DNA of 64,000 bases from Ulvibacterium sp. (GTDB taxonomy: Bacteria > Bacteroidota > Bacteroidia > Flavobacteriales > Flavobacteriaceae): assembly GCF_028285715.1 (NCBI RefSeq), contig NZ_JANQOO010000020.1, positions 496,001-560,000 of the forward strand, given 5' to 3'. Positions 1-64,000 of the stretch are shown piece after piece. The position numbers and the translations under genes were made by a program. Within the stretch, counting starts at the first letter, position 1. Each line of letters starts with the position of its first letter. The notes under the pieces are model-generated. The model did no database searches. It saw only the letters and a program-made list of their open reading frames with translations, and was not told the origin of the DNA.

Positions 1-1674
1 TTCCGTGATGGCCTCCTTTAATTCTTTTTCATTTCTGGACATACCACATTTGTTCCACATAATCTTGCCCAATTTTTTGTGATAATAGTCTACTGAGTTT
101 TCGCCTTTGGCCGACATCAATTTCGTAATTCGATCCTTAACGGCTTCTTCAGCGGCATCAAATTCTGGAGTATCCGTAGAAATGGGGCCTGTACGAATAT
201 CATCGGACAAATAATCGCCTATCGTATAGGGTAGGACGAAGTAACCGTCCGCCAAGCCCTGCATCAATGCGGAAGCTCCCAAGCGATTGGCGCCATGGTC
301 GCTAAAATTGGCCTCTCCAGCGGCATAGCAGCCGGGTATGGTGGTCTGCAGATTGTAATCCACCCAAAGTCCGCCCATGGTATAGTGGACCGCCGGATAA
401 ATCATCATCGGGGTCTCATATGGGTTCTCGTCAACTATTTTTTCGTACATCTGGAAAAGATTGCCATATTTAGCGGCTACAATTTCCTTACCCAATTTGC
501 GCATGGTTTCCTTATCTGGATCTTTAATACCGGAGGTATAGGCTTTTTCCTTACCGTAACGCATAATGGCAGCCTCAAAATCGAGATAAACGGCTTCCCC
601 TGTTTTATTTACGCCATGACCTGCATCACAACGTTCCTTTGCCGCCCTTGAGGCAACATCTCGGGGAACTAGGTTTCCGAATGCCGGATATCTTCTCTCC
701 AAATAGTAGTCCCTGTCCTCTTCTTTTAATTGGGTAGGTTTCAATTTGCCTTCCCGGATGGCCTGCGCGTCTTCCAAGCGTTTGGGTACCCAGATTCTTC
801 CATCGTTTCGCAGGGATTCCGACATCAAGGTCAATTTGGATTGGTGATCTCCGGAAACGGGAATACAGGTAGGATGTATTTGTGTAAAACATGGGTTGGC
901 AAAGAAGGCCCCTTTTTTATGGGCTCTCCAAGCGGCCATGACGTTGGCGCCCATACAATAGGTGGACAGGAAGAATAGATTACCATAACCTCCACTGGCC
1001 AATACTACGGCATGTGCGGCATGTCGTTCAATTTCCCCGGTAACCAGGTCCCTTGCAATTATTCCGCGTGCTTTTCCATCAACTAGGACCAAATCCAACA
1101 TTTCATGTCGGGTATACGATTTAATCTTTCCCCTTTGAATTTGACGGTTCATCGCGGCATAAGCACCCAGTAACAACTGTTGCCCGGTTTGGCCTTTGGC
1201 ATAGAATGTACGGGATACTAGTACACCTCCAAAAGAGCGGTTGTCCAATAAACCCCCATATTCCCTAGCGAACGGTACCCCTTGGGCAACACATTGATCG
1301 ATAATATTGGAAGACACCTCGGCCAACCGGTATACATTGGCCTCTCTGGAACGATAATCGCCCCCTTTGACGGTATCATAGAAAAGACGGTACACGCTGT
1401 CACCATCACCTTGATAGTTCTTGGCCGCATTTACTCCTCCTTGGGCCGCAATGGAATGGGCCCTTCTTGGGGAATCTTGGTAACAGAACGTTTTTACATT
1501 ATAGCCAAGCTCGGCAAGGGTAGCCGAAGCGGAACCTCCCGCTAGACCTGTTCCCACTACTATAACATCAATGTTTCGTTTATTCGCAGGATTTACAAGG
1601 TCGATTTCATTTTTATGTTTGGCCCACTTTTCGGCCAATGGCCCCGAAGGAATTTTGGAATCCAATACGCCCAT
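1..1674 (-). CDS. sdhA: Succinate dehydrogenase / fumarate reductase flavoprotein subunit (partial, runs off window)
   Basis: Catalytic FAD subunit that oxidises succinate to fumarate in the TCA cycle and feeds electrons through an iron-sulfur subunit to menaquinone. My reading of the reverse strand gives 558 codons from the ATG at 1674; the C-terminus lies before the window. Visible features are a GTGLAG dinucleotide-binding loop at residues 41-46, the [11 protein letters not shown] segment whose His73 should carry the covalent FAD, a CIPVSGDHQ segment and [11 protein letters not shown] near the substrate site. It starts two bases after the sdhC stop, so the two are one operon; sdhB is expected next, outside the window. 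The assignment is secure. SdhA rather than FrdA is favoured because the cytochrome subunit has the single-chain SdhC form and the genome makes O2-dependent heme enzymes. Confidence 0.97.
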
Positions 1675-1676
1675 AA

Positions 1677-2345
1677 TTAATGTGTTATTGGGTTAAGATG
1701 ATGGTAGATAGCAATGAATGCAAATGCTAAGGGAACGACCACCGCAAATAGTTTTGTAAATGATTTTATGGCAGGGGTGTATTTGTTATTAACACCCATA
1801 CTTTGTAGAGATGAGGCAAAGCCGTGCCATAAATGGAGGCTTAGCAACAGAAAGGATACCACGTAGATGATGGTGCGCCAAAAGGGAACGAATTTTTCAA
1901 CCGTTTCCGCATAATATCGGGTGGAATCTTCAGGTTTTGCCTCTACATATTTATAGGCCATTTCATGAATCCAAAAATCGTAAAAATGAAGACCAAGAAA
2001 AGCCAAAATCACCAATCCTGAATAAATCATGTTCCTTGAGACCCACGGGGCGTTGGCACCACCCTTATATTTTACGTAACCTATGCCACGGGCCGCCTTG
2101 TTCTGCAATTCCAGGACAAAACCCATAACAAAATGGACAATTACTCCTGCAATCAAAATAGGTTGCATAACAAATTGTACCAGAGGATTATATCCCATGA
2201 AATGGGAAGCTTCATTGAAAAACTCTGGAGAAATGACAGAGGCAAGGTTTATCGTTACATGTAGTACCAAAAAAATCACTAAAAATAGACCCGAAAGCGC
2301 CATCACAGCTTTTCGGGCAATTGAAGACTTTATCAATCCACTCAT
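1677..2345 (-). CDS. sdhC: Succinate dehydrogenase cytochrome b subunit
   Basis: Membrane anchor of complex II, 222 residues, binding heme b and menaquinone and docking SdhA/SdhB at the inner face of the cytoplasmic membrane. About five hydrophobic helices can be seen (around residues 15-35, 55-80, 105-125, 155-175 and 200-220). Histidines within or beside helices (for example in VILHV-type and SLHLWHGF segments) are candidate heme ligands, as in the single-subunit diheme family of Bacteroidota and epsilonproteobacteria. It is the first gene of the operon and is followed two bases later by sdhA. A strong promoter lies directly upstream and a Fur-type inverted repeat lies further upstream, so iron control is plausible. 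Confidence 0.95.
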
Positions 2346-2364
2346 TAGTAGCCGGTTTTATTCA

Positions 2365-2395
2365 CAAATTTACTGTACGGGGAAGTTTTTAACAA
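2365..2395 (-). promoter_or_regulatory. Promoter of the sdh operon
   Basis: On the reverse strand a TTG (2393-2395) is followed after 20 bases by TAAATTTG (2365-2372), an exact match to the Bacteroidota -33/-7 consensus TTG...TAnnTTTG. Transcription should begin near 2358, leaving a leader of about a dozen bases before the sdhC ATG at 2345. Confidence 0.7.
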
Positions 2396-2418
2396 GCTTT
2401 CAACAATCCAATATCGCT

Positions 2419-2439
2419 TATTTAGAAGTATTATAAGTA
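2419..2439 (-). promoter_or_regulatory. Candidate Fur-superfamily operator upstream of sdh
   Basis: TATTTAGAA, three bases, then TTATAAGTA. The second arm matches the perfect inverted copy (TTCTAAATA) at 7 of 9 positions. The same 9-3-9 layout is perfect at 49771-49791 before the PchR-like regulator, and the same first arm occurs at the suf promoter. It lies about 24 bases upstream of the sdh -33 element, a position more typical of activation or of a second, unseen promoter. Which protein binds is unknown. Confidence 0.4.
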
Positions 2440-2543
2440 AGCTTAAAACCGTTTGAGGAGTATGCCATCCATACATTAACTTTTGTCTAAAATCTTAAAC
2501 AAAATTTTATATGAAGAAGGTTTCTCTTTTGTAAAATAGCCTC

Positions 2544-2561
2544 AATTATACATGTATAATT
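2544..2561. promoter_or_regulatory. 18-base perfect palindrome, possible operator
   Basis: AATTATACATGTATAATT is its own reverse complement over 18 bases and runs directly into TTG, so its right half overlaps a degenerate -7 element (TATAATTTG, one base too long). It is about 220 bases upstream of rimK and 200 upstream of sdhC. I do not recognise the binding protein. AT-rich palindromes can occur by chance, but 18 perfect bases is long. Confidence 0.4.
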
Positions 2562-2781
2562 TGTTGCCTTTGAAAGGGGGCAGATTTCGCTCAATGCCCT
2601 TTTGGGTATAAATTAGGGTCTAATAACTTCTAAAAAACAAACAGGCAAGATCAGGTCAAATGTAGCGGTAGTTTTGTTACAAATACACTATAAGAAACAA
2701 CATTAGTTCTTAGGGGTTGGTGGAAGTCCTTTTTTTACCCGATATTACAATCTGGAACATGGTACCCGTACGACTTTTAAA

Positions 2782-3672
2782 ATGGATATTGGACTTCTTT
2801 CTGTCAGTATGAACGTCTATTCGACGAAACGAATAGCCGAAGAGGCGGAAAAGCTGGGTCATTATATTGAACTTATCGATCACACTAAATGTTCCGTAAA
2901 ATTAGGTTTGGGTAAACCCCAGATTTATTTGCGAGACGAGAACATTACCCAGGAATTTCATGCCATTATACCCCGGATTGGTGCTAAAGTGACACGGCAT
3001 GGAGCGGCGATAGTAAAACAATTTGAAATGAACGGCGTGTTCAGTACAGCGCGCTCGCTGGGCATAACAAGGGCCAGAAATAAAGTGCGGACCTTACAGA
3101 TTATGGCCAGAAAAGGGATTCCCATACCAGAGACCCTATTTTCCATAAACCCGGACAACATAGAGGAACAAATAAAAATTTTAGGGGGTACCCCCGTCAT
3201 CATAAAACTACAGGAAGGCACTCAGGGTTTGGGAGTGATTTTAGCAGAGACCCAAAAATCGGCTAAATCCATTATCGATACTTTTTACAAGATGGATACC
3301 AGTATCCTTATCCAAAAATATATAGAGGAATCCAATGGTGAGGACATACGGATTATCGTTATCGGCAACAAAATAGTGGCCGCTATGAAACGAACCAGTG
3401 AAGTAGGTGAATTCCGATCTAATGTACATCGCGGTGGCACCACCGAATCGATCAGACCTACAGCAAAAGAACAGGTTATCGCACTGAATGCCGCGAAACA
3501 TTTGGGACTTGGGGTTGCCGGAGTAGATTTGATTCGCTCCAAAAAAGGGCCTTTGTTGATTGAGGTCAATGCCTCTCCGGGATTACGTGGTATAGAGGCC
3601 GCTACAGGGATAAATGTTGCCAAGGAAATCATTTTATTTGTTGAGAGAAATGGACGTAGAAGAAGGAAATAG
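2782..3672 (+). CDS. rimK: RimK-type ATP-grasp glutamate ligase
   Basis: ATP-grasp enzyme of 296 residues, close to the 300 of E. coli RimK, which adds glutamates to the C-terminus of ribosomal protein S6. The N-terminal pre-ATP-grasp domain spans about residues 1-95. The central fold includes the VIIKLQEGTQGLGV lid segment, and the C-terminal metal and ATP site is seen in LLIEVNASPGLRGIE, with the conserved Asn of NASPG. The next gene, an aspartoacylase-like hydrolase, overlaps its end by 23 bases, implying translational coupling and a shared pathway. Family members also make poly-glutamate or ligate amino acids to other acceptors, so S6 as substrate is likely but not proven. No rimB-type protease gene is visible nearby. 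Confidence 0.85.
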   Translation: MDIGLLSVSMNVYSTKRIAEEAEKLGHYIELIDHTKCSVKLGLGKPQIYLRDENITQEFHAIIPRIGAKVTRHGAAIVKQFEMNGVFSTARSLGITRARNKVRTLQIMARKGIPIPETLFSINPDNIEEQIKILGGTPVIIKLQEGTQGLGVILAETQKSAKSIIDTFYKMDTSILIQKYIEESNGEDIRIIVIGNKIVAAMKRTSEVGEFRSNVHRGGTTESIRPTAKEQVIALNAAKHLGLGVAGVDLIRSKKGPLLIEVNASPGLRGIEAATGINVAKEIILFVERNGRRRRK

Positions 3673-4624
3673 AGAAATCATCATCGGTGGAGAGACCGTT
3701 GTTCCCGGGGAAAACAAGCTTTTAAAAATTAATATTGACCGCTTGCCTACGGGAACATTGATTGACATTCCCATTTACGTATTCAATGCCAAAAAACCAG
3801 GACCTGTTTTGTTGGTACAGGCTGGGTTGCACGGGGACGAGATCAATGGCATTGAAATTGTTCGCCGTATGCTAAAACAAAAGGAATTTAAAGTTAAAAA
3901 GGGAGCCGTCATCGCGGTACCTATTCTCAACATTTTTGGATTCATTCACTTTTCCAGGGATGTCCCAGACGGAAAGGATGTTAACCGAAGCTTTCCAGGA
4001 ACAAAAACGGGATCAATGGCCAGTAGAATAGCCTATCATTATGTCACTGAGATTATGCACCAGATGGATTTTGCCATTGACCTCCATACGGGGGGTGCCC
4101 AACGGCACAATTTCCCACAGATTCGTTTTACCGAAGAGGATGAAAGGAGCAAGAATTTAGCTGAAATTTTTGACGCACCGATTTCCTTCGCATCGCGATT
4201 GATAAAAGGGTCGTTTCGAAATACCGCTTATCGCATGGGGAAACCTACCATTGTTTTTGAGTCCGGGGAAAGTATGCGTTTTGATGATCATGCTATTTTG
4301 GAAGGCAGGCAAGGCATTTTAAATGTATTGAAACACTTTGGGATGATATCCAAAAACGAGCCACTATTTGTGGAACGTGAAGAGTCCATTCTTCTTAAAG
4401 ATCGTAAGTGGCTACGTGCACCCACAGCTGGAATGTTCATTCCGGAGATTATCAATGGCAGTGAATTGAAGAAGGGACAATTAATGGGAATCGTAACGGA
4501 TACTTATGCCCAACATACGAAAAGGATTAAAGCTCCATTTGATGGTTTTGTAATTAGTGTAAATCATCAGGCAGTGGTTAATCAAGGAGATGCCTTATTT
4601 CATTTGGGGAGGGCTGTTTTATAA
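3650..4624 (+). CDS. Succinylglutamate desuccinylase / aspartoacylase family zinc hydrolase
   Basis: Zinc amidohydrolase of the M14-like AstE/AspA family, 324 residues from the ATG at 3650. I chose this start because the upstream in-frame codons lie inside rimK and add no conserved sequence. The zinc site is seen as H61xxE64 in GLHGDEING and His146 in DLHTGG. The substrate Asn-Arg pair is at 112-113 in DVNRSFPG, and the catalytic Glu is likely E204 in VFESGE. A C-terminal barrel-like beta domain (about 240-324) is usual for the family. The 23-base overlap with rimK suggests it removes or recycles what RimK adds, or acts on a RimK product. This is inference; the substrate is unknown. Confidence 0.85.
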   Translation: MDVEEGNREIIIGGETVVPGENKLLKINIDRLPTGTLIDIPIYVFNAKKPGPVLLVQAGLHGDEINGIEIVRRMLKQKEFKVKKGAVIAVPILNIFGFIHFSRDVPDGKDVNRSFPGTKTGSMASRIAYHYVTEIMHQMDFAIDLHTGGAQRHNFPQIRFTEEDERSKNLAEIFDAPISFASRLIKGSFRNTAYRMGKPTIVFESGESMRFDDHAILEGRQGILNVLKHFGMISKNEPLFVEREESILLKDRKWLRAPTAGMFIPEIINGSELKKGQLMGIVTDTYAQHTKRIKAPFDGFVISVNHQAVVNQGDALFHLGRAVL

Positions 4625-4701
4625 ATACTCGCCAGGCATTTTAATGATTCGGTAGTCTATGCTTTTGACAAGCCAAAAAGGTCAACCGATAATCGTAAAT
4701 T

Positions 4702-6351
4702 TCAAATGGGAAGAACCCTAATCGCGTATTTGGCGCCTTTCCCTAGGGTAAACTCGATCCCTTCCAGAAGTTGGGTTCCTTTATATTTTGTAGACATACC
4801 ATTGGTCATATCTCTTATCTCGTAGACTTTTTTTGGGTCAATTGTGAACCATTCAGGAAACTGATTGATTCGTGGCCAATCAGCAGGCATTTGCATAATA
4901 GTCCGATGTCTTGGGGCATCAAATCTTAATATCCCTGTCCAATCCTTATCTGCCTTAAGGCTAAGGATTATCCCGTTATCAATAGTAACGGCCCCTAATT
5001 CAATATCTGATCGCCAGGGTTGAACGGAGAGGCCCTGGGTCTTCCATAGACAATACATAATCGTGGTTCGCGCAAAATTGCCATCCCCATGCCAACCTTC
5101 TATAATCCCGGAGCCCTTCCATTTTTGGGCATTTTTTCGATGGCTGGAATCCTGTAGGGACCACATAACCTGGATTTCACTCTCAATCCAATCCCTAGTG
5201 GATGAAAGAGGTTCTCGGGCATATAAATTTAGGGCACCCTCAATGGCATCTGCATATCCATCGGCAGATCCATTTTCCCAGTCATAATTCCGGTACTTTT
5301 GATTGAGTATTTCGAGTGCCTTTACCGTGGCCTTCCTGTAAGCCTCAACGGAATCTATTTGAAAAACTGTATAGAAACCATTTAGGGTATACCCAAAATT
5401 GTCTGCCGTTCCTTCCCATTGTACAACTCCGTTTACAGGGTCAACGGCATTGTAAAAAAGGCCGTCTTCATTTCGACCCACAGCTAAGATTCGGTTAAGC
5501 ATCTCATGGATGTGAGGTTGATAGGCCTCTTTTTTTGCAGGGTCGGCCAGGCTTAATGTAGCATAAAGCTCACATAATCCAGATACTATTTCACAACCAT
5601 GATCTCGGAGCCTGAGAATCTCAAAATTTCGCGTGGGATGTTGGTCCCCCAATAGGTAGTAATTTCCCAACCGTATGGCCCACTCCAAATATTTCCCTTC
5701 TCCGGTCATCCAATATACCCGGGAAAGCACTTGTAACATTTCACCGTTCAACTCTACATTGGTGGATGGGATATTTCCATAGGCGGTCTCAAAGGGGGCG
5801 TATTTCCAGATATCGTCCAAAATAGTAACCATTCTTTCAGACCACGGACTGGGGCCTAGCCATTCGGTAAGGGGCAAAAGACCATCCTTAATATATTCCG
5901 AAGCGCCAAACAACAATTTGAACAAATCGTATTCCTCGGAGTCAAAGCCTTTTTTGCGGAACGAATAGGTATCGGGGAGATTTCCAAGACGAGAGGTAAG
6001 TTGGGTCTCCATGCGCAACATATCAAGCATACGTCCTTTGAAAAGATTTTGATCTGTTAAGGCTGCGGTCAACACCATAAATGGATAATTATCCGCAGCA
6101 GCGTCCTGGGCATTCCATATGTCTAAGCTTTCATCAAGATTTCTGGGAATGAGGCCGGTGGTCGAATCTGCCTTGGCCAGCCAATCCATAACAAACCACT
6201 GGCAGCGCTGAAGTCCTTCGTTAGCCAATAAACCATTGATTTCTGCCTGCTCAAGGGCAAGACTATCCACTTTGGACAAGTCTCCCCGATTTTTGGTAGG
6301 TTGTGAACAGGATACCGCCAGGATAAGGTAGATTACAAAATAGTTTCTCAT
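4702..6351 (-). CDS. Lipoprotein, probable alpha/alpha-toroid (six-hairpin glycosidase-like) protein
   Basis: A 549-residue exported protein with a short signal ending in AVSC, so probably a lipoprotein attached at Cys15. The body is rich in amphipathic helices with Trp, Gly and acidic residues (for example WNAQDAAADNYPF, IWKYAPFETAYGN, GIIEGWHGDGNFARTTIMY), the texture of six-hairpin glycosidase and lyase folds. The last 100 residues look like a beta-sandwich. I do not recognise a specific CAZy family and no catalytic pair can be named. It starts 21 bases after the sulfatase stop, so the two are almost surely co-transcribed, which suggests processing of a sulfated glycan at the cell surface. 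Function beyond that is open. Confidence 0.6.
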   Translation of the reverse strand: MRNYFVIYLILAVSCSQPTKNRGDLSKVDSLALEQAEINGLLANEGLQRCQWFVMDWLAKADSTTGLIPRNLDESLDIWNAQDAAADNYPFMVLTAALTDQNLFKGRMLDMLRMETQLTSRLGNLPDTYSFRKKGFDSEEYDLFKLLFGASEYIKDGLLPLTEWLGPSPWSERMVTILDDIWKYAPFETAYGNIPSTNVELNGEMLQVLSRVYWMTGEGKYLEWAIRLGNYYLLGDQHPTRNFEILRLRDHGCEIVSGLCELYATLSLADPAKKEAYQPHIHEMLNRILAVGRNEDGLFYNAVDPVNGVVQWEGTADNFGYTLNGFYTVFQIDSVEAYRKATVKALEILNQKYRNYDWENGSADGYADAIEGALNLYAREPLSSTRDWIESEIQVMWSLQDSSHRKNAQKWKGSGIIEGWHGDGNFARTTIMYCLWKTQGLSVQPWRSDIELGAVTIDNGIILSLKADKDWTGILRFDAPRHRTIMQMPADWPRINQFPEWFTIDPKKVYEIRDMTNGMSTKYKGTQLLEGIEFTLGKGAKYAIRVLPI

Positions 6352-6372
6352 GGTTGTTCCTTTGGGAAAATA

Positions 6373-8259
6373 CTACTCAATGGTCTCTCCGCAATTGATC
6401 AATGTTTGATTCAATGCCATTCCAATGAACATGGGATAGGACCAGTTTTTATAACGCCCCCATACATCACCGGCTATTTTCGGAAATACCTTTTCTTTGA
6501 TTATCGGCAACAATGGGGTGGCTTTTTCGCCTAGGTTCCTGACATTTACAGCAGTATGGAGCAGCACAACTTCATTTTCGGGATTTTGTAGTAAATCCCC
6601 AAGAACTTGCAAAGCCTCTTTGGGTCGATTTAGTTTGTTGATTAGAATCTCCGCAGCCAAACCCCTATTGGGAGGCGAAGCATCATTTAATGCTATTAGC
6701 AAATTCTCCCTTTGTGAGCTTATATTCCCCTCAAAGGCATCGATAGCGTTAAGTGCCCAAAACCGAACCGATGGGTCCCGATCATGAATATATTTGTCTA
6801 ATGTGTTCAGATCCTGTATTTTGCCCACCAATTCCGCAACCTCCAATACATATCCCGGCCTGTATTGGCTGGTATCTCTTGCCATTTGATAAACAGAACT
6901 GTTTTCTCCCGATATCATCATTTGGCCTTCGGCCATAAATCCTGTATCGCTTGTTTTTATGATATGGTCTTTTACTTTTTTATAAAGGATATTTTTAACT
7001 TCCTCGTATTGAGTTTCGCCAATCAGGTTGTGCAATTCATTGGGATCTTGTTGCAGGTCATACAATTCTTCAGGAGCTTTGGGAAAGAACATTTTTAGGG
7101 ATTCCTCTGAAAGTTCTCCCAAATTCTTCATTCGGAAGAGTTCGTCATACGACCTTTTTCCTTCATTAAATATCCTGGCATTTTGAATATAGGGTTTGTG
7201 GGGAAGATAATTTCGGATATATAGATGCCTGCCGTCAAATACGGACCTACTGACATCAAAGACATCATCAGCCCTGTCCCTATAACCAAAGATCTCTGTT
7301 TTTGCTTGGGCATTTGGAGCCAGGAAATTCCTTCCCTCCATAATCTCTGGAACGTCTGCTCCTGCAAGACCTAAGACAGTTGGGGCAAAATCCACAAAAC
7401 CGACCATGGTATCGACATTTCCTGGATTAAGATTGGAGACCAAATGCTTGTACTTCCCCGGTGCGTGCAACACAAAGGGTACCCGTAAGCCGGTATCATA
7501 TAACCATCTTTTATAGCGGGGCAATCCAAAACCATGGTCAGAGAATATGAAAACGATGGTGTTTTCGAACAGGCCATCTTCTTTAAGTTGTGTTATCAGT
7601 TTGCCTACTTCTTGATCAAAGACACTAATGAGGTCATATTGGTGTGCAAGAATTTTTCGGAATTCCTCGGTATCCGGAAAATAGGGGGGTACTATCATAT
7701 CCCCTGGGACATGCTTTTTAACCAAGGATTTTGTATCCTCCGGATTGTATCTGTTGGCATGCCCTTCATGGGTAATCCCAAAATTGAAAACGCTGAAAAA
7801 AGGCTGCCCAGGTTTTCTATTTCTCCAGTTTGCTTCGCTCCCCAATTCGTCCCATTTGCCGTCCGGGCTAAAATTATAATCGGTCTTGGCATTATTGGAA
7901 GTGAAATATCCTTTTTCCGATAGGAGTTGGGGAAGGATTTTTAAGTCTTTTGGCATGGGAATGGCAGACCTTAGGTTTTGTGTGCCTGTACTGGTAGCAT
8001 ACATTCCAGTAATCAAAGTAGCCCTGGCCGGGGCACAAATAGGAGCATTGGAAAAAGCCTGGGTAAAAATATAACCTTGGCCGGCCAGTTTGTCTATGTT
8101 TGGTGTGGTTGCCCTGCTATCTCCATAACAACCCCAAGCCGGGCTAATATCCTCTGCGGATATCCATAAGATATTAGGGGATTCTACCGGCTCTTTTTTT
8201 TCTTTTTTGCAGGAAATTGTAGCCGTAATACACACGACAATGAATAGAAGGATTCTCAT
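6373..8259 (-). CDS. Formylglycine-dependent type I sulfatase, lipoprotein, with C-terminal HEAT-like region
   Basis: Hydrolyses sulfate esters or sulfamates, probably on glycans at the cell surface or in the periplasm. It is 628 residues from the ATG at 8259. That start gives a clean lipoprotein signal (SCKK at Cys17), whereas the longer frame adds 18 unrelated residues. The sulfatase signature is C75-A-P-A-R79, so Cys75 would be oxidised to formylglycine. Metal-site segments include NILWISAEDIS near residue 30 and FSDHGFG further on. The AED in place of the usual VDD resembles heparan N-sulfatase (SGSH-like) members. The last 130 residues or so contain HEAT-like helices. It is first in a two-gene unit with the lipoprotein that follows. 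The substrate cannot be told from sequence. Confidence 0.88.
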   Translation of the reverse strand: MRILLFIVVCITATISCKKEKKEPVESPNILWISAEDISPAWGCYGDSRATTPNIDKLAGQGYIFTQAFSNAPICAPARATLITGMYATSTGTQNLRSAIPMPKDLKILPQLLSEKGYFTSNNAKTDYNFSPDGKWDELGSEANWRNRKPGQPFFSVFNFGITHEGHANRYNPEDTKSLVKKHVPGDMIVPPYFPDTEEFRKILAHQYDLISVFDQEVGKLITQLKEDGLFENTIVFIFSDHGFGLPRYKRWLYDTGLRVPFVLHAPGKYKHLVSNLNPGNVDTMVGFVDFAPTVLGLAGADVPEIMEGRNFLAPNAQAKTEIFGYRDRADDVFDVSRSVFDGRHLYIRNYLPHKPYIQNARIFNEGKRSYDELFRMKNLGELSEESLKMFFPKAPEELYDLQQDPNELHNLIGETQYEEVKNILYKKVKDHIIKTSDTGFMAEGQMMISGENSSVYQMARDTSQYRPGYVLEVAELVGKIQDLNTLDKYIHDRDPSVRFWALNAIDAFEGNISSQRENLLIALNDASPPNRGLAAEILINKLNRPKEALQVLGDLLQNPENEVVLLHTAVNVRNLGEKATPLLPIIKEKVFPKIAGDVWGRYKNWSYPMFIGMALNQTLINCGETIE

Positions 8260-8457
8260 AGAAACGGGCATTTGGGACAAGATACGAATAACCCAAAAAT
8301 GAGCCGCTCCCAATTTTAGGTCATGGGCAGAACTTAATTTTTGAACACAACAAAACCTTTGTGCTTGGAAAAAAGCGTTTCACTTTAAAGATAAGCGTAC
8401 CAGCTACTAATTTTTAGGGAAATCCAAGAAAAGCCCTGGTATCCATCAGATTGAATG

Positions 8458-8898
8458 TTATTGCGGCACAATACCGATTTTTTTGTTTCGGCTATTGATT
8501 TTGTTTACACTCCATTCCACGGCACTTTCCAAGTCGGTAAACTGATTAATGGAATTTTGAAAGAACATGCGCTCCAGGACTAGGCTTGCAAAGCTGCCCT
8601 GTGTACTGCCTACAACGGAATAAAAATCGAGCTGGTGCCTGTTGCTATAAAATTTTACCCAATCTGCCGGCACTACCGTATAACTGTTAATCCGGTTGGA
8701 TATGTATGCGATAGGTTGGTCTTCGCCAAAGATTTCATGGGCGGCCTTAATGGCTTTTTGGGCCATTTTCCAATTGAAGAGGGCACCTTCTTTCATCTCA
8801 GAAATCACCAAGCCCTCAAAATAATAGAACACTCCGAATTCGAATTCCCGTATTTCGCGAATGTTTTTAAAGAAATCAAGATCTCTTACCCGTTTCAT
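8458..8898 (-). CDS. Hypothetical protein, possible SpoIIAA/STAS-like fold
   Basis: A 146-residue soluble protein with no signal peptide, starting MKRVRDLDFF. I do not recognise a named family. The pattern is alternating strands and helices: a hydrophobic strand near residue 28 (VISEM), a long helix (WKMAQKAIKAAHEIFG), IAYISNRIN, a central strand (LDFYSVVG), and a helix with VLERMFF followed by AVEWSVNKI. It recalls flavobacterial STAS-like proteins of unknown function. It stands alone, with 181 bases upstream and 198 downstream free of genes. The coding assignment is firm; the fold call is weak. Confidence 0.7.
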   Translation of the reverse strand: MKRVRDLDFFKNIREIREFEFGVFYYFEGLVISEMKEGALFNWKMAQKAIKAAHEIFGEDQPIAYISNRINSYTVVPADWVKFYSNRHQLDFYSVVGSTQGSFASLVLERMFFQNSINQFTDLESAVEWSVNKINSRNKKIGIVPQ

Positions 8899-9079
8899 AG
8901 CAATGTTAGTTTGTGAGGTGTAAATGCTAAATATATTATTTTTTTTGGGTTTTTACTGCAAGTAAAAGAAGACTGCCGTACATGAAGTTTCTTACGAAAT
9001 GTGATCAACAATTTTTTCATATACTCTTTTAGAGGGGCAGTAAAAGAATCGATTCAATACCGGTACTGTACAATGCGGA

Positions 9080-9469
9080 TTATTTTTCCATATTGTTCAA
9101 TTGAATACTCAAGGCCTTGGTTGATAATTGTACCTCTATCAAGGAAAGTAAAAGGGAAACCATTAAGAACACCAAACTGATACCAAAAATAATATTGGCC
9201 AAAATCTCTTTCTCCACATAAATCAAGAACATAGTTATAGCTGACAGCAAAAAGCTCACAATAGCACTGGCCTGCATGTTTTTTATTATTCCCAAACGCT
9301 TGCGCAATTGTTGAATCTGCCGTTTCAAAGGAGACGAGGAGGATTCCTCAAACTGTTTGTGCAATTGACGAATCAAGGCCGCAATAGCCAAATACCGGGC
9401 ATTATAGGCCAACATAGTCAATGAAATGGCAGGGAAAAGCAGGGCTGGAATGCTCAGGGTCAATTGCAT
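9080..9469 (-). CDS. DUF2721 family membrane protein
   Basis: A 129-residue integral membrane protein. An N-terminal hydrophobic helix (IPALLFPAISLTMLAY) is followed by NARYLAIAALIRQLH, a charged helical segment rich in Lys, Arg and Gln (about residues 35-62), and two closely spaced transmembrane helices in the last 60 residues. This is the layout of DUF2721. No function is established for the family. It begins 6 bases after the ThuA-like gene and is probably translated from the same mRNA, though a role shared with it is not obvious. Confidence 0.8.
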   Translation of the reverse strand: MQLTLSIPALLFPAISLTMLAYNARYLAIAALIRQLHKQFEESSSSPLKRQIQQLRKRLGIIKNMQASAIVSFLLSAITMFLIYVEKEILANIIFGISLVFLMVSLLLSLIEVQLSTKALSIQLNNMEK

Positions 9470-9475
9470 GACATC

Positions 9476-10462
9476 TTATTTTTTGAATGCCTTGGAGTAG
9501 GCCTTATTCTCAGTCGGAAAATCCTTAGGAATTTCCTGTGTTACCTTCCCAGTGGCAGCCCATTCCGTACCCCTTAACATTGAGGTGATAAAACCAAGGC
9601 ATTCCACGGAATAGTCGGCATGCCCCATGATGTTATGGAAAATACGTCCTTGGCCATAGTTCAAAACCATTAGGGCAGGTTCGTGCCGTCCAGAACCCTT
9701 CATTTCCGGGGAAGCATAGGCCGTAGCCAAAATTTCCATTTTTTCGGCGGGGCCCCGAAGGCGTTCGTAGAGTTCATCCTTAGTGTGCAACCATTTGGTC
9801 GGCATTCCCTTTGTAATTGGGTGCTCGGCATTTCTAACTTGGATTACATATTCATGCTGGGGACCATGCGCCCCGGCTTTGCCTGGAGAAGTGTCCCGAA
9901 CAAGCTCATCCTTATCATTGAAATATACATAAGGGCCATCTTTTTCTGTGCGATCACCCCAACCCCCAATGCCGATCATTTTGTTATAAGCCTCCCATTT
10001 CGGAAAGGAGTTGTCCGCTGCATGAAAGACTACCAGTCCGCCTCCGTTTTCCATGTATTTTTCTAGGGCTTTTTGGGTCGATTCCGGCCAAGGAGCCGCA
10101 TTCCATCCAAAATTGGAAATAATTACATCATAAGCGGAGAAGTTAGGATTGAATTCAGGATCGGATTTCGATTTCTCTAGGGCCTTGGTCTCTCCTACAC
10201 CTTCGATTCCAAAATCTTCCAGATATTCGTCGCCTTCCCAAGTATAGGCAGATCTAACTACATCTACCTTAAATAAACCAGCATCTTCCAAGTAATACTT
10301 TAGCATAAAGGTAATTTTGGGCCATTGGTCATGATTGTTTTGGCCATCGACGATTAGAACGTTTATTTTACTTTTCTCCGATTCTGTTTGGGAAAAGAGG
10401 TTCCCTGTCATAGCGATAAGGAAACCAGCACATACCATACTTTTAAACCGCATTGTTTTCAT
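9476..10462 (-). CDS. ThuA domain protein (trehalose-utilisation / glutamine amidotransferase-like fold), exported
   Basis: A 328-residue protein with an N-terminal signal peptide (KSMVCAGFLIAMTGNLFSQ), so periplasmic. The ThuA fold is recognisable from INVLIVDGQNNHDQWP near the mature start, YDVIISNFGWNAAPWP, GGLVVFHAADNSFPKW and the KMIGIGGWGDR segment, ending in GRIFHNIMGHADYS and FITSMLRGTEWAATG. ThuA proteins are associated with carbohydrate metabolism, but few have a proven activity. Two in-frame ATGs (10462 and 10453) are possible starts. It lies 22 bases after the propeller gene and 6 before the DUF2721 gene, so it is mid-operon. Confidence 0.88.
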   Translation of the reverse strand: MKTMRFKSMVCAGFLIAMTGNLFSQTESEKSKINVLIVDGQNNHDQWPKITFMLKYYLEDAGLFKVDVVRSAYTWEGDEYLEDFGIEGVGETKALEKSKSDPEFNPNFSAYDVIISNFGWNAAPWPESTQKALEKYMENGGGLVVFHAADNSFPKWEAYNKMIGIGGWGDRTEKDGPYVYFNDKDELVRDTSPGKAGAHGPQHEYVIQVRNAEHPITKGMPTKWLHTKDELYERLRGPAEKMEILATAYASPEMKGSGRHEPALMVLNYGQGRIFHNIMGHADYSVECLGFITSMLRGTEWAATGKVTQEIPKDFPTENKAYSKAFKK

Positions 10463-10484
10463 TTTTTAAGTTATAATAGTTCAT

Positions 10485-13364
10485 TCATTTTATTTCGGAG
10501 GCGTCCTTTACCTCAAATTCCACCTTCGCCTTTTGACCATTACCTTCAAGCTCTATTAAGTACTTTCCTTGGGGCAGATAGGTCTTTCCGTCCCGAGCCT
10601 CTTTGAGCTCTTTTTTGTTCTTCTTCAAGTAAGCCATTTTCCCGGATTTGGAGAAGGCCATATCATAGGAAAGGATGTTAAGGCCTTTGTTCGCTTGAAT
10701 ATCTGAACCGCTGATCGCTATGCCATCCAGTGTCTTGATGGCCGCTGAAAAATTAGCCGAGTTTGAACTATAAAAAACGATATCTAACCCAGGAGTGGTG
10801 GGTTTTGACCAAACCCCAGGAGAATTACCCCAATTTGAGGAATATGCAATAGGACTAATTTCAAAAATATGTAGGTCTTTTTCCAATATATTAGGCTTTA
10901 ATTGTTGCAGATGGGCAATATCCGCTTTGTAAATGCTCCTACCGTGGGTACCCACCAAGAGATGCTTGGCTTTCGGTTGAACTACTAAGTCATGCACTGC
11001 CACGTTGGGCATCCCGTTTTGAAAAACCTCCCATGACTCGCCCCGGTCAAAAGAAACATAAAGTCCATTATCCGTGCCCAGGAACAAAAGGTTCTCATTT
11101 TCCGAATCTTCCAAAATCACATTTATCGGCGAAGCCGGAATACCTTTGGAAATATCTTTCCAGCTCTTGCCATAATCATCACTGACAAATACATACGAGG
11201 TAAAATCGTCCCAGCGATAACCGTTCAGAGCTACATACACTCGTTCCTTTTTATGTTTGGAAGCGGAAACTCGGCTTATCCATAAATCTTTGGGAAATGT
11301 ATTGGATATAATTTCCCAACTGCCTCCTCCGTTTTTGGAAACATGGACCACACCGTCGTCACTTCCGGTATACAACAATCCAAAAGCGAACGGAGATTCT
11401 GAAATAGTGGTCAAGGTGCCATAGGCTACGTTACCTTTCCGCCCCCCCTGGGTAAGGTCTGCCGAAATAGGTTCCCAATCGTCCCCTTGGTTCATGGAAC
11501 GATGCAATATGTTGCTTCCCATGTACAGAATATCCTGATTATGGGATGACAATAGAATAGGGGTTTGCCAATTGAAACGATACGGAGGGGTGCCCAATTC
11601 ATGTTTGGGCATTATACCGATTTGTTGGTTTTTCTCCAGATCCAAGCGGTAATAATTTCCAAATTGATATCCTGTATACACGGTATTGGAGGTTCTATTA
11701 TCGATCTGTACTTGCATCCCGTCACCACCCAAAATGGATTTCCAAGGATATTGCCCCGTTTGATGCCAAAGATTGCTTTCCTGTGTATTATGGGGTCCTT
11801 TCCAAACCCCATTGTCCTGCAATCCGCCATAGATATTGTAGGGCTCTTCGTTATCCACATTTATAGCATAGAACTGGCCTACTGAAGGGGAATTGTTTTT
11901 GATCCAATTTTCTCCGTCATCGTAGGTGATATTTACCCCGCCATCGTTTCCGTTGATCAGGTGCCCGTTACGGTTAGGATTTATCCAAAGGGCATGGTGG
12001 TCCGCGTGAACGTTTTTGTCGCTAATGGAAGTATAGGTCTTGCCCCCATCTTCCGATTTTAATATAGGGACCCCACCTAAATAAATCTTTTCCCAGTCGT
12101 TTGGGTCCACCCGAATTTGGGCAAAGTAATATCCATAACTATAGAAAAGGTCATCGATATAGTTTTCATTCTGTTTGGTCCAGGTCTTGCCGCCGTCATT
12201 ACTTCTGTAGACCTCCGCCCCGATTACCGGCGTATCGAAAAGGAGCGCATTGGCATCTTCCAAATATTTGGCCAGGTCCATAGGTTTTACCGACCCACTA
12301 CGAACAAGTTGTTTTACATTTTCGGCCCTATACTTTTCCTGAAAGTTGTTCGTCTTCAGAAAGTCATTGAGTTTTTGATTATCCAGATTTAAAAAATGCT
12401 CTACAGACATGGTCTTAAAATCATCTTTGTCCAATTTGCGCGATTTCTTTCTGGCTTTCTTTGGTTTTTCACGACGAAATTGGCTATCATGTACGGCATA
12501 TACAACATTCTCGTCATAAACGGCCAGACCGATTCGCCCAACACCCTCACCGGTAGGAAACCCACTTTCCGGTGTCGAAATTTTGCTCCAGGTGGTTCCG
12601 CCATCCTCACTTTTATAAATACCTGAAGAATCGCCGTTGCCTATAAAGTTCCATGCCTTTCGATCTTTCTTCCACGTTGCTGCATAAAGGATATTGAAAT
12701 TATCGGGTACACGTGACACATCTATGATTCCTGTTTCATTATCCAAGAAAAGGGTTTTTTGCCAAGATTTCCCCCCATCCGTGGTTTTAAATACACCGCG
12801 TTCGGAATTCGGAGAGTATAGGTGACCGGTAACGCCCACTACCACTTCATCAGGGTTATTGGGATTTAAAAGAATCCGCCCTATATGATGTGAATCGGCA
12901 AGGCCCATATGTTGCCAGGTTTGGCCTTTGTCCTCGGATTTAAGGATTCCAATACCTGCATATGAAGATCTGGAGGCATTGTTTTCGCCCGAACCCACCC
13001 AAATAGTGCCTAAATTCCAATCTACCGCAATATCACCGACATTCTGGGTTTCGGAAGAATCCAAAACCGGGACAAAAGATGTGCCGTTGTTCTTGGTGTA
13101 CCAAAGCCCGCCTGAAGCATAACCTACGTAAAACTCCGCAGGATTTACCGGATTTACATCCAAGTCTACCACACGACCGCTCATCACCGAAGGCCCCACG
13201 TTTTTTAAAGGAATGTTTTTTACCAACGAGTTCTGGGCCATCTGATTTTTTTGGTGAAGTGCCTCCATAACCTTTTGGGGAGGAGTGGGAGCAAGTTGTC
13301 CGAAAATCGAAGAATGAAGAAATAACAGACTTATTACTACAAATCCACGCATAAAATTCAACAT
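10485..13364 (-). CDS. Large exported BNR / sortilin-like beta-propeller protein
   Basis: A 959-residue protein with a signal peptide (FVVISLLFLHSSIFG), probably exported to the periplasm or surface. It contains many BNR (Asp-box) motifs of the form S-x-D-x-G-x-x-W: KSEDKGQTW, KTTDGGKSW, KSEDGGTTW, RSNDGGKTW, SDDYGKSW and SFDRGESW. These form one or two large propellers of the VPS10/sortilin-like type often annotated as glycosyl hydrolase. A charged insertion rich in Lys/Arg/Asp/Glu (roughly residues 300-350) interrupts the propeller, and a beta-rich tail of about 90 residues ends the protein. No type IX secretion tail is evident. It leads an operon with the ThuA and DUF2721 genes. Activity is unknown; annotation as a glycosidase would be unsupported. 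Confidence 0.85.
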   Translation of the reverse strand: MLNFMRGFVVISLLFLHSSIFGQLAPTPPQKVMEALHQKNQMAQNSLVKNIPLKNVGPSVMSGRVVDLDVNPVNPAEFYVGYASGGLWYTKNNGTSFVPVLDSSETQNVGDIAVDWNLGTIWVGSGENNASRSSYAGIGILKSEDKGQTWQHMGLADSHHIGRILLNPNNPDEVVVGVTGHLYSPNSERGVFKTTDGGKSWQKTLFLDNETGIIDVSRVPDNFNILYAATWKKDRKAWNFIGNGDSSGIYKSEDGGTTWSKISTPESGFPTGEGVGRIGLAVYDENVVYAVHDSQFRREKPKKARKKSRKLDKDDFKTMSVEHFLNLDNQKLNDFLKTNNFQEKYRAENVKQLVRSGSVKPMDLAKYLEDANALLFDTPVIGAEVYRSNDGGKTWTKQNENYIDDLFYSYGYYFAQIRVDPNDWEKIYLGGVPILKSEDGGKTYTSISDKNVHADHHALWINPNRNGHLINGNDGGVNITYDDGENWIKNNSPSVGQFYAINVDNEEPYNIYGGLQDNGVWKGPHNTQESNLWHQTGQYPWKSILGGDGMQVQIDNRTSNTVYTGYQFGNYYRLDLEKNQQIGIMPKHELGTPPYRFNWQTPILLSSHNQDILYMGSNILHRSMNQGDDWEPISADLTQGGRKGNVAYGTLTTISESPFAFGLLYTGSDDGVVHVSKNGGGSWEIISNTFPKDLWISRVSASKHKKERVYVALNGYRWDDFTSYVFVSDDYGKSWKDISKGIPASPINVILEDSENENLLFLGTDNGLYVSFDRGESWEVFQNGMPNVAVHDLVVQPKAKHLLVGTHGRSIYKADIAHLQQLKPNILEKDLHIFEISPIAYSSNWGNSPGVWSKPTTPGLDIVFYSSNSANFSAAIKTLDGIAISGSDIQANKGLNILSYDMAFSKSGKMAYLKKNKKELKEARDGKTYLPQGKYLIELEGNGQKAKVEFEVKDASEIK

Positions 13365-13504
13365 TTAAAATATCACATTGTGAAAGTTAAGGAAACTTCA
13401 CCAGAAATTGTAGTAACATAAGTTCAGTTGAGGTTTAAGCCTTAAAAGAGCTTGGCGAATATCAAAATGCCAAATAAAAAGCCGTTTTGTTGCGCGTTAA
13501 CTTA

Positions 13505-13617
13505 AATTTTTGTTAATTTATTGAACGCTTAATAATGCAATAGAAAGATAACAACGATAACATAACCAACGTAAACTCTGACCCCAAAGGCTTCCAAAGC
13601 CTTTGGGGTCTCTATTT
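13505..13617 (+). ncRNA. Candidate small RNA ending at a strong terminator
   Basis: A near-perfect intrinsic terminator at 13580-13617 points forward, yet no forward gene lies upstream within more than 8 kb, and the pepP promoter sits downstream of it. Something must therefore be transcribed into it. A TTAAATTTTTG stretch near 13502-13512 resembles a -7 box with extra Ts and would give an RNA of roughly 90-110 nt. The 5' end is a guess. An alternative is a pepP leader with an attenuator. Confidence 0.35.
13580..13617 (+). terminator. Intrinsic terminator with 14-bp perfect stem
   Basis: Left arm 13580-13593, loop CCA, right arm 13597-13610, all 14 pairs matching, followed by TCTATTTTTA. The T-rich tail is only on the forward strand. 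Confidence 0.85.
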
Positions 13618-13645
13618 TTATGACTTCGATCTTTGGGGAAATCCT

Positions 13646-13653
13646 TATTTTTG
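13646..13653 (+). promoter_or_regulatory. -7 element of the pepP promoter
   Basis: TATTTTTG is an exact TAnnTTTG match 19 bases before the pepP ATG. The -33 region is weak (TTC at 13625-13627, spacing 18). Its position after the terminator supports pepP having its own promoter. Confidence 0.45.
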
Positions 13654-13671
13654 GTCAAAGCATACCTTAAA

Positions 13672-14964
13672 ATGAAATACGACCAAATTCCCAGAACACT
13701 TTTTGTAAAGAACCGCAAAAAATTCATGGACCAAATGCTGCCGAAAAGCATTGCGGTGTTCAATTCCAATGATATCTATCCGATTAGTGCGGACAGCACA
13801 ATGCCTTTTCAACAACATCGCGATATTTTCTATCTAAGCGGTGCGGATCAAGAAGAAACGATTCTAGTGCTGTTTCCGGACGCCTTGGACAAAAAGCATT
13901 GCGAGGTGCTGTTCGTAAGGGAAACCAATGCCCATATTGCTATCTGGGAAGGGGCCAAATTGACCAAGGAAAAAGCCAAGGAAGTCTCCGGAATCAAAAC
14001 CGTTCATTGGTTGTCCGATTTTGATAAGGTGTTTTTTGACCTGATGACAGAGTCTGAGACCATTTATTTCAATACCAATGAACATTATCGGCAAGCGGTA
14101 GAGACCCAGACCCGTGAGGATCGATTTATTCGGGAATGCAAACGAAAATTCCCAGCACATAATGTAGCCAAAAGTAATCCTATATTACAACAGATCCGCG
14201 GGGTAAAGGAACCCGAGGAAATAGAACTTATTCAAAAGGCATGTAATATTACCGAAAAAGGCTTCCGACGTGTATTGGAATTTGTGCGACCGGGTGTCTG
14301 GGAATATGAGATCGAAGCGGAACTTCTTCATGAATTTATACGGAACCGTTCAAAAGGGTTTGCTTATACTCCCATTATAGCCTCTGGCAACAATGCCAAC
14401 GTACTCCATTATATAGAAAACAACCAACAATGTAACGAGGGTGAGCTCATTTTAATGGATGTCGCTGCTGAATATGCTAATTATTCGAGCGACCTTACCC
14501 GTACGATTCCCGTAAGTGGAAGATTTGTTGAGCGCCAAAAAGCAGTATATGAAGCTGTTCTTCGTGTTAAAAAGGAGGCCACCCAAATGTTGACTCCCGG
14601 AACAATTTGGGCAGAATACCACAAGGAAGTAGGGAAGGTGATGACTTCCGAGCTTTTGGGATTAAACCTTTTGGACAAGGCGGATGTACAAAATGAGGAC
14701 AAAGACTGGCCGGCCTACAAAAAGTACTTTATGCATGGTACCAGCCACCATATTGGATTGGATACTCACGATTATGGGGAACTCAAAACCCCTATGAAAG
14801 CCAATATGGTATTTACCGTTGAGCCTGGCATCTATATTCCTGAGGAAAAAATGGGGGTAAGATTGGAGGACGATGTGGTGATTCAAGAAGGTGGGGAACC
14901 ATTTAATCTTATGCGGGATATTCCTATAGAAGTGGAAGAAATTGAGGATTTGATGCACACATAA
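13672..14964 (+). CDS. pepP: Xaa-Pro aminopeptidase (aminopeptidase P)
   Basis: Dimetal (Mn) aminopeptidase of the M24B family that removes an N-terminal residue preceding proline; cytosolic. It is 430 residues from the ATG at 13672, chosen because it gives the usual N-terminus (MKYDQIPRTLFVKNR) and lies just downstream of a promoter motif. The N-terminal creatinase-like domain covers about 1-170 and the pita-bread catalytic domain 175-430. The five metal ligands are visible as D263, D274 (YSSDLTRT), H359 (HGTSHHIG), E384 (VEPGIY) and E399 (RLEDDV). No operon partner is seen; the next gene is convergent. Confidence 0.95.
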   Translation: MKYDQIPRTLFVKNRKKFMDQMLPKSIAVFNSNDIYPISADSTMPFQQHRDIFYLSGADQEETILVLFPDALDKKHCEVLFVRETNAHIAIWEGAKLTKEKAKEVSGIKTVHWLSDFDKVFFDLMTESETIYFNTNEHYRQAVETQTREDRFIRECKRKFPAHNVAKSNPILQQIRGVKEPEEIELIQKACNITEKGFRRVLEFVRPGVWEYEIEAELLHEFIRNRSKGFAYTPIIASGNNANVLHYIENNQQCNEGELILMDVAAEYANYSSDLTRTIPVSGRFVERQKAVYEAVLRVKKEATQMLTPGTIWAEYHKEVGKVMTSELLGLNLLDKADVQNEDKDWPAYKKYFMHGTSHHIGLDTHDYGELKTPMKANMVFTVEPGIYIPEEKMGVRLEDDVVIQEGGEPFNLMRDIPIEVEEIEDLMHT

Positions 14965-14972
14965 CCAATATT

Positions 14973-14993
14973 CCAATCCCTAAAAGGGATTGG
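14973..14993. terminator. Hairpin between convergent pepP and brnQ
   Basis: CCAATCCCT, loop AAA, AGGGATTGG: nine perfect pairs between two convergent genes. No run of Ts follows on either strand, so termination is possible but not certain. Confidence 0.4.
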
Positions 14994-15047
14994 GCGAACA
15001 TGGACCGGTTTTGTTAATGTTGGTTAGACCCAATAAATGAAACAATT

Positions 15048-16328
15048 CTAAGAAGGTTGGTGAAATTGAATCTTCATGTTTATAAGGATGAAAGTAATCA
15101 AAGCAGGCAATGCCCATCCCATATGAAATTGGCCTAATGGAATCCGTCCGGAGATCCAGGCAATGGATTCTCCAAGACCAATACTTTCGAGGAAATCGGG
15201 GATACTAAAAAACAGAGTTGCCAGCACGACCCATTTAAAGACTTTTGGCGGCGCAAACTTTTGGGGAACCACATTAAGTAGAATTAAAACTATGGTAATC
15301 GGGTAAATAAACATGAGAGCCGGCAAGGCCACGGCAATGATATACCCTACATTGAACTGTCCCATGGCCACTCCAAGAACGCACCCGATTATTGCCGTTA
15401 GGGTATAGACCTTTTGTGAATTTTTAAAACGATACTTTATAAAATCGGCGGTTCCCGTAATGATGCCAACGGCCGTAGTAAAACAGGCCAATCCCACTAA
15501 AACGCCAAGAAACAGATTAGCTGTACTACCTAAGGTATACTTGCCGATACCGCTCAATAATGCGGTTCGGGTAATAGCGTCATCGAATTCGGAATGCATC
15601 AGGGCACCGGTAAGGATTAGCCCTGCATAGATAAGGAACAGTCCTAATCCCGCCAACCATCCGGCATTCGCAATTAGGGCTTTCTTTTCATCGTAAGCGG
15701 CATGGGCCATCTTAAGGTTTATGGAGACGATGATCACTCCACCCACAACAACGGCCCCCATGGCATCGAACGTTTGGTAACCTTCCAAGACGCCATCGGT
15801 AAAAGGATTATTAAAGTTGATATTTCCAAAATTGAATTCGAACGAAAAGAAGGTCGTAGAGATAATTCCCAAAAGGATAAGAATAATGACCGGGGTTAAC
15901 CACTTTCCGATCACATTAAGGCTTTTGGACCGGTTCATAACAAAAATGAAGACCAGCATAAAATAGATAGAGCTGGTCAAAATAGAGGGAGTTTGAAACA
16001 AAGGTTCAATGGCAATTTCATGAGTAACAGCAGCCGTTCTGGGAGAAGGTAAACTAATGGCGATGGCATAAATCAAAAAAGAATAGACCCAACTAAAGGT
16101 AGGGGATACCTTTTTTCCAAAATCGAAAAGAGTACCCTGCAATCTGGCATGGGCCAAGATTCCCAAGATTGGAATCAAAACCGCCGAAAGACAAAACCCG
16201 AGGGCCACCAACCACCAAAGTTCTCCAGATCGAAAACCCAATAAGGGTGGAAGAATAAGATTGCCAGCACCAAAGAATAGTGAGAACAAGGCAAATGCCG
16301 TTATGAGGGTTTCTTTGGTTACGCTCAC
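15048..16328 (-). CDS. brnQ: Branched-chain amino acid transporter (LIVCS family)
   Basis: Sodium- or proton-coupled carrier for leucine, isoleucine and valine in the cytoplasmic membrane. It is about 426 residues with some twelve hydrophobic helices. The family hallmark is the N-terminal TAFALFSLFFGAGNLILPP, and TADFIKYRF lies mid-protein. The open frame extends to a TTG at 16382, but that codon is itself the -33 TTG of a good promoter (-7 box TATCTTTC at 16351-16358), so translation must begin further in. The GTG at 16328, just before SVTKETL, fits the family start. GTG starts are uncommon in this phylum, so the exact start remains uncertain. Confidence 0.9.
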   Translation of the reverse strand: MSVTKETLITAFALFSLFFGAGNLILPPLLGFRSGELWWLVALGFCLSAVLIPILGILAHARLQGTLFDFGKKVSPTFSWVYSFLIYAIAISLPSPRTAAVTHEIAIEPLFQTPSILTSSIYFMLVFIFVMNRSKSLNVIGKWLTPVIILILLGIISTTFFSFEFNFGNINFNNPFTDGVLEGYQTFDAMGAVVVGGVIIVSINLKMAHAAYDEKKALIANAGWLAGLGLFLIYAGLILTGALMHSEFDDAITRTALLSGIGKYTLGSTANLFLGVLVGLACFTTAVGIITGTADFIKYRFKNSQKVYTLTAIIGCVLGVAMGQFNVGYIIAVALPALMFIYPITIVLILLNVVPQKFAPPKVFKWVVLATLFFSIPDFLESIGLGESIAWISGRIPLGQFHMGWALPALITFILINMKIQFHQPS

Positions 16329-16350
16329 TTTATCGATGTTTTGGAAATTG

Positions 16351-16382
16351 GAAAGATAACCCAAAATTGCACTTTGTCCCAA
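16351..16382 (-). promoter_or_regulatory. Promoter of brnQ
   Basis: Reverse-strand TTG (16380-16382), 21 bases, then TATCTTTC (16351-16358), one mismatch from TAnnTTTG. Transcription should start near 16344, inside the longest open frame, which decides the start of brnQ. Confidence 0.5.
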
Positions 16383-16596
16383 GCATAGTGCCTTTTAGCT
16401 TTGTTCCGGATCTTCCAAAAAAATGCACTTTGTCGAATTTTTGAAAAGAAATGTCCGTCATACCCAATAAAAAACAGTGCTAAGGCGTTGTAAGCTATAT
16501 AATGTTCAGCAGACATTGTGAGCAGTTAACCCAAATCCTGAATTTCGTATTCTTTTGAGCCCCAATCATCGAGTACGACTTGATAAACCTACAAGT

Positions 16597-16815
16597 ATGA
16601 AAAAGTTTTTTTGCAGTGTTTTTGGCCATCATTACGTTGTGTCCAAGAAAATTACCCATCACATAAAAGAATACAAATGTATCCATTGTGGTAAGGAAGT
16701 CACCACGGATGTTAGTGGAAATCTTTCGACCCTGACTCCGGAATTGCAGGATATCAACAAGACCTTGGAAGATCTTTATCAAAAAAGACATAGGGCTGCA
16801 CAGCAGGTAGCTTAA
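16597..16815 (+). CDS. Small CxxC (zinc-ribbon-like) protein
   Basis: A 72-residue protein from the ATG at 16597 (MKKFFCSVFGHHY). Cys6, His11 and His12 near the N-terminus and a CIHCG motif around residues 30-34 suggest a treble-clef or ribbon zinc site. The rest is a charged helix ending in QKRHRAAQQVA. Similar short proteins occur in Flavobacteriaceae without known function. It has its own forward terminator downstream, so it is probably a single-gene transcript. The coding call rests on the motif pattern and the terminator. Confidence 0.65.
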   Translation: MKKFFCSVFGHHYVVSKKITHHIKEYKCIHCGKEVTTDVSGNLSTLTPELQDINKTLEDLYQKRHRAAQQVA

Positions 16816-16972
16816 CTATGCTTTGGCAAAAAGGTTCCGTGCCCAAGGGGCAAACGGAATTATAAGTTATTCCTGGAAATTGAGTAAGCGCCCTTATTCT
16901 CCACTGTCGTTTGCCCCACAACAGTTAATAGGGAATGCCCTTGATTTTCGGGAATTTTTTTGAAATTAATCG

Positions 16973-16998
16973 AACCGGCCCTAGGGCCGGTTTTTTTC
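16973..16998 (+). terminator. Intrinsic terminator after the CxxC gene
   Basis: AACCGGCCC, TA, GGGCCGGTT (16973-16992): nine perfect pairs running into seven Ts. It stands 6 bases from the stop of the convergent membrane-protein gene, so it may serve both directions, though the T-tract is on the forward strand. Confidence 0.85.
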
Positions 16999-17640
16999 TT
17001 AGGTTTTTTTTAGGCGAAAATATAGGATGGATCCTATGGCAAGCAAAGTTCCAAAAATGGAAGGTAGAAACTGACTATAGGGATGATATTGCGGCAAAAC
17101 AGTGCCTATAAAAGCAGCTAGCAATGCGGTGAACGCAGCTATCATTTTGTAGATATGCTCGTAAAGCCAAAAATTCTTATAGTGTTCCGCCTTAAATAGA
17201 TAACGAAGAAAATCATAGGCTATAATAATAAACAATGCACCCACCGTGCTATAAATAATCATGGGAGACCAAATCATCCCGATAGCATCTAGGTAGTACA
17301 AAAAGTAGAGCCCTGAACTTAAGGTTAACAAGGCGACCAAGATGTCCAATGTTTTCGGCTTGTTGGATTTTGATTTCAAAACACGATAACCGGAAAATGC
17401 CTGATACCCGCTCAACATGGTCAACGCTATCAAAAACTCGTTGGCGCCAAATGCGAGGACACCCATTAGGGCGGTTACAATTACTAGGGCTATAAAAAAA
17501 AGGAAGATGAGTCCACTTCTTTTGTGTACTCTCCCGCCTTTTTTGGATAGCAGTGCCACAACTCCCAACAAAAGGGCTGCAGTTCCTGTGGTAACATGAA
17601 TACCAATATTAAGCTGATGTAAAAATGTGTAGTCGCCCAT
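16999..17640 (-). CDS. Integral membrane protein (DUF2306-like), unknown function
   Basis: A 213-residue protein from the ATG at 17640 (MGDYTFLHQLNIGIHV); the longer frame begins with GTG and adds a polar stretch. Six or seven hydrophobic helices are visible, with HQLNIGIHVTTG and KRSGLIFLFFIAL near the N-terminus and YEHIYKMIAAFTALLAAF in the second half. The pattern of His residues at helix ends resembles DUF2306 and related four-helix cytochrome-like membrane proteins, but I cannot confirm heme binding. It follows the AraC-7TM regulator gene by 75 bases in the same direction, a pairing that suggests that regulator controls or senses with it. Confidence 0.6.
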   Translation of the reverse strand: MGDYTFLHQLNIGIHVTTGTAALLLGVVALLSKKGGRVHKRSGLIFLFFIALVIVTALMGVLAFGANEFLIALTMLSGYQAFSGYRVLKSKSNKPKTLDILVALLTLSSGLYFLYYLDAIGMIWSPMIIYSTVGALFIIIAYDFLRYLFKAEHYKNFWLYEHIYKMIAAFTALLAAFIGTVLPQYHPYSQFLPSIFGTLLAIGSILYFRLKKT

Positions 17641-17715
17641 GATCATAAAGTTTTCACAAATGTGGAAATGGGTTATGGATTGCACGACCTAACCCATGGG
17701 CTGAAACCTATTTTA

Positions 17716-18843
17716 CTATTTTTTCTTGAATTCTGAAGGGGCCGTTCCTGTATATTTTTTAAAGTAACGATTAAAGGAAGATTTTGATTTGAAGCCACAA
17801 TCAAATGCAAGTCCCAATATGGACAAATGGCGGTAATCCGGTGATAACAATCTTTTCTTTGCCTCTTCTACCCGATATTGATTAATGAAATCATAAAAGT
17901 TTTTCTGAAAGTATTGGTTGATGACCTGTGAAAGATGGGGAGGCGAAATTTGAATTTCCTCGGCAAGGCGGGTCAGGTTGAGGTCTTCGTTCAAGAAAGG
18001 TTTTTCTTGCGCCATATAAGAGCTCAATTGATTTGCCAAGACTTCTATCTTTTCCGAGGTGAGCCCCGATTTAGAGTATGAGGCCTTTTCCGATGTAGTA
18101 CTATTTGAATCACTCGCCACTCCAAAATCCACATCGGAAAAAACCGCAGTCTGTCGAAATCCATAAAACCCAAAAGCGATCAACATTAGAGATAACGTTA
18201 TTCCAACAAGGGCAAAGGCATTTGCAATAGGCAAAAGTTGAAAATGGATAGCTCCAAAAATCAGGAAAGAAGCTACCAAAAAAAGCAAAAAATAGGAGTA
18301 AACAATATAGTTCACCCACTTAAGGTTTACCTTTTCATGGAACGAGAAGAATTCCATTATGTTTTTACCATGTTTTCTGAGCAGAGCCAAATCCCAAATA
18401 CAATAGAAAAGTCCAGATAAGGCCAAGGGCACCGCATAGTACTGCATCCATAGGGAAGGATTTTTTGGAAGTCGAAAAAGTCCCTCAGAAGCAATAAGCA
18501 CTATTTTATCGTGCTCTTGTAGTAAAAACAGCAAAAGGACATAAACAGGATAAACACTAAGATGTATAAAAATGGTTTTCCATGCCACGGAACGCCCTGT
18601 CAACGCCAGAATATAAAGAAATAGTAGAGGTGCACCCAATAATGGTAATCCAAAGGAGGCGATGGCCCAGACACTTTGGAGTTCAAACCGGTAAATAGTA
18701 ACCCCATAAAAGGCGATTTGGCCCAGTGTAACCACTATCCAAAACAAAAAAAAATAGTCCTCTCGTTTTTTACCCCTTTTAAATAACAAGAGCAAAAACA
18801 TTAGGGCGCCAATACCCAAGCCCGCGTTCAGGATGATTTCCAT
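17716..18843 (-). CDS. Membrane-anchored AraC-family regulator (7TM-type sensor domain)
   Basis: A 375-residue protein. The first 230 residues form about seven transmembrane helices, then a polar linker (about 240-265), then a C-terminal AraC DNA-binding domain of about 100 residues with two helix-turn-helix units. The first is LTRLAEEIQISPPHLSQVIN, and the second contains LGLAFDCGFKSKSSFNRYFK with the family ending TGTAPSEFKKK. The architecture suggests a one-component system that detects a membrane or extracellular signal. The target is probably the neighbouring membrane-protein gene, but this is inferred from position only. Confidence 0.88.
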   Translation of the reverse strand: MEIILNAGLGIGALMFLLLLFKRGKKREDYFFLFWIVVTLGQIAFYGVTIYRFELQSVWAIASFGLPLLGAPLLFLYILALTGRSVAWKTIFIHLSVYPVYVLLLFLLQEHDKIVLIASEGLFRLPKNPSLWMQYYAVPLALSGLFYCIWDLALLRKHGKNIMEFFSFHEKVNLKWVNYIVYSYFLLFLVASFLIFGAIHFQLLPIANAFALVGITLSLMLIAFGFYGFRQTAVFSDVDFGVASDSNSTTSEKASYSKSGLTSEKIEVLANQLSSYMAQEKPFLNEDLNLTRLAEEIQISPPHLSQVINQYFQKNFYDFINQYRVEEAKKRLLSPDYRHLSILGLAFDCGFKSKSSFNRYFKKYTGTAPSEFKKK

Positions 18844-18901
18844 AAAAGTATATTAATCCAGACCACAAACTAACATATTCTAAGATAGGGTAAGGGGGTT
18901 A

Positions 18902-19948
18902 TTATCCGGAAAAGGAATTCCATCCTTGTGCTGTTAAAGGAATTTGGCTTTCACCTCTTGTAATTAATTGGGCACCTAAAGCATCATCGGTCATATGTCC
19001 AATGACGGTCAAACTTGGATTGCCTTTGATTTTGTCGAAGTCCTTTTGGTCAATGGTAAAAAGCAGTTCATAATCCTCACCACCACTAAGGGCCACTAAA
19101 GTACTGTCCATTTTGAACTCCTCACAAGCCGAAATGACCGTAGGGTCCAAAGGAATTTTATCCTCGAACAACTTACATCCTACCTTGCTCTGTTTACAGA
19201 GATGCAGTATTTCCGAAGATAGACCATCACTAATATCTATCATTGCCGTTGGCCTAACATGCAGGTTTTCCAGAAGTTCAATTATATCCTTACGTGCCTC
19301 AGGTTTCAATTGGCGTTCCACGATATAGGAATAGGGCTCCAAATCAGGTTGGTTATTGGGGTTTACCTTAAAAACTTCCTTTTCCCGCTCAAGCACTTGC
19401 AACCCCATATACGCTCCACCCAAATCTCCGGTAACAACAAGTAGATCGTTAGGTTTTGCCCCGTTACGGTAAACAAGGTTCTCTTTCTTCACCGCTCCGA
19501 TTGCGGTAACACTAATAAGCATACCTTTTGTGGAAGAAGTGGTGTCCCCTCCGGCCAAATCCACATTATAAAAATTACAGGCCAGGGCAATACCTTCGTA
19601 AAGTTCTTCGAGTGCTTCCAAGGGAAATCTGTTGGAGACCGCAATGGAAACCAAAATTTGGGAAGCCTTGGCATTCATAGCGTACACGTCCGATAAATTT
19701 ACTACTACCGCCTTATATCCTAGATGTTTTAGGGGCATATAGCTGAGGTCAAAATGAACTCCCTCGACTAACAAATCATTCGTAACTATGGTTTTGGCAT
19801 CCCCAAAATCGAGTACTGCGGCATCATCCCCTATACCTTTTACCGTCGATTTTAAATTCTTGGGGAAGTCCTTTGTCAAATGATCTATGAGTCCAAATTC
19901 CCCCAATTGATCTAGGGAAGTACGTTCCTGATTCTTGTTTTCCAGCAT
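18902..19948 (-). CDS. thiL: Thiamine-monophosphate kinase
   Basis: Phosphorylates thiamine monophosphate to thiamine pyrophosphate using ATP, the last step of TPP synthesis. It is 348 residues. Family motifs present are IGDDAAVL (about residues 40-47), TNDLLVEGVHFD (Mg/ATP site), VNLSDVYAMNA, AGGDTTSS, VTGDLGGAYMGL, MIDISDGLSSEI and SGGEDYELLFT. Together these are diagnostic. An exact reverse-strand -7 motif (TACTTTTG, 19953-19960) lies only four bases before the ATG, which would give a leaderless or nearly leaderless mRNA if used. It is transcribed divergently from the propeller lipoprotein at 20014. Confidence 0.95.
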   Translation of the reverse strand: MLENKNQERTSLDQLGEFGLIDHLTKDFPKNLKSTVKGIGDDAAVLDFGDAKTIVTNDLLVEGVHFDLSYMPLKHLGYKAVVVNLSDVYAMNAKASQILVSIAVSNRFPLEALEELYEGIALACNFYNVDLAGGDTTSSTKGMLISVTAIGAVKKENLVYRNGAKPNDLLVVTGDLGGAYMGLQVLEREKEVFKVNPNNQPDLEPYSYIVERQLKPEARKDIIELLENLHVRPTAMIDISDGLSSEILHLCKQSKVGCKLFEDKIPLDPTVISACEEFKMDSTLVALSGGEDYELLFTIDQKDFDKIKGNPSLTVIGHMTDDALGAQLITRGESQIPLTAQGWNSFSG

Positions 19949-20013
19949 TCTGCAAAAGTAAGGAGGATATAATATAAATAGTATCTTTACTAGAAAAGAA
20001 CTTGAACTAGGCT

Positions 20014-21252
20014 ATGAATCGGTTCTTCACACTTTTATTTTATACTCTAGTTTTTTCCGGTTGTTCCAATGGTGACGACAGCAACAATTCGGATAATCCG
20101 GCACCGCAGGAGAACATTGGGGACACGGTTGGTTTTACCCCTTGTGAGAATGGTGCTGCTGGCCCTTTTGCATGTGATGGGTATGATTTATTAGGGAGAA
20201 TCCCGTTATCCGATTTTGGGGCAAGTTCCGGAAATGATATTTGGGGGTGGACGGACAGTTCCACAGCCAGGGAATATGCTTTAATGGGTTTGGACAACGG
20301 AACCGCCTTTGTAGATATATCGGATACCGAAAATTTGGTGTATTTGGGAAAACTGCCCACCGCAACGGTTGCTAGCAACTGGCGTGATATTAAGGTATAC
20401 CACGACCATGCATATATCGTCTCCGAAGCCAATGGACATGGTATGCAGGTTTTTGACCTTACTAGGTTGCGAAATGTGACCGATCCACCACAGACTTTTG
20501 ACGAGGATGCACTATATATCGGTTTTGGCAATGCACACAACGTCGTAGTCAATGAAGATACCGGATTTGTCTATCCCGTAGGTACGGCCCGGGACGATGC
20601 TTTTAACGGCGGGGCCCATTTTGTAGATGTCCAGGACCCTAAAAGCCCGGTTTCGGCAGGAGGTTATGGTGCCAACGGATATTCTCATGATGCGCAAGTA
20701 GTTACGTATACTGGTCCCGACCTTGATTATACAGGCCGGGAAATCTATGTCGGTTCGAACGAAGATATCATAATAATCGCCGATGTTACGGATAAGGCAA
20801 ATCCTTTTGAAATAGCGACCATCCAGTATAGTAATATTGGTTATACCCATCAAGGATGGTTCACGGAAGATCAGAGCTACTTTATACTTGGAGACGAAAC
20901 GGACGAAATAAGTTTTGGTTTCCAGTCCCGAACACTAATTTTTGATTTTACGGATTTGGATCAACCCGTATTGCACCATACTTATCTGGGGCCAACCAGT
21001 GCCACGGATCACAATGGATATGTAAAAGGGAATCAATTTTTCCTGGCCAATTATACGGCAGGAATCCGTGTTCTTGATATTTCGGACATAGCAAACAGGA
21101 ACATTATTGAGGAAGGTTTTTTTGATTCCTATCCCGAAAACGACACGCCGGGTTTTGAAGGTGTCTGGAGTGTGTACCCCTATTTTGAAAGCGGTAAGAT
21201 CGTCATCAGCGATATTAACTCAGGACTCTTTGTACTCGAAAAATCGAATTGA
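20014..21252 (+). CDS. Choice-of-anchor B / LVIVD-repeat lipoprotein
   Basis: A 412-residue lipoprotein (signal then FSGCSN, Cys17) with a Ser/Asn/Asp-rich linker and a seven-bladed propeller built of LVIVD-type repeats. Characteristic strings are TAFVDISDTENLVYLGKLP, GMQVFDLTRL, GGAHFVDVQDPKSPV, IIIADVTDKANPFEI and AGIRVLDISDIANRN. Homologues are called choice-of-anchor B family proteins and are usually surface-attached with unknown ligands. It is followed 31 bases later by another propeller-like lipoprotein, so the pair probably act together outside the cell. Confidence 0.85.
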   Translation: MNRFFTLLFYTLVFSGCSNGDDSNNSDNPAPQENIGDTVGFTPCENGAAGPFACDGYDLLGRIPLSDFGASSGNDIWGWTDSSTAREYALMGLDNGTAFVDISDTENLVYLGKLPTATVASNWRDIKVYHDHAYIVSEANGHGMQVFDLTRLRNVTDPPQTFDEDALYIGFGNAHNVVVNEDTGFVYPVGTARDDAFNGGAHFVDVQDPKSPVSAGGYGANGYSHDAQVVTYTGPDLDYTGREIYVGSNEDIIIIADVTDKANPFEIATIQYSNIGYTHQGWFTEDQSYFILGDETDEISFGFQSRTLIFDFTDLDQPVLHHTYLGPTSATDHNGYVKGNQFFLANYTAGIRVLDISDIANRNIIEEGFFDSYPENDTPGFEGVWSVYPYFESGKIVISDINSGLFVLEKSN

Positions 21253-21283
21253 CCCTCATAATGATATAACAGATAAAGAATAC

Positions 21284-22645
21284 ATGAAGCGGGTGATTTT
21301 TTTATTTTTTTTAGTTGGCTTTATCAACTGTTCTACGGATTCTGAAAATGAGTTTGGGGAAAATCAACCTATGGAAACGGAGGAAGAAAACAGTTTTGAG
21401 GGTGAAATTGATTGGATAAGAAATTTTGGCGGATCGGGGGAGGACACCCCAAGAACCCTAGTAGCTACATTGGATGGAGGTTATGCCATATTAGGTTATA
21501 CCAATAGTATCGATGGGGATCTTACGAACAGAACCTTGGAGGTAAACGATTACTGGTTGTTGAAATTGGATGTTGATGGTAACCTGCAATGGAGCAAAAC
21601 CTATGGGGGTAGTATGGATGATAGGGGACAATCCGTGGTACAGACCATGGACGGCGGTTACGCCATTACCGGCTATGCCATGAGCAGCGACGGGGATGGT
21701 ACAAAAAATGAGGGTTTTCATGATAATTGGATCGTTAAGTTGGATGCCACGGGAAATATTGAGTGGGAACGGAGTTATGGATTTTCAGGGCACGATCATT
21801 CCTATGACTTAGTACAGACCAGTGATGGGGGGTATTTTTTTATTGGTTTTTTGGACATTACGGCCGCAAGGGCAGATGGATATGAAGAAAAGAGTCGTTT
21901 CCTTACACGACATGGTGTAGGTGAATTTTGGGGAACCAAGATCGATGCACAGGGGAACATAGAATGGCGCAGATATTTTGGAGGAAGCAACAATGATAGG
22001 GCCCATGCAGTTGTGCAGGCTGATGATGGGGGTTTTGTAATGGCCGGTTTTTCCGAAAGCGATGATTTTGACATTTCCAATACGAAAGGGAGTTATGATT
22101 TTTGGGTACTAAAAATCGACTCCCAAGGCGATTTGGTTTGGGAGCGTTCATTTGGCGGAACAGGCATTGAGGTTTCGCAGGACATTGTAAAGACAAATGA
22201 TGGGAACTATGTAGTTACTGGGCATACCTTTAGTACAGATACCGATATCTCCAAAAATAACGGGGAGGCCGATATTTGGCTAATAAAAATTGATGATTCA
22301 GGAAATCTTTTATGGGAAAAGACTTTTGGAGGTTCCCAGTTTGATGCTGCCGAAAATGTGAGTCTAGCGCAGGATGGAGGGTTTATTATTTCCGGAAATT
22401 CCAAAAGCTTGGATACGGACGTTAATAGCAATAATGGAGAAAACGATATTTGGGTCATTAAGACCGATGCCAAAGGCATACTGACATGGCAGGAAAACTA
22501 TGGAGGAGCGGGATTAGATTTTGGATTTGACGCCCTTCAAAATCAGGATGGAAGTATTCTACTTGTCGGTGAAATGGAAGAACTTGATTTTCAAGGACTT
22601 CAGAGCAAAGGAAAGACTGATTTGGTCTTAATTAAAATTAAGTGA
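21284..22645 (+). CDS. Lipoprotein with seven tandem beta-propeller repeats
   Basis: A 453-residue lipoprotein from the ATG at 21284, chosen because it gives a clean signal (VIFLFFLVGFINCST); the longer open frame runs back into the preceding gene. After an acidic linker, seven repeats of about 55 residues follow. Each has a DGGYAITGY-like strand pair, a D-rich turn (SxDxDxT) and a W-x-x-K-L/I-D-x-x-G strand: DGGYAILGY, DGGYAITGY, DGGYFFIGF, DGGFVMAGF, DGNYVVTGH, DGGFIISGN and DGSILLVGE. Seven units make one closed propeller. The D-rich turns could bind calcium. It is likely co-transcribed with the LVIVD lipoprotein. The ligand is unknown. Confidence 0.85.
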   Translation: MKRVIFLFFLVGFINCSTDSENEFGENQPMETEEENSFEGEIDWIRNFGGSGEDTPRTLVATLDGGYAILGYTNSIDGDLTNRTLEVNDYWLLKLDVDGNLQWSKTYGGSMDDRGQSVVQTMDGGYAITGYAMSSDGDGTKNEGFHDNWIVKLDATGNIEWERSYGFSGHDHSYDLVQTSDGGYFFIGFLDITAARADGYEEKSRFLTRHGVGEFWGTKIDAQGNIEWRRYFGGSNNDRAHAVVQADDGGFVMAGFSESDDFDISNTKGSYDFWVLKIDSQGDLVWERSFGGTGIEVSQDIVKTNDGNYVVTGHTFSTDTDISKNNGEADIWLIKIDDSGNLLWEKTFGGSQFDAAENVSLAQDGGFIISGNSKSLDTDVNSNNGENDIWVIKTDAKGILTWQENYGGAGLDFGFDALQNQDGSILLVGEMEELDFQGLQSKGKTDLVLIKIK

Positions 22646-22718
22646 TTTTCTTTTCCCTGGAAACTGACCCTATAAGTTAATCTTATACTTTTATACGTTA
22701 TAATAATGTTAGGAAATG

Positions 22719-22762
22719 TGGTAAAAACCCCACGATACCCTATATTTGTAAACTATTTAGAA
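22719..22762 (+). promoter_or_regulatory. suf operon promoter with overlapping operator half-site
   Basis: TATATTTG at 22741-22748 is an exact -7 box; the -33 is weak (TGG, 22719-22721, spacing 19). Immediately downstream, over the expected start of transcription, lies TATTTAGAA (22754-22762), the same 9-mer found in the operator-like repeats upstream of sdh and of the PchR-like gene. Only one arm is well conserved here. A repressor bound at this site would block initiation. Confidence 0.5.
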
Positions 22763-22776
22763 TAAATCCATTTAAG

Positions 22777-23106
22777 ATGATTCAAGTATCGGAAACGGCT
22801 AAGCAAAAGGTTGTCATGCTAATGACGGAAGAAGGTTTTGATGCTTCCAAGGACTATGTCCGTGTAGGCGTTAAAAGTGGGGGATGTAGTGGATTGTCCT
22901 ACGAATTGAATTTTGATAATAAGGTAGATGAAGCGGATAAGGTTTTTGAGGACAATGATGTTCGCATCATCGTAGACAAAAAGAGCTTTTTATACCTAGT
23001 GGGCACTACGCTCGAGTATTCAGGGGGATTAAACGGCAAGGGCTTTGTGTTCAACAATCCCAATGCCCAAAGGACCTGTGGATGTGGTGAGAGTTTTTCA
23101 CTATAA
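22777..23106 (+). CDS. sufA: Iron-sulfur cluster assembly A-type carrier
   Basis: HesB/IscA family protein of 109 residues that receives an Fe-S cluster from the SufBCD scaffold and delivers it to target proteins. The three cluster-binding cysteines are present: C37 in SGGCSG and C101 and C103 in the terminal CGCGESF. It is the first gene of the suf operon, 56 bases before sufB, and the promoter with a possible iron-linked operator is directly upstream. Confidence 0.93.
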   Translation: MIQVSETAKQKVVMLMTEEGFDASKDYVRVGVKSGGCSGLSYELNFDNKVDEADKVFEDNDVRIIVDKKSFLYLVGTTLEYSGGLNGKGFVFNNPNAQRTCGCGESFSL

Positions 23107-23162
23107 CTTGAAGATGGCACGGCCTTCAAATTGACACATCCAAAACTAACTAATCGAAAAAG

Positions 23163-24608
23163 ATGGCATATACTGAAGAGGAATTAAAAAAAGAATTGGA
23201 AACCAAGGAATATGAGTATGGTTTCTACACTGATATTGAATCGGATACCCTTCCCAAGGGTCTAAGTGAGGAAATCGTAATAGCCATTTCCAAGAAAAAG
23301 GAAGAACCCGACTGGATGACGGAATGGCGCTTGGAATCCTATAGGTATTGGAAGGAAATGGTTGAGCCGGAATGGGCCAACATTCGATACAAAAAACCAG
23401 AATTTCAAGATATATCCTATTATTCTGCCCCGAATAAAAAACCGAAATACAATAGTTTGGACGAAGTGGACCCGGAATTATTGGAGACTTTCAAAAAATT
23501 GGGGATTTCCCTTGAGGAGCAGAAAAAGTTGGCTGGTGTTGCAGTAGATATCGTTATGGACTCCGTTTCCGTGGCCACCACCTTTAAAAAGACCCTTGCG
23601 GAAAAAGGTATCATTTTTTGTTCCATTTCGGAAGCCATACAGGAACATCCGGAACTCGTTAAGAAATATATAGGTACCGTTGTTCCACAAAAAGATAACT
23701 TCTATGCCGCCCTTAATTCGGCGGTATTTTCGGATGGGAGTTTCTGCTACATTCCCAAAGGGGTAAAATGCCCTATGGAACTCTCCACGTACTTTCGGAT
23801 AAACCAAGCAGGAACAGGTCAGTTTGAACGTACTTTGGTCATCGCGGATGAGGGTAGTTATGTCAGTTATCTAGAAGGTTGTACGGCCCCATCCCGAGAT
23901 GAAAACCAATTGCACGCGGCAGTTGTTGAACTTATTGCATTGGAAAATGCCGAAATAAAATATTCAACGGTCCAAAATTGGTTTCCCGGAGACAAAGAGG
24001 GTAAGGGAGGCGTTTATAATTTTGTTACCAAGCGAGGGCTATGCGAAAAAAATGCAAAGATTTCTTGGACTCAAGTAGAAACCGGTTCCGCGATAACCTG
24101 GAAATATCCCTCCTGTGTCCTAAAAGGGGATAATTCCATTGGGGAGTTTTATTCCATTGCCGTAACCAACAACTTCCAACAGGCGGATACGGGAACTAAA
24201 ATGGTACATTTGGGCAAGAATACCCGAAGCACCATAATTTCCAAGGGCATCTCAGCAGGACGGTCACAGAACAGTTACAGAGGGTTGGTACAGGTCAATA
24301 GCAGGGCTGAAAATGCACGAAATTTTTCGCAGTGCGATTCCCTTTTGATGGGGAATGAATGTGGGGCGCATACATTTCCCTACATAGAGGCTAAGAATAA
24401 ATCGGCCCAAATAGAGCATGAGGCAACTACAAGTAAAATTGGTGAAGATCAAATTTTTTATTGCAACCAAAGGGGCATTGACACCGAAAAGGCCATTGCT
24501 CTCATCGTAAATGGCTTTAGCAAAGAGGTGTTGAACAAATTACCCATGGAATTTGCCGTGGAGGCCCAAAAATTATTGGAAATAAGTTTAGAAGGATCGG
24601 TAGGATAA
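23163..24608 (+). CDS. sufB: Fe-S cluster assembly protein SufB
   Basis: Scaffold subunit of the SufBCD complex on which Fe-S clusters are built in the cytosol, 481 residues as usual for the family. The beta-helix core includes [54 protein letters not shown] and the C-terminal [22 protein letters not shown] with its conserved Cys. It lies between sufA and sufC. Confidence 0.97.
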
Positions 24609-24630
24609 AAAATAGTAAAAAAGGAACACA

Positions 24631-25383
24631 ATGTTAAAGATAAATAACCTGCACGCAGGTGTGGAAGGAAATGAAATATTGAACGGTATCAACCTCGAAG
24701 TGAATGCTGGGGAAGTACATGCCATTATGGGCCCCAACGGTTCCGGTAAAAGTACCTTGGCCGCAGTGATTGCAGGTAAGGAAGAATTTGAGGTTACCGA
24801 AGGTACCGTAGCTTTGGACGGGGAGGATTTGGAGGATTACGCCCCGGAAGAACGTGCTCACAAGGGAATTTTTCTATCTTTTCAATATCCTGTTGAAATT
24901 CCGGGCGTGACCGTTACCAACTTCATGAAAACGGCTATCAACGAATCTAGAAAGGCAAAAGGCTTAGAGGACATGCCTGCCAATCAAATGTTGAAATTGA
25001 TCCGTGAGAAGTCAGAGCTGCTGGATATCAATCGAAAGTTCTTGTCCAGATCCCTGAACGAAGGTTTCTCCGGAGGCGAAAAAAAGAGGAATGAAATCTT
25101 TCAAATGGCCATGTTAAATCCCAAATTGGCCATTCTGGACGAGACGGATTCCGGTTTGGACATCGATGCGCTTCGTATTGTAGCAAATGGGGTGAACAAA
25201 CTAAGAAGTAAGGATAACGCGGTTATTGTGATAACACACTACCAGCGTCTATTGGAGTACATCGTGCCGGATTTTGTACATGTACTTCATGAAGGAAAGA
25301 TTGTTAAGTCCGGTCCTAAGGAATTGGCCTTGGAGTTGGAAGAAAAAGGATACGACTGGATCAAAAATGAAGCTGTGGTTTAA
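24631..25383 (+). CDS. sufC: Fe-S cluster assembly ATPase SufC
   Basis: ABC-type ATPase of the SufBCD complex, 250 residues, cytosolic. Walker A GPNGSGKST is at residues 34-42, the variant signature is NEGFSGGEKKRNE, and Walker B with the SufC-type extension is LAILDETDSGLD. The H-loop is in VIVITHYQRLLEYI. It starts 22 bases after sufB. Confidence 0.97.
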   Translation: MLKINNLHAGVEGNEILNGINLEVNAGEVHAIMGPNGSGKSTLAAVIAGKEEFEVTEGTVALDGEDLEDYAPEERAHKGIFLSFQYPVEIPGVTVTNFMKTAINESRKAKGLEDMPANQMLKLIREKSELLDINRKFLSRSLNEGFSGGEKKRNEIFQMAMLNPKLAILDETDSGLDIDALRIVANGVNKLRSKDNAVIVITHYQRLLEYIVPDFVHVLHEGKIVKSGPKELALELEEKGYDWIKNEAVV

Positions 25384-25460
25384 TTGTAATCTGTTAAGGC
25401 TGTCTGGAATAAGGTACAGGGCTTACCGCATACCGATTACTATTTACTGAATACTAAAAG

Positions 25461-26777
25461 ATGGATTTAAAAGATAAACTCATATCGTCCTTCATGGCAT
25501 TTGAAAACAACGTGGATATTGATCATCCTGTTCACGATGTTCGAGTTGAGGCAATGAAGAATTTTGAGATGAAGGGGTTCCCTACCAAAAAGCAGGAAGC
25601 TTGGAAATATACCTCCTTGAACAGTTTGCAAAAGGTAGACTTCAGCATTTTTCCCAAGGAAGTCAATGCCCTGGAATATAAGGACGTTAAAAAATATTTC
25701 CTGCACGAAATCGATACGTATAAAATAGTATTTATCGATGGGATTTATAGTTCTTTTTTATCGGAGACTACCCATGACGGCGTGGATATTTGTTTAATGA
25801 GTTCCGCGCTTACCAAACCCATGTATCAGCCGGTAATAGATGTTTACTTTAATAAAGTGGCGTCCAAAGATGAATCTCTGACTACCTTGAATACCGCGTT
25901 CAGTAGGGAGGGGGCCTATATTTACATTCCAAAGAACAAAATGCCCAAAAAACCGGTGGAAATCGTGCATTTTGCGACTGGAAATGAAGCATCTTTAATG
26001 TTGCAACCCCGTAACTTAATCGTCGTAGAGGAGAATGCGGAATTACAGATAATAGAGCGGCATCAAAGCTTAACCAGCAATGAGGTATTGACCAATTGTG
26101 TTACGGAGATTTTTGCCGGGGACAATGCTATCGTAGATTATTACAAAGTACAGAACGATACGGCTTCCTCTTCACTAATAGATAATACCTACATCGATCA
26201 AAAGGACAAAAGTGTAGTTAAGGTACATACCTTTTCTTTTGGTGGAAAGCTAACTAGGAACAATCTTAACTTCTATCAAAACGGGGAATATATAGACTCT
26301 ACCATGAAAGGGGTTACCATATTGGGAGAAAAACAACATGTGGATCATCATACCTTGGTACATCACATAGAACCGAATTGCGAAAGCCATCAAGACTATA
26401 AGGGCATTTATGGGGAAAATTCCACAGGGGTATTCAATGGAAAGATTATCGTGGACAAAGTGGCCCAAAAGACAAACGCCTTCCAACAGAACAATAATAT
26501 CCTTGTAAGCGACAAGGCTACTATCAACACAAAGCCCCAGTTGGAGATTTTCGCGGACGATGTAAAATGCTCCCATGGGTGTACCATTGGCCAGTTGGAT
26601 GAGGAGGCACTTTTTTATCTGCAGTCCAGAGGTATTCCCAAAAAAGAGGCTAGGGCATTACTTATGTATGCCTTTGCCAACAATGTTTTGGAAAGCGTGC
26701 GCATTCCCGAACTAAAGACAAGAATCAACAAATTGATTGCCAACAAGTTGGGTGTCCGCCTCGGGTTCGATTTATAA
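25461..26777 (+). CDS. sufD: Fe-S cluster assembly protein SufD
   Basis: Partner of SufB in the SufBCD scaffold, 438 residues. The N-terminal helical part includes FPTKKQEAWKYTSL, characteristic of SufD. The beta-helix follows, and the end contains VDHHTLVHHIEPNCESHQDYK, KTNAFQQNNNIL and DDVKCSHGCTIGQLDEEALFYLQSRGI. It lies 77 bases after sufC and 11 before sufS. Confidence 0.96.
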   Translation: MDLKDKLISSFMAFENNVDIDHPVHDVRVEAMKNFEMKGFPTKKQEAWKYTSLNSLQKVDFSIFPKEVNALEYKDVKKYFLHEIDTYKIVFIDGIYSSFLSETTHDGVDICLMSSALTKPMYQPVIDVYFNKVASKDESLTTLNTAFSREGAYIYIPKNKMPKKPVEIVHFATGNEASLMLQPRNLIVVEENAELQIIERHQSLTSNEVLTNCVTEIFAGDNAIVDYYKVQNDTASSSLIDNTYIDQKDKSVVKVHTFSFGGKLTRNNLNFYQNGEYIDSTMKGVTILGEKQHVDHHTLVHHIEPNCESHQDYKGIYGENSTGVFNGKIIVDKVAQKTNAFQQNNNILVSDKATINTKPQLEIFADDVKCSHGCTIGQLDEEALFYLQSRGIPKKEARALLMYAFANNVLESVRIPELKTRINKLIANKLGVRLGFDL

Positions 26778-26788
26778 AGTTTATTCAG

Positions 26789-28015
26789 ATGCTACGGACC
26801 TCCTTGGATATAGCAACAATAAGGCAGGATTTTCCCATACTAAGCCGAAAAGTCAATGGTAAACCTTTGGTTTATCTGGATAATGCGGCTACCTCACAAA
26901 CTCCCCAACAAGTAATTGATGTTATTGTAGATTACTATGGGAACTATAATGCCAACATTCATAGAGGGGTTCATGCACTGTCCCAGGAAGCTACGGACAA
27001 GTATGAGGAGGCCCGAAAAAAGATTCAGGATCACTTCAATATCGCCAAGCCCCATGAAATTATTTTTACATCTGGGACCACTCATGCCATAAACCTGGTC
27101 GCTAATGGATTTTCCTCATTTCTAAGGCAAGGGGATGAAATATTGGTTTCGGCCATGGAACACCATTCCAATATAGTGCCCTGGCAAATGTTGGCCGAAA
27201 GAACAGGGGCGGTTCTAAAAGTAATTCCCATGAGCTTAAATGGGGAATTGGAAATGATTGCCTACCAACAACTGCTTTCAAACAGCACTAAGTTGGTTTT
27301 TTGCAATCATGTTTCCAACGCTTTGGGGACCATAAACCCGATTCGGGAAATTATTGAAAAGGCTCATGAAGTAGGGGCTGCAGTTTTGATTGACGGTGCT
27401 CAGGCGGCTCCACATGTCAAATCAGATCTTCAAGCACTGAACGTAGATTTTTACACGGTATCCGCGCATAAGATGTGTGGTCCTACAGGGGTAGGGATGC
27501 TCTACGGAAAGGAAGAATGGCTCAACGCGCTGCCTCCTTACCAAGGTGGTGGAGAAATGATAGCCGAGGTCACTTTTGAAAAGACTACCTATGCGGATTT
27601 GCCCCATAAGTTTGAGGCAGGGACTCCCAACATTTGTGGCGGAATTGCTTTTGGAGCGGCCTTGGACTATATGAACGCCATTGGATTTGAGGCCATAGCC
27701 GAGTATGAAAATGAGCTATTGGACTACGCTACCAGGACGTTAATGGAAATCGAGGGACTTAAAATTTATGGTACTGCTAAGGATAAGACTTCCGTAATAT
27801 CCTTTAATATTGATGGAATCCATCCTTATGACATAGGAACCATTTTGGATAAACTGGGTATTGCAGTACGCACAGGTCATCACTGTGCCCAACCCATAAT
27901 GGATTTTTACAAAATCCCTGGAACGGTACGTGCCAGCTTTAGTTTTTATAATACCAAGGAAGAAGTTGATGTTTTGGTGGAAGGGGTTCAACGGGCCAAA
28001 TCCATGTTGTTGTAA
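26789..28015 (+). CDS. sufS: Cysteine desulfurase SufS (type II, NifS-like)
   Basis: PLP enzyme of 408 residues that removes sulfur from cysteine and passes it to SufE for cluster assembly. The PLP lysine is K228 in TVSAHKMCGPTG, and the persulfide cysteine is C366 in RTGHHCAQPIM. The short active-site loop is typical of group II enzymes needing a SufE partner, which is encoded next. Confidence 0.96.
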   Translation: MLRTSLDIATIRQDFPILSRKVNGKPLVYLDNAATSQTPQQVIDVIVDYYGNYNANIHRGVHALSQEATDKYEEARKKIQDHFNIAKPHEIIFTSGTTHAINLVANGFSSFLRQGDEILVSAMEHHSNIVPWQMLAERTGAVLKVIPMSLNGELEMIAYQQLLSNSTKLVFCNHVSNALGTINPIREIIEKAHEVGAAVLIDGAQAAPHVKSDLQALNVDFYTVSAHKMCGPTGVGMLYGKEEWLNALPPYQGGGEMIAEVTFEKTTYADLPHKFEAGTPNICGGIAFGAALDYMNAIGFEAIAEYENELLDYATRTLMEIEGLKIYGTAKDKTSVISFNIDGIHPYDIGTILDKLGIAVRTGHHCAQPIMDFYKIPGTVRASFSFYNTKEEVDVLVEGVQRAKSMLL

Positions 28016-28089
28016 ATAGCCCAAGTTATCATTCTCTTAAATTGTTGATAACCATCGATTCTTATCGTATTTTTACCAAAAATCAATAT

Positions 28090-28512
28090 ATGACCATTGA
28101 AGAAATTCAGGAGGAAATTGTGGACGAATTCTCTATGTTCGATGATTGGATGCAACGTTACGAATACATGATAGAATTAGGGAAGTCGCTTCCTTTGATA
28201 GATGAAAAATACAAGACCGAAGATAATATCATCAAGGGCTGTCAAAGTAAGGTATGGGTACATGCCGAGTTGGAGGATGATAAACTGGTATTTACGGCGG
28301 ACAGTGACGCCATTATCACCAAGGGTATCATAGCTATTTTGATACGATCGTTCAGCAATCAAAAACCACAGGATATTATAAATGCGGACACTGATTTTGT
28401 TGATGAAATTGGTCTTAAGGAACATTTATCGCCCACCCGTGCCAATGGATTGGTCAGCATGATTAAGCAGCTGAAATTATATGCGGTGGCCTATCAAACG
28501 CAATTAAACTAG
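28090..28512 (+). CDS. sufE: Sulfur acceptor protein SufE
   Basis: A 140-residue sulfur carrier that takes persulfide from SufS and hands it to SufB. The start at 28090 (MTIEEIQEEIVDEF) is chosen over an in-frame upstream codon because homologues begin here. The acceptor cysteine is C51 in IKGCQSKVW. It lies 74 bases after sufS and 5 before the MIP18-family gene. Confidence 0.94.
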   Translation: MTIEEIQEEIVDEFSMFDDWMQRYEYMIELGKSLPLIDEKYKTEDNIIKGCQSKVWVHAELEDDKLVFTADSDAIITKGIIAILIRSFSNQKPQDIINADTDFVDEIGLKEHLSPTRANGLVSMIKQLKLYAVAYQTQLN

Positions 28513-28517
28513 GAAAA

Positions 28518-28850
28518 ATGAGTGAGGAAACCACTAAAATAGACACCCAAGAGTTGGGAGAGAAAATAGTAAAGATCCTAAAGACCATTTATGATCCTGA
28601 AATTCCGGTGGATATCTATGAATTGGGCCTGATATATGACGTTTTTGTAAACGAGGATAATGAGGTAAAGATTTTAATGACCTTAACGTCACCTAACTGC
28701 CCGGTAGCCGAGACTTTACCGGTTGAAGTAGAGGAAAAAGTAAAATCCCTGGATATGATAAGCGATGCGGAGGTGGAAATTACTTTTGACCCTCCTTGGA
28801 CCCAGGACCTAATGAGTGAGGAAGCTAAGTTGGAACTAGGATTGCTCTAA
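28518..28850 (+). CDS. MIP18/DUF59 family Fe-S assembly protein (SufT-like)
   Basis: A 110-residue protein of the MIP18 family, which assists Fe-S protein maturation. Visible motifs are YDPEIPVDIYELGLIYDV and LTSPNCPVAETLPVEVEEKV, with the conserved Cys, and a terminal VTFDPPWTQDLMSEEAKLELGLL that matches the SUF-linked subgroup. It sits 5 bases after sufE, confirming operon membership. Its exact step in cluster transfer is not known for Bacteroidota. Confidence 0.92.
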   Translation: MSEETTKIDTQELGEKIVKILKTIYDPEIPVDIYELGLIYDVFVNEDNEVKILMTLTSPNCPVAETLPVEVEEKVKSLDMISDAEVEITFDPPWTQDLMSEEAKLELGLL

Positions 28851-28868
28851 GTAGGAAATATAAGTTTG
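28842..28868 (+). promoter_or_regulatory. Possible internal promoter before the DUF2480 gene
   Basis: TTG at 28842-28844, 16 bases, then the exact -7 box TAAGTTTG (28861-28868). The spacing is slightly short. It would let the DUF2480 gene be expressed separately from suf. Confidence 0.4.
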
Positions 28869-28951
28869 ACAGTACAAAATTTTCGGTCTTAAGAACCTGG
28901 AATTTGAATTTTCTTGGCTCAGCATTTGAATAACTATTTGAGGATAATAAC

Positions 28952-29467
28952 ATGAAACTTAAAGAAGATCCCATAGTAAACCGTGTGGCCCAGAGCAAAT
29001 TGGTCACTTTGGATTTGGAGGATTTTTATCCAGAAGGCAAAAGGGTACTTTTGGATATCAAGGACTGGCTATACGAGGGGTTCATCCTTAGGGAAAAGGA
29101 ATTTAGGGCCCAGGTCGCGGACCATTCATGGGAGCAATATCAGAACTCCTATGTCGCATTAACCTGCTCAACGGATGCCATAATCCCTGGATGGGCTTAT
29201 ATGTTGGTAATGACCCATTTGCAACCTTATGCCAAAAAGGTGGTGCAAGGAACCTTAACGGATTTGGAAACCATCCTCTTCCATTCCGTAATCGAAAATC
29301 TGGATTTGGATGATTTCAAGGATAAACCGGTCATTGTTAAGGGGTGTGCCGCCAAGCCCGTTCCCCCGAACGCTTATTTGTGGATTACTGCCAAACTGCA
29401 GACAGTGGCAAAAAGCGTTATGTATGGAGAAGCCTGCTCTTCTGTCCCTCTTTTTAAGCGCAAATAA
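28952..29467 (+). CDS. DUF2480 family protein
   Basis: A 171-residue cytosolic protein conserved in Flavobacteria and other Bacteroidota. Recognisable segments are IVNRVAQSKLVTLDLEDFYPEG near the start, DIKDWLYEGFILREKEFR, HDWEQYQN-like DHSWEQYQNSYVALTCSTDAIIP, and a Cys-containing end (VIVKGCAAKPVPPNAY, YGEACSSVPLFKRK). The family commonly follows suf genes, which suggests a role in Fe-S or sulfur metabolism, but no activity is established. The conserved cysteines fit metal or persulfide handling. It is 101 bases downstream of the DUF59 gene. Confidence 0.85.
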   Translation: MKLKEDPIVNRVAQSKLVTLDLEDFYPEGKRVLLDIKDWLYEGFILREKEFRAQVADHSWEQYQNSYVALTCSTDAIIPGWAYMLVMTHLQPYAKKVVQGTLTDLETILFHSVIENLDLDDFKDKPVIVKGCAAKPVPPNAYLWITAKLQTVAKSVMYGEACSSVPLFKRK

Positions 29468-29479
29468 TTGTTGACAACC

Positions 29480-29511
29480 TTGTTCATTATATGTTTACAT
29501 GTTTAAATTTG
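29480..29511 (+). promoter_or_regulatory. Promoter of the DUF3078 gene
   Basis: TTG (29480-29482), 21 bases, then exact TAAATTTG (29504-29511), 33 bases before the ATG. Confidence 0.65.
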
Positions 29512-29544
29512 TAGTTCATAAACTATAACTAAACACTAGACATT

Positions 29545-30477
29545 ATGAAAAAGTTAGTATTTGCACTAGCAGCATCCCTTATGATATCTTTTGTTTCGGC
29601 ACAGACGCTTGAAGAACTCAAGACCGAACAGAAGGCCAAAAAGGATTCCATAGCTGATATTCAGGGAAGGGTCGATGGCCTACAAGCGCAGATCGATGCC
29701 TTTCCAGGTTGGAAAAAGGGTGCCTTTGGTACCATTGGTGCCAACATTTCAGGATTCAACAACTGGTATGCCCAGGGAACACCTAATAACTCCTCCGGTA
29801 ACATTGGGGTTACCCTTAATGCCTTTGCCAATCTGAACCAGGAAAAGTTTTTTTGGAGAAATTCGGGAAACATTAACCTACAATGGGTAAAGTTGGACGA
29901 TAAGGATAGTGATACGGATGATGAGAGCTTCAACGGAACTACGGATGTCTTTAATCTTACTTCCCTTTACGGATACAAATTGAGCGAAAAATTCGCGATT
30001 TCGGCTTTAGGGGAATATCGAACCACGATTATAAACAACTTCAATGATCCTGGTTATTTGGATTTGGGAATTGGGGCCACCTGGACGCCTATTGCGGATA
30101 TGGTCGTGGTTATTCACCCGTTCAACTATAATTTTGTGTTCAGTAGTGAGGAGGACATTTATGAATCTTCTTCGGGGGCCAAAATCTTAGTGGATTATAC
30201 CCGTCAAATTGGGAATGTTAACTTTAAGACCAATTTTTCTACCTTCCAAAGCTATGAGAATGGGGATCTTTCCAACTGGACATGGATCAATTCTTTCGGA
30301 TATACTTTGTGGAACGGGATAGGGCTTGGCTTTGAATTTGGTCTTAGGAACAACAAACAGGAAGCCTTGGATTATGCCATAAACAAAGCACCTACGCCAG
30401 ATCCTGATGCGACCTTTGATAGCATTGATAACGATTTGCAGACCTATTGGATTTTTGGACTCAATTATTCCTTTTAA
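29545..30477 (+). CDS. DUF3078 outer-membrane beta-barrel protein
   Basis: A 310-residue protein with a signal peptide (KKLVFALAASLMISFVSAQ) and a short coiled-coil segment (residues 22-50, TLEELKTEQKAKKDSIADIQ). A beta-barrel domain follows that starts FPGWKKGAFGTIGANISGFNNWYAQG, the hallmark of DUF3078, and ends in aromatic YWIFGLNYSF as outer-membrane barrels do. It has its own promoter and terminator. It is located just after the suf region, but no functional link can be shown. Confidence 0.9.
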   Translation: MKKLVFALAASLMISFVSAQTLEELKTEQKAKKDSIADIQGRVDGLQAQIDAFPGWKKGAFGTIGANISGFNNWYAQGTPNNSSGNIGVTLNAFANLNQEKFFWRNSGNINLQWVKLDDKDSDTDDESFNGTTDVFNLTSLYGYKLSEKFAISALGEYRTTIINNFNDPGYLDLGIGATWTPIADMVVVIHPFNYNFVFSSEEDIYESSSGAKILVDYTRQIGNVNFKTNFSTFQSYENGDLSNWTWINSFGYTLWNGIGLGFEFGLRNNKQEALDYAINKAPTPDPDATFDSIDNDLQTYWIFGLNYSF

Positions 30478-30502
30478 AATACAAGGTTTTTCAGTATAAC
30501 GT

Positions 30503-30534
30503 AAAAGGCCCGACAATTTTGTCGGGCCTTTTCT
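30503..30534 (+). terminator. Intrinsic terminator after the DUF3078 gene
   Basis: AAAAGGCCCGAC (30503-30514) pairs with GTCGGGCCTTTT (30521-30532) around a loop of six bases that can pair in part. It stands 26 bases after the stop codon. Confidence 0.9.
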
Positions 30535-30640
30535 GGTAAGTAGGGTACATTTAATTTGTTTGCACAGTCAAATAAAATCGAACTCAATATTCGGTAAAGA
30601 TTAGGGCGGTGCCATCCCAATAACTATCGGGACCAATTTT

Positions 30641-30792
30641 CGTTAAGTTACGTTCTCTTCTGGGACAATAAGTAAACCTTTAAATACCCTGCTAAAGTAG
30701 CTTCATAGTGTACCACGCTTAAATTTTTGTTGTGAAAAGGATACTATTTGTTGTGAACAACGTTAAAATGAGTGGTATCATCGATGAAATGC
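30641..30792 (+). repeat. Composite element, copy A
   Basis: In order: GTTAAGTT (30642-30649), TAAATTTTT, GTTGTGAA (30729-30736), a second GTTGTGAA exactly 21 bases on (30750-30757), then ATCGATGAAATGC (30780-30792). Copy B has the same parts at nearly the same spacings (86 against 87, 21 against 21, 30 against 28 bases). Confidence 0.55.
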
Positions 30793-30825
30793 TCAAAAAG
30801 CACTTCAATTGTTACCAAATAAAAA

Positions 30826-30858
30826 AAGCCCGGACTGTGGGGTACGGGCCATTTTTTT
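30826..30858 (+). terminator. Orphan intrinsic terminator downstream of copy A
   Basis: GCCCG (30828-30832) pairs with CGGGC (30845-30849) across a 12-base loop, with As before and seven Ts after (30852-30858). No coding gene lies between it and the previous terminator, so a short noncoding transcript is implied. Confidence 0.6.
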
Positions 30859-30938
30859 AGTTAAGTAGGCTATTGTAAAATCTGGTCTAAGCTTTGTAGG
30901 TTCGAATTTTGGTTTTGGGGAAACCTCCATTCTTTTTC

Positions 30939-31085
30939 AGTTAAGTTCAAGGTGTCGGTTTGGGGTCAACACTATCACTTAATTACACTGTAAATGTAGT
31001 ACGGATATCCAACAGTTCTAAATTATTGTTGTGAACCGGTCTTAATTTGTTGTGAAAAAAATGAACGGCCAATTTCATCGATGAA
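30939..31085 (+). repeat. Composite element, copy B
   Basis: Contains GTTAAGTT (30940-30947), TAAATTATT, GTTGTGAA at 31028-31035 and again 21 bases on at 31049-31056, and TTCATCGATGAA (31074-31085), a 12-base perfect palindrome. The unit is offset about 299 bases from copy A. No clear terminator follows on the forward strand. Confidence 0.55.
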
Positions 31086-31113
31086 CGGTATACTTTCCCA
31101 ACAAAAAACCCCG

Positions 31114-32325
31114 CTATTGGTAATCTAGATTTTCTGGATATAGGAAATTATTGTAGGGGAATCGGCTGATGTGGATTTCCCGCACGGCCTGATATACCTT
31201 GCTACGAAACTCATCCAGATTATCCTTGTTTAGTGCAGAAATAAAAAGCACATTGTCGCCCAAACGCTGCATCCATGTCCGCTTCCACTCCTCCATTGTA
31301 AAATGTCTTGAGGTTTTTTCGGTAATTAAATCGTCTTCATCCAAGGTCTCATGTGAATATTGGTCTATTTTGTTGAAAACCATGATCACAGGTTTTTCGG
31401 CGCTATTGATTTCGTCTAAAATCTGGTTTACGGAATCTATGTGCTCCTCAAATTGGGAGTGGGAGATGTCCACTACATGTAGTAATAGATCTGCTTCCCG
31501 TACTTCGTCCAAGGTACTTTTAAAACTCTCTACCAATTGGGTCGGAAGTTTCCGGATAAATCCAACGGTATCGCTCAACAAAAAAGGAAGATTACCGATG
31601 ACTACTTTCCGTACCGTGGTATCCAAGGTGGCAAAAAGTTTGTTCTCGGCAAAAACATCACTTTTACTTATCACGTTCATTAAGGTAGATTTACCCACAT
31701 TGGTATAGCCCACGAGTGCCGCACGGACCAAGGAACCTCGGTTGCCGCGTTGGGTCTCCATTTGTTTATCTATCTTGGCAAGCTTCTTTTTTAACAAGGA
31801 AATCCGGTCTCGAACAATACGACGGTCAGTCTCAATTTCCGTTTCCCCGGGTCCACGCATCCCAATACCCCCGCGCTGACGCTCCAAATGGGTCCATAGA
31901 CCGGTCAATCGCGGTAGTAGATATTCATATTGCGCAAGTTCTACCTGGGTACGGGCATAACTGGTCTGTGCACGTTGGGCAAAAATATCCAGTATAAGTC
32001 CGGTGCGATCGAGGATTTTGCAACGCAACAGCTTTTCAATGTTGTTTTGTTGTGCCGGGGAGAGCTCGTCATCAAAAATCACGGACCCTATTTCATGCTG
32101 TTTAACATAGGCCTCAACCTCCTTCATCTTTCCGCTACCAATGTAGGTTTTGGGATTGGGGATTTCTACACGTTGTACAAAACGTTTGGTGACTTCTCCG
32201 CCGGCCGTATAGGTCAAAAACTCCAGTTCATCCAAATATTCGGTTACCTTTTCCTCGTTTTGTCCCCTATTGATAACCCCGATTAAAACGGCCTGCTCAT
32301 ACTCTATGTGCTGTTTTTCTAACAT
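31114..32325 (-). CDS. hflX: GTPase HflX
   Basis: Ribosome-associated GTPase that splits stalled or idle 70S ribosomes, 403 residues from the ATG at 32325 (the longer frame starts at TTG). The N-terminal HflX domain contains TYIGSGKMKEV and FDDELSPAQQNNIE. A coiled coil follows the RGGIGMRGPGETEIETDRR linker, and the G domain has P-loop GYTNVGKS (206-213), DTVGFIRKLP and NKID. An exact -7 box, TAAATTTG (32342-32349, reverse strand), lies 17 bases upstream of the ATG. Transcribed away from the nuclease gene at 32403. Confidence 0.96.
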   Translation of the reverse strand: MLEKQHIEYEQAVLIGVINRGQNEEKVTEYLDELEFLTYTAGGEVTKRFVQRVEIPNPKTYIGSGKMKEVEAYVKQHEIGSVIFDDELSPAQQNNIEKLLRCKILDRTGLILDIFAQRAQTSYARTQVELAQYEYLLPRLTGLWTHLERQRGGIGMRGPGETEIETDRRIVRDRISLLKKKLAKIDKQMETQRGNRGSLVRAALVGYTNVGKSTLMNVISKSDVFAENKLFATLDTTVRKVVIGNLPFLLSDTVGFIRKLPTQLVESFKSTLDEVREADLLLHVVDISHSQFEEHIDSVNQILDEINSAEKPVIMVFNKIDQYSHETLDEDDLITEKTSRHFTMEEWKRTWMQRLGDNVLFISALNKDNLDEFRSKVYQAVREIHISRFPYNNFLYPENLDYQ

Positions 32326-32341
32326 ATGAAATCGCAAAGTG

Positions 32342-32349
32342 CAAATTTA
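32342..32349 (-). promoter_or_regulatory. -7 element of the hflX promoter
   Basis: Reverse-strand TAAATTTG matches TAnnTTTG exactly, 17 bases before the hflX ATG; no good -33 TTG at standard spacing. Confidence 0.45.
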
Positions 32350-32402
32350 AGCAATACGGGCCAAGCTATTTTCGTAAATTAAGCTCCCCAAAAAGAGAAT
32401 GT

Positions 32403-33377
32403 ATGCTTTTTTCATTTTTTAAGAGAAAGAAAGGCAAACGGCTACATACCATAGCGTTTTATAATCTGGAAAATTTATTTGACACGGTAGATGACCCGGA
32501 CACCTTGGACGATGACTTTACGCCAAAAGGAACCAAAAAATGGTCGGATAAGCGATATCAAAAGAAAGTGGGCAAGTTGGCCAAGACTATTTCCGAAATT
32601 GGAAACGAATCTGCCCAAAACCCACCCGTTTTGGTAGGGGTCGCCGAAGTGGAGAACAAAACGGTTATGGACGACCTTATTACTTCGGAACCTTTACGGC
32701 ATATCGACTATGGCTATGTACATTATGACTCACCGGATGAACGTGGTATCGATACGGCATTGATTTATCACAAAGGGAGTTTTGAAGTAATGCATTCTGA
32801 ACCTATTGCTCTGCTGGTCTACGAATTGGATGGGTTGCGGGATACCACAAGAGATATTCTATATGTTCATGGAAAGTTGAATGGAGAAGAGGTCCATATT
32901 TTTGTAAACCACTGGCCTTCCCGCAGAAGCGGTAAGGTAGAGACCGGATACAAACGGGTACAGGCGGCTGAAACTATACGGGAATTTATGACTGCCCTGG
33001 AAATGAAAATCCCCAATCCCAATTATATCGTCATGGGAGATTTTAATGACGACCCTTCTTCCGAAAGTATACAGACCTTGATGCAATCCACTACTTTATA
33101 TAATCCTATGGAAAAGCTACATTCGCCGGAAAGGGGCAGTGCCAATTATAAGCGCAGTTGGAGCCTTTTTGATCAGATTATGGTCTCGCACAATTTCTTC
33201 AACTATGAAAAAGGGACCCATAGCTTTGCCCATGCCAATATCTTTGATGACCGTTTTCTGACCGAATGGACTGGAAAATACAAGGGAAGTCCGTATAGAA
33301 CTTACGTGGGGCGCAAATATTTAGGAGGTTACAGCGATCATTTTCCGGTTTACATACAATTAAAGTATAATAGATGA
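32403..33377 (+). CDS. Endonuclease/exonuclease/phosphatase (EEP) family protein
   Basis: A 324-residue metal-dependent phosphohydrolase fold related to DNase I and AP endonucleases. Motifs are AFYNLENLFDT near the N-terminus, VGVAEVENK (catalytic Glu), HIFVNHWPSRRSG, YIVMGDFNDDPSS (Asp/Asn) and GGYSDHFPVY (Asp-His pair). No clear signal peptide is present: the N-terminus is LFSFFKRKKGKR, so it may be cytosolic or membrane-associated. The substrate may be nucleic acid or a phospho-lipid or phospho-sugar and cannot be told. Its stop is 5 bases from that of the convergent exonuclease gene. Confidence 0.87.
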   Translation: MLFSFFKRKKGKRLHTIAFYNLENLFDTVDDPDTLDDDFTPKGTKKWSDKRYQKKVGKLAKTISEIGNESAQNPPVLVGVAEVENKTVMDDLITSEPLRHIDYGYVHYDSPDERGIDTALIYHKGSFEVMHSEPIALLVYELDGLRDTTRDILYVHGKLNGEEVHIFVNHWPSRRSGKVETGYKRVQAAETIREFMTALEMKIPNPNYIVMGDFNDDPSSESIQTLMQSTTLYNPMEKLHSPERGSANYKRSWSLFDQIMVSHNFFNYEKGTHSFAHANIFDDRFLTEWTGKYKGSPYRTYVGRKYLGGYSDHFPVYIQLKYNR

Positions 33378-33382
33378 GGATT

Positions 33383-34096
33383 TTAAATCTTTGTGATTTC
33401 GGTTTCTTCCAACAAATCCTCATTTCGTAAGCGAAGAAAAACCTGTGCCGTAGTCACCACATCACCTTCGCAATACAAAACAATCCTATCCAGGTCGTTA
33501 TCCTCATAATAAACCTCGCGCACCTTGCTTCCGTCAATATCTTCCTTGGGTGAGGGAATACCCAAAACATGGGCCAATAACTTTAAAGAAGTATAGTGCT
33601 TATAATCCCCAAACTTCCATAGCTCCATGGTATCCAAATGCGGAACTTCCCAGGGCTTTTTACCAAAAAGATTCAGTTTATAAGGCAATGGAATACCATG
33701 GACAATCATGCGCCTCGCGATATAGGGAAAATCGAACTCCTTACCATTATGCCCACAAAGTAGATGTTTTGGCGAACTAAAATGAGCGTCCAAAAGGTTT
33801 TTAAAATTCCGAAGGATTTTTAGCTCTTCCCCGTGAAAAGAGGTTACCCTAAAATTTCGAATGTCCCCTTTTAGGTTAAAATAACCTACAGAAATACAGA
33901 TAATCCTTCCAAATTCAGCCCATATTCCGGCACTATCATAAAACTCCTCTGCCGTAATCCCTTCCTTTCGTTGGTATTGGGACTTTTGCTCCCAAAGTTC
34001 TTGCTCGGTATGTTCCAGTTCTTCAAAGGCTGCCTTTTGGGGAACGGTCTCTATATCAAGGAACAAGACATGTTCCAAATTAATTTTTTGTAACAT
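33383..34096 (-). CDS. PolB-like 3'-5' exonuclease
   Basis: A 237-residue RNase H-fold exonuclease related to the proofreading domain of family B polymerases. DEDDy-type motifs are visible: FLDIETVP (Exo I, Asp and Glu), LCGHNGKEFDFPYIARR (Exo II, Asp) and LDRIVLYCEGDVVTTAQVF (Exo III, Tyr and Asp). A polymerase domain is absent, so it acts alone in DNA or RNA trimming. It starts one base after the DUF4153 gene stops, so the two are co-transcribed. Confidence 0.9.
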   Translation of the reverse strand: MLQKINLEHVLFLDIETVPQKAAFEELEHTEQELWEQKSQYQRKEGITAEEFYDSAGIWAEFGRIICISVGYFNLKGDIRNFRVTSFHGEELKILRNFKNLLDAHFSSPKHLLCGHNGKEFDFPYIARRMIVHGIPLPYKLNLFGKKPWEVPHLDTMELWKFGDYKHYTSLKLLAHVLGIPSPKEDIDGSKVREVYYEDNDLDRIVLYCEGDVVTTAQVFLRLRNEDLLEETEITKI

Positions 34097-34097
34097 C

Positions 34098-35903
34098 TTA
34101 GGGTAGCTTTAGGAAAAGGTAAATGTTGGAATGATTTATTTCAATGGAGTCCTTTTTAACATAAAAGCCCAAATCGATGAAGACAACTTTAGCAAGCACG
34201 TCATCATTTTTGAGATCTATAACCAGTTTTTCCGGATTAATGGAATACAGATTTCTTCCGTACTTGGATAGCTCCTTGAGCTTTGGTTCTAGGGGTATTT
34301 CCAAGAGGGTTTTACCATTTCCCTTTTCGTGTAAGGTCAATAAAGGAGATTTTGACCGATATTGTACAAAACAGCGACCTAGTGGAATACTATCCGGCGT
34401 ACTTGGATTGATACTCAGTTTCGTAAAGAGGGTATAGTCAGAAATATCAAAACTGAAATCGGTATTATCTTGTTGATAATAATTATGATAGTTTCCATAG
34501 ATACTCTCTTGGTTTTTATCTTTTGGATCCAGGGTAATCCCTAGGGAATCCAATATTTTTTCAGTATCAAGCCAACCATACGTTCTTAATGTTCCGCTTA
34601 GAGTGTCCTTGAGGATTCCTAACGAGGACATATCGGCATTGTTAATAATGTCCAGTTGGAATAATGCATTTCGATCATCCAAATAGGAGAGAATGGATTT
34701 CAACTGCTCATACTCTTGCAAATTTGCCATATTGCCTTTGGATTCAACATCTCCATACACATTTTGGAACTCCTGGATTTGGCTATTTTTTGAAATACTG
34801 AACGCGCCCCAAAAACCAAATGAAGTGAGGATGGCCAGAATAAAAAGTGAAATAGGTAGAACTTTTAAACGCTTCTTGGAATTAAGGAGAAGGTACAGGG
34901 CCATACCCAAAATCCAGAAGGCAATGATTAAAACGAAATAACGGTTTTCCGTAAACCCATAGTCCCCGATACGCCTAAAAATGGCTACAAATAGGAGGAG
35001 AACTAAAGGAAGCAATAAAACATAAAACCATGGATAAAAATAATTTATCATCCATGATTTGAGGGTTTTCTGTACGGGATTGATGATAGCTTGGACCAAA
35101 AAACCCAATAACGCCAAGGCCGTTACCAAATAAGATACCCAACCCTTAGGGAGTTCCCATTGGATTAAAATCTTTAGGCCATATGCATACAGTATTAGGA
35201 TGTAGAGAAGTACCAAGGGTATTAAAATATATTTCACAAATACTTCCAAGGCTTTGTTAAATGTTAGTGTTACATTTTCCAGTACTTCCTTTGGAAAATC
35301 CGATAAGTAGATCCACGTGTTTACGATTCCCAAACAAAAGACAAATAATTGCCCGTAGCGTTCACCTTTAATATCAACGTTGAACAAGGAATCTATGGCC
35401 AATAAAGCCAGGACAAGGCCTAAATACAGTATCCCTGAAAAAAAAGCACTACGTACAATGGCATATCCTACGGATTTCAAATAGTTCCAATAGGCCGTTT
35501 TATTCCATTGTATTGCGAAGGGTGCGAAAAGCACCAATAGATGTCCGGCTATGAAGTAAAGGAAGAATCGGATAAAGTAGATTGGGCTTACATCTGATGC
35601 GCTTAAATCTGGTAAGTGCCAGTAAAAAAGGAATAGCAGCACCAAAACTATCAACTTTAGAGCAATCCATTTTTTACGGTTTTTTACTTGCTCCAAGAAG
35701 AACTGCGTTCCTATAAGCCAACTTACTCCCAATACAAGCGTCAACAGAACATCTGAGTACTTTTCAAATAGTTGACCTGAGTTATCTTCGAGAAGAAAAA
35801 TACAAAAAAAAGACCCCAGCATTACCCAAACCAAGGTAACGGGAAAGCGTTTAAAGGCACTTTGTGCCTTATTTGCAATATCTAGTACTGAGGGGAACTT
35901 CAT
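34098..35903 (-). CDS. DUF4153 family polytopic membrane protein
   Basis: A 601-residue protein from the ATG at 35903 (MKFPSVLDIANKAQSAFKRFPVTLVW); the longer frame begins at TTG. About twelve transmembrane helices fill the first 380 residues, with a soluble beta-rich C-terminal domain of about 200 residues outside the membrane. DUF4153 has no established function. It precedes the exonuclease gene with a single-base gap, which suggests translational coupling but no obvious common role. Confidence 0.85.
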   Translation of the reverse strand: MKFPSVLDIANKAQSAFKRFPVTLVWVMLGSFFCIFLLEDNSGQLFEKYSDVLLTLVLGVSWLIGTQFFLEQVKNRKKWIALKLIVLVLLFLFYWHLPDLSASDVSPIYFIRFFLYFIAGHLLVLFAPFAIQWNKTAYWNYLKSVGYAIVRSAFFSGILYLGLVLALLAIDSLFNVDIKGERYGQLFVFCLGIVNTWIYLSDFPKEVLENVTLTFNKALEVFVKYILIPLVLLYILILYAYGLKILIQWELPKGWVSYLVTALALLGFLVQAIINPVQKTLKSWMINYFYPWFYVLLLPLVLLLFVAIFRRIGDYGFTENRYFVLIIAFWILGMALYLLLNSKKRLKVLPISLFILAILTSFGFWGAFSISKNSQIQEFQNVYGDVESKGNMANLQEYEQLKSILSYLDDRNALFQLDIINNADMSSLGILKDTLSGTLRTYGWLDTEKILDSLGITLDPKDKNQESIYGNYHNYYQQDNTDFSFDISDYTLFTKLSINPSTPDSIPLGRCFVQYRSKSPLLTLHEKGNGKTLLEIPLEPKLKELSKYGRNLYSINPEKLVIDLKNDDVLAKVVFIDLGFYVKKDSIEINHSNIYLFLKLP

Positions 35904-36010
35904 TAGAAATTGTCTTGAACTCAATATACGAACAAATTTGCAAAGGCTAGGATTATGATATCACCCAACTTGCGAAGGACACTTAACAGGAAATTCCTTG
36001 GAATAAACCG

Positions 36011-36036
36011 AAAACCGACCCTTAGGTCGGTTTTTT
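36011..36036. terminator. Bidirectional-looking terminator between ogt and the DUF4153 gene
   Basis: AAAACCGACC, loop CTTA, GGTCGGTTTT (36011-36034): ten perfect pairs with six Ts on the forward strand and four on the reverse. The natural user is the reverse transcript ending with ogt (stop at 36160). No forward gene lies upstream. Confidence 0.8.
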
Positions 36037-36159
36037 ACTTTAAAGAATGATAGGTTAAGGCCAAAATCTCCTCCAAATAAATACTTTATCGATGAAATGC
36101 ATACTATTTCAAACGACATTAAGTAGTATCTGGATGACAGACCAATCAGTCTTAAGGAA

Positions 36160-36633
36160 TTAAAATAACGATTGCTGCTTTACAGGATTCTCATGGTCTA
36201 AAAGCCATTTTTTCCGATAAAGACCACCCGCATAGCCGATCAGGGAACCATCACTTCCGATTACTCGATGGCAAGGTATTACTATCCATAACGGATTTTT
36301 TCCGTTGGCTGCTGCTACAGCTCGAATGGCCTTTACATCACCCAAGGTTTTGGAGAGCTCTAAATAGGAAACAGTCTTTCCATAAGAGATTTCCTGAAGT
36401 GCAGCCCAAACTTTTTTTTGAAAATCGGTTCCCTGCGGATTTAGACTTAGGTTAAAGCACTTTCGTTTTCCCTCAAAATATTCATGAAGTTGATATGTAG
36501 CCTCCTCAAGAATTTCTGGAACAACGTCGGTTGTTTTGTGGTCCGGATCCAGAACGGTAATACTGGAAAGTCCCTCGGCATCACCTTCTAGTTTGGCTAC
36601 TCCCAAAGGCGTTTCTATATAACATTCTTCCAT
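36160..36633 (-). CDS. ogt: Methylated-DNA--protein-cysteine methyltransferase
   Basis: Suicide DNA-repair enzyme that transfers alkyl groups from O6-alkylguanine to its own cysteine. It is 157 residues. The acceptor is C121 in IPCHRVIGSDG, preceded by the recognition helix GDVKAIRAVAAANGKNP and followed by YAGGLYRKKWLLDHE. There is no Ada-type regulatory domain. It follows the CNNM gene by 31 bases and ends ahead of a strong terminator. Confidence 0.95.
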   Translation of the reverse strand: MEECYIETPLGVAKLEGDAEGLSSITVLDPDHKTTDVVPEILEEATYQLHEYFEGKRKCFNLSLNPQGTDFQKKVWAALQEISYGKTVSYLELSKTLGDVKAIRAVAAANGKNPLWIVIPCHRVIGSDGSLIGYAGGLYRKKWLLDHENPVKQQSLF

Positions 36634-36664
36634 AATCTCGAAATGGTGTTTTAAAGGGAAAAGG

Positions 36665-37804
36665 TTACTCGGCCGGCGGCGAATCAGGTGGTTGGGTTTG
36701 CTGTTCTATTACACCACTTCGTTTGGCCCTGCGCTCCCAGTTCTTCCGGGCCAAAAGTTGTAAGTCTGCTATGTTGTCACTTTCGTCCATGATTTCAAGG
36801 CCGAGAAGGGTCTCAATAACATCCTCCATAGTAACAATACCACTTACCGATCCATATTCGTCCACCACTAGGGCAATATGTTCGCGCTTGGCGATCAAGG
36901 TATCAAACAACCGTGGAATGGGAGTATCCCTTTTGGTAATCAATAAGTCCCTGCGAATTTCTGATAATGGGATATCCGCATTGTCATTTATAATCTCCTC
37001 CAACACATTATCCTTGAGCACAAAGCCCGTAATATTATCCACTTTGCTATCATAAACGGGAATACGGGAGAACCGAAGTTTGGGGTTTTCATCAAAAAAC
37101 TCCTGAACAGTACTCTGCTCAGAAGCTATTTTTACCACAGCCCTTGGGGTCATGATGTCCTTTACCAGTACCTCATCAAAACGGAGCAAATTTTTGATAA
37201 CTGTAGATTCCGATTCTTCAAAAACCCCCTCTTCTTGGGCAATATCAGCCATGGCAGTAAAGTCTTCCCGGCTTAGCACACTCCCATGATGCCCCTTACC
37301 TCCAACCAATTTGGTAAAAAGCTGCAACAACCATAGGAGCCCGGTCCATTTTAGTATCAAAACCATTATTTTGAGCGATTTGGCCGTAAAATTCGCCAAT
37401 TGCCGCCAATAGGTTGCGCCTATGGTCTTTGGAATAATCTCCGAAGCAACTAAAATTAATATGGTCATAACCGTTGAAACTACGCCCACCATAACGTCCT
37501 CTGTAAACGCCATGCCCAAAACCTTGTGCTGTGTGCTGCCATATAGGTCGGCATAAGCCACTTTGGCCTGCACCCCAACCAAAATGGCACCTACAGTATG
37601 GGCTATAGTGTTTAGGGTGAGGATGGCAATCAATGGTTTATCCACATCCTTTTTTAATCCCTCAAGGGTTTGGGCATAGGACTTGCCCTCCTTTTTTTTG
37701 AGATTGACAAAGGTTGGTGTAATGCTCAAAAGAACGGCCTCCAAGATTGAGCAGAGAAAGGAAAAAAATATGGAAACAAGGGCATAAAAGAGTAATAATC
37801 CCAT
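36665..37804 (-). CDS. CNNM/CBS-domain membrane protein (CorC/CorB-like) lacking the CorC_HlyC domain
   Basis: A 379-residue protein. The N-terminal DUF21/CNNM domain has four hydrophobic segments (residues 1-160) and begins with the SILEAVLLSITPTF stretch. A CBS pair follows (about 200-335; MTPRAVVKIAS, FSRIPVYDSKVDNITGFVLKDNV, HIALVVDEYGSVSGIVTMEDVIETLLG). Related proteins are Mg2+/Co2+ exporters. The usual C-terminal CorC_HlyC domain is missing: after the CBS pair only a polar tail of about 45 residues remains, ending in PPDSPPAE. It is co-directional with ogt. Confidence 0.88.
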   Translation of the reverse strand: MGLLLFYALVSIFFSFLCSILEAVLLSITPTFVNLKKKEGKSYAQTLEGLKKDVDKPLIAILTLNTIAHTVGAILVGVQAKVAYADLYGSTQHKVLGMAFTEDVMVGVVSTVMTILILVASEIIPKTIGATYWRQLANFTAKSLKIMVLILKWTGLLWLLQLFTKLVGGKGHHGSVLSREDFTAMADIAQEEGVFEESESTVIKNLLRFDEVLVKDIMTPRAVVKIASEQSTVQEFFDENPKLRFSRIPVYDSKVDNITGFVLKDNVLEEIINDNADIPLSEIRRDLLITKRDTPIPRLFDTLIAKREHIALVVDEYGSVSGIVTMEDVIETLLGLEIMDESDNIADLQLLARKNWERRAKRSGVIEQQTQPPDSPPAE

Positions 37805-37953
37805 GAATGAAGTTTTACCAAATCAAAGATACCAATTAAAATTAGTGAAACCCATATTCGATAAGCAGCAGATACAGAGCCAATACAAACAATTTTAACT
37901 GACTTAAAAAATGCGTTGCCCGGAGAGGCACATTTCCGAGCAGTACCACGGTC

Positions 37954-39285
37954 TTAATTCAAAGGTAAATTAGCCTGATAGAACACCTGCTGCAATGCTG
38001 ATCGAATATGCAAACTATACAGATTGCGATTCTCCCTAGTAGGGTTGACCCTGTTGGAAAGAAAAACAAATACCAATTGGTTTTTTGGGTCGGCCCAGAC
38101 AAATGTCCCTGTAAAACCACTATGTCCAAAGCTTTCTGGACTTGCCTCTGGTGCTGGATAGGCTTCATCGATTGATAGCTCGGCATTGTCCAAAAGAGGT
38201 TTGTCGAAACCCAGGCCACGTCGATTTTCATTATCCGGATATTGCACTTTTATGAATTCCTTCACCGTGGCTTCTGAAAAGTATCGCCTGCCTTCATAAC
38301 TACCATAATTTTGATAGAGTTGCATAATCTTGGCCAAATCAATCGCAGAACTAAAAAGACCGGCATTGCCCGATACGCCTCCTAAAAGCGACGCATTTTC
38401 ATCGTGTACCCACCCCTGGGTCAACGTATGGCGGAATAGTGTATCCTGCTCTGTAGGAACAATTAGGTTGGGGAGATTTTTTGGTTTTGGGTTAAATCCG
38501 AGGGTAACGGCACCCAAAGGCAGGTAAAAATTCTTTTCCAAATAATATTCATAGGATTCACCCGTCAATTGTTCAATAAGTTTGGGAAATATTAAAAAAG
38601 TAAGCCCTGAGTAACGATATTTCTTTTCATCGGAAACTTTTGAGCGGTTGATCATACGATACATTTTCCGATTAAATCGGTTGTTTACATAAAGCCCCTC
38701 GTAGGCCTTGTTCTGAAATCGATTTTTCTTTGTTTTCCTTACGAATCGACTTTTAAGTTTTCCATTTTTTTTAATGACCTCGTTGAGGAAAATGATATAA
38801 GGCTCCAACCCCGCTTGGTGTGCCAGAATCTCCCGCAAGGTTAAATCTTTTTTGTCCTTTATATTGCGCCAGGGTTTCCAATAGGTGCTAAAAGGTTTGT
38901 CCAAATCCAATTTTCCCTCATCAACCAATTTCATAAGGGCGGGTAAAGGTCCTGTTATCTTGGTAACCGATGCCAAGTCATAAATGTCATTTAATGTAAC
39001 GGATTGTACGCTATCATAGGTATGGAAACCATAGGCTTTATGAAAAATAATTCGAGAATTTTTGGCTACCAGTACTTGGGCCCCCGGAAAGGCCTCCATT
39101 TTTATACCATTCGTTATAATAGAATCGACTTTGGTATGTATATACGATGAATCAAGGCCCACCTCAGAAGGGAAACCATAAGTGAGTTTCTCTTGATGAG
39201 GAATGTTTAAGGCTGTGGTAGCCCCTTCTTGCGCCAAGACCATCCCAAAAAGTAAACCAAAAACGATAAAAAGCAACTTTTTCAT
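37954..39285 (-). CDS. Exported serine hydrolase (beta-lactamase / class C PBP family)
   Basis: A 443-residue protein from the ATG at 39285 (an alternative ATG is at 39294) with signal peptide KKLLFIVFGLLFGMVLAQ, so periplasmic. The nucleophile is S106 in SVTK (SxxK, K109), and a YSG motif (KKYRYSGLTFLIF) stands in for the YxN triad. Downstream GHSGFTGTFVWADP is the usual third motif region. These enzymes are commonly esterases or D,D-peptidases rather than true beta-lactamases. The protein is standalone between the CNNM gene and hemB. Confidence 0.88.
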   Translation of the reverse strand: MKKLLFIVFGLLFGMVLAQEGATTALNIPHQEKLTYGFPSEVGLDSSYIHTKVDSIITNGIKMEAFPGAQVLVAKNSRIIFHKAYGFHTYDSVQSVTLNDIYDLASVTKITGPLPALMKLVDEGKLDLDKPFSTYWKPWRNIKDKKDLTLREILAHQAGLEPYIIFLNEVIKKNGKLKSRFVRKTKKNRFQNKAYEGLYVNNRFNRKMYRMINRSKVSDEKKYRYSGLTFLIFPKLIEQLTGESYEYYLEKNFYLPLGAVTLGFNPKPKNLPNLIVPTEQDTLFRHTLTQGWVHDENASLLGGVSGNAGLFSSAIDLAKIMQLYQNYGSYEGRRYFSEATVKEFIKVQYPDNENRRGLGFDKPLLDNAELSIDEAYPAPEASPESFGHSGFTGTFVWADPKNQLVFVFLSNRVNPTRENRNLYSLHIRSALQQVFYQANLPLN

Positions 39286-39368
39286 AAGTATCATAGATTC
39301 ATTCTAAAAAGAAGAAATTGGTTATCATTAGGTAACATTGGTGTCAATTTCATGCGGACGATTGAAAA

Positions 39369-40358
39369 CTATGAAATCAACCGTACGGCATCCTTGGCAA
39401 AATAACTTGCTATAATATCCGCACCTGCTCTTTTTATGGCGACCAGTTGTTCCATCAGTACCGCGTCGTGTTCCAACCATCCTTTCTCCGCCGCCGCCTT
39501 GAGCATGGCGTACTCCCCGGAGACTTGATATACGGCCACTGGGACCTCTACGTCATTTCGTATTTCCCGGACAATATCCAGATAACACAATCCGGGTTTT
39601 ACCATGACGATATCGGCACCTTCATCAATATCCATTTGGGTTTCCTTTAAGGCTTCCAAACGATTGGCGTAATCCATTTGGTAGGTTTTTTTGTCCTTAG
39701 GAATATTTTTCATATCCACTGGAGCGGAATCCAGGGCATCCCGAAACGGTCCATAAAAGGCACTGGCGTATTTGGCACTATAACTCATGATGCCCGTTTC
39801 GGTAAATCCTTCTTCTTCCAAGGTTTCTCGTATAGTAAGAATACGCCCGTCCATCATATCGCTAGGTGCCACAAAATCGGCTCCCGCTTGGGCATGACTA
39901 ACGCTCATTTCCGCCAAAACCTCCGAAGTTTCATCGTTTAAGATTCGGCCGTTTTCAACGATGCCATCATGGCCGTAGGAAGAATAGGGGTCCAAGGCAA
40001 CATCGGTCATTACCAACATATCCGGACATGCATTTTTTACATGTTGTATGGCGAGCTGCATAAGTCCGTTCGGATTCAATGCTTCTGAACCTTTATTATC
40101 TTTTAGATTATCCGGTACTTTTACGAAGAGCAATACGGCACAGAGGCCCATACTCCAAAGTTCCTTAACCTCTTTTTCCAAGTTATCCAAGCTAAGTCGG
40201 TAATATTGCGGCATGGAAGGAATCTCCTGCTTTATGCCATTACCTTCCACCACAAAAAGCGGGACCAAAAAATCATGGGGCGTAAGAATGGTTTCCCTAA
40301 CCAGGTTCCGAAGGGTCTCAGAGCTTCGGAGTCGTCTATTTCGTATTAATGGATGCAT
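39369..40358 (-). CDS. hemB: Porphobilinogen synthase, aspartate-rich (Mg-type) metal site
   Basis: Condenses two 5-aminolevulinate molecules to porphobilinogen, the second step of the heme pathway. It is 329 residues. Schiff-base lysines are K196 (YSAKYASAFYGPFRDA) and K254 (VMVKPG). The metal loop reads D119-V-A-L-D123-P-Y...H130-D131, the aspartate-rich version of plant and Pseudomonas enzymes, not the cysteine-rich zinc site of animals and yeast. It should therefore need Mg2+ rather than Zn2+. It belongs to the same reverse-strand cluster as hemACDEF. Confidence 0.97.
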   Translation of the reverse strand: MHPLIRNRRLRSSETLRNLVRETILTPHDFLVPLFVVEGNGIKQEIPSMPQYYRLSLDNLEKEVKELWSMGLCAVLLFVKVPDNLKDNKGSEALNPNGLMQLAIQHVKNACPDMLVMTDVALDPYSSYGHDGIVENGRILNDETSEVLAEMSVSHAQAGADFVAPSDMMDGRILTIRETLEEEGFTETGIMSYSAKYASAFYGPFRDALDSAPVDMKNIPKDKKTYQMDYANRLEALKETQMDIDEGADIVMVKPGLCYLDIVREIRNDVEVPVAVYQVSGEYAMLKAAAEKGWLEHDAVLMEQLVAIKRAGADIIASYFAKDAVRLIS

Positions 40359-40398
40359 GGTATATATTCTGCTTCAAGTTTGGAGTCCCTAAAGATAA

Positions 40399-41520
40399 TT
40401 AATCGCCAACGGTTGGTATTCCTTTCAATGGAATTATATCAACATTTCCAAAGGTAATATCGGTATTGTGGGCAATAAGGAGGCAAGAACCACCGGGGTG
40501 TTTTAGCTTCGAGGTCTCCACGGCCTGGAAATCCCATTCTTTGGGCTCTTTTTGATTCGCTTCCCAAAGCTTTACGGAATATTGTACGCTATTATTAGGA
40601 AGGTCCTGTACACGATGTTTCATTGCGTAAGTTATACCTTCCTTAATATCGCGGTACTGATCCTCTTTTTGCTCCTCATAAAAATTATCACCATCAAAGA
40701 TTCGCCATCTACAATTTTTATAGCCATCGGTAATCCTAAATTCGGCCGTTGCGCCTAAAGGATGCCATTTCCTATTGGGTTGTAGGCTGTCCCTATCATG
40801 TCCCGGCCATAGGGTAGCCAAGGCCGCATGGGATACATTATACGTTGGCGGGCCTTCCTCGGGCGGAGTATATCCGTGAAAAGTAACTGTAGTAGTCACC
40901 TCATAGTCTCTCCAAGAAGCATCTCCGATGGCCAGAACCCGGTCATAATAGACATCTTGGGTGCGAATACCTTGAGGCGTTATTTTCCAATGGCCGTCTA
41001 CCACTTGTACCACATCCTGAATATTCTCAACCTCTGCCCAGTTTACGGAATAGGGCAAAGGCCATTCCGTTTTAGGATTGTAGTGTATCCCAATTTCTTT
41101 TGATTCCAGTACTTTTCCATCTTTAGTGACATAAAGATTTACGCTATTAGCACCATTCTTTAGGTTATCCCTATAAATTTCAATATTAAAATCGCCCTGG
41201 GCGGCCAATCGGTGGAGGTCGGAACCTAAGGTAAGTACATGTTTTTCTTGGGAGTCATTAAGCTTATAATATGCGGTTATTCCGGCACTATCCGCCTGGA
41301 TATTGCCCAGTATATTGATTTGGGCCTGAGGTTGGCCTACATTCCCAAAATATTGTTCATGGCCATACCATACGGAAATGGTCACTTTGGGACTTGGTGT
41401 TTTGGTCTTTTTGCAGCCTAACAACAAAATACCGTTAAGTATAATAACTAAATATATACCTTTAAAAAAGAATCGTGCCGTCATCATTATATATTTTATT
41501 ACGAAATAGACGGGTTCCAT
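40399..41520 (-). CDS. Lipoprotein with concanavalin-like fold, unknown function
   Basis: A 373-residue lipoprotein with a clear lipobox LLLGC (Cys36 from the first ATG; an internal ATG pair at 41484-41487 would give a more usual signal length). The N-terminal 130 residues look like an immunoglobulin-type strand domain (SVWYGHEQYFGNVGQPQAQ). The C-terminal 230 look like a beta-sandwich similar to DUF1080/LamG-type glycan-binding folds (GDASWRDYEVTTTVTF, ATLWPGHDRDS, FRITDGYKNCRW, ITFGNVDIIPL). No catalytic motif can be named. It sits between phzF and hemB with a 17-base gap to the former. Confidence 0.65.
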   Translation of the reverse strand: MEPVYFVIKYIMMTARFFFKGIYLVIILNGILLLGCKKTKTPSPKVTISVWYGHEQYFGNVGQPQAQINILGNIQADSAGITAYYKLNDSQEKHVLTLGSDLHRLAAQGDFNIEIYRDNLKNGANSVNLYVTKDGKVLESKEIGIHYNPKTEWPLPYSVNWAEVENIQDVVQVVDGHWKITPQGIRTQDVYYDRVLAIGDASWRDYEVTTTVTFHGYTPPEEGPPTYNVSHAALATLWPGHDRDSLQPNRKWHPLGATAEFRITDGYKNCRWRIFDGDNFYEEQKEDQYRDIKEGITYAMKHRVQDLPNNSVQYSVKLWEANQKEPKEWDFQAVETSKLKHPGGSCLLIAHNTDITFGNVDIIPLKGIPTVGD

Positions 41521-41537
41521 TTGTATGCTTGTTTAAA

Positions 41538-42341
41538 TCAAGGCAAAGACCCTTGGATTTCAATTTCACCGATTAAATAAGGCACTGCCTTTCCAGTTAT
41601 TTTAATACGTTCCCCCAAGTCTTCGCAAAAAAGATCACCGCCTCTTTTGGACAACTGCTTGGCACTCAATTTTGTTTTGCCCAATTGTTTTGACCAATAA
41701 GGGGTAAGCGTTGTATGGGCGGAACCTGTTACGGGATCTTCATCGATTCCCGAACCAGGAGCAAAAAACCTAGAGACAAAATCTACTTTTATTCCTTTGG
41801 CAGAAACAATAACGCCCCGTACATTGGCCTTGCCAAGTACATGAAAATTGGGTGCAATGTCCTCTATATCCTGTTGAGATTCATAGATTAACAAATAGTC
41901 CGTTTTTCCCTTAAAAGTCTGTATGGGCACTTTTCCTATGGCTTCGTTCAGCGTATCCTGAGGTTGGACTTCGACTATGGCATCTACGGGAAAATCTAAG
42001 GTCAAAAGCCCATCCTTTCCTTTTTCGACCGATAGGGCCCCACGGCTTTGCGAATAAAAATTAATTTTGTCCGTGGTGACGTCATAGTAATTAAAAAGTA
42101 CAAAGGCCGAGGCCAAGGTAGCGTGTCCGCATAAGGCAACTTCAATGGATGGTGTAAACCAACGTATGGCAAAACCTTCCCTATGTTTTACTAGAAATGC
42201 GGTTTCCGCCAGATTATTCTCGGCTGCTATCCGTTGCATGGTTGTATCATCCAGCCAACTTTCGAGAATACAGACCGCAGCCGGGTTACCGGAAAAAACC
42301 TGGTCGGTAAAGGCATCTATCTGATACATTTTGAGTTTCAT
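41538..42341 (-). CDS. PhzF family isomerase / epimerase-like protein
   Basis: A 267-residue protein of the diaminopimelate-epimerase fold. Family marks are YQIDAFTDQVFSGNPAAVCIL at the start, AAENNLAETAFLV with the conserved Glu that acts as general acid/base in PhzF, WFTPSIEVALCGHATLASAF and GSGIDEDPVTGSAHTTLTPYW near the end. No phenazine genes are nearby, so phenazine synthesis is unlikely; most homologues have unknown substrates. It follows the FkbM-type gene with a three-base gap. Confidence 0.9.
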   Translation of the reverse strand: MKLKMYQIDAFTDQVFSGNPAAVCILESWLDDTTMQRIAAENNLAETAFLVKHREGFAIRWFTPSIEVALCGHATLASAFVLFNYYDVTTDKINFYSQSRGALSVEKGKDGLLTLDFPVDAIVEVQPQDTLNEAIGKVPIQTFKGKTDYLLIYESQQDIEDIAPNFHVLGKANVRGVIVSAKGIKVDFVSRFFAPGSGIDEDPVTGSAHTTLTPYWSKQLGKTKLSAKQLSKRGGDLFCEDLGERIKITGKAVPYLIGEIEIQGSLP

Positions 42342-42344
42342 AAT

Positions 42345-43070
42345 TCAAGTGGATTTTTTCCTTTTTTCCCAAATTTGAAAATTTCCATCCCTTATTACAA
42401 TATCAAAACCTATGGAACTAAGGATATCCTCACATTCTTGGGCTTCTTCCTCAGTCAATATATTGGCAAAGGGATGTACTTCCATAAAAATTTGGTCAAA
42501 TTCCGCTATTCCGTTTTTATAGTTTCGAAATAAATCCAGTTCGCCCCCTTCAATATCCATAATCAGGGTATCGAAATCGATAGCATATTTTTTGCGCAGT
42601 CCTTGAAACGTTTCGCCGTTTATTTGGATTTTATTTGGGGTCTTGCGTTTGGCACTTCCTCCCACAATGAGGTGATGAATGTAAAAATCGTTGACTTCCT
42701 CATCGGAAATGATACTATTTTCAATGGCAAATCCACAATGGTTTTCTTGTTTATTCTTTTCTATCCAAGGGATTAAATTTGGATTGGCTTCCAACACCAA
42801 ATGTGCCGAATTATCGGAAAGCAACTTATTGGTCAAACAGGAAACGTAACCCAAACAGGAACCCAGCTCCAACACTTTGGCATCCGGGGAAAGATATTCC
42901 TTCAAATATCTAGATTCCTCTTCTTCATAGGTGCCTAGAACAAACCGCCCACGAAACTTAAAGTCCGTTAAATGGAAGGGAATATGAATGGTGAGCCCAT
43001 CATTTCTAAATACTTTCTTGAAATAGGTAAAGTAAACTCCGGCAAGGAACAGTCGTGGCTTTTTTAACAT
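42345..43070 (-). CDS. FkbM family SAM-dependent methyltransferase
   Basis: A 241-residue protein with a SAM-binding start VLELGSCLGYVSCL (motif I), LVLEANPNLIPWIEKNK (motif II), and FDTLIMDIEGGELDLFRNY, the FkbM hallmark. FkbM enzymes O-methylate sugars or small molecules. It is directly followed (three bases) by phzF, suggesting one transcript. Its substrate is unknown; a glycan is most likely. Confidence 0.85.
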   Translation of the reverse strand: MLKKPRLFLAGVYFTYFKKVFRNDGLTIHIPFHLTDFKFRGRFVLGTYEEEESRYLKEYLSPDAKVLELGSCLGYVSCLTNKLLSDNSAHLVLEANPNLIPWIEKNKQENHCGFAIENSIISDEEVNDFYIHHLIVGGSAKRKTPNKIQINGETFQGLRKKYAIDFDTLIMDIEGGELDLFRNYKNGIAEFDQIFMEVHPFANILTEEEAQECEDILSSIGFDIVIRDGNFQIWEKRKKST

Positions 43071-43145
43071 TCAAACTTTTTTAACGGTGAAGAGGCCTTT
43101 CAGATAAATTTAGGAAAATATCCAACATAATTTGGGCGATTATTT

Positions 43146-44093
43146 TTAGTCCAGACCGAATTTACGATTAAACTTGTCCGCCTTTTGTATCCATTTTTTT
43201 GGAGCATCTAGGCGGTACCCAATATACAACTCCACAAAGGTAATGGTATCGTCCAATTGCGTGTTTTGGTCTGTCCCGTATTCCAATACCTGGGCGTTTA
43301 GATTAATGCCTGTAAAAAACCGCTCAGAGTTATAACCAATAGCGTTTCTGAAAATTATCTGGGCCAGACTGGAGGTAAATGTCTCTCCCTCGGAACGCGT
43401 GAAATTAGCCCCTAGTCCAACTGTGGCACCCGCGGAAAGCAAAAAGTGCTTTCCGATGACCAAATTGTAATAATACCCGGGTCCGATGGCCAAATTAAAG
43501 GAATGGTCGTCACCAGTTTGAATACTGGCATCTTCCAACCTAAATCGGGTATAATAAAATGTAAATCTGGGAATAAAACTGCCCGCACTTTTTTTCTGCC
43601 ATTCATTTTGAAATCCTATGGCCCTGAACGAAAAATTTCTGTTGAAAATAAAACTGGTTGTACCGCCTATTTTTAAAGTACGTAATTCCGGAAAGGGTAT
43701 TACTTCGTTATTAAATTGGGTAAAAAACCCCTTTTGTCTATAGAAGTCCAGCGTCTGCATCCAACGTCCCAGAAACATTCTAAAGTTTAAAGTAAAGAGT
43801 TTGGATCCGCTATTGTCCCGGTTTTCGGAGAAGAAATTAGGGGCATAGCCCAAATCCACTTCAACGGAACGGAATAAGGCCGAAAGCCCGAGGTAGGTCT
43901 TATCATTAGGAACAATCTCGGTTTGTTCACCGGTTTCATTATCGGTTATTATGAAGCTATTCGATGTGTTTTGCACACCAAGTCTCAAAGTGACCTTCTC
44001 TGGAAATCTACGGATATATAAGCTGTCATTTTGTGATAGAACGCTCCAATGAGCTAATACCAAGAAAAAGAAAAAAATCCATTTTATACCCAT
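43146..44093 (-). CDS. DUF4421 family outer-membrane protein
   Basis: A 315-residue protein with signal peptide (IKWIFFFFLVLAHWSVLSQ) and a series of amphipathic strands typical of an outer-membrane barrel (LRLGVQNTSNSF, YLGLSALFRSVEVDLGYAP, TFYYTRFRLEDAS, FLLSAGATVGLGANFT, TFVELYIGYRL). It matches DUF4421. Its start overlaps the hemF end by 10 bases, so it is translationally coupled to a heme-pathway enzyme. Function is unknown. Confidence 0.8.
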   Translation of the reverse strand: MGIKWIFFFFLVLAHWSVLSQNDSLYIRRFPEKVTLRLGVQNTSNSFIITDNETGEQTEIVPNDKTYLGLSALFRSVEVDLGYAPNFFSENRDNSGSKLFTLNFRMFLGRWMQTLDFYRQKGFFTQFNNEVIPFPELRTLKIGGTTSFIFNRNFSFRAIGFQNEWQKKSAGSFIPRFTFYYTRFRLEDASIQTGDDHSFNLAIGPGYYYNLVIGKHFLLSAGATVGLGANFTRSEGETFTSSLAQIIFRNAIGYNSERFFTGINLNAQVLEYGTDQNTQLDDTITFVELYIGYRLDAPKKWIQKADKFNRKFGLD

Positions 44094-44986
44094 TCTTTGG
44101 GCTTTTGAAGAATTTTGACCAAACGCTCCTCTTCGCTCCCTGCCTTGGGATGATGGTCATAGCGCCATTGTACATGCGGAGGAAGGCTCATCAGGATACT
44201 TTCAATACGGCCATTGGTCCTTAGTCCGAACAGGGTGCCTTTATCGTGCACAAGATTGAATTCTACGTAGCGTCCACGTCTAATTTCTTGCCAGTCCCTT
44301 TGTTCTTGGTTGTAGTTCATCCCCCTGCGTTTTATAACGATTGGTACATAGGCTTCTAAAAAGCTATTGCCTACCTCGGTAACAAAAGCATACCAATCCT
44401 GCATGGACATCTTTTCCGAAGTTCTGCAATAGTCAAAAAACAATCCTCCCACGCCACGGGCCTCATTCCTATGTGCATTCCAAAAGTAGGTATCGCACTT
44501 TTTCTTATACGACGCATAAAACAGCGGATCGTGAACGTCACAAGCCTTTTTGCAGACGGAATGGAAATGAATCGCATCTTCATCGAAAAGATAATAGGGG
44601 GTAAGGTCTTGTCCTCCTCCGAACCATTGATCTACGATGTTCCCTTTTTTATCGTACATTTCAAAATATCGCCAATTGGCATGTACCGTTGGTATCATGG
44701 GACTTTTTGGGTGAATGACCAAACTAAGGCCACAGGCAAAAAAATCGGCATCCTTGACCCCAAAGTAATTTTGCATACTCTGAGGCAGTTCCCCATGAAC
44801 CGCTGAGATATTTACCCCCCCCTTTTCAAAAATCGCCCCATTTTCGATAATCCTGGAACGACCTCCGCCACCTTCCGGCCGGCTCCAATAATCTTCCCTA
44901 AATAAGGATTTGCCATCTATTTTCTCCAGTTCGGAAGTTATAGTATCCTGAAGCTTTTGAATATAAGCGTAGAATGTGTCTTTCAT
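44084..44986 (-). CDS. hemF: Oxygen-dependent coproporphyrinogen III oxidase
   Basis: Oxidatively decarboxylates coproporphyrinogen III to protoporphyrinogen IX using O2. It is 300 residues from the ATG at 44986 (an in-frame TTG just upstream is less likely). Signatures are FHSVCKKACDVHDP, WNAHRNEARGVGGLFFDY, YVPIVIKRRGMNY, RRGRYVEFNLVHDKGTLFGL and VQWRYDHHP. It implies aerobic heme synthesis. Between the GNAT gene and DUF4421 in the hem cluster. Confidence 0.97.
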   Translation of the reverse strand: MKDTFYAYIQKLQDTITSELEKIDGKSLFREDYWSRPEGGGGRSRIIENGAIFEKGGVNISAVHGELPQSMQNYFGVKDADFFACGLSLVIHPKSPMIPTVHANWRYFEMYDKKGNIVDQWFGGGQDLTPYYLFDEDAIHFHSVCKKACDVHDPLFYASYKKKCDTYFWNAHRNEARGVGGLFFDYCRTSEKMSMQDWYAFVTEVGNSFLEAYVPIVIKRRGMNYNQEQRDWQEIRRGRYVEFNLVHDKGTLFGLRTNGRIESILMSLPPHVQWRYDHHPKAGSEEERLVKILQKPKEWV

Positions 44987-45039
44987 AAACAATGCCTTAC
45001 GATTCCAATCCCCAGGGACGGGACAGGAGATTTAATGGG

Positions 45040-45573
45040 TTAACGATCAAGTTCATACAACTCCATATCCAATGCGGGCTCGTTGGGAGGCGTATATTCC
45101 TTTTTTAATGTAGTTCGCCATTGGTAGCCACATTTTTGCGCTACTTTTATACTTGCCTTATTTGTATGATGGGCAATGATTTGAAGGGTTTCCAACCCCA
45201 ATACCTCAAAGGCATAGTTTGATAGTGCCTTGACGGTTTGCGACATCCAACCTTTTCCTTCAAATTGATAACCAATGCAATAGGCCAATTCGGCCTGACT
45301 TTTATTGTAATTCAGTTCCTTTATGTATACCAGGCCGATAATTGTCCGATGCTCTTTATGCTTTAGTTTGAATAGCAATTCTTCTTTTGCCAGGAATTGC
45401 TTTACCTTTTTTTCTACAAAATACCTGGACAAATCGGGCGTGAGATTCTGCTCAAGTGTTTTTGGGAAGTATCGCTTTAACCTATCCGAGTTGGAAACCA
45501 CAAAATCGCACAATTTCCAAGAGTCCTTTTCTTGGATAGGTTCAATAAAATAATGGTCAAAATCCAACACCAC
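45040..45573 (-). CDS. GNAT family N-acetyltransferase (RimJ/RimL-like)
   Basis: A 177-residue acetyltransferase with the RimJ/L pattern: PIQEKDSWKLCDFV at the start, TIIGLVYIKELN, AELAYCIGYQFEGKGWMSQTVKAL (acetyl-CoA loop) and LETLQIIAHHTNKASIKVAQKCGYQW. No in-frame ATG is available, so it starts at the GTG at 45573 or the next codon, also GTG. It lies 21 bases after hemE and 53 before hemF. Its target is unknown; insertion in a heme operon suggests a co-expressed N-terminal protein acetylase or small-molecule acetylase, without proof. Confidence 0.85.
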   Translation of the reverse strand: MVLDFDHYFIEPIQEKDSWKLCDFVVSNSDRLKRYFPKTLEQNLTPDLSRYFVEKKVKQFLAKEELLFKLKHKEHRTIIGLVYIKELNYNKSQAELAYCIGYQFEGKGWMSQTVKALSNYAFEVLGLETLQIIAHHTNKASIKVAQKCGYQWRTTLKKEYTPPNEPALDMELYELDR

Positions 45574-45594
45574 TTTTTGTTTTGTTCTAATCCC

Positions 45595-46632
45595 TCATAT
45601 CGAGTTGGGGTATTCCTTTACAGCATCAATAAATGCCTTTGCGTTTTCCAATGGAATATTGGGAAGTATCCCATGCCCTAAATTTACAATGTATTTATCC
45701 TTCCCAAACTCGTTGATCATTTGGGTAACCTTACTTTTAATATGTGATGGGGGTGATAACAGGCGAGCAGGATCAAAATTGCCCTGTAATGTAATGTTAC
45801 CCCCTGAAAGGTATCTTGCATTCCTGGCGGAACACGTCCAATCCACACCTATAGCGGAAGCTCCAGACTTTGCCATTTCCCCTAAGGCAAACCAACACCC
45901 TTTTCCAAATACGATTACTGGAGTATCTTCTTTTAGGGCATCCACGATCTGTTGTATGTATTGCCAAGAAAATTCCTGATAATCGGTCGGGGAAAGCATA
46001 CCGCCCCAAGAGTCGAATAGTTGAACGGCATTTACCCCGGCATTCACCTTGGCCTTGAGATAAGCTATAGTAGTATCAGTGATTTTTTGTAGCATTTCAT
46101 GTGCAGTCCGCGGTTGTGTAAAACAAAATCCCTTGGCCTTATCAAAAGTTTTGCTCCCCTGTCCTTGTACGCAATAGCAGAGTATGGTCCAAGGGGTGCC
46201 CGCAAAACCGATAAGGGGTACTTCGTTGTTCAATTTTTCCTTGGTCATGCCAATGGCTTGCATAACGTAGTCCAATTCCTGATTTACATCGGGAACTATT
46301 ACGGAATCCACATCTTTTTGCGATCTGATGGGATTGGGGAGATAGGGGCCAAAATTGGGTTTCATCTGTACCTCAATATTCATGGCCTGAGGGATTACCA
46401 AAATATCACTAAAAAGAATAGCCGCATCCATGCCAAATCTTCGTATCGGTTGTACGGTAATTTCGGATGCCAATTCCGGAGTCTGGCAACGGGTAAAGAA
46501 ATCATACTTTTCCCGGATTTCCATAAATTCGGGTAAATATCTACCGGCTTGGCGCATCATCCATACAGGGGGCCTATCTACCGTTTCGCCCCGCAGGGCT
46601 TTTAAGAATAAATCGTTGGTAATGCTGCTCAT
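45595..46632 (-). CDS. hemE: Uroporphyrinogen decarboxylase
   Basis: Removes four carboxyl groups from uroporphyrinogen III to give coproporphyrinogen III. It is 345 residues from the ATG at 46632, which matches the family start ([11 protein letters not shown]); an upstream ATG at 46677 would add 15 unconserved residues. Conserved segments are [50 protein letters not shown] and [12 protein letters not shown]. Confidence 0.97.
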
Positions 46633-46701
46633 ATTTTTAGTTCGCTCGTCGCTGCTGGGATTATGACTAGAAATCATAAGTCGGTTTTTAATTCGGATTT
46701 A

Positions 46702-46743
46702 CTGGAAAATCCATGGTTCACTACCTTATCAAGTATTTTCCAG
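46702..46743. repeat. Inverted repeat in the hemCD-hemE spacer
   Basis: CTGGAAAAT (46702-46710) and ATTTTCCAG (46735-46743), nine perfect pairs around 24 bases, in the 142-base gap between the two genes. It could be an mRNA stem that sets relative expression or protects the hemE transcript; no T-run follows, so it is not a classic terminator. Confidence 0.4.
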
Positions 46744-46774
46744 AAGTCTTTTGGCGTGCTACCACATCTGACAT

Positions 46775-48358
46775 CTAGACTTTGCTGTAATACTCATTTA
46801 CTTTATCTATTACACTTTCAATAGTAGGTATTCGCGCTACACGAACATCTGTAAAATGTTTCCTGGCCAGTTTGGCCGTAGTTTCGCCAATACAGTAAGC
46901 AATTTTATTGGTTGGGTTCCGTAAAAGATAGCTTTCTATTCCAGAAGGGCTAAAAAACAGAACGCTTTCCACTTCGTTAGCTATCCCAATAGGTGAAAAT
47001 TTGGTTCTATACGCCTCCACTTCGTTAACGGTGATGTTATTTTGCATAAGGATGTTAGGGAGGTCATCCAGTCTTTGGTCACTACAGAAATAAGTCACTT
47101 CCAGACCATCCATATATTCCACTAAATATTGGGCCAGCTTTGTTGCATTTTTCTCTTGACGTTTTACAGGGCCTATACGTTGTTCAATGAGGCGTTTTGT
47201 CTTGCGTCCTACACAATAAATATTTTCAAACCGTAGTGTATCTGCAGTGCTATGGGTCAAAAGTGCTTCGACCGCATTTTGACTGGTTATGATAACATTT
47301 TGAATATTGGACTTTAGGACTACAGAAGGAATCCTGGACGGATTCACTTGAATAAAATCCTCGGAATCTACGGATATCGAATCGCCAAACCGCATAAGTT
47401 GGTCTGCAGTAAGTTTTTTCGTAGCGAATATGGTAGTGTTTTTGATTACATCTCCCTGTATTTCGGACATAAGGCGTTTTCCACCCCGGGCCAAAATGCT
47501 ATTGGCACAGTCCCGGCCAAGATTGTGATGCTCACCAACTCTTGCGGAGAGCTCCGATTCCAATTTTTTGCTACCATCGATGCTCAATAAAACACCTTGT
47601 AGAACGACCCGGTCTTCTTCTATTTTTGCCAAAGCTCCGATTGGAGCGGTACAACCGCCTTCCAATTTATTAAGGAATTGACGCTCCACATTGGTGCAAA
47701 TTTCGGTGGATTCGTGATTCAGTTCCTGGCAGGCATCCAATATTGTAACATCTCCTTTTCGAGCTACCACCATAATGGCTCCTTGCGCAGGCGCTGGTAA
47801 CATCCACGTCAACCCAATGGTGTTTTTGTGCTTTATTCCGATACGTTCCAGACCCGCCGCAGCAAATATGGCACCGTTCCAATCGCTATCTCTTAATTTT
47901 TGGATTCTTGTATTTACATTACCCCGAAGATCTGTAATGGTGTGGGTAGGGTAACGATTGAGCCATTGTGCTTTTCGGCGCAGGCTTCCGGTTGCTATCA
48001 TAGCATCTTCTTGGGCCAAAAACTCCTGATTGTCCTTGTAGGCCAGGATATCCAAAAAATTGCCCCGTTCCAAAATAGCGGCGGATACAATGTCGTTGGG
48101 CAATAGCGTAGGTACATCTTTCATGGAATGTACCGCAATATCGATTTCCCCTTTTAACAGGGCAACGTCCAAGGTTTTGGTAAAGATTCCGGTTATTCCA
48201 AGTTCGTGTAATGGCTTGTCTAATACTAAATCGCCTGTAGATTTAACGGGAACCAGAGCGGTCTTATGACCCAAAGCTTCCAGTCTGTCCTTAACCGTAT
48301 TTGCCTGCCATAGCGCAAGCTGGCTATCGCGTGTCCCGATTCGGATGATTTTGCTCAT
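46775..48358 (-). CDS. hemC-hemD: Bifunctional hydroxymethylbilane synthase / uroporphyrinogen-III synthase
   Basis: A 527-residue fusion. Residues 1 to about 310 are HemC, polymerising four porphobilinogens, with IGTRDSQLALWQA, HSMKDVPT, TGSLRRKAQW, LRGNVNTR and the dipyrromethane cysteine C236 in EGGCTAPIG. Residues about 320-527 are HemD, closing the tetrapyrrole with ring inversion: NVIITSQNAVEALL, IYCVGRKTKRL, EVEAYRTKFSP, VLFFSPSGIESYL and YCIGETTAKLARK. The ATG at 48358 shares one base with the hemA stop, so translation is coupled. No separate hemC or hemD is visible in the cluster. Confidence 0.95.
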   Translation of the reverse strand: MSKIIRIGTRDSQLALWQANTVKDRLEALGHKTALVPVKSTGDLVLDKPLHELGITGIFTKTLDVALLKGEIDIAVHSMKDVPTLLPNDIVSAAILERGNFLDILAYKDNQEFLAQEDAMIATGSLRRKAQWLNRYPTHTITDLRGNVNTRIQKLRDSDWNGAIFAAAGLERIGIKHKNTIGLTWMLPAPAQGAIMVVARKGDVTILDACQELNHESTEICTNVERQFLNKLEGGCTAPIGALAKIEEDRVVLQGVLLSIDGSKKLESELSARVGEHHNLGRDCANSILARGGKRLMSEIQGDVIKNTTIFATKKLTADQLMRFGDSISVDSEDFIQVNPSRIPSVVLKSNIQNVIITSQNAVEALLTHSTADTLRFENIYCVGRKTKRLIEQRIGPVKRQEKNATKLAQYLVEYMDGLEVTYFCSDQRLDDLPNILMQNNITVNEVEAYRTKFSPIGIANEVESVLFFSPSGIESYLLRNPTNKIAYCIGETTAKLARKHFTDVRVARIPTIESVIDKVNEYYSKV

Positions 48359-49611
48359 CACGATTTCACTTCCAATTGAAACACTTTTTGAATGAGCTCC
48401 AAACTATCATCAGCATCGGTATGGGTCTCTTTGAGGTGATTGGCGAATTGCTTTGTTATTTTTTGGATGATTCTATTGGTAATTACATCTGCCTGCTCTT
48501 CGTTGAAATCGGACATCTTTTTCGCTTGGTAATCCAATTCCTCATCCTTCATGGTCTTTAGTTTCTTCTTAAGCGCACTAATTACCGGTGCGAATTTGCG
48601 CGTTTCCAACCATTGGATGAAATCATGCTTAACGTCCTCTATAATGGCCTCGGCATGAGGAATAAACTGCTTCCTGCGCTCCAAGGTTTCATCGGTCATT
48701 TGCGAGAGTTGGTCTAGATGGATCAGGGTAACATTGTCTAGCACCTTAACATCATCGGCCACGTTCTTGGGAACGGAAAGATCCAATATCAATAATGGCT
48801 TTTTGGTGTAGATAAGTTCCTTGGAAACCGTGGGATGATGTGCTCCTGTGGCTACAACGAATATATCCGCACTTCGTATCTCACTTTGCAGATCCCCATA
48901 GTCTTTTACGGTCAAATTGAATTTACCGGCAATTTTTTCCGCCTTGTTCTTGGTACGGTTTATTAAGGTAATATGTGGGTTTTTTGTGTGTTTGATGAGG
49001 TTTTCGCAGGTGTTCCGACCAATTTTCCCAGTACCAAAAAGGAGAATGTTCTTTTCCGAAATATTGGGAACATTTTTTAAAATATAATGTACAGAGGCAA
49101 ATGCCACAGATGTGGCACCTGATGAAAGTTCCGTCTCATTCTTAATACGTTTACTGGCTTGGATAACCGAATTACAAAGCCGCTCAACGAATGGATTGGC
49201 CATGTTGTGCTTCTTTGAACGATTAAAAGCCTTTCTAAGTTGGCTGATGATTTCAAAATCTCCTAAGATCTGGCTGTCCAGTCCCGTGCCTACCCGAAAT
49301 AAGTGCCCTATAGCGTCGTTGTTCTTATATACATAGGCCACTTCCTGAAACTCTTCTACAGTGCCCTGAGTGCTGTCACACAGTAATTTTATCAATTGAA
49401 AGGGATGTTGGGCAAAGCCATGCAGTTCGGTACGATTACAGGTAGAGGTAACGAGAAGACCATCTATACCCATTGCTTTGGCCTCCATTAAAAGTGTATC
49501 CATGGCCGTCTCTTCCAAACTGAATTTGCCACGCACCTCGGCATCTGCCTTTTTATAATTAAGGCCTATAGTATAAAACGAATTGTGTTTGGAAATATGG
49601 TAGTCTTTCAT
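48358..49611 (-). CDS. hemA: Glutamyl-tRNA reductase
   Basis: First committed step of C5-pathway heme synthesis: reduces glutamyl-tRNA to glutamate semialdehyde with NADPH. It is 417 residues. The nucleophile is C58 in TSTCNRTELHG. Further marks are GLDSQILGDFEIISQLRKAF, the NADPH site ILLFGTGKIGRNT and the C-terminal dimerisation helices. First gene of the reverse hem cluster, with an exact -7 box (TATTTTTG, 49632-49639) upstream. The hemL partner is not in the window. Confidence 0.97.
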   Translation of the reverse strand: MKDYHISKHNSFYTIGLNYKKADAEVRGKFSLEETAMDTLLMEAKAMGIDGLLVTSTCNRTELHGFAQHPFQLIKLLCDSTQGTVEEFQEVAYVYKNNDAIGHLFRVGTGLDSQILGDFEIISQLRKAFNRSKKHNMANPFVERLCNSVIQASKRIKNETELSSGATSVAFASVHYILKNVPNISEKNILLFGTGKIGRNTCENLIKHTKNPHITLINRTKNKAEKIAGKFNLTVKDYGDLQSEIRSADIFVVATGAHHPTVSKELIYTKKPLLILDLSVPKNVADDVKVLDNVTLIHLDQLSQMTDETLERRKQFIPHAEAIIEDVKHDFIQWLETRKFAPVISALKKKLKTMKDEELDYQAKKMSDFNEEQADVITNRIIQKITKQFANHLKETHTDADDSLELIQKVFQLEVKS

Positions 49612-49631
49612 ACAAACCCGAGAATCGAAAG

Positions 49632-49639
49632 CAAAAATA
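49632..49639 (-). promoter_or_regulatory. -7 element of the hem cluster promoter
   Basis: Reverse-strand TATTTTTG matches TAnnTTTG exactly, about 20 bases upstream of hemA; the -33 region is T-rich without a clean TTG. Confidence 0.45.
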
Positions 49640-49770
49640 GAAGCATAGCCCCAATAAAAATAACGCCAGAGGTTCTTTTAATAACGTTTGAAGTGTTTTT
49701 GGACCAATTTCGATAGTAATCCGGCCAAAACCCTTAGTTTTGTAGCAAACAAAGGGCTTTCGCTCTATTT

Positions 49771-49791
49771 TATTTAGAACCATTCTAAATA
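49771..49791. promoter_or_regulatory. Perfect 9-3-9 palindrome, candidate Fur-superfamily operator
   Basis: TATTTAGAA, CCA, TTCTAAATA. The inner 7-3-7 (TTTAGAA-N3-TTCTAAA) equals the iron-control-element form known for Irr, a Fur-family heme regulator of alphaproteobacteria (recalled, not checked here). It lies 24 bases before the PchR-like gene and about 130 upstream of the hemA promoter. Related copies stand upstream of sdh and at suf. Confidence 0.6.
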
Positions 49792-49814
49792 GAAAAATAC
49801 ATAACCATTATTAT

Positions 49815-50705
49815 ATGCAACAGAAAAATGTCGTTCAAGGTTCTTATGATGAAGTCCTTATAGAAAGCGGATTTTATGTGTTGAAAATTCAAAACGATAC
49901 TTCTGATTTTCAAAAACTTACCCGTGAAATCGACAGTTCATTCATACAATTTCACTTCTGTCTTAAAGGGCATGCCAAGTTTGTTTTTAGTGAAGGCAGG
50001 TATGCGTTGGATGTCTCTGAGGAGAACTCCCTATTACTCTATAACACCCAATTGGATTTGCCCATGAATGTGCTGTTGGATCCTAATTCATGGATGGTAT
50101 CCATTGTGATGACCATACGCAAGTTTCATTCGCTCTTCTCAAAGGAGGCGGATTATATTCCCTTTCTTAGTCCGGAAAACAAGGAAAAAAAATATTATTC
50201 CCAGGAAGCGGTGTCCCCCGCGATAGCGGTGGTTTTGAGCCAGATAATGAATTACAACCTACATCCCTCCGTAAAGGAACTATATATCCATGGCAAAGTC
50301 TACGAACTGGTCTCACTTTATTTCAACAGAAATACCGATGCCGATGTAGAGCAGTGCCCCTTTTTAGTGGACGAAGATAATGTTAGACGCATTCGCCAGG
50401 CCAAGGAAATCATTATTTCCCAAATGGCCGAACCTCCTAGTTTACAAGCTTTGGCCGAGGAAATAGGACTACCGTTAAAAAAATTAAAGGAAGGATTTAA
50501 ACAGATTTATGGTGATTCGGTCTATAGCTTTCTTTTCGACTATAAGATGGAACATGCTCGGCGATTGTTGGAAACAGGACAGAACAATGTTAATGAGGTA
50601 GGATTGAAAGTCGGCTATAGTACGGCCAGCCATTTTATAGCCGCCTTTAAAAAGAAATATGGTACCACTCCGAAAAAATACGTGATGTCCCTGGCCAATG
50701 GTTAG
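49815..50705 (+). CDS. AraC-family regulator, PchR-like
   Basis: A 296-residue transcription factor. The N-terminal domain (about 1-185) has the pattern of PchR-type ligand-binding regions (SSFIQFHFCLKGHAKFVF). The C-terminal AraC domain has two helix-turn-helix units: LQALAEEIGLPLKKLKEGFKQIYG and NEVGLKVGYSTASHFIAAFKKKYGTTPKKY. PchR-type proteins respond to siderophores or iron status. It is divergent from the hem cluster and has a Fur-type palindrome before it, so a role in heme or iron control is likely but unproven. Its end overlaps the convergent DUF1460 gene by four bases. Confidence 0.85.
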   Translation: MQQKNVVQGSYDEVLIESGFYVLKIQNDTSDFQKLTREIDSSFIQFHFCLKGHAKFVFSEGRYALDVSEENSLLLYNTQLDLPMNVLLDPNSWMVSIVMTIRKFHSLFSKEADYIPFLSPENKEKKYYSQEAVSPAIAVVLSQIMNYNLHPSVKELYIHGKVYELVSLYFNRNTDADVEQCPFLVDEDNVRRIRQAKEIIISQMAEPPSLQALAEEIGLPLKKLKEGFKQIYGDSVYSFLFDYKMEHARRLLETGQNNVNEVGLKVGYSTASHFIAAFKKKYGTTPKKYVMSLANG

Positions 50706-51574
50706 GGATTTGGTCTAGCCACCATAATACCCGTGTTTCTTTTTACTTTTTTTAAGTACTCCGATAATGGAAGTTTGGTTACCTCAACTTCCATGGAGCC
50801 CGTAGAGGCATGCAATAAATGAATCCTGCCATTTTTTTCACGGGTAGCAATACCTGTATGGGTAACGTCCAGGCCATCAATGGATGTGGCCAAGGCAATA
50901 ATATCTCCGCTATGGATTAGATGCTCCTTTATCTCGATTTGGTCTTGGGGCAAAACGCAGATGGACTGGTCGTTGAGATAGTTTTCTGAAGCTTGTATTT
51001 TCTGGAAATTTCCGTCATCCTTTAAGAACGGATACAAATCCCTATGGGCGCTCATGAAATTGATAGCCTTGGTAATCTCAATACCTCCTATTTCCGAGGT
51101 AACATCCTTCAACAACCCTTTCTTTTCATTGTTGGCAATCCATTCTGAAAAATAGTGAAGGCGGGATGCATAGCCTTCCAACCTGCCATCTTTATACCGA
51201 ACGGTTTCCAAGGTTTGGGTAAAATTGTCAAAGTCGCTCTGCCCATTTTTAAGGAGTATACCAAAGGTCAATACATTTTCTACAAAAGTGGTACAATCCA
51301 AACCATGGAGATTAACGACCAAGGTTTCAACATCGCCCACTTCCAAGGTTTTGGCCACGTAGGGTGTGCCCATAAAGGTTTTGCCAATAGCCACCATGGT
51401 CTTTCCAAAATCGTTTTCCAACAATCCATCAATCGCTATGGTCTTATCCCTAAATGTTTTTTTGTCGGCAGGGGAACAGGTGATTTGTTGCGATATTGCG
51501 TAATAACCGTTCGAAATGAATAGGACTATAAAAAAGACTTTCACAGGATATATTTTAAAGTCAAATATAGCCAT
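50702..51574 (-). CDS. DUF1460 family peptidase (NlpC/P60-like amidase)
   Basis: A 290-residue exported protein (hydrophobic start FFIVLFISNGYYAISQQ). DUF1460 proteins are papain-like cysteine amidases acting on murein fragments. The nucleophile is in HGLDCTTFVENVLTFG, and the catalytic His is in GLDVTHTGIATREKNGRIHLLHA. It starts one base before the end of the TraB-like gene region, following that gene directly on the reverse strand, so the two are co-transcribed. Confidence 0.9.
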   Translation of the reverse strand: MAIFDFKIYPVKVFFIVLFISNGYYAISQQITCSPADKKTFRDKTIAIDGLLENDFGKTMVAIGKTFMGTPYVAKTLEVGDVETLVVNLHGLDCTTFVENVLTFGILLKNGQSDFDNFTQTLETVRYKDGRLEGYASRLHYFSEWIANNEKKGLLKDVTSEIGGIEITKAINFMSAHRDLYPFLKDDGNFQKIQASENYLNDQSICVLPQDQIEIKEHLIHSGDIIALATSIDGLDVTHTGIATREKNGRIHLLHASTGSMEVEVTKLPLSEYLKKVKRNTGIMVARPNP

Positions 51575-54500
51575 TTAATACCCAAGATACCCATAGCCTC
51601 CATAACCTATAGGCCGATAAACCTGTGCACGTTTTCTGTCCTTGAGGTAAAACTCCTCCGTGGCATAAGTAATTGCGTCCTCTTCCGTGTCCGTGTCCTC
51701 AACGCGTAATCCTTCGTTTTTATAATAAGGCTTCGCAGTAAGTCCTTCCCCCGCCTTAAACACCACTAGGCGCATGGTAAAGTTGGTATCGTAATCCAGA
51801 TTGTTCCTCGTCTTAAAATAATATCCAGTATACGTCTCATCACGATACTGTAGAGTACGTTCTGCTACAAAATGAACGGAATCCTTGTTTTGCATGAAAG
51901 GCCGTTGTTCAAAAAGAAGGGATTCCGCCAAAAACCTTTCAGTTTTGTACATTTTGGGAAATATGTTCAACTTATTGATTTCCTTGAGTTTATTGAACAA
52001 TAATAACCGACTGTTCACGTTTTTGGCCAGACCGATTAACATGGCCTGGGGAATCGGTGATTCTTCCTGGGCCATTAGCATGGCGTAGGTAGTACGTATT
52101 CTTCGGTCCTTCACCCATTGCAAACGATCAAAAAACTGGGCGACTTCTTTTTCCTTGCGAAATGGGTATAGCAAAATGGCATAATTTTCGAGTACACCAT
52201 TATTTTGATTGCGGATTTTTTTAAGGTAACCGTTTTGTAAACCATTGCCAGATAGGCCCATCTGCCGTTTTAATTGTATTTTGGCATCATTCAGGATTTG
52301 TTTCCGGTATTTTTGATAACTCTTGGGTTTAATCAGACCTTTTGCCTTTAGTTTTGCGAGAAGTGAAAAGATGCTAGGCTTGTACTCGGCAATAGCACTA
52401 TAATCCATTAGTTCCGGGAATAATTTCTTGGCCAAAGGAAGACTATCCTTATAGGGCTTGAATATTTTGTGGATTTCCAACGTATTGGAAACCAAAGGCA
52501 AATCCTTTGATAAAAGTTCCAGTAGAACAGCCGCCGACTCATCATCTGCCTTTTTCGTCAATGCCTGCAAGATTTTGGTCTGAGCATTGGAGTTGTTATA
52601 AGAGCTAACATAGAATTCCGTTAAAAAGGGTATCACCCTAGGGTCATCCAATTTTCCCAGTTGCTGTATCAAATAGGCCTGCAGGTATCTTTTGTCCTCA
52701 GGGTAGGTAAACTTGGAGATGTAATACTTTAGGGAGTCTATATGTTTTTTGTGGAATTTCACAAACTTATGACCTTCCATAACCATACTATCGTTGGCCC
52801 GTAGAGCCTTAAAAAAAGCAGGCGTCTTATCCTCTAGAATACTCTTTCCAATAAGGGTGTCATAAGGTTCAAAGTGTTCGAAGAATTGAGCAACGAAAGG
52901 ACTGGGCCCCAGTAGGGTATCCGTCTGTGCTTTCAATTCGTAGAACAAACCTCCCTTAACTATATTTTTCACAAGGATGCCCCGCGTACTGGCCGTATCC
53001 GTCAATACCATTTCCAGTTCATAGTACCCTTTTTGAAGGAGCGTGTCTTTTTCCTCCAAAATAGTAAGTCCGTTTTTGGTTTGCAGTTTTTTTCGGAACG
53101 CCCAAACGGAATCGATGTTGGAATACATCATTAAATCATGGGACTTGTTCAGTTCCAAGGTAACCGCTTCATTGTTTTTGTTTTGGTAAATTGTTTTTTT
53201 GGTGTAGGCTTCGTAAGCCTTGGGCCTGTAACGTCCATTTCGGTACATTTTGCTGTTTTCGACAAACTTTGGTGGTTTTACCGTGGTCACCGTGGTAAAA
53301 AACAATGCGGTATCCCGTACCTTTTTAAAGTTCTTGTTCTCCATATTTTCCTTTACTTGGAAGGAGTCAAAAAAGGCGATGGCCTTATCGGGATTTCTGG
53401 TCAGGCATCCCATCAAATAATAATCACCTCGGTTGAACACGGTTTTTAAATGGAGTTCCTTTTCGGTTACGGAATCCAAAACGGCTTTAGAGAGTAAACT
53501 GTTTCCTTGGGGTTTCTGGTAGGTAGGGTACAACTTTAATTCCCTATAGAACCGCTGTTGGATTTTTTTTAGTTCGAAGGAGTCTTCCTCAATAAAATTA
53601 AAATCGTTTAAGGTGACTTTCCGCAAGAAATAATAAGAATTGGTAATGGAATCGAATCCCTGGACAAAACGGTCTCCTTTGCGATATCGGTTCGGGAAAC
53701 TGTATAAAGATGGCATCCTTACCTGAAAATCATCAAAGCCAGAGACGACCCTGTTATTTTTTAGGGTTGCTCTTTTAAACTGAATACTATTAAAAATGGT
53801 GTCTGAATATTGGATGACATAATCGCCCTGACCGCCCATTTTAAATATGAAGATCTCCAGGGGGGTTACATAGATATGATAGCGTTGATGATCTCCGTTC
53901 TTTAGTTGGTTTTTGATATCCAGCCCATGGAACCCATTTCTATTGATTCGGCTCTTTTCCAATATCTTTCCAGGAATGTTTTCGAATAAAAGCTTATCTA
54001 AATCTTCCAGGGTATGGATGACATCCTGCTTTAAGTGCGAAAAAGTAGGGATACGGTTTACCATCACATAGCTTCCATTGGCAAGATCCGGTGAAACATA
54101 GGTGGTATTTATGGACCCTGCTACGGGATAAAGCTCATTAGGCAGTACTATACTAAAGAAACTGTCGTCCGGGACGCGGGTGACGTATTCGTTTTCCTTT
54201 ATCGATTTTTCGAACTTTTCCTTTAATCTCCTCCCTTTGGCCGTGGATCGGGAGTTCAGGGGACAAACGGAGTAGCCCATCTCTCGAAGCATGGCAATGA
54301 CCCCTTGTTCTCCAGGTAAATGGGCCGCTCCGATACCGGCGAAAACCTTTGCCTTCTGCATTATCGAATCTAGTTCCCTAACCATATTTCGATTCCGGAT
54401 GAAGAGCATGTTCTTTAAGTAGTGGTCCGTATACATGGCCTTGTCCAACGAATCCAAGAGGTTGATGTTCCGATTGCGGTAAGCATCTTGCATTAGCGTC

Positions 54501-55096
54501 ATTGGGTCCTGTAGTTGCATTTTCTTCTGCAACCACTCGTCCGGTTTTTGCTTCATGGCATTTAAACTCGCGCGGCCCACCAATGCTGTGGATTCCTCTA
54601 GGTCTTCCAAAGCAATGACTTTTTTATCGAATTTTTTTCCAGTCTGGTAAATGAACATATCCAGATAGGTCTCCTCCTCAAAATTCTGGGAATACGCATT
54701 GGTCCGATATAGGATGTTGTTCACGCGTTGATCCTCAAAAGCCAAATAACCTGCTATCTCTTCCTTTCTTGGGTTCCTTATTGCAAATGGATATCTATAA
54801 AAACCTTTAGGGTTAAAGCTACTGCCCTGCCCCATTGCCGTAAAACCGATATCCTCATCTGCTTCCAACCAAGTGCCCGGATCGGATTCCAAAGCTACTA
54901 CTTCACTTTTGTCCAATGCTTCATAGAAAACATCGTCTAATCGGAAGGCTATGCGTTTGCTTACATGCATGGTTCCGTAGACATAGGAGCTTTGTTTTAA
55001 TCCATTTCCGGATATCTCCCAAAGCAGGCTGTTTTCCTCTTGTGAAAAAATGGAAAAGGAAGAAATACTTACAAGAAAAGCGAAAAAGAGACGCAT
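51575..55096 (-). CDS. Very large TraB/GumN-domain exported protein
   Basis: A 1173-residue protein from the ATG at 55096, which gives a signal peptide (RLFFAFLVSISSFSIFS); the longer frame lacks one. Residues about 22-285 form a TraB/GumN domain with the expected GTMH (41-44) and GAAHLPG (256-262), a putative metal protease or hydrolase core. Usual family length is about 290, so some 880 residues are extra. The extra part has beta-rich stretches (about 300-700) and then a helical repeat region (about 750-1050) that looks HEAT-like. No family is recognised for it. An exact -7 box TAATTTTG (55187-55194, reverse) lies 91 bases upstream. Confidence 0.85.
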   Translation of the reverse strand: MRLFFAFLVSISSFSIFSQEENSLLWEISGNGLKQSSYVYGTMHVSKRIAFRLDDVFYEALDKSEVVALESDPGTWLEADEDIGFTAMGQGSSFNPKGFYRYPFAIRNPRKEEIAGYLAFEDQRVNNILYRTNAYSQNFEEETYLDMFIYQTGKKFDKKVIALEDLEESTALVGRASLNAMKQKPDEWLQKKMQLQDPMTLMQDAYRNRNINLLDSLDKAMYTDHYLKNMLFIRNRNMVRELDSIMQKAKVFAGIGAAHLPGEQGVIAMLREMGYSVCPLNSRSTAKGRRLKEKFEKSIKENEYVTRVPDDSFFSIVLPNELYPVAGSINTTYVSPDLANGSYVMVNRIPTFSHLKQDVIHTLEDLDKLLFENIPGKILEKSRINRNGFHGLDIKNQLKNGDHQRYHIYVTPLEIFIFKMGGQGDYVIQYSDTIFNSIQFKRATLKNNRVVSGFDDFQVRMPSLYSFPNRYRKGDRFVQGFDSITNSYYFLRKVTLNDFNFIEEDSFELKKIQQRFYRELKLYPTYQKPQGNSLLSKAVLDSVTEKELHLKTVFNRGDYYLMGCLTRNPDKAIAFFDSFQVKENMENKNFKKVRDTALFFTTVTTVKPPKFVENSKMYRNGRYRPKAYEAYTKKTIYQNKNNEAVTLELNKSHDLMMYSNIDSVWAFRKKLQTKNGLTILEEKDTLLQKGYYELEMVLTDTASTRGILVKNIVKGGLFYELKAQTDTLLGPSPFVAQFFEHFEPYDTLIGKSILEDKTPAFFKALRANDSMVMEGHKFVKFHKKHIDSLKYYISKFTYPEDKRYLQAYLIQQLGKLDDPRVIPFLTEFYVSSYNNSNAQTKILQALTKKADDESAAVLLELLSKDLPLVSNTLEIHKIFKPYKDSLPLAKKLFPELMDYSAIAEYKPSIFSLLAKLKAKGLIKPKSYQKYRKQILNDAKIQLKRQMGLSGNGLQNGYLKKIRNQNNGVLENYAILLYPFRKEKEVAQFFDRLQWVKDRRIRTTYAMLMAQEESPIPQAMLIGLAKNVNSRLLLFNKLKEINKLNIFPKMYKTERFLAESLLFEQRPFMQNKDSVHFVAERTLQYRDETYTGYYFKTRNNLDYDTNFTMRLVVFKAGEGLTAKPYYKNEGLRVEDTDTEEDAITYATEEFYLKDRKRAQVYRPIGYGGYGYLGY

Positions 55097-55284
55097 TATT
55101 ATTTTTTGTTTAGCCCATTTCCTGCAGGGCACGCATCTATTTCTATAACAGATGCTCAATACGTTATGCAAGTTAGGATGCTGCTGCAAAATTAGGGAAG
55201 AGTATTCGGTGACCTATCCCTATAAACCGTTAAAACGGGCGACTAACTTGGATATAACGCTTTTTGGTATTCAGTATTTTTGCT

Positions 55285-56340
55285 TTATTCCTGTTTTTTG
55301 AGATAAATGCGGTTATGTGCCAAACTTTCCGGATAGTTTTGTTGTAAGAAGGAAATCAATTTTTCCCGCACCAATACTCGAAGTTCCCAGGCGGTACCGG
55401 AATCCCTGGCGCTCATTAGGGCCCTAACTTCAACATAATGGGCTTTGGAATCAGTGACTTGTATGTTGTTTACTTCTCCATCCCATAAATCGGAATTCTC
55501 CAAAATGCGGTTTAACTCCTTTCGGATTGCCTCAAAAGGTACCCGATAATCCAAATACAGGTATACAGTCCCCAAAATATCCGCAGAGGTCTTGGTCCAG
55601 TTCTGAAAAGGCTTTTCTATAAAATAGGTAGTGGGGACCACCAAACGGCGTTTATCCCAAATTTTTACGACCACATAGGTTAGCGTAATTTCTTCTATCC
55701 TGCCCCATTCGCCTTCCACGATTACCACATCATCAATTTTTATAGGTTGTGTTATGGCAATTTGAATACCGGCCAGGATAGTTCCTATCATCTTTTGGGC
55801 GGAGAACCCTATAATTATACCTGCCACACCAGCGGAAGCAAAGATGCTCACTCCTATCTCGCGGATACCTTCAAAGCTCATCAGGGCAATGCCCAGGGCC
55901 AGAATGATTACAATAAATATCACTATACGTTCTAAAATGTTGAATTGGGTGTAAACCTTTCGGGCCTGATAATTGTCAGAGGCCCCAACATCATATTTGG
56001 CAAGTATTAATAGCTTGATTACACCCAAAGCCCGAATCACAAGCCACGTAAAACTAAAAATGAATAGTAAGGCACTAGCTTTTTTAAACCAATAAGTATA
56101 TTCGTCCAAACCCAATAATTGCCGTAACGATTGCATTCGTAGCAATAGAGAGAATAAAATTAAAATAAGAGGGAAGCTTATCTTTTTTACGGAATCTGTT
56201 GATACTAGATATTTGGGGTTTTTGCCATAGTGGTTCAGAATTCGTACGATAACAATATAGATTGCCAAAAGAAGCAAAAAGCCTCCGGCCAAAAAAAGTA
56301 TGGACTCATAAGTCGTATTCCTTAAAATCTCATCTAACAT
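55285..56340 (-). CDS. Small-conductance mechanosensitive channel (MscS family)
   Basis: A 351-residue membrane channel. Hydrophobic segments lie near residues 12-35, 55-70, 88-115 and 137-160. The pore helix reads GVSIFASAGVAGIIIGFSAQ, followed by the beta domain IKIDDVVIVEGEWGRIEEITLTYVVVKIWDKRRLVVPTTYF and a C-terminal alpha/beta part. Protects the cell from osmotic shock. It is separate from the TraB gene by 188 bases. Confidence 0.92.
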   Translation of the reverse strand: MLDEILRNTTYESILFLAGGFLLLLAIYIVIVRILNHYGKNPKYLVSTDSVKKISFPLILILFSLLLRMQSLRQLLGLDEYTYWFKKASALLFIFSFTWLVIRALGVIKLLILAKYDVGASDNYQARKVYTQFNILERIVIFIVIILALGIALMSFEGIREIGVSIFASAGVAGIIIGFSAQKMIGTILAGIQIAITQPIKIDDVVIVEGEWGRIEEITLTYVVVKIWDKRRLVVPTTYFIEKPFQNWTKTSADILGTVYLYLDYRVPFEAIRKELNRILENSDLWDGEVNNIQVTDSKAHYVEVRALMSARDSGTAWELRVLVREKLISFLQQNYPESLAHNRIYLKKQE

Positions 56341-56507
56341 TTTATATTTTTTTAAAAGGTCGTATCCTGACCTAAAATTTTATGAAGGGCTTTCTGAGTA
56401 TGCTATAAAATATTGATTCTTTCTATAACAAAATTAGAAAACTATCCACGGAAAGGACGGGAAGTTCTTGTAACAAGCCTTATTTTTACTGGCGTTAAAA
56501 AAAATCT

Positions 56508-57542
56508 ATGGCAAAAGGTGTTTTGTTGGTTAATTTGGGTTCTCCGGATAGCCCTACCCCAAAGGATGTAAAACCATATCTGGATGAGTTTTTAATGGAT
56601 GGGCGGGTGATTGATGCACCCAAATGGCTGCGGACTATTTTGGTCCGTGGTATAATTCTCCGGACCAGGCCCAAAAAATCGGCTAGTGCTTATGCCAAAA
56701 TTTGGTGGGAAGAAGGCTCACCCTTGATTGTTATTTCAGAACGTTTTGCGAATAAGGTACAAAAGCAATTGAAGATTCCGACTGCCCTAGGTATGCGATA
56801 TGGTAGCATGAGCATTAAAAAGGCATTGGAAGAGCTTTCGGAAAAAGGAATCGATGAGGTTTTATTGGTTCCCCTCTATCCACATTATGCCATGTCTTCC
56901 TATGAAACGGTAGTGGTAAAAACAATGGAAGAGCAGCAAGCACATTTTCCTGAAATGAAATTAACTACTTTACCCGCCTTCTATAAAAGTCCCGAATACA
57001 TCAAAGTACTTTCAGATAGCATTGCAGAGGGCCTAAAGGATTTTGAGTACGACCACATTTTGTTTTCCTACCACGGAATTCCTGAGCGGCATATCCGAAA
57101 GAGCGATCCTACCAAGTTTCATTGTAAGATTGATGGTTCCTGTTGCGGCATTAATTCGGTAGCCCACCATACCTGTTATCGCCATCAGTGCTATGATACC
57201 ACAGAGTTGGTCAAATCCTACCTGAATTTGGATGAAAACAAGATAAGTTCTTCCTTTCAATCACGCTTGGCGGGCGACCCTTGGTTAAAGCCATATACCG
57301 ATTTTGAGTTTGAGCGCCTAGCCAAGGAGGGTAAAAAACGTTTGGCCGTGATTACCCCGGCCTTTGTTTCCGATTGTTTGGAGACCTTGGAGGAAATTGC
57401 CATGGAAGGCAAGGAACAGTTTATGGAAGCGGGCGGAACAGCTTACAAGCACATTCCTTGTCTAAACGATAGTGAGGCATGGGTAGGGCTTATGGCGAAG
57501 TGGATAAATGAATGGCAGGCTTCCGATGCGTTGCCGGTTTAA
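56508..57542 (+). CDS. hemH: Ferrochelatase
   Basis: Inserts Fe2+ into protoporphyrin IX, the last step of protoheme synthesis. It is 344 residues. The catalytic His is H189 in FSYHGIPERHIRKSD, and conserved GTPYGSM-like MRYGSM and VCPAFVSDCLETLEE-like PAFVSDCLETLEEI are present. A central cluster of cysteines (C206, C212, C213, C223, C228) is notable and could bind an Fe-S cluster or metal, as some ferrochelatases do. It is on the forward strand, apart from the main hem cluster, and is followed by a MATE exporter. Confidence 0.96.
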   Translation: MAKGVLLVNLGSPDSPTPKDVKPYLDEFLMDGRVIDAPKWLRTILVRGIILRTRPKKSASAYAKIWWEEGSPLIVISERFANKVQKQLKIPTALGMRYGSMSIKKALEELSEKGIDEVLLVPLYPHYAMSSYETVVVKTMEEQQAHFPEMKLTTLPAFYKSPEYIKVLSDSIAEGLKDFEYDHILFSYHGIPERHIRKSDPTKFHCKIDGSCCGINSVAHHTCYRHQCYDTTELVKSYLNLDENKISSSFQSRLAGDPWLKPYTDFEFERLAKEGKKRLAVITPAFVSDCLETLEEIAMEGKEQFMEAGGTAYKHIPCLNDSEAWVGLMAKWINEWQASDALPV

Positions 57543-57643
57543 TAAAGCTCCATAGCGGTTTGGCGGACCGTTAAGAAGAATAACAATATATGAAATTGCT
57601 CTGTTTCCCTTTCCCAATTTGGGAGACGGGCAATAAAGAAAAA

Positions 57644-59035
57644 ATGGCAAGAGTCTCATCGGAACAGCTGGGTACCGAACCTATAGGTAAACTATTGGTA
57701 AAGCAAGCAGTGCCTGCCAGTATCGGTATCCTGGTCATGTCGCTCAACATATTGGTCGATTCCATTTTTGTTGGAAATTGGATCGGTTCCATTGCCATTG
57801 CGGCCATCAATGTGGTTCTTCCCGTTTCATTTTTTATAGGGGCCTTGGGCATGGCCATTGGTATCGGAGGTTCCAGTATTATCTCACGTGCCTTGGGAGC
57901 CGAAAACAAGGAAAAGGCCCTGAAGACTTTCGGGAACCAGGTAACCTTAACGCTATTGGTCACCATATCCATGGTGGTGGTAGGTCTTTATTTTGTGGAT
58001 GATCTTATTCCAGCGTTTGGCGGCAAAGGTGCGATTTTTGAACCAGCCAAGATTTATTATATCATTGTAGTCTATGGGGTCCCTATGTTGGCACTATGCA
58101 TGATGGGCAATACGGTAATCCGAGCCGAGGGCAAACCCAAATTTGCCATGAATGCCATGATCATTCCTTCCGTCGGCAACTTGTTAATGGACTATATCTT
58201 TATCTATGAGTTGGACTGGGGCATGCATGGTGCTGCCTGGGCCACTACACTGGGCTATTTTTTCTGCCTGTGTTACATTGTCTGGTTCTTTCTTTCCAAA
58301 AACTCGGAACTCAAATTGCGTATAACCGATTTCGGATTAAATCGGTCCATTCTAAGGGAAATCGGATCTTTAGGTGTTGTGACCTTATCGCGTCAAGCCA
58401 CCATTAGTATCATCTATTTATTGATGAACAATATTCTTTTTGGTCTGGGTGGGGAGGCCATGATTGCCGTCTATGCTATAATAGCAAGAATGCTGATGTT
58501 CGCCTTTTTTCCGGTATTTGGGGTAACCCAAGGCTTTTTGCCTATTGCAGGGTATAATTATGGAGCGAAAAAATATCAGAGGGTACGCGAAAGTATCAAC
58601 ACGGCCATTAAATATGCTGCTTTTATGGCCACCTTGGTCTTTATCTTTTTAATGGTTTTTCCTTCGGAAATAGCGGCTCTATTTTTGAGCGACAAGCCTG
58701 ATATGTCCTCGGTAGAACTGGCGGCCAATGTTTTTGTTCTAGAGCACACGCCCTTTGCCATGCGCTGGGTCTTTGCGGCAACGCCCATTATTGCGTTGCA
58801 GTTGATAGGGGCCGCCTATTTTCAGGCAATAGGTAAGGCGGTACCTGCACTTTTGTTGACACTCCTACGTCAGGGCTTCTTCTTTATTCCCTTGATTTTG
58901 ATTTTACCCAATTTTTTGGGCGAGCTCGGTGTATGGATTTCATTTCCAATTGCGGACGTACTCGCTACCATAGTTACAGGCTTTTACTTGAGGAAAGAGG
59001 TCAAGAGCACCTTGTTGACAGGGAGTAAGGAGTAG
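57644..59035 (+). CDS. MATE family multidrug/metabolite exporter
   Basis: A 463-residue transporter with twelve hydrophobic helices, from the ATG at 57644 (ARVSSEQLGTEPIGKLLVKQAVPASIG); an upstream ATG at 57590 adds an unconserved cysteine-containing segment. Twofold repeats of the MATE fold are visible (IVDSIFVGNWIG; GGEAMIAVYAIIARM). Exports cationic compounds in exchange for Na+ or H+. It is 101 bases after hemH on the same strand and could be co-transcribed, possibly exporting porphyrins or related toxic intermediates, though this is speculation. Confidence 0.9.
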   Translation: MARVSSEQLGTEPIGKLLVKQAVPASIGILVMSLNILVDSIFVGNWIGSIAIAAINVVLPVSFFIGALGMAIGIGGSSIISRALGAENKEKALKTFGNQVTLTLLVTISMVVVGLYFVDDLIPAFGGKGAIFEPAKIYYIIVVYGVPMLALCMMGNTVIRAEGKPKFAMNAMIIPSVGNLLMDYIFIYELDWGMHGAAWATTLGYFFCLCYIVWFFLSKNSELKLRITDFGLNRSILREIGSLGVVTLSRQATISIIYLLMNNILFGLGGEAMIAVYAIIARMLMFAFFPVFGVTQGFLPIAGYNYGAKKYQRVRESINTAIKYAAFMATLVFIFLMVFPSEIAALFLSDKPDMSSVELAANVFVLEHTPFAMRWVFAATPIIALQLIGAAYFQAIGKAVPALLLTLLRQGFFFIPLILILPNFLGELGVWISFPIADVLATIVTGFYLRKEVKSTLLTGSKE

Positions 59036-59170
59036 ATATTTGATTACGACAAATGGTAACGGCCAACGGATTATTTTTTGAATATGGGCTAAGCCTTAAT
59101 TTTTTGTTTCCCAGTAACTACCCATTTCAATTTTAGTCCCTATTTTTAATGTTCTTTTAAAATTGTTTCC

Positions 59171-60268
59171 ATGGCCAAGAAGACTTTTGTTTCCGTTTGC
59201 TGCTTGTTTTTCGTTTTTTTAGGTTGTACCCCTGAGGCACCCAAGACCTATTCCCTTTTTGTAGGAACGTATACCAATGGGGATAGTGAAGGGATATATC
59301 GGTATACATTTAATGCGGATAGTGGAACTTTGGAAGACACGCGACTAATGGCCACCTTGATAAACCCATCTTTTTTAAAGATATCTCCGAACAAAGAATA
59401 CCTCTATGCCGTAAATGATGCCCCGGAAAGAAAAGGAGCGATGACGGGATATCGCATAAAAGATGGGGTGTTGGAGGAAATCAACTCAGAAGTTACCAGT
59501 GGTCCACCCTTTTGTCATGTTGGGGTTTCAGGAAACGGGCGTACATTAACGGCTTCCAGCTACCCCGGGGGAAGTATCTCTGTTTTTCAGATTGATGAAA
59601 AGGGAAAATTGCTTCCCGATCCACAGCACATAGACCATAAAATCATTGACACAACGAAGACGTCTCATGCGCATGCCGCGAAATTTACTTCGAATGGGCT
59701 TTTTGTGGCGGATTTGGGACTGGATGCCGTAAAAAGATATTCGGAAGAGAAAGGACGGTTTGTCCCAGCAGATCAAGCTTCCCTAGATTTGCCCGAAAAG
59801 GCAGGACCTCGGCATTTTACGTTTAGTTCTGACGAAAAGTTTCTTTACGTAATTAACGAGTTGAATTCCACGATTACCGTATTTGAGCGAAAAGCCAATG
59901 GAGATTATACTGAGGTAGAGACTCAAAATACCTTAGCCATGGATTTTGATGGGAAGAGCTATTGTGCGGATATCCATTTGTCCAAGGACGGTCAGTTTCT
60001 GTATGGTTCAAATAGAGGGGAAAACACCATAGTCGTCTTTAAAGTGGATACAAATTCCGGAAAATTGAAACTTGCGGGTAGGGAAAGTGTCCACGGCGAT
60101 TGGCCCCGTAATTTTGTAATTGACCCTACTGATGGGTTCCTTTTGGTGGCCAATCAAAAAAGCGATAATATCACCGTTTTCCAAAGGGATAAACAGACCG
60201 GGGAATTGGCCTATCTCCATGAAGCCAAATTGTCTAGCCCCGCATGTTTGGAGTTTTTGGATTTATAG
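59171..60268 (+). CDS. Lactonase-family seven-bladed propeller lipoprotein
   Basis: A 365-residue lipoprotein (signal then FLGCTPE) of the Pgl/muconate cycloisomerase-type lactonase family. Repeats show the pattern YRYTFNADSGTLE, FLKISPNKEYLYAVND, SVFQIDEKGKLLPD, FSSDEKFLYVINEL, LSKDGQFLYGSNR and VFQRDKQTGELAYL. Cytosolic relatives hydrolyse 6-phosphogluconolactone; an exported lipidated form is unlikely to do so and probably acts on other lactones or binds sugars. Confidence 0.88.
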   Translation: MAKKTFVSVCCLFFVFLGCTPEAPKTYSLFVGTYTNGDSEGIYRYTFNADSGTLEDTRLMATLINPSFLKISPNKEYLYAVNDAPERKGAMTGYRIKDGVLEEINSEVTSGPPFCHVGVSGNGRTLTASSYPGGSISVFQIDEKGKLLPDPQHIDHKIIDTTKTSHAHAAKFTSNGLFVADLGLDAVKRYSEEKGRFVPADQASLDLPEKAGPRHFTFSSDEKFLYVINELNSTITVFERKANGDYTEVETQNTLAMDFDGKSYCADIHLSKDGQFLYGSNRGENTIVVFKVDTNSGKLKLAGRESVHGDWPRNFVIDPTDGFLLVANQKSDNITVFQRDKQTGELAYLHEAKLSSPACLEFLDL

Positions 60269-60353
60269 GTATTCGACTTCTGGATACATTCATAGGGATG
60301 TATTATTGTGCACCGTAACCTGATGGAAATCGAATTGGAATTACTGCTGTATT

Positions 60354-61250
60354 ATGTCGTTTAGGACTACCCTGAAATCGCTATCCGATTTTTTTTCGCA
60401 ACCGTACCCTTTCTATTATCAGGGAAAAGACTTGTCCATCATCGTTTTTGCGGTTTTTGTGTTCGTGGTTCTTTTCAATTTTTTTGTAGAGCCTTTTAAT
60501 GTGAGTCGTGATGAGCACATCATGCACTTTTTTTGGATTTCGGTCATCCATTCCCTGGTCCCCATACCGGTTTTGTTCTTGCTTGTGGTAGGCTTACGGT
60601 ATTGGGATACGGCAAGCGATTCATGGAATGTGGGCAAGGAAACACTTTTGCTCCTAAGCTTTTTCCTTTTCACCGGTATTGGACAATTTCTGATTCGGGA
60701 TATAATTTATGACAATCCCAATAACTGGTCATGGGGCTATTTTTTTGAGGAAATTCGGAACACCTTTATTGTGGGGATTATATTGATGCTGATATTGATT
60801 CCCTTAAACTTCAATCGGCTGTATCTGCGGAACCAACAAAGAGCTGCTCAATTTCAAGGGAAGGCCGAATCCGCTTTCGAGGAGGATAAAAAAGAGCGTT
60901 TCCAGTCACTCTTTATTAGAACACAGGTAAAAGGCGACGATTTTGAGTTCTATCCAAATGAGTTCATTTTTGCGCGATCGGATAAGAATTATCTGGAGAT
61001 TTTCCTGAAGAAAGAAGGAAAATTGTCAAAACAAGTTAAACGGATGACCATAAAGGAGTTGGATGTGCAGTTGTCCCGACTTTCCTGTATTACCAGAATA
61101 CACCGGTCCTATTTGGTAAATCTGAATCAAATTGTCAAAGTTTCCGGTAACGCCCAGGGATATCGTTTGAAACTAAGGGACGCGGCCGATATCCTTCCCG
61201 TTTCCCGGAACATGATTCCTCATTTTGAACAGCAAATGCGGCAAGTTTAA
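60354..61250 (+). CDS. Membrane-anchored LytTR transcription regulator
   Basis: A 298-residue protein. Four transmembrane helices (about residues 25-45, 60-85, 95-120 and 130-155) are followed by a linker and a C-terminal LytTR DNA-binding domain of about 100 residues: FYPNEFIFARSDKNYLEIFLKK, LSRLSCITRIHRSYLVNLNQIVKVSGNAQGYRLKLR and LPVSRNMIPHFEQQM. It is a one-component membrane regulator; no separate kinase is evident. LytTR proteins usually bind paired direct repeats about 21 bases apart. The acyltransferase gene follows 95 bases later. Confidence 0.92.
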   Translation: MSFRTTLKSLSDFFSQPYPFYYQGKDLSIIVFAVFVFVVLFNFFVEPFNVSRDEHIMHFFWISVIHSLVPIPVLFLLVVGLRYWDTASDSWNVGKETLLLLSFFLFTGIGQFLIRDIIYDNPNNWSWGYFFEEIRNTFIVGIILMLILIPLNFNRLYLRNQQRAAQFQGKAESAFEEDKKERFQSLFIRTQVKGDDFEFYPNEFIFARSDKNYLEIFLKKEGKLSKQVKRMTIKELDVQLSRLSCITRIHRSYLVNLNQIVKVSGNAQGYRLKLRDAADILPVSRNMIPHFEQQMRQV

Positions 61251-61345
61251 AGGAGTCTTGTCATCTGTAACAAAAACATGTTGTTCGTCCCAAGAAGATT
61301 TTATGCCTTTCGGGAAGCCTTACTTTTGGCCCAAAACGAACGGTA

Positions 61346-62467
61346 ATGATACGACGATACGACTTGGATTGGTTGCGGGTCGGGGTATTTGCCCTCCTCA
61401 TTTTTTATCATGTAGGTATGTTCTTTGTCCCTTGGGGCTGGCACATAAAGAACAACATTATTTATGAATGGCCTACCTATCCCATGTTATTCATTAACCA
61501 ATGGCGCTTACCTATCCTCTTTGTAATCTCAGGGATGGGCACCTATTATGCATTGGGGAAACGTTCGGGAAAACAGTTTGCCTGGGAACGGATACGGAGG
61601 CTCTATATTCCATTGGCTTTTGGGATGTTGTTCATTGTGCCCCCACAGGTATACTTGGAACGTGTTGTAAATGGACAGTTTACCGGAGGTTTTTTCGGCT
61701 TTTGGCCGCAACATGCCTTTACATGGATTTATCCAGAAGGTAACCTGAGTTGGCACCACCTTTGGTTCCTACCCTATTTGTTGGTCTACTCCTTGATTCT
61801 ATTACCTTTGTTTCTCAGATTACGGAATAATCCAAACAACCGATTGCTTTTATGGATACAAAAAACAATTAAAAAACCATTTGGTCTTTTTTTGTTCCTA
61901 CCACCTCTCTATTTGGTTGAGGCCTTTATGGAGCCTTTCTTTCCGGTGACCCATGCATTGGTGGATGATTGGTTTACTTTTGTGAATTATCTGTTTTTTT
62001 TCTTTTTTGGCTTTATATTAATTTCTGTTCAGAAAGTCTTTTGGAACACAGTAGGCCGGTATAGGCGATACTATCTGTACTGTGGTATTTTTGGGTTCTT
62101 GGGGTGGCTATGCCTTCGATTGCTGTTGGAAGATTCTACTTTGGTTCACTTTACCGAAGCCTTTATAAAGGTCTTTAATCTATGGTCCTGGATTCTGGTA
62201 CTTTTTGGATATGCGGCTACCTACCTTAACAAAAGAAGCAAGCTGCTTTCCTATTGCAATCAGGCCGTGTATCCCTTTTATATACTACATCAGACCCTAA
62301 CCATTATCATCGGGTATTATGTAATGGACCTAGCATGGTCACTGTTGACGAAAATCACGATAATGGCCATAGGAACTTTCGGCGGATGTTGGGTACTGTA
62401 CGAGTTCTTGATTCGACGATGGAAAATGACCCGGTTACTGTTCGGTCTTAAACCTAAATCACAATGA
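61346..62467 (+). CDS. Membrane acyltransferase (acyltransferase 3 family)
   Basis: A 373-residue polytopic protein with about ten hydrophobic helices. The family signature YDLDWLRVGVFALLIFYHVGMFF carries the conserved Asp and His, followed by the RIRRLYIPLAFGM arginine motif, FLPYLLVYSLILLP and YPFYILHQTLTIIIGY near the end. Members acetylate or succinylate sugars, glycans or lipids. It is downstream of the LytTR regulator and is the likely target or sensor partner. It overlaps the convergent aldo/keto reductase by nine bases. Confidence 0.9.
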   Translation: MIRRYDLDWLRVGVFALLIFYHVGMFFVPWGWHIKNNIIYEWPTYPMLFINQWRLPILFVISGMGTYYALGKRSGKQFAWERIRRLYIPLAFGMLFIVPPQVYLERVVNGQFTGGFFGFWPQHAFTWIYPEGNLSWHHLWFLPYLLVYSLILLPLFLRLRNNPNNRLLLWIQKTIKKPFGLFLFLPPLYLVEAFMEPFFPVTHALVDDWFTFVNYLFFFFFGFILISVQKVFWNTVGRYRRYYLYCGIFGFLGWLCLRLLLEDSTLVHFTEAFIKVFNLWSWILVLFGYAATYLNKRSKLLSYCNQAVYPFYILHQTLTIIIGYYVMDLAWSLLTKITIMAIGTFGGCWVLYEFLIRRWKMTRLLFGLKPKSQ

Positions 62468-63382
62468 TTTTAAATAGGACGCCATTTTCTCCCTACCTGA
62501 GCTATCGGGAAGGGCCCCATAGCCAGCCATCATATTATCGATGACATGATGGGGTTTGGAAGTCCCGGGAATGGCACAGGTGACCGCTTCATGGGAAAGG
62601 ATGAACTTCAAGAAATATTGCCCCCAACTTTTAATGTCATAATCCACACTCCACTCGGGCAACGATTGCCCCTTTACCTTTCGGAAGAGTGAACCGCTAT
62701 CGTAGGGCTGGTTGATAATGACAGCAGTCTGGTTCTGTTGACAGGTGGCCAAGAGCGACTTTTCTGCATGGCGCGATAGGATGGAATAATTGAACTGTAC
62801 AAAATCCGGTTTTTCTTGTCGGATAATTTTTTCGAGGGTGCTATGGGCGGAATCTACATAATGCGTTAGACCCCAATACCTTATTTTTCTGGCCTCCTTC
62901 CAAGTGCGCAAAGTCTTTACATGGGTCTGCCAATCCACCAGATTATGGATTTGCATCAAGTCCATGGTGGAACGCCTCATTTTTCTAAAGGAACTGTTCA
63001 TCTGATCGATGCCTGCCTGCCTGCCCGAAGTCCACACCTTGGTGGCATAAAAAAGGGAATTTTGACTTTCCAAGGCCGCCGATAACTTACCCACAACAGC
63101 CTCTGAACTCCCGTACATGGGTGAAGAATCTATGACCTTACCACCCAGTTGTTGCATTTCCGATAATACCTGTTGCCTTACTTTTAAGGCTTCCGAGGAA
63201 TTCCCGACGTCAAACGTGAGCCATGTGCCCAGCCCGACTATGGGCAATGGTTCCCCGGAACTGGGAATAGCCCTTTGGCGCATACTTTTGTCTTGGGAAA
63301 ATGAGAATAGAGAGGGTATCGCGGCTAGTCCCAGTCCGGTAAGGCCAGAGAGTTTCAAAATTTCCCGTCTTGAGTAGGGCAT
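62459..63382 (-). CDS. Exported aldo/keto reductase (Tat-type signal)
   Basis: A 307-residue NADPH-dependent oxidoreductase with a twin-arginine signal (SRREILKLSGLTGLG), so folded export to the periplasm is likely. The catalytic tetrad is represented by Asp and Tyr in DSSPMYGSS, Lys in FYATKVW and His in DLMQIHNLVDW. It lacks other clear relations; the end overlaps the acyltransferase gene convergently. Confidence 0.9.
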   Translation of the reverse strand: MPYSRREILKLSGLTGLGLAAIPSLFSFSQDKSMRQRAIPSSGEPLPIVGLGTWLTFDVGNSSEALKVRQQVLSEMQQLGGKVIDSSPMYGSSEAVVGKLSAALESQNSLFYATKVWTSGRQAGIDQMNSSFRKMRRSTMDLMQIHNLVDWQTHVKTLRTWKEARKIRYWGLTHYVDSAHSTLEKIIRQEKPDFVQFNYSILSRHAEKSLLATCQQNQTAVIINQPYDSGSLFRKVKGQSLPEWSVDYDIKSWGQYFLKFILSHEAVTCAIPGTSKPHHVIDNMMAGYGALPDSSGREKMASYLKSL

Positions 63383-63499
63383 TGTGAAAAGTTTTTCGAA
63401 AGATGGACTTTAAGTTAAGCCTTTCTAGGCAAAGGCCATGTTAAGGGTTTGTGAATTGATGGCACTGCCCCAAAATTCAATGATGCGAAAATCGAACCA

Positions 63500-63766
63500 T
63501 CAAGAACTCGCCCACCACCAAATGGAGTATACAATAAAAGCGGTTACACAGATGGCAATGAACCATATCGTCCGTGCTTCGCGCTTGTATTCCTTGATTC
63601 TCTTTTGAATCCGCTTCATATCCTGATCAGTGGACTCCTTAAGATTGAGTTTGGTAACACCCTCTTGTCCGTACACATCTCCTTTTTCGCGAAGTTTGCG
63701 TCTCTTTAAAAGTTTCCTATTGTTTTTTAAGCTTGTGTTTGCCCCAGCGATGCCACCTCCTGCCAT
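63500..63766 (-). CDS. Small membrane-anchored protein, unknown function
   Basis: An 88-residue protein with a glycine-rich start (MAGGGIAGANTSLKNNRKLLKRRKLRE), a highly charged coiled region (DQDMKRIQKRIKEYKREAR) and a single C-terminal hydrophobic segment (TIWFIAICVTAFIVYSIWWW). The cytosolic basic part may contact nucleic acid or membrane. Similar small proteins are frequent in Flavobacteria. Confidence 0.65.
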   Translation of the reverse strand: MAGGGIAGANTSLKNNRKLLKRRKLREKGDVYGQEGVTKLNLKESTDQDMKRIQKRIKEYKREARTIWFIAICVTAFIVYSIWWWASS

Positions 63767-63858
63767 GATACTATAGTGTTGGTTACTTTATAGGTAGTAA
63801 AAATGGAGGCTATGTTACACCAATGAAGAACTTGGGGCAATTCCAATAGTCAAGAATT

Positions 63859-64000
63859 TCAATACCCCGCTGCCTGTCCATCCTTACGGCTTTCCGAAGC
63901 TCCGTGATAGACTTGGTTCTCGGCATCCCATAAAATGGCTTGATACCCACCATAGGCACCCCGGGTAAACCCTACCTTATGCCCTTTGTCCATCAATCCG
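63859..64000 (-). CDS. Gamma-glutamyltransferase family protein, C-terminal end (partial)
   Basis: The last 46 codons of a gene that begins beyond the window: GHKVGFTRGAYGGYQAI and GASESRKDGQAAGY, the usual end of the small subunit of gamma-glutamyltranspeptidases (an ASExRKDGxAxGY end). Such enzymes split glutathione and related gamma-glutamyl compounds in the periplasm. The catalytic Thr is outside the window. Confidence 0.75.
   Translation of the reverse strand, partial: GLMDKGHKVGFTRGAYGGYQAILWDAENQVYHGASESRKDGQAAGY

Follow-up and report, generated by a model that had tools for sequence, protein, structure and literature searches.

Results

The window analyzed here, a 64,000-nucleotide stretch of the Ulvibacterium sp. 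genome, carries two diverged copies of a composite element between hflX (31114–32337, minus strand; Pfam GTP-bdg_N, GTP-bdg_M, and MMR_HSR1) and a convergent DUF3078 gene (29545–30477, plus strand; PF11276). At the heart of each copy is a pair of direct repeats, GTTGTGAA-N13-GTTGTGAA, found exactly at 30729–30757 (copy A) and 31028–31056 (copy B); with up to two mismatches the window holds two matches against 0.05 expected, a number reached in 0 of 100 shuffles. The pairs are accompanied by GTTAAGTT (30642 in A and 30940 in B), TAAATTnTT (30720 and 31019), and ATCGATGAA (30780 and 31077). A sequence-only reading of this DNA had described the same two copies, with every box where we find it and with spacings (A/B) of 21/21 and 30/28 bases, which hold, and of 86/87, which measure 87/88. 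Its view of the element as a duplicated functional unit holds, each copy corresponding to a promoter followed by the first part of a predicted sRNA gene.

The direction in which the elements had been read must, however, be reversed. A conserved stretch flanks the aligned box pairs on one side only, which is the minus-strand side of the window, and on that strand the first base of a TAnnTTTR box falls exactly at +29 past the boxes in 30 of 49 sites picked by the boxes alone, with the −7 box ignored; no −7 box peak was seen on the opposite side of the same sites. TAnnTTTG is the mapped −7 consensus of the flavobacterial sigma-A, located at −12 to −5 (PMC9723704). Since conservation is one-sided and the −7 box stands at +29, the box order reported earlier is that of a promoter taken backwards, and GTTAAGTT, a conserved motif within the RNA, is AACTTAAC in its proper orientation. 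On the minus strand, each copy thus reads TTCATCGATGA, TTCACAAC, N13, TTCACAAC, N29, the TAnnTTTR box, an RNA of 166–185 nt, and a terminator. In unit B, the accessory TTCATCGATGAA element (31074–31085) is followed by box 1 (31049–31056, exact, about −70 to −63), box 2 (31028–31035, exact, 21 bp from box 1, about −49 to −42), and, 29 bp after box 2, a −7 box TACATTTA of the flavobacterial consensus (30991–30998). Unit A has its accessory TTCATCGATGA element at 30778–30788, exact boxes 1 and 2 at 30750–30757 and 30729–30736, and a −7 box TACTTTAG with one mismatch at 30692–30699, where genus-mates have TACATTCG.

The accessory elements of both units belong to a TCGATGAA-like class which precedes box 1 by 25/26 or 35/36 bp, two positions differing by one helical turn, in about 60 of 141 sites, and anywhere within 70 bp upstream in 61 of 141 sites against 2.6 in shuffles (141 of the 142 sites described below had enough upstream sequence for this count). 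The promoters are devoid of a −33 TTG element (14/142 sites vs. 20.5 in shuffled sequence), as expected of activator-dependent promoters. The few remaining −7 spacings, +50 and +60/61, are about whole helical turns off. A conserved family of proteins of ~124 aa (L018, L024, L028, L031, and L054) has its boxes two to three helical turns farther from the −7 box, at these same spacings, and the TCGATGAA element nearer the promoter; the first 70 residues of this family had no Pfam match.

Behind the promoter of unit B we predict a small RNA of ~166 nt (RNA B, 30821–30986, minus strand), its start set 12 nt past the first base of the −7 box and its end at a hairpin (30828–30849) followed by T7. RNA A (30503–30687, minus strand, ~185 nt) is likewise predicted and is conserved in genus-mates and two other genera; its terminator hairpin (30507–30528) can work for either strand and, for that reason, probably serves the DUF3078 gene as well. 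The earlier suggestion of a short RNA is upheld by the sequence. Both copies have terminators on the minus strand, and the hairpin that had been given to copy A as a terminator instead ends the RNA of copy B. A short plus-strand RNA ending near 30849, as originally proposed, could draw on the plus-strand T-run that this hairpin also possesses, but we consider it highly implausible: the plus side has no −7 box at a fixed place, copy B is not followed by a plus-strand terminator, and it is toward the minus-strand side that the sequence is conserved.

The order hflX-RNA-DUF3078 is kept across many genera for RNA B, frequently with a tandem second copy. A hairpin and T-run end all 49 RNA B loci tested, with differing stems, compared with 0/49 in shuffles. 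RNA A folds better than its shuffles (z −2.67); RNA B as a whole does not (z −1.06), and an alignment made with MAFFT, which misaligns the terminators, showed no covariation and little conserved structure in it beyond the terminator. Single-stranded C-rich segments (CCCCAAATC, GAACTTAACCGA, and CCTACTTAAC) are conserved in the RNAs. Rfam models, among them 6S-Flavo and Flavo-1, gave nothing above the gathering score in the window; the best weak matches were to unrelated families. A tRNA/tmRNA search returned nothing.

In sequence, the two units have what is expected of sRNA genes, i.e., a promoter of their own, an intrinsic terminator, and no conserved ORF. They might nonetheless be short mRNAs for small proteins, since at 23 loci these promoters stand before a conserved 35-aa ORF and copy B of the window genome holds a 41-aa ORF. 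This is very unlikely, because that ORF is missing from RNA B of other genera, RNA A of the window genome has no ORF of at least 25 aa, and indels of any size change the length and sequence of the RNAs. As for an untranscribed DNA repeat, either a mobile element remnant or a chromosome-organization site, it would suit the multiple and commonly tandem copies, but the fixed −7 box, the terminators with variable stems, the kept synteny, the genes with a start codon that follow other copies, and the strict link to one regulator make it extremely implausible. Two further candidates were dropped. A replication origin or terminus element had come into question while the sites looked clustered, until the sites proved to be followed by −7 boxes, RNAs, and genes (DnaA boxes in the window showed no clear enrichment, 27 vs. 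20.9 expected); a CRISPR repeat or integron attC, suggested by the look of GTTGTGAA, was rejected because the paired boxes enclose variable sequence and belong to promoters.

Genome-wide occurrence was assessed by pattern searches. Absence of further copies or of conservation in relatives, which the sequence-only reading had named as counting against it, was not what we found: one more exact pair lies in the same genome, 38 kb away, and the box pair alone is present in 22 of 149 genomes of the family, with no match to the reversed pattern. With the −7 box added and up to two mismatches allowed, 26/149 family genomes have sites, mostly 3–11 copies each, and the reversed control again had none. 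Among the matches listed, nearly every named genome with an exact site belongs to the Flavobacteriaceae, and the genera include Zobellia, Maribacter, Arenibacter, Allomuricauda, Eudoraea, Pricia, Croceivirga, Ulvibacterium, and others. An order-wide draw of different genomes added sites in one more genus (G248 and G311); it also yielded three reversed-pattern matches in other families, which places single two-mismatch matches in other families at chance level.

The predicted targets of the module are RNA families B and A, an RNA of ~75 nt, and the genes of a 35-aa protein, of a collagen-like protein, of an ECF sigma factor, and of histidine kinases. The window genome has nine sites at up to three mismatches once the −7 box is included, among them those of RNAs A and B, the conserved 35-aa protein, a collagen-repeat protein, a sigma-70 family (ECF) gene, a PAS kinase followed by a receiver protein, a Por_Secre_tail protein, a DUF6747 protein, and a TPR kinase. 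Distinct exact sites number 142: 44 lie between LytTR response-regulator and TPR-HisKA_2 kinase genes on the same strand, and five before that kinase with the kinase alone in view. Forty more belong to hflX-DUF3078 and 14 to other copies of RNA B, 23 precede the 35-aa gene, three precede collagen-like genes, and 13 are elsewhere.

The small protein behind the promoter at 23 loci, of 33–35 aa and the MEAQMNHAPTKEEIQVYKNDFFSGIVMLTKKLFML type (e.g., L001:1501-1750, G000:C11:488717 onward), had no Pfam match; at several of these loci a second conserved ORF comes next, which resembles an acetyltransferase. Tandem arrays of three to four promoter units were observed at G098:C1:265169-265897, G059:C640:55723-56797, and G052:C5:200589-201586, those of G098 and G059 directly downstream of the LytTR gene.

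Segments resembling CCCCAAATC are found in RNA B, often twice, in the short RNA, and, just before the start codon, in several mRNAs of the regulon, altogether at 81 of 141 sites against one in shuffles; in the sites of L001-L212 the motif lies about +14 to +28 after the −7 box. The repeated segments hint at a common RNA partner, with the limit that CCCAAA is common before genes anyway, being enriched upstream of genes generally (18/188 vs. 2.0).

The spacing of the boxes had been likened to the two-turn direct repeats bound by LytTR dimers, and the 21-bp step with the −7 box at +29 indeed agrees with the geometry of LytTR-controlled promoters of the VirR/AgrA type, in which two direct repeats about two helical turns apart lie at a fixed distance upstream of the promoter. 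The protein class proposed by the sequence-only reading stands, but the gene it had singled out, at 60354, does not: this is a membrane-type LytTR gene without receiver domain, and no link to the sites was found. The genome has 28 LytTR genes, and the one tied to the sites is a different one, that of a response regulator adjoining a TPR-HisKA_2 kinase (G000:C9:422876-423625), and in the window genome the site at this locus has one mismatch. Of the 149 family genomes, the 26 with sites, and no others, have this LytTR protein at 59% identity or more (Fisher test, 1.3e-29), an association partly confounded by ancestry; less related genomes agree, regulator and sites occurring together in G079, G032, G098, and G062, and neither in G144, G145, G023, and G096. 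The LytTR proteins at the 44 site-bearing loci are mostly 86–92% identical, and in each of the two held-out genomes, G248 and G311, a site adjoins the LytTR gene (90 and 87%, respectively). In five genomes from outside the family, each with a single match at two mismatches, no such gene was found. Furthermore, all of the 15 family genomes (of 149) matched by a promoter-free model of RNA B have the kinase-linked regulator. In some genera, the site at the two-component locus precedes a predicted short RNA that ends before the kinase, with a terminator in 16/49 cases against one in shuffles; for Allomuricauda, transcription from the site seems to continue into the kinase. The published LytTR half-site consensus is [TA][AC][CA]GTTN[AG][TG]. 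As had been remarked of this sequence, the fit of GTTGTGAA to it is poor, by eye extending little beyond the GTT core, the consensus having been derived from other phyla.

The boxes could instead be bound by another regulator, with the same promoters and RNAs, e.g., by an orphan LytTR response regulator encoded between priA and rpsF or by a non-LytTR protein, since AraC-type proteins use 21-bp direct repeats too. In most of 22 genomes, the orphan's own promoter has degraded boxes at equal spacing, in a pattern that equals or approaches TACACA-N15-TTYACAWC-N29-TAnTTTGY, and it could thus be that the circuit involves more than one LytTR protein. However, the orphan is present in 115/149 family genomes, most of them without any site, and it was demoted as main regulator because its presence does not track the sites; the kinase-linked LytTR matches them one to one, with an exact site at 44 of its loci. 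We therefore regard another regulator as improbable and the orphan near priA as probably a target or relative of the circuit, given the degraded boxes at the right spacing before its gene. Its sequence (L062:1489-2181 and upstream) is 90–97% identical in most of the clade.

Discussion

Copies A and B are, with high probability, two tandem minus-strand sRNA genes between hflX and DUF3078 with activator-type promoters, for which the kinase-linked LytTR protein is the likely activator. Because this promoter is confined to flavobacteria carrying one LytTR two-component system, that system is likely to be the switch that controls a set of regulatory RNAs not described before. We envisage that a signal would be relayed by the TPR-HisKA_2 kinase to the LytTR response regulator, which, once phosphorylated, would bind both boxes as a dimer on one helix face and recruit RNA polymerase, giving rise to several RNA families and to the transcripts of some protein genes; LytTR-driven transcription at its own kinase locus would provide feedback. 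In each unit, the boxes would sit at about −70 and −49, with the −7 box 29 bp further on, and the transcript would end at a terminator after 166–185 nt.

The RNAs are most likely trans-acting regulators presenting single-stranded C-rich segments. They may, as well as base pairing, act as decoys that titrate a translation regulator from the mRNAs of their own regulon, which we judge unlikely, though it would mean a Csr/Rsm-like circuit in Bacteroidota.

The closest parallel is VirR/VirS of Clostridium perfringens, in which paired direct repeats lie on one helix face at a fixed distance immediately upstream of the promoter (PMC2838878). As with VR-RNA in that system, a LytTR response regulator, paired repeats at a fixed distance, and a regulatory RNA among the targets come together here (PMC2838878), and that the circuit works like VirR and VR-RNA is our best reading of a comparison made at the level of architecture. 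The present system differs in the sequence of its boxes, in a Bacteroidota −7 promoter without a −33 element, in having several RNA families in tandem copies, and in a kinase with TPR and HisKA_2 domains. The AgrA protein of Staphylococcus aureus is also a LytTR regulator that acts through paired repeats on a regulatory RNA, RNAIII, with autoregulation. Our circuit shares these features with it, but peptide-signaling genes were not seen beside the LytTR gene, and the RNA family, which has no Rfam match, is different.

Among Bacteroidota, Bacteroides species possess FopS, which acts with RbpB and consists of paralogous sRNAs described as transcribed from promoters of sigma-ABfr, possibly under an unknown regulator, and which is stated as deposited in Rfam in the portion of that report available to us (PMC11697453). 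FopS and the RNAs described here are alike in being multi-copy sRNAs that have a terminator and whose conserved 5′ part is unstructured (PMC11697453). In the same portion, neither TTCACAAC boxes nor a two-component link are described for FopS, and an R1 seed sequence and RbpB binding mark the FopS/GibS sRNAs; the comparison is by description only. Rfp18 of Flavobacterium psychrophilum is another conserved flavobacterial sRNA, reported as strongly structured (PMC9723704), whereas RNA B is weakly structured, again as compared by description only. No description of this regulon turned up in a literature search that covered few subscription papers.

The transcriptional switch is known for only a few small RNAs of Bacteroidota. 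For the marine Zobellia/Maribacter/Muricauda group, our results offer a testable pair, composed of one LytTR two-component system on one side and dispersed RNA genes, proteins, and an ECF sigma factor on the other, together with a cis-code of boxes, spacing, and accessory element with which any genome of this group can be searched.
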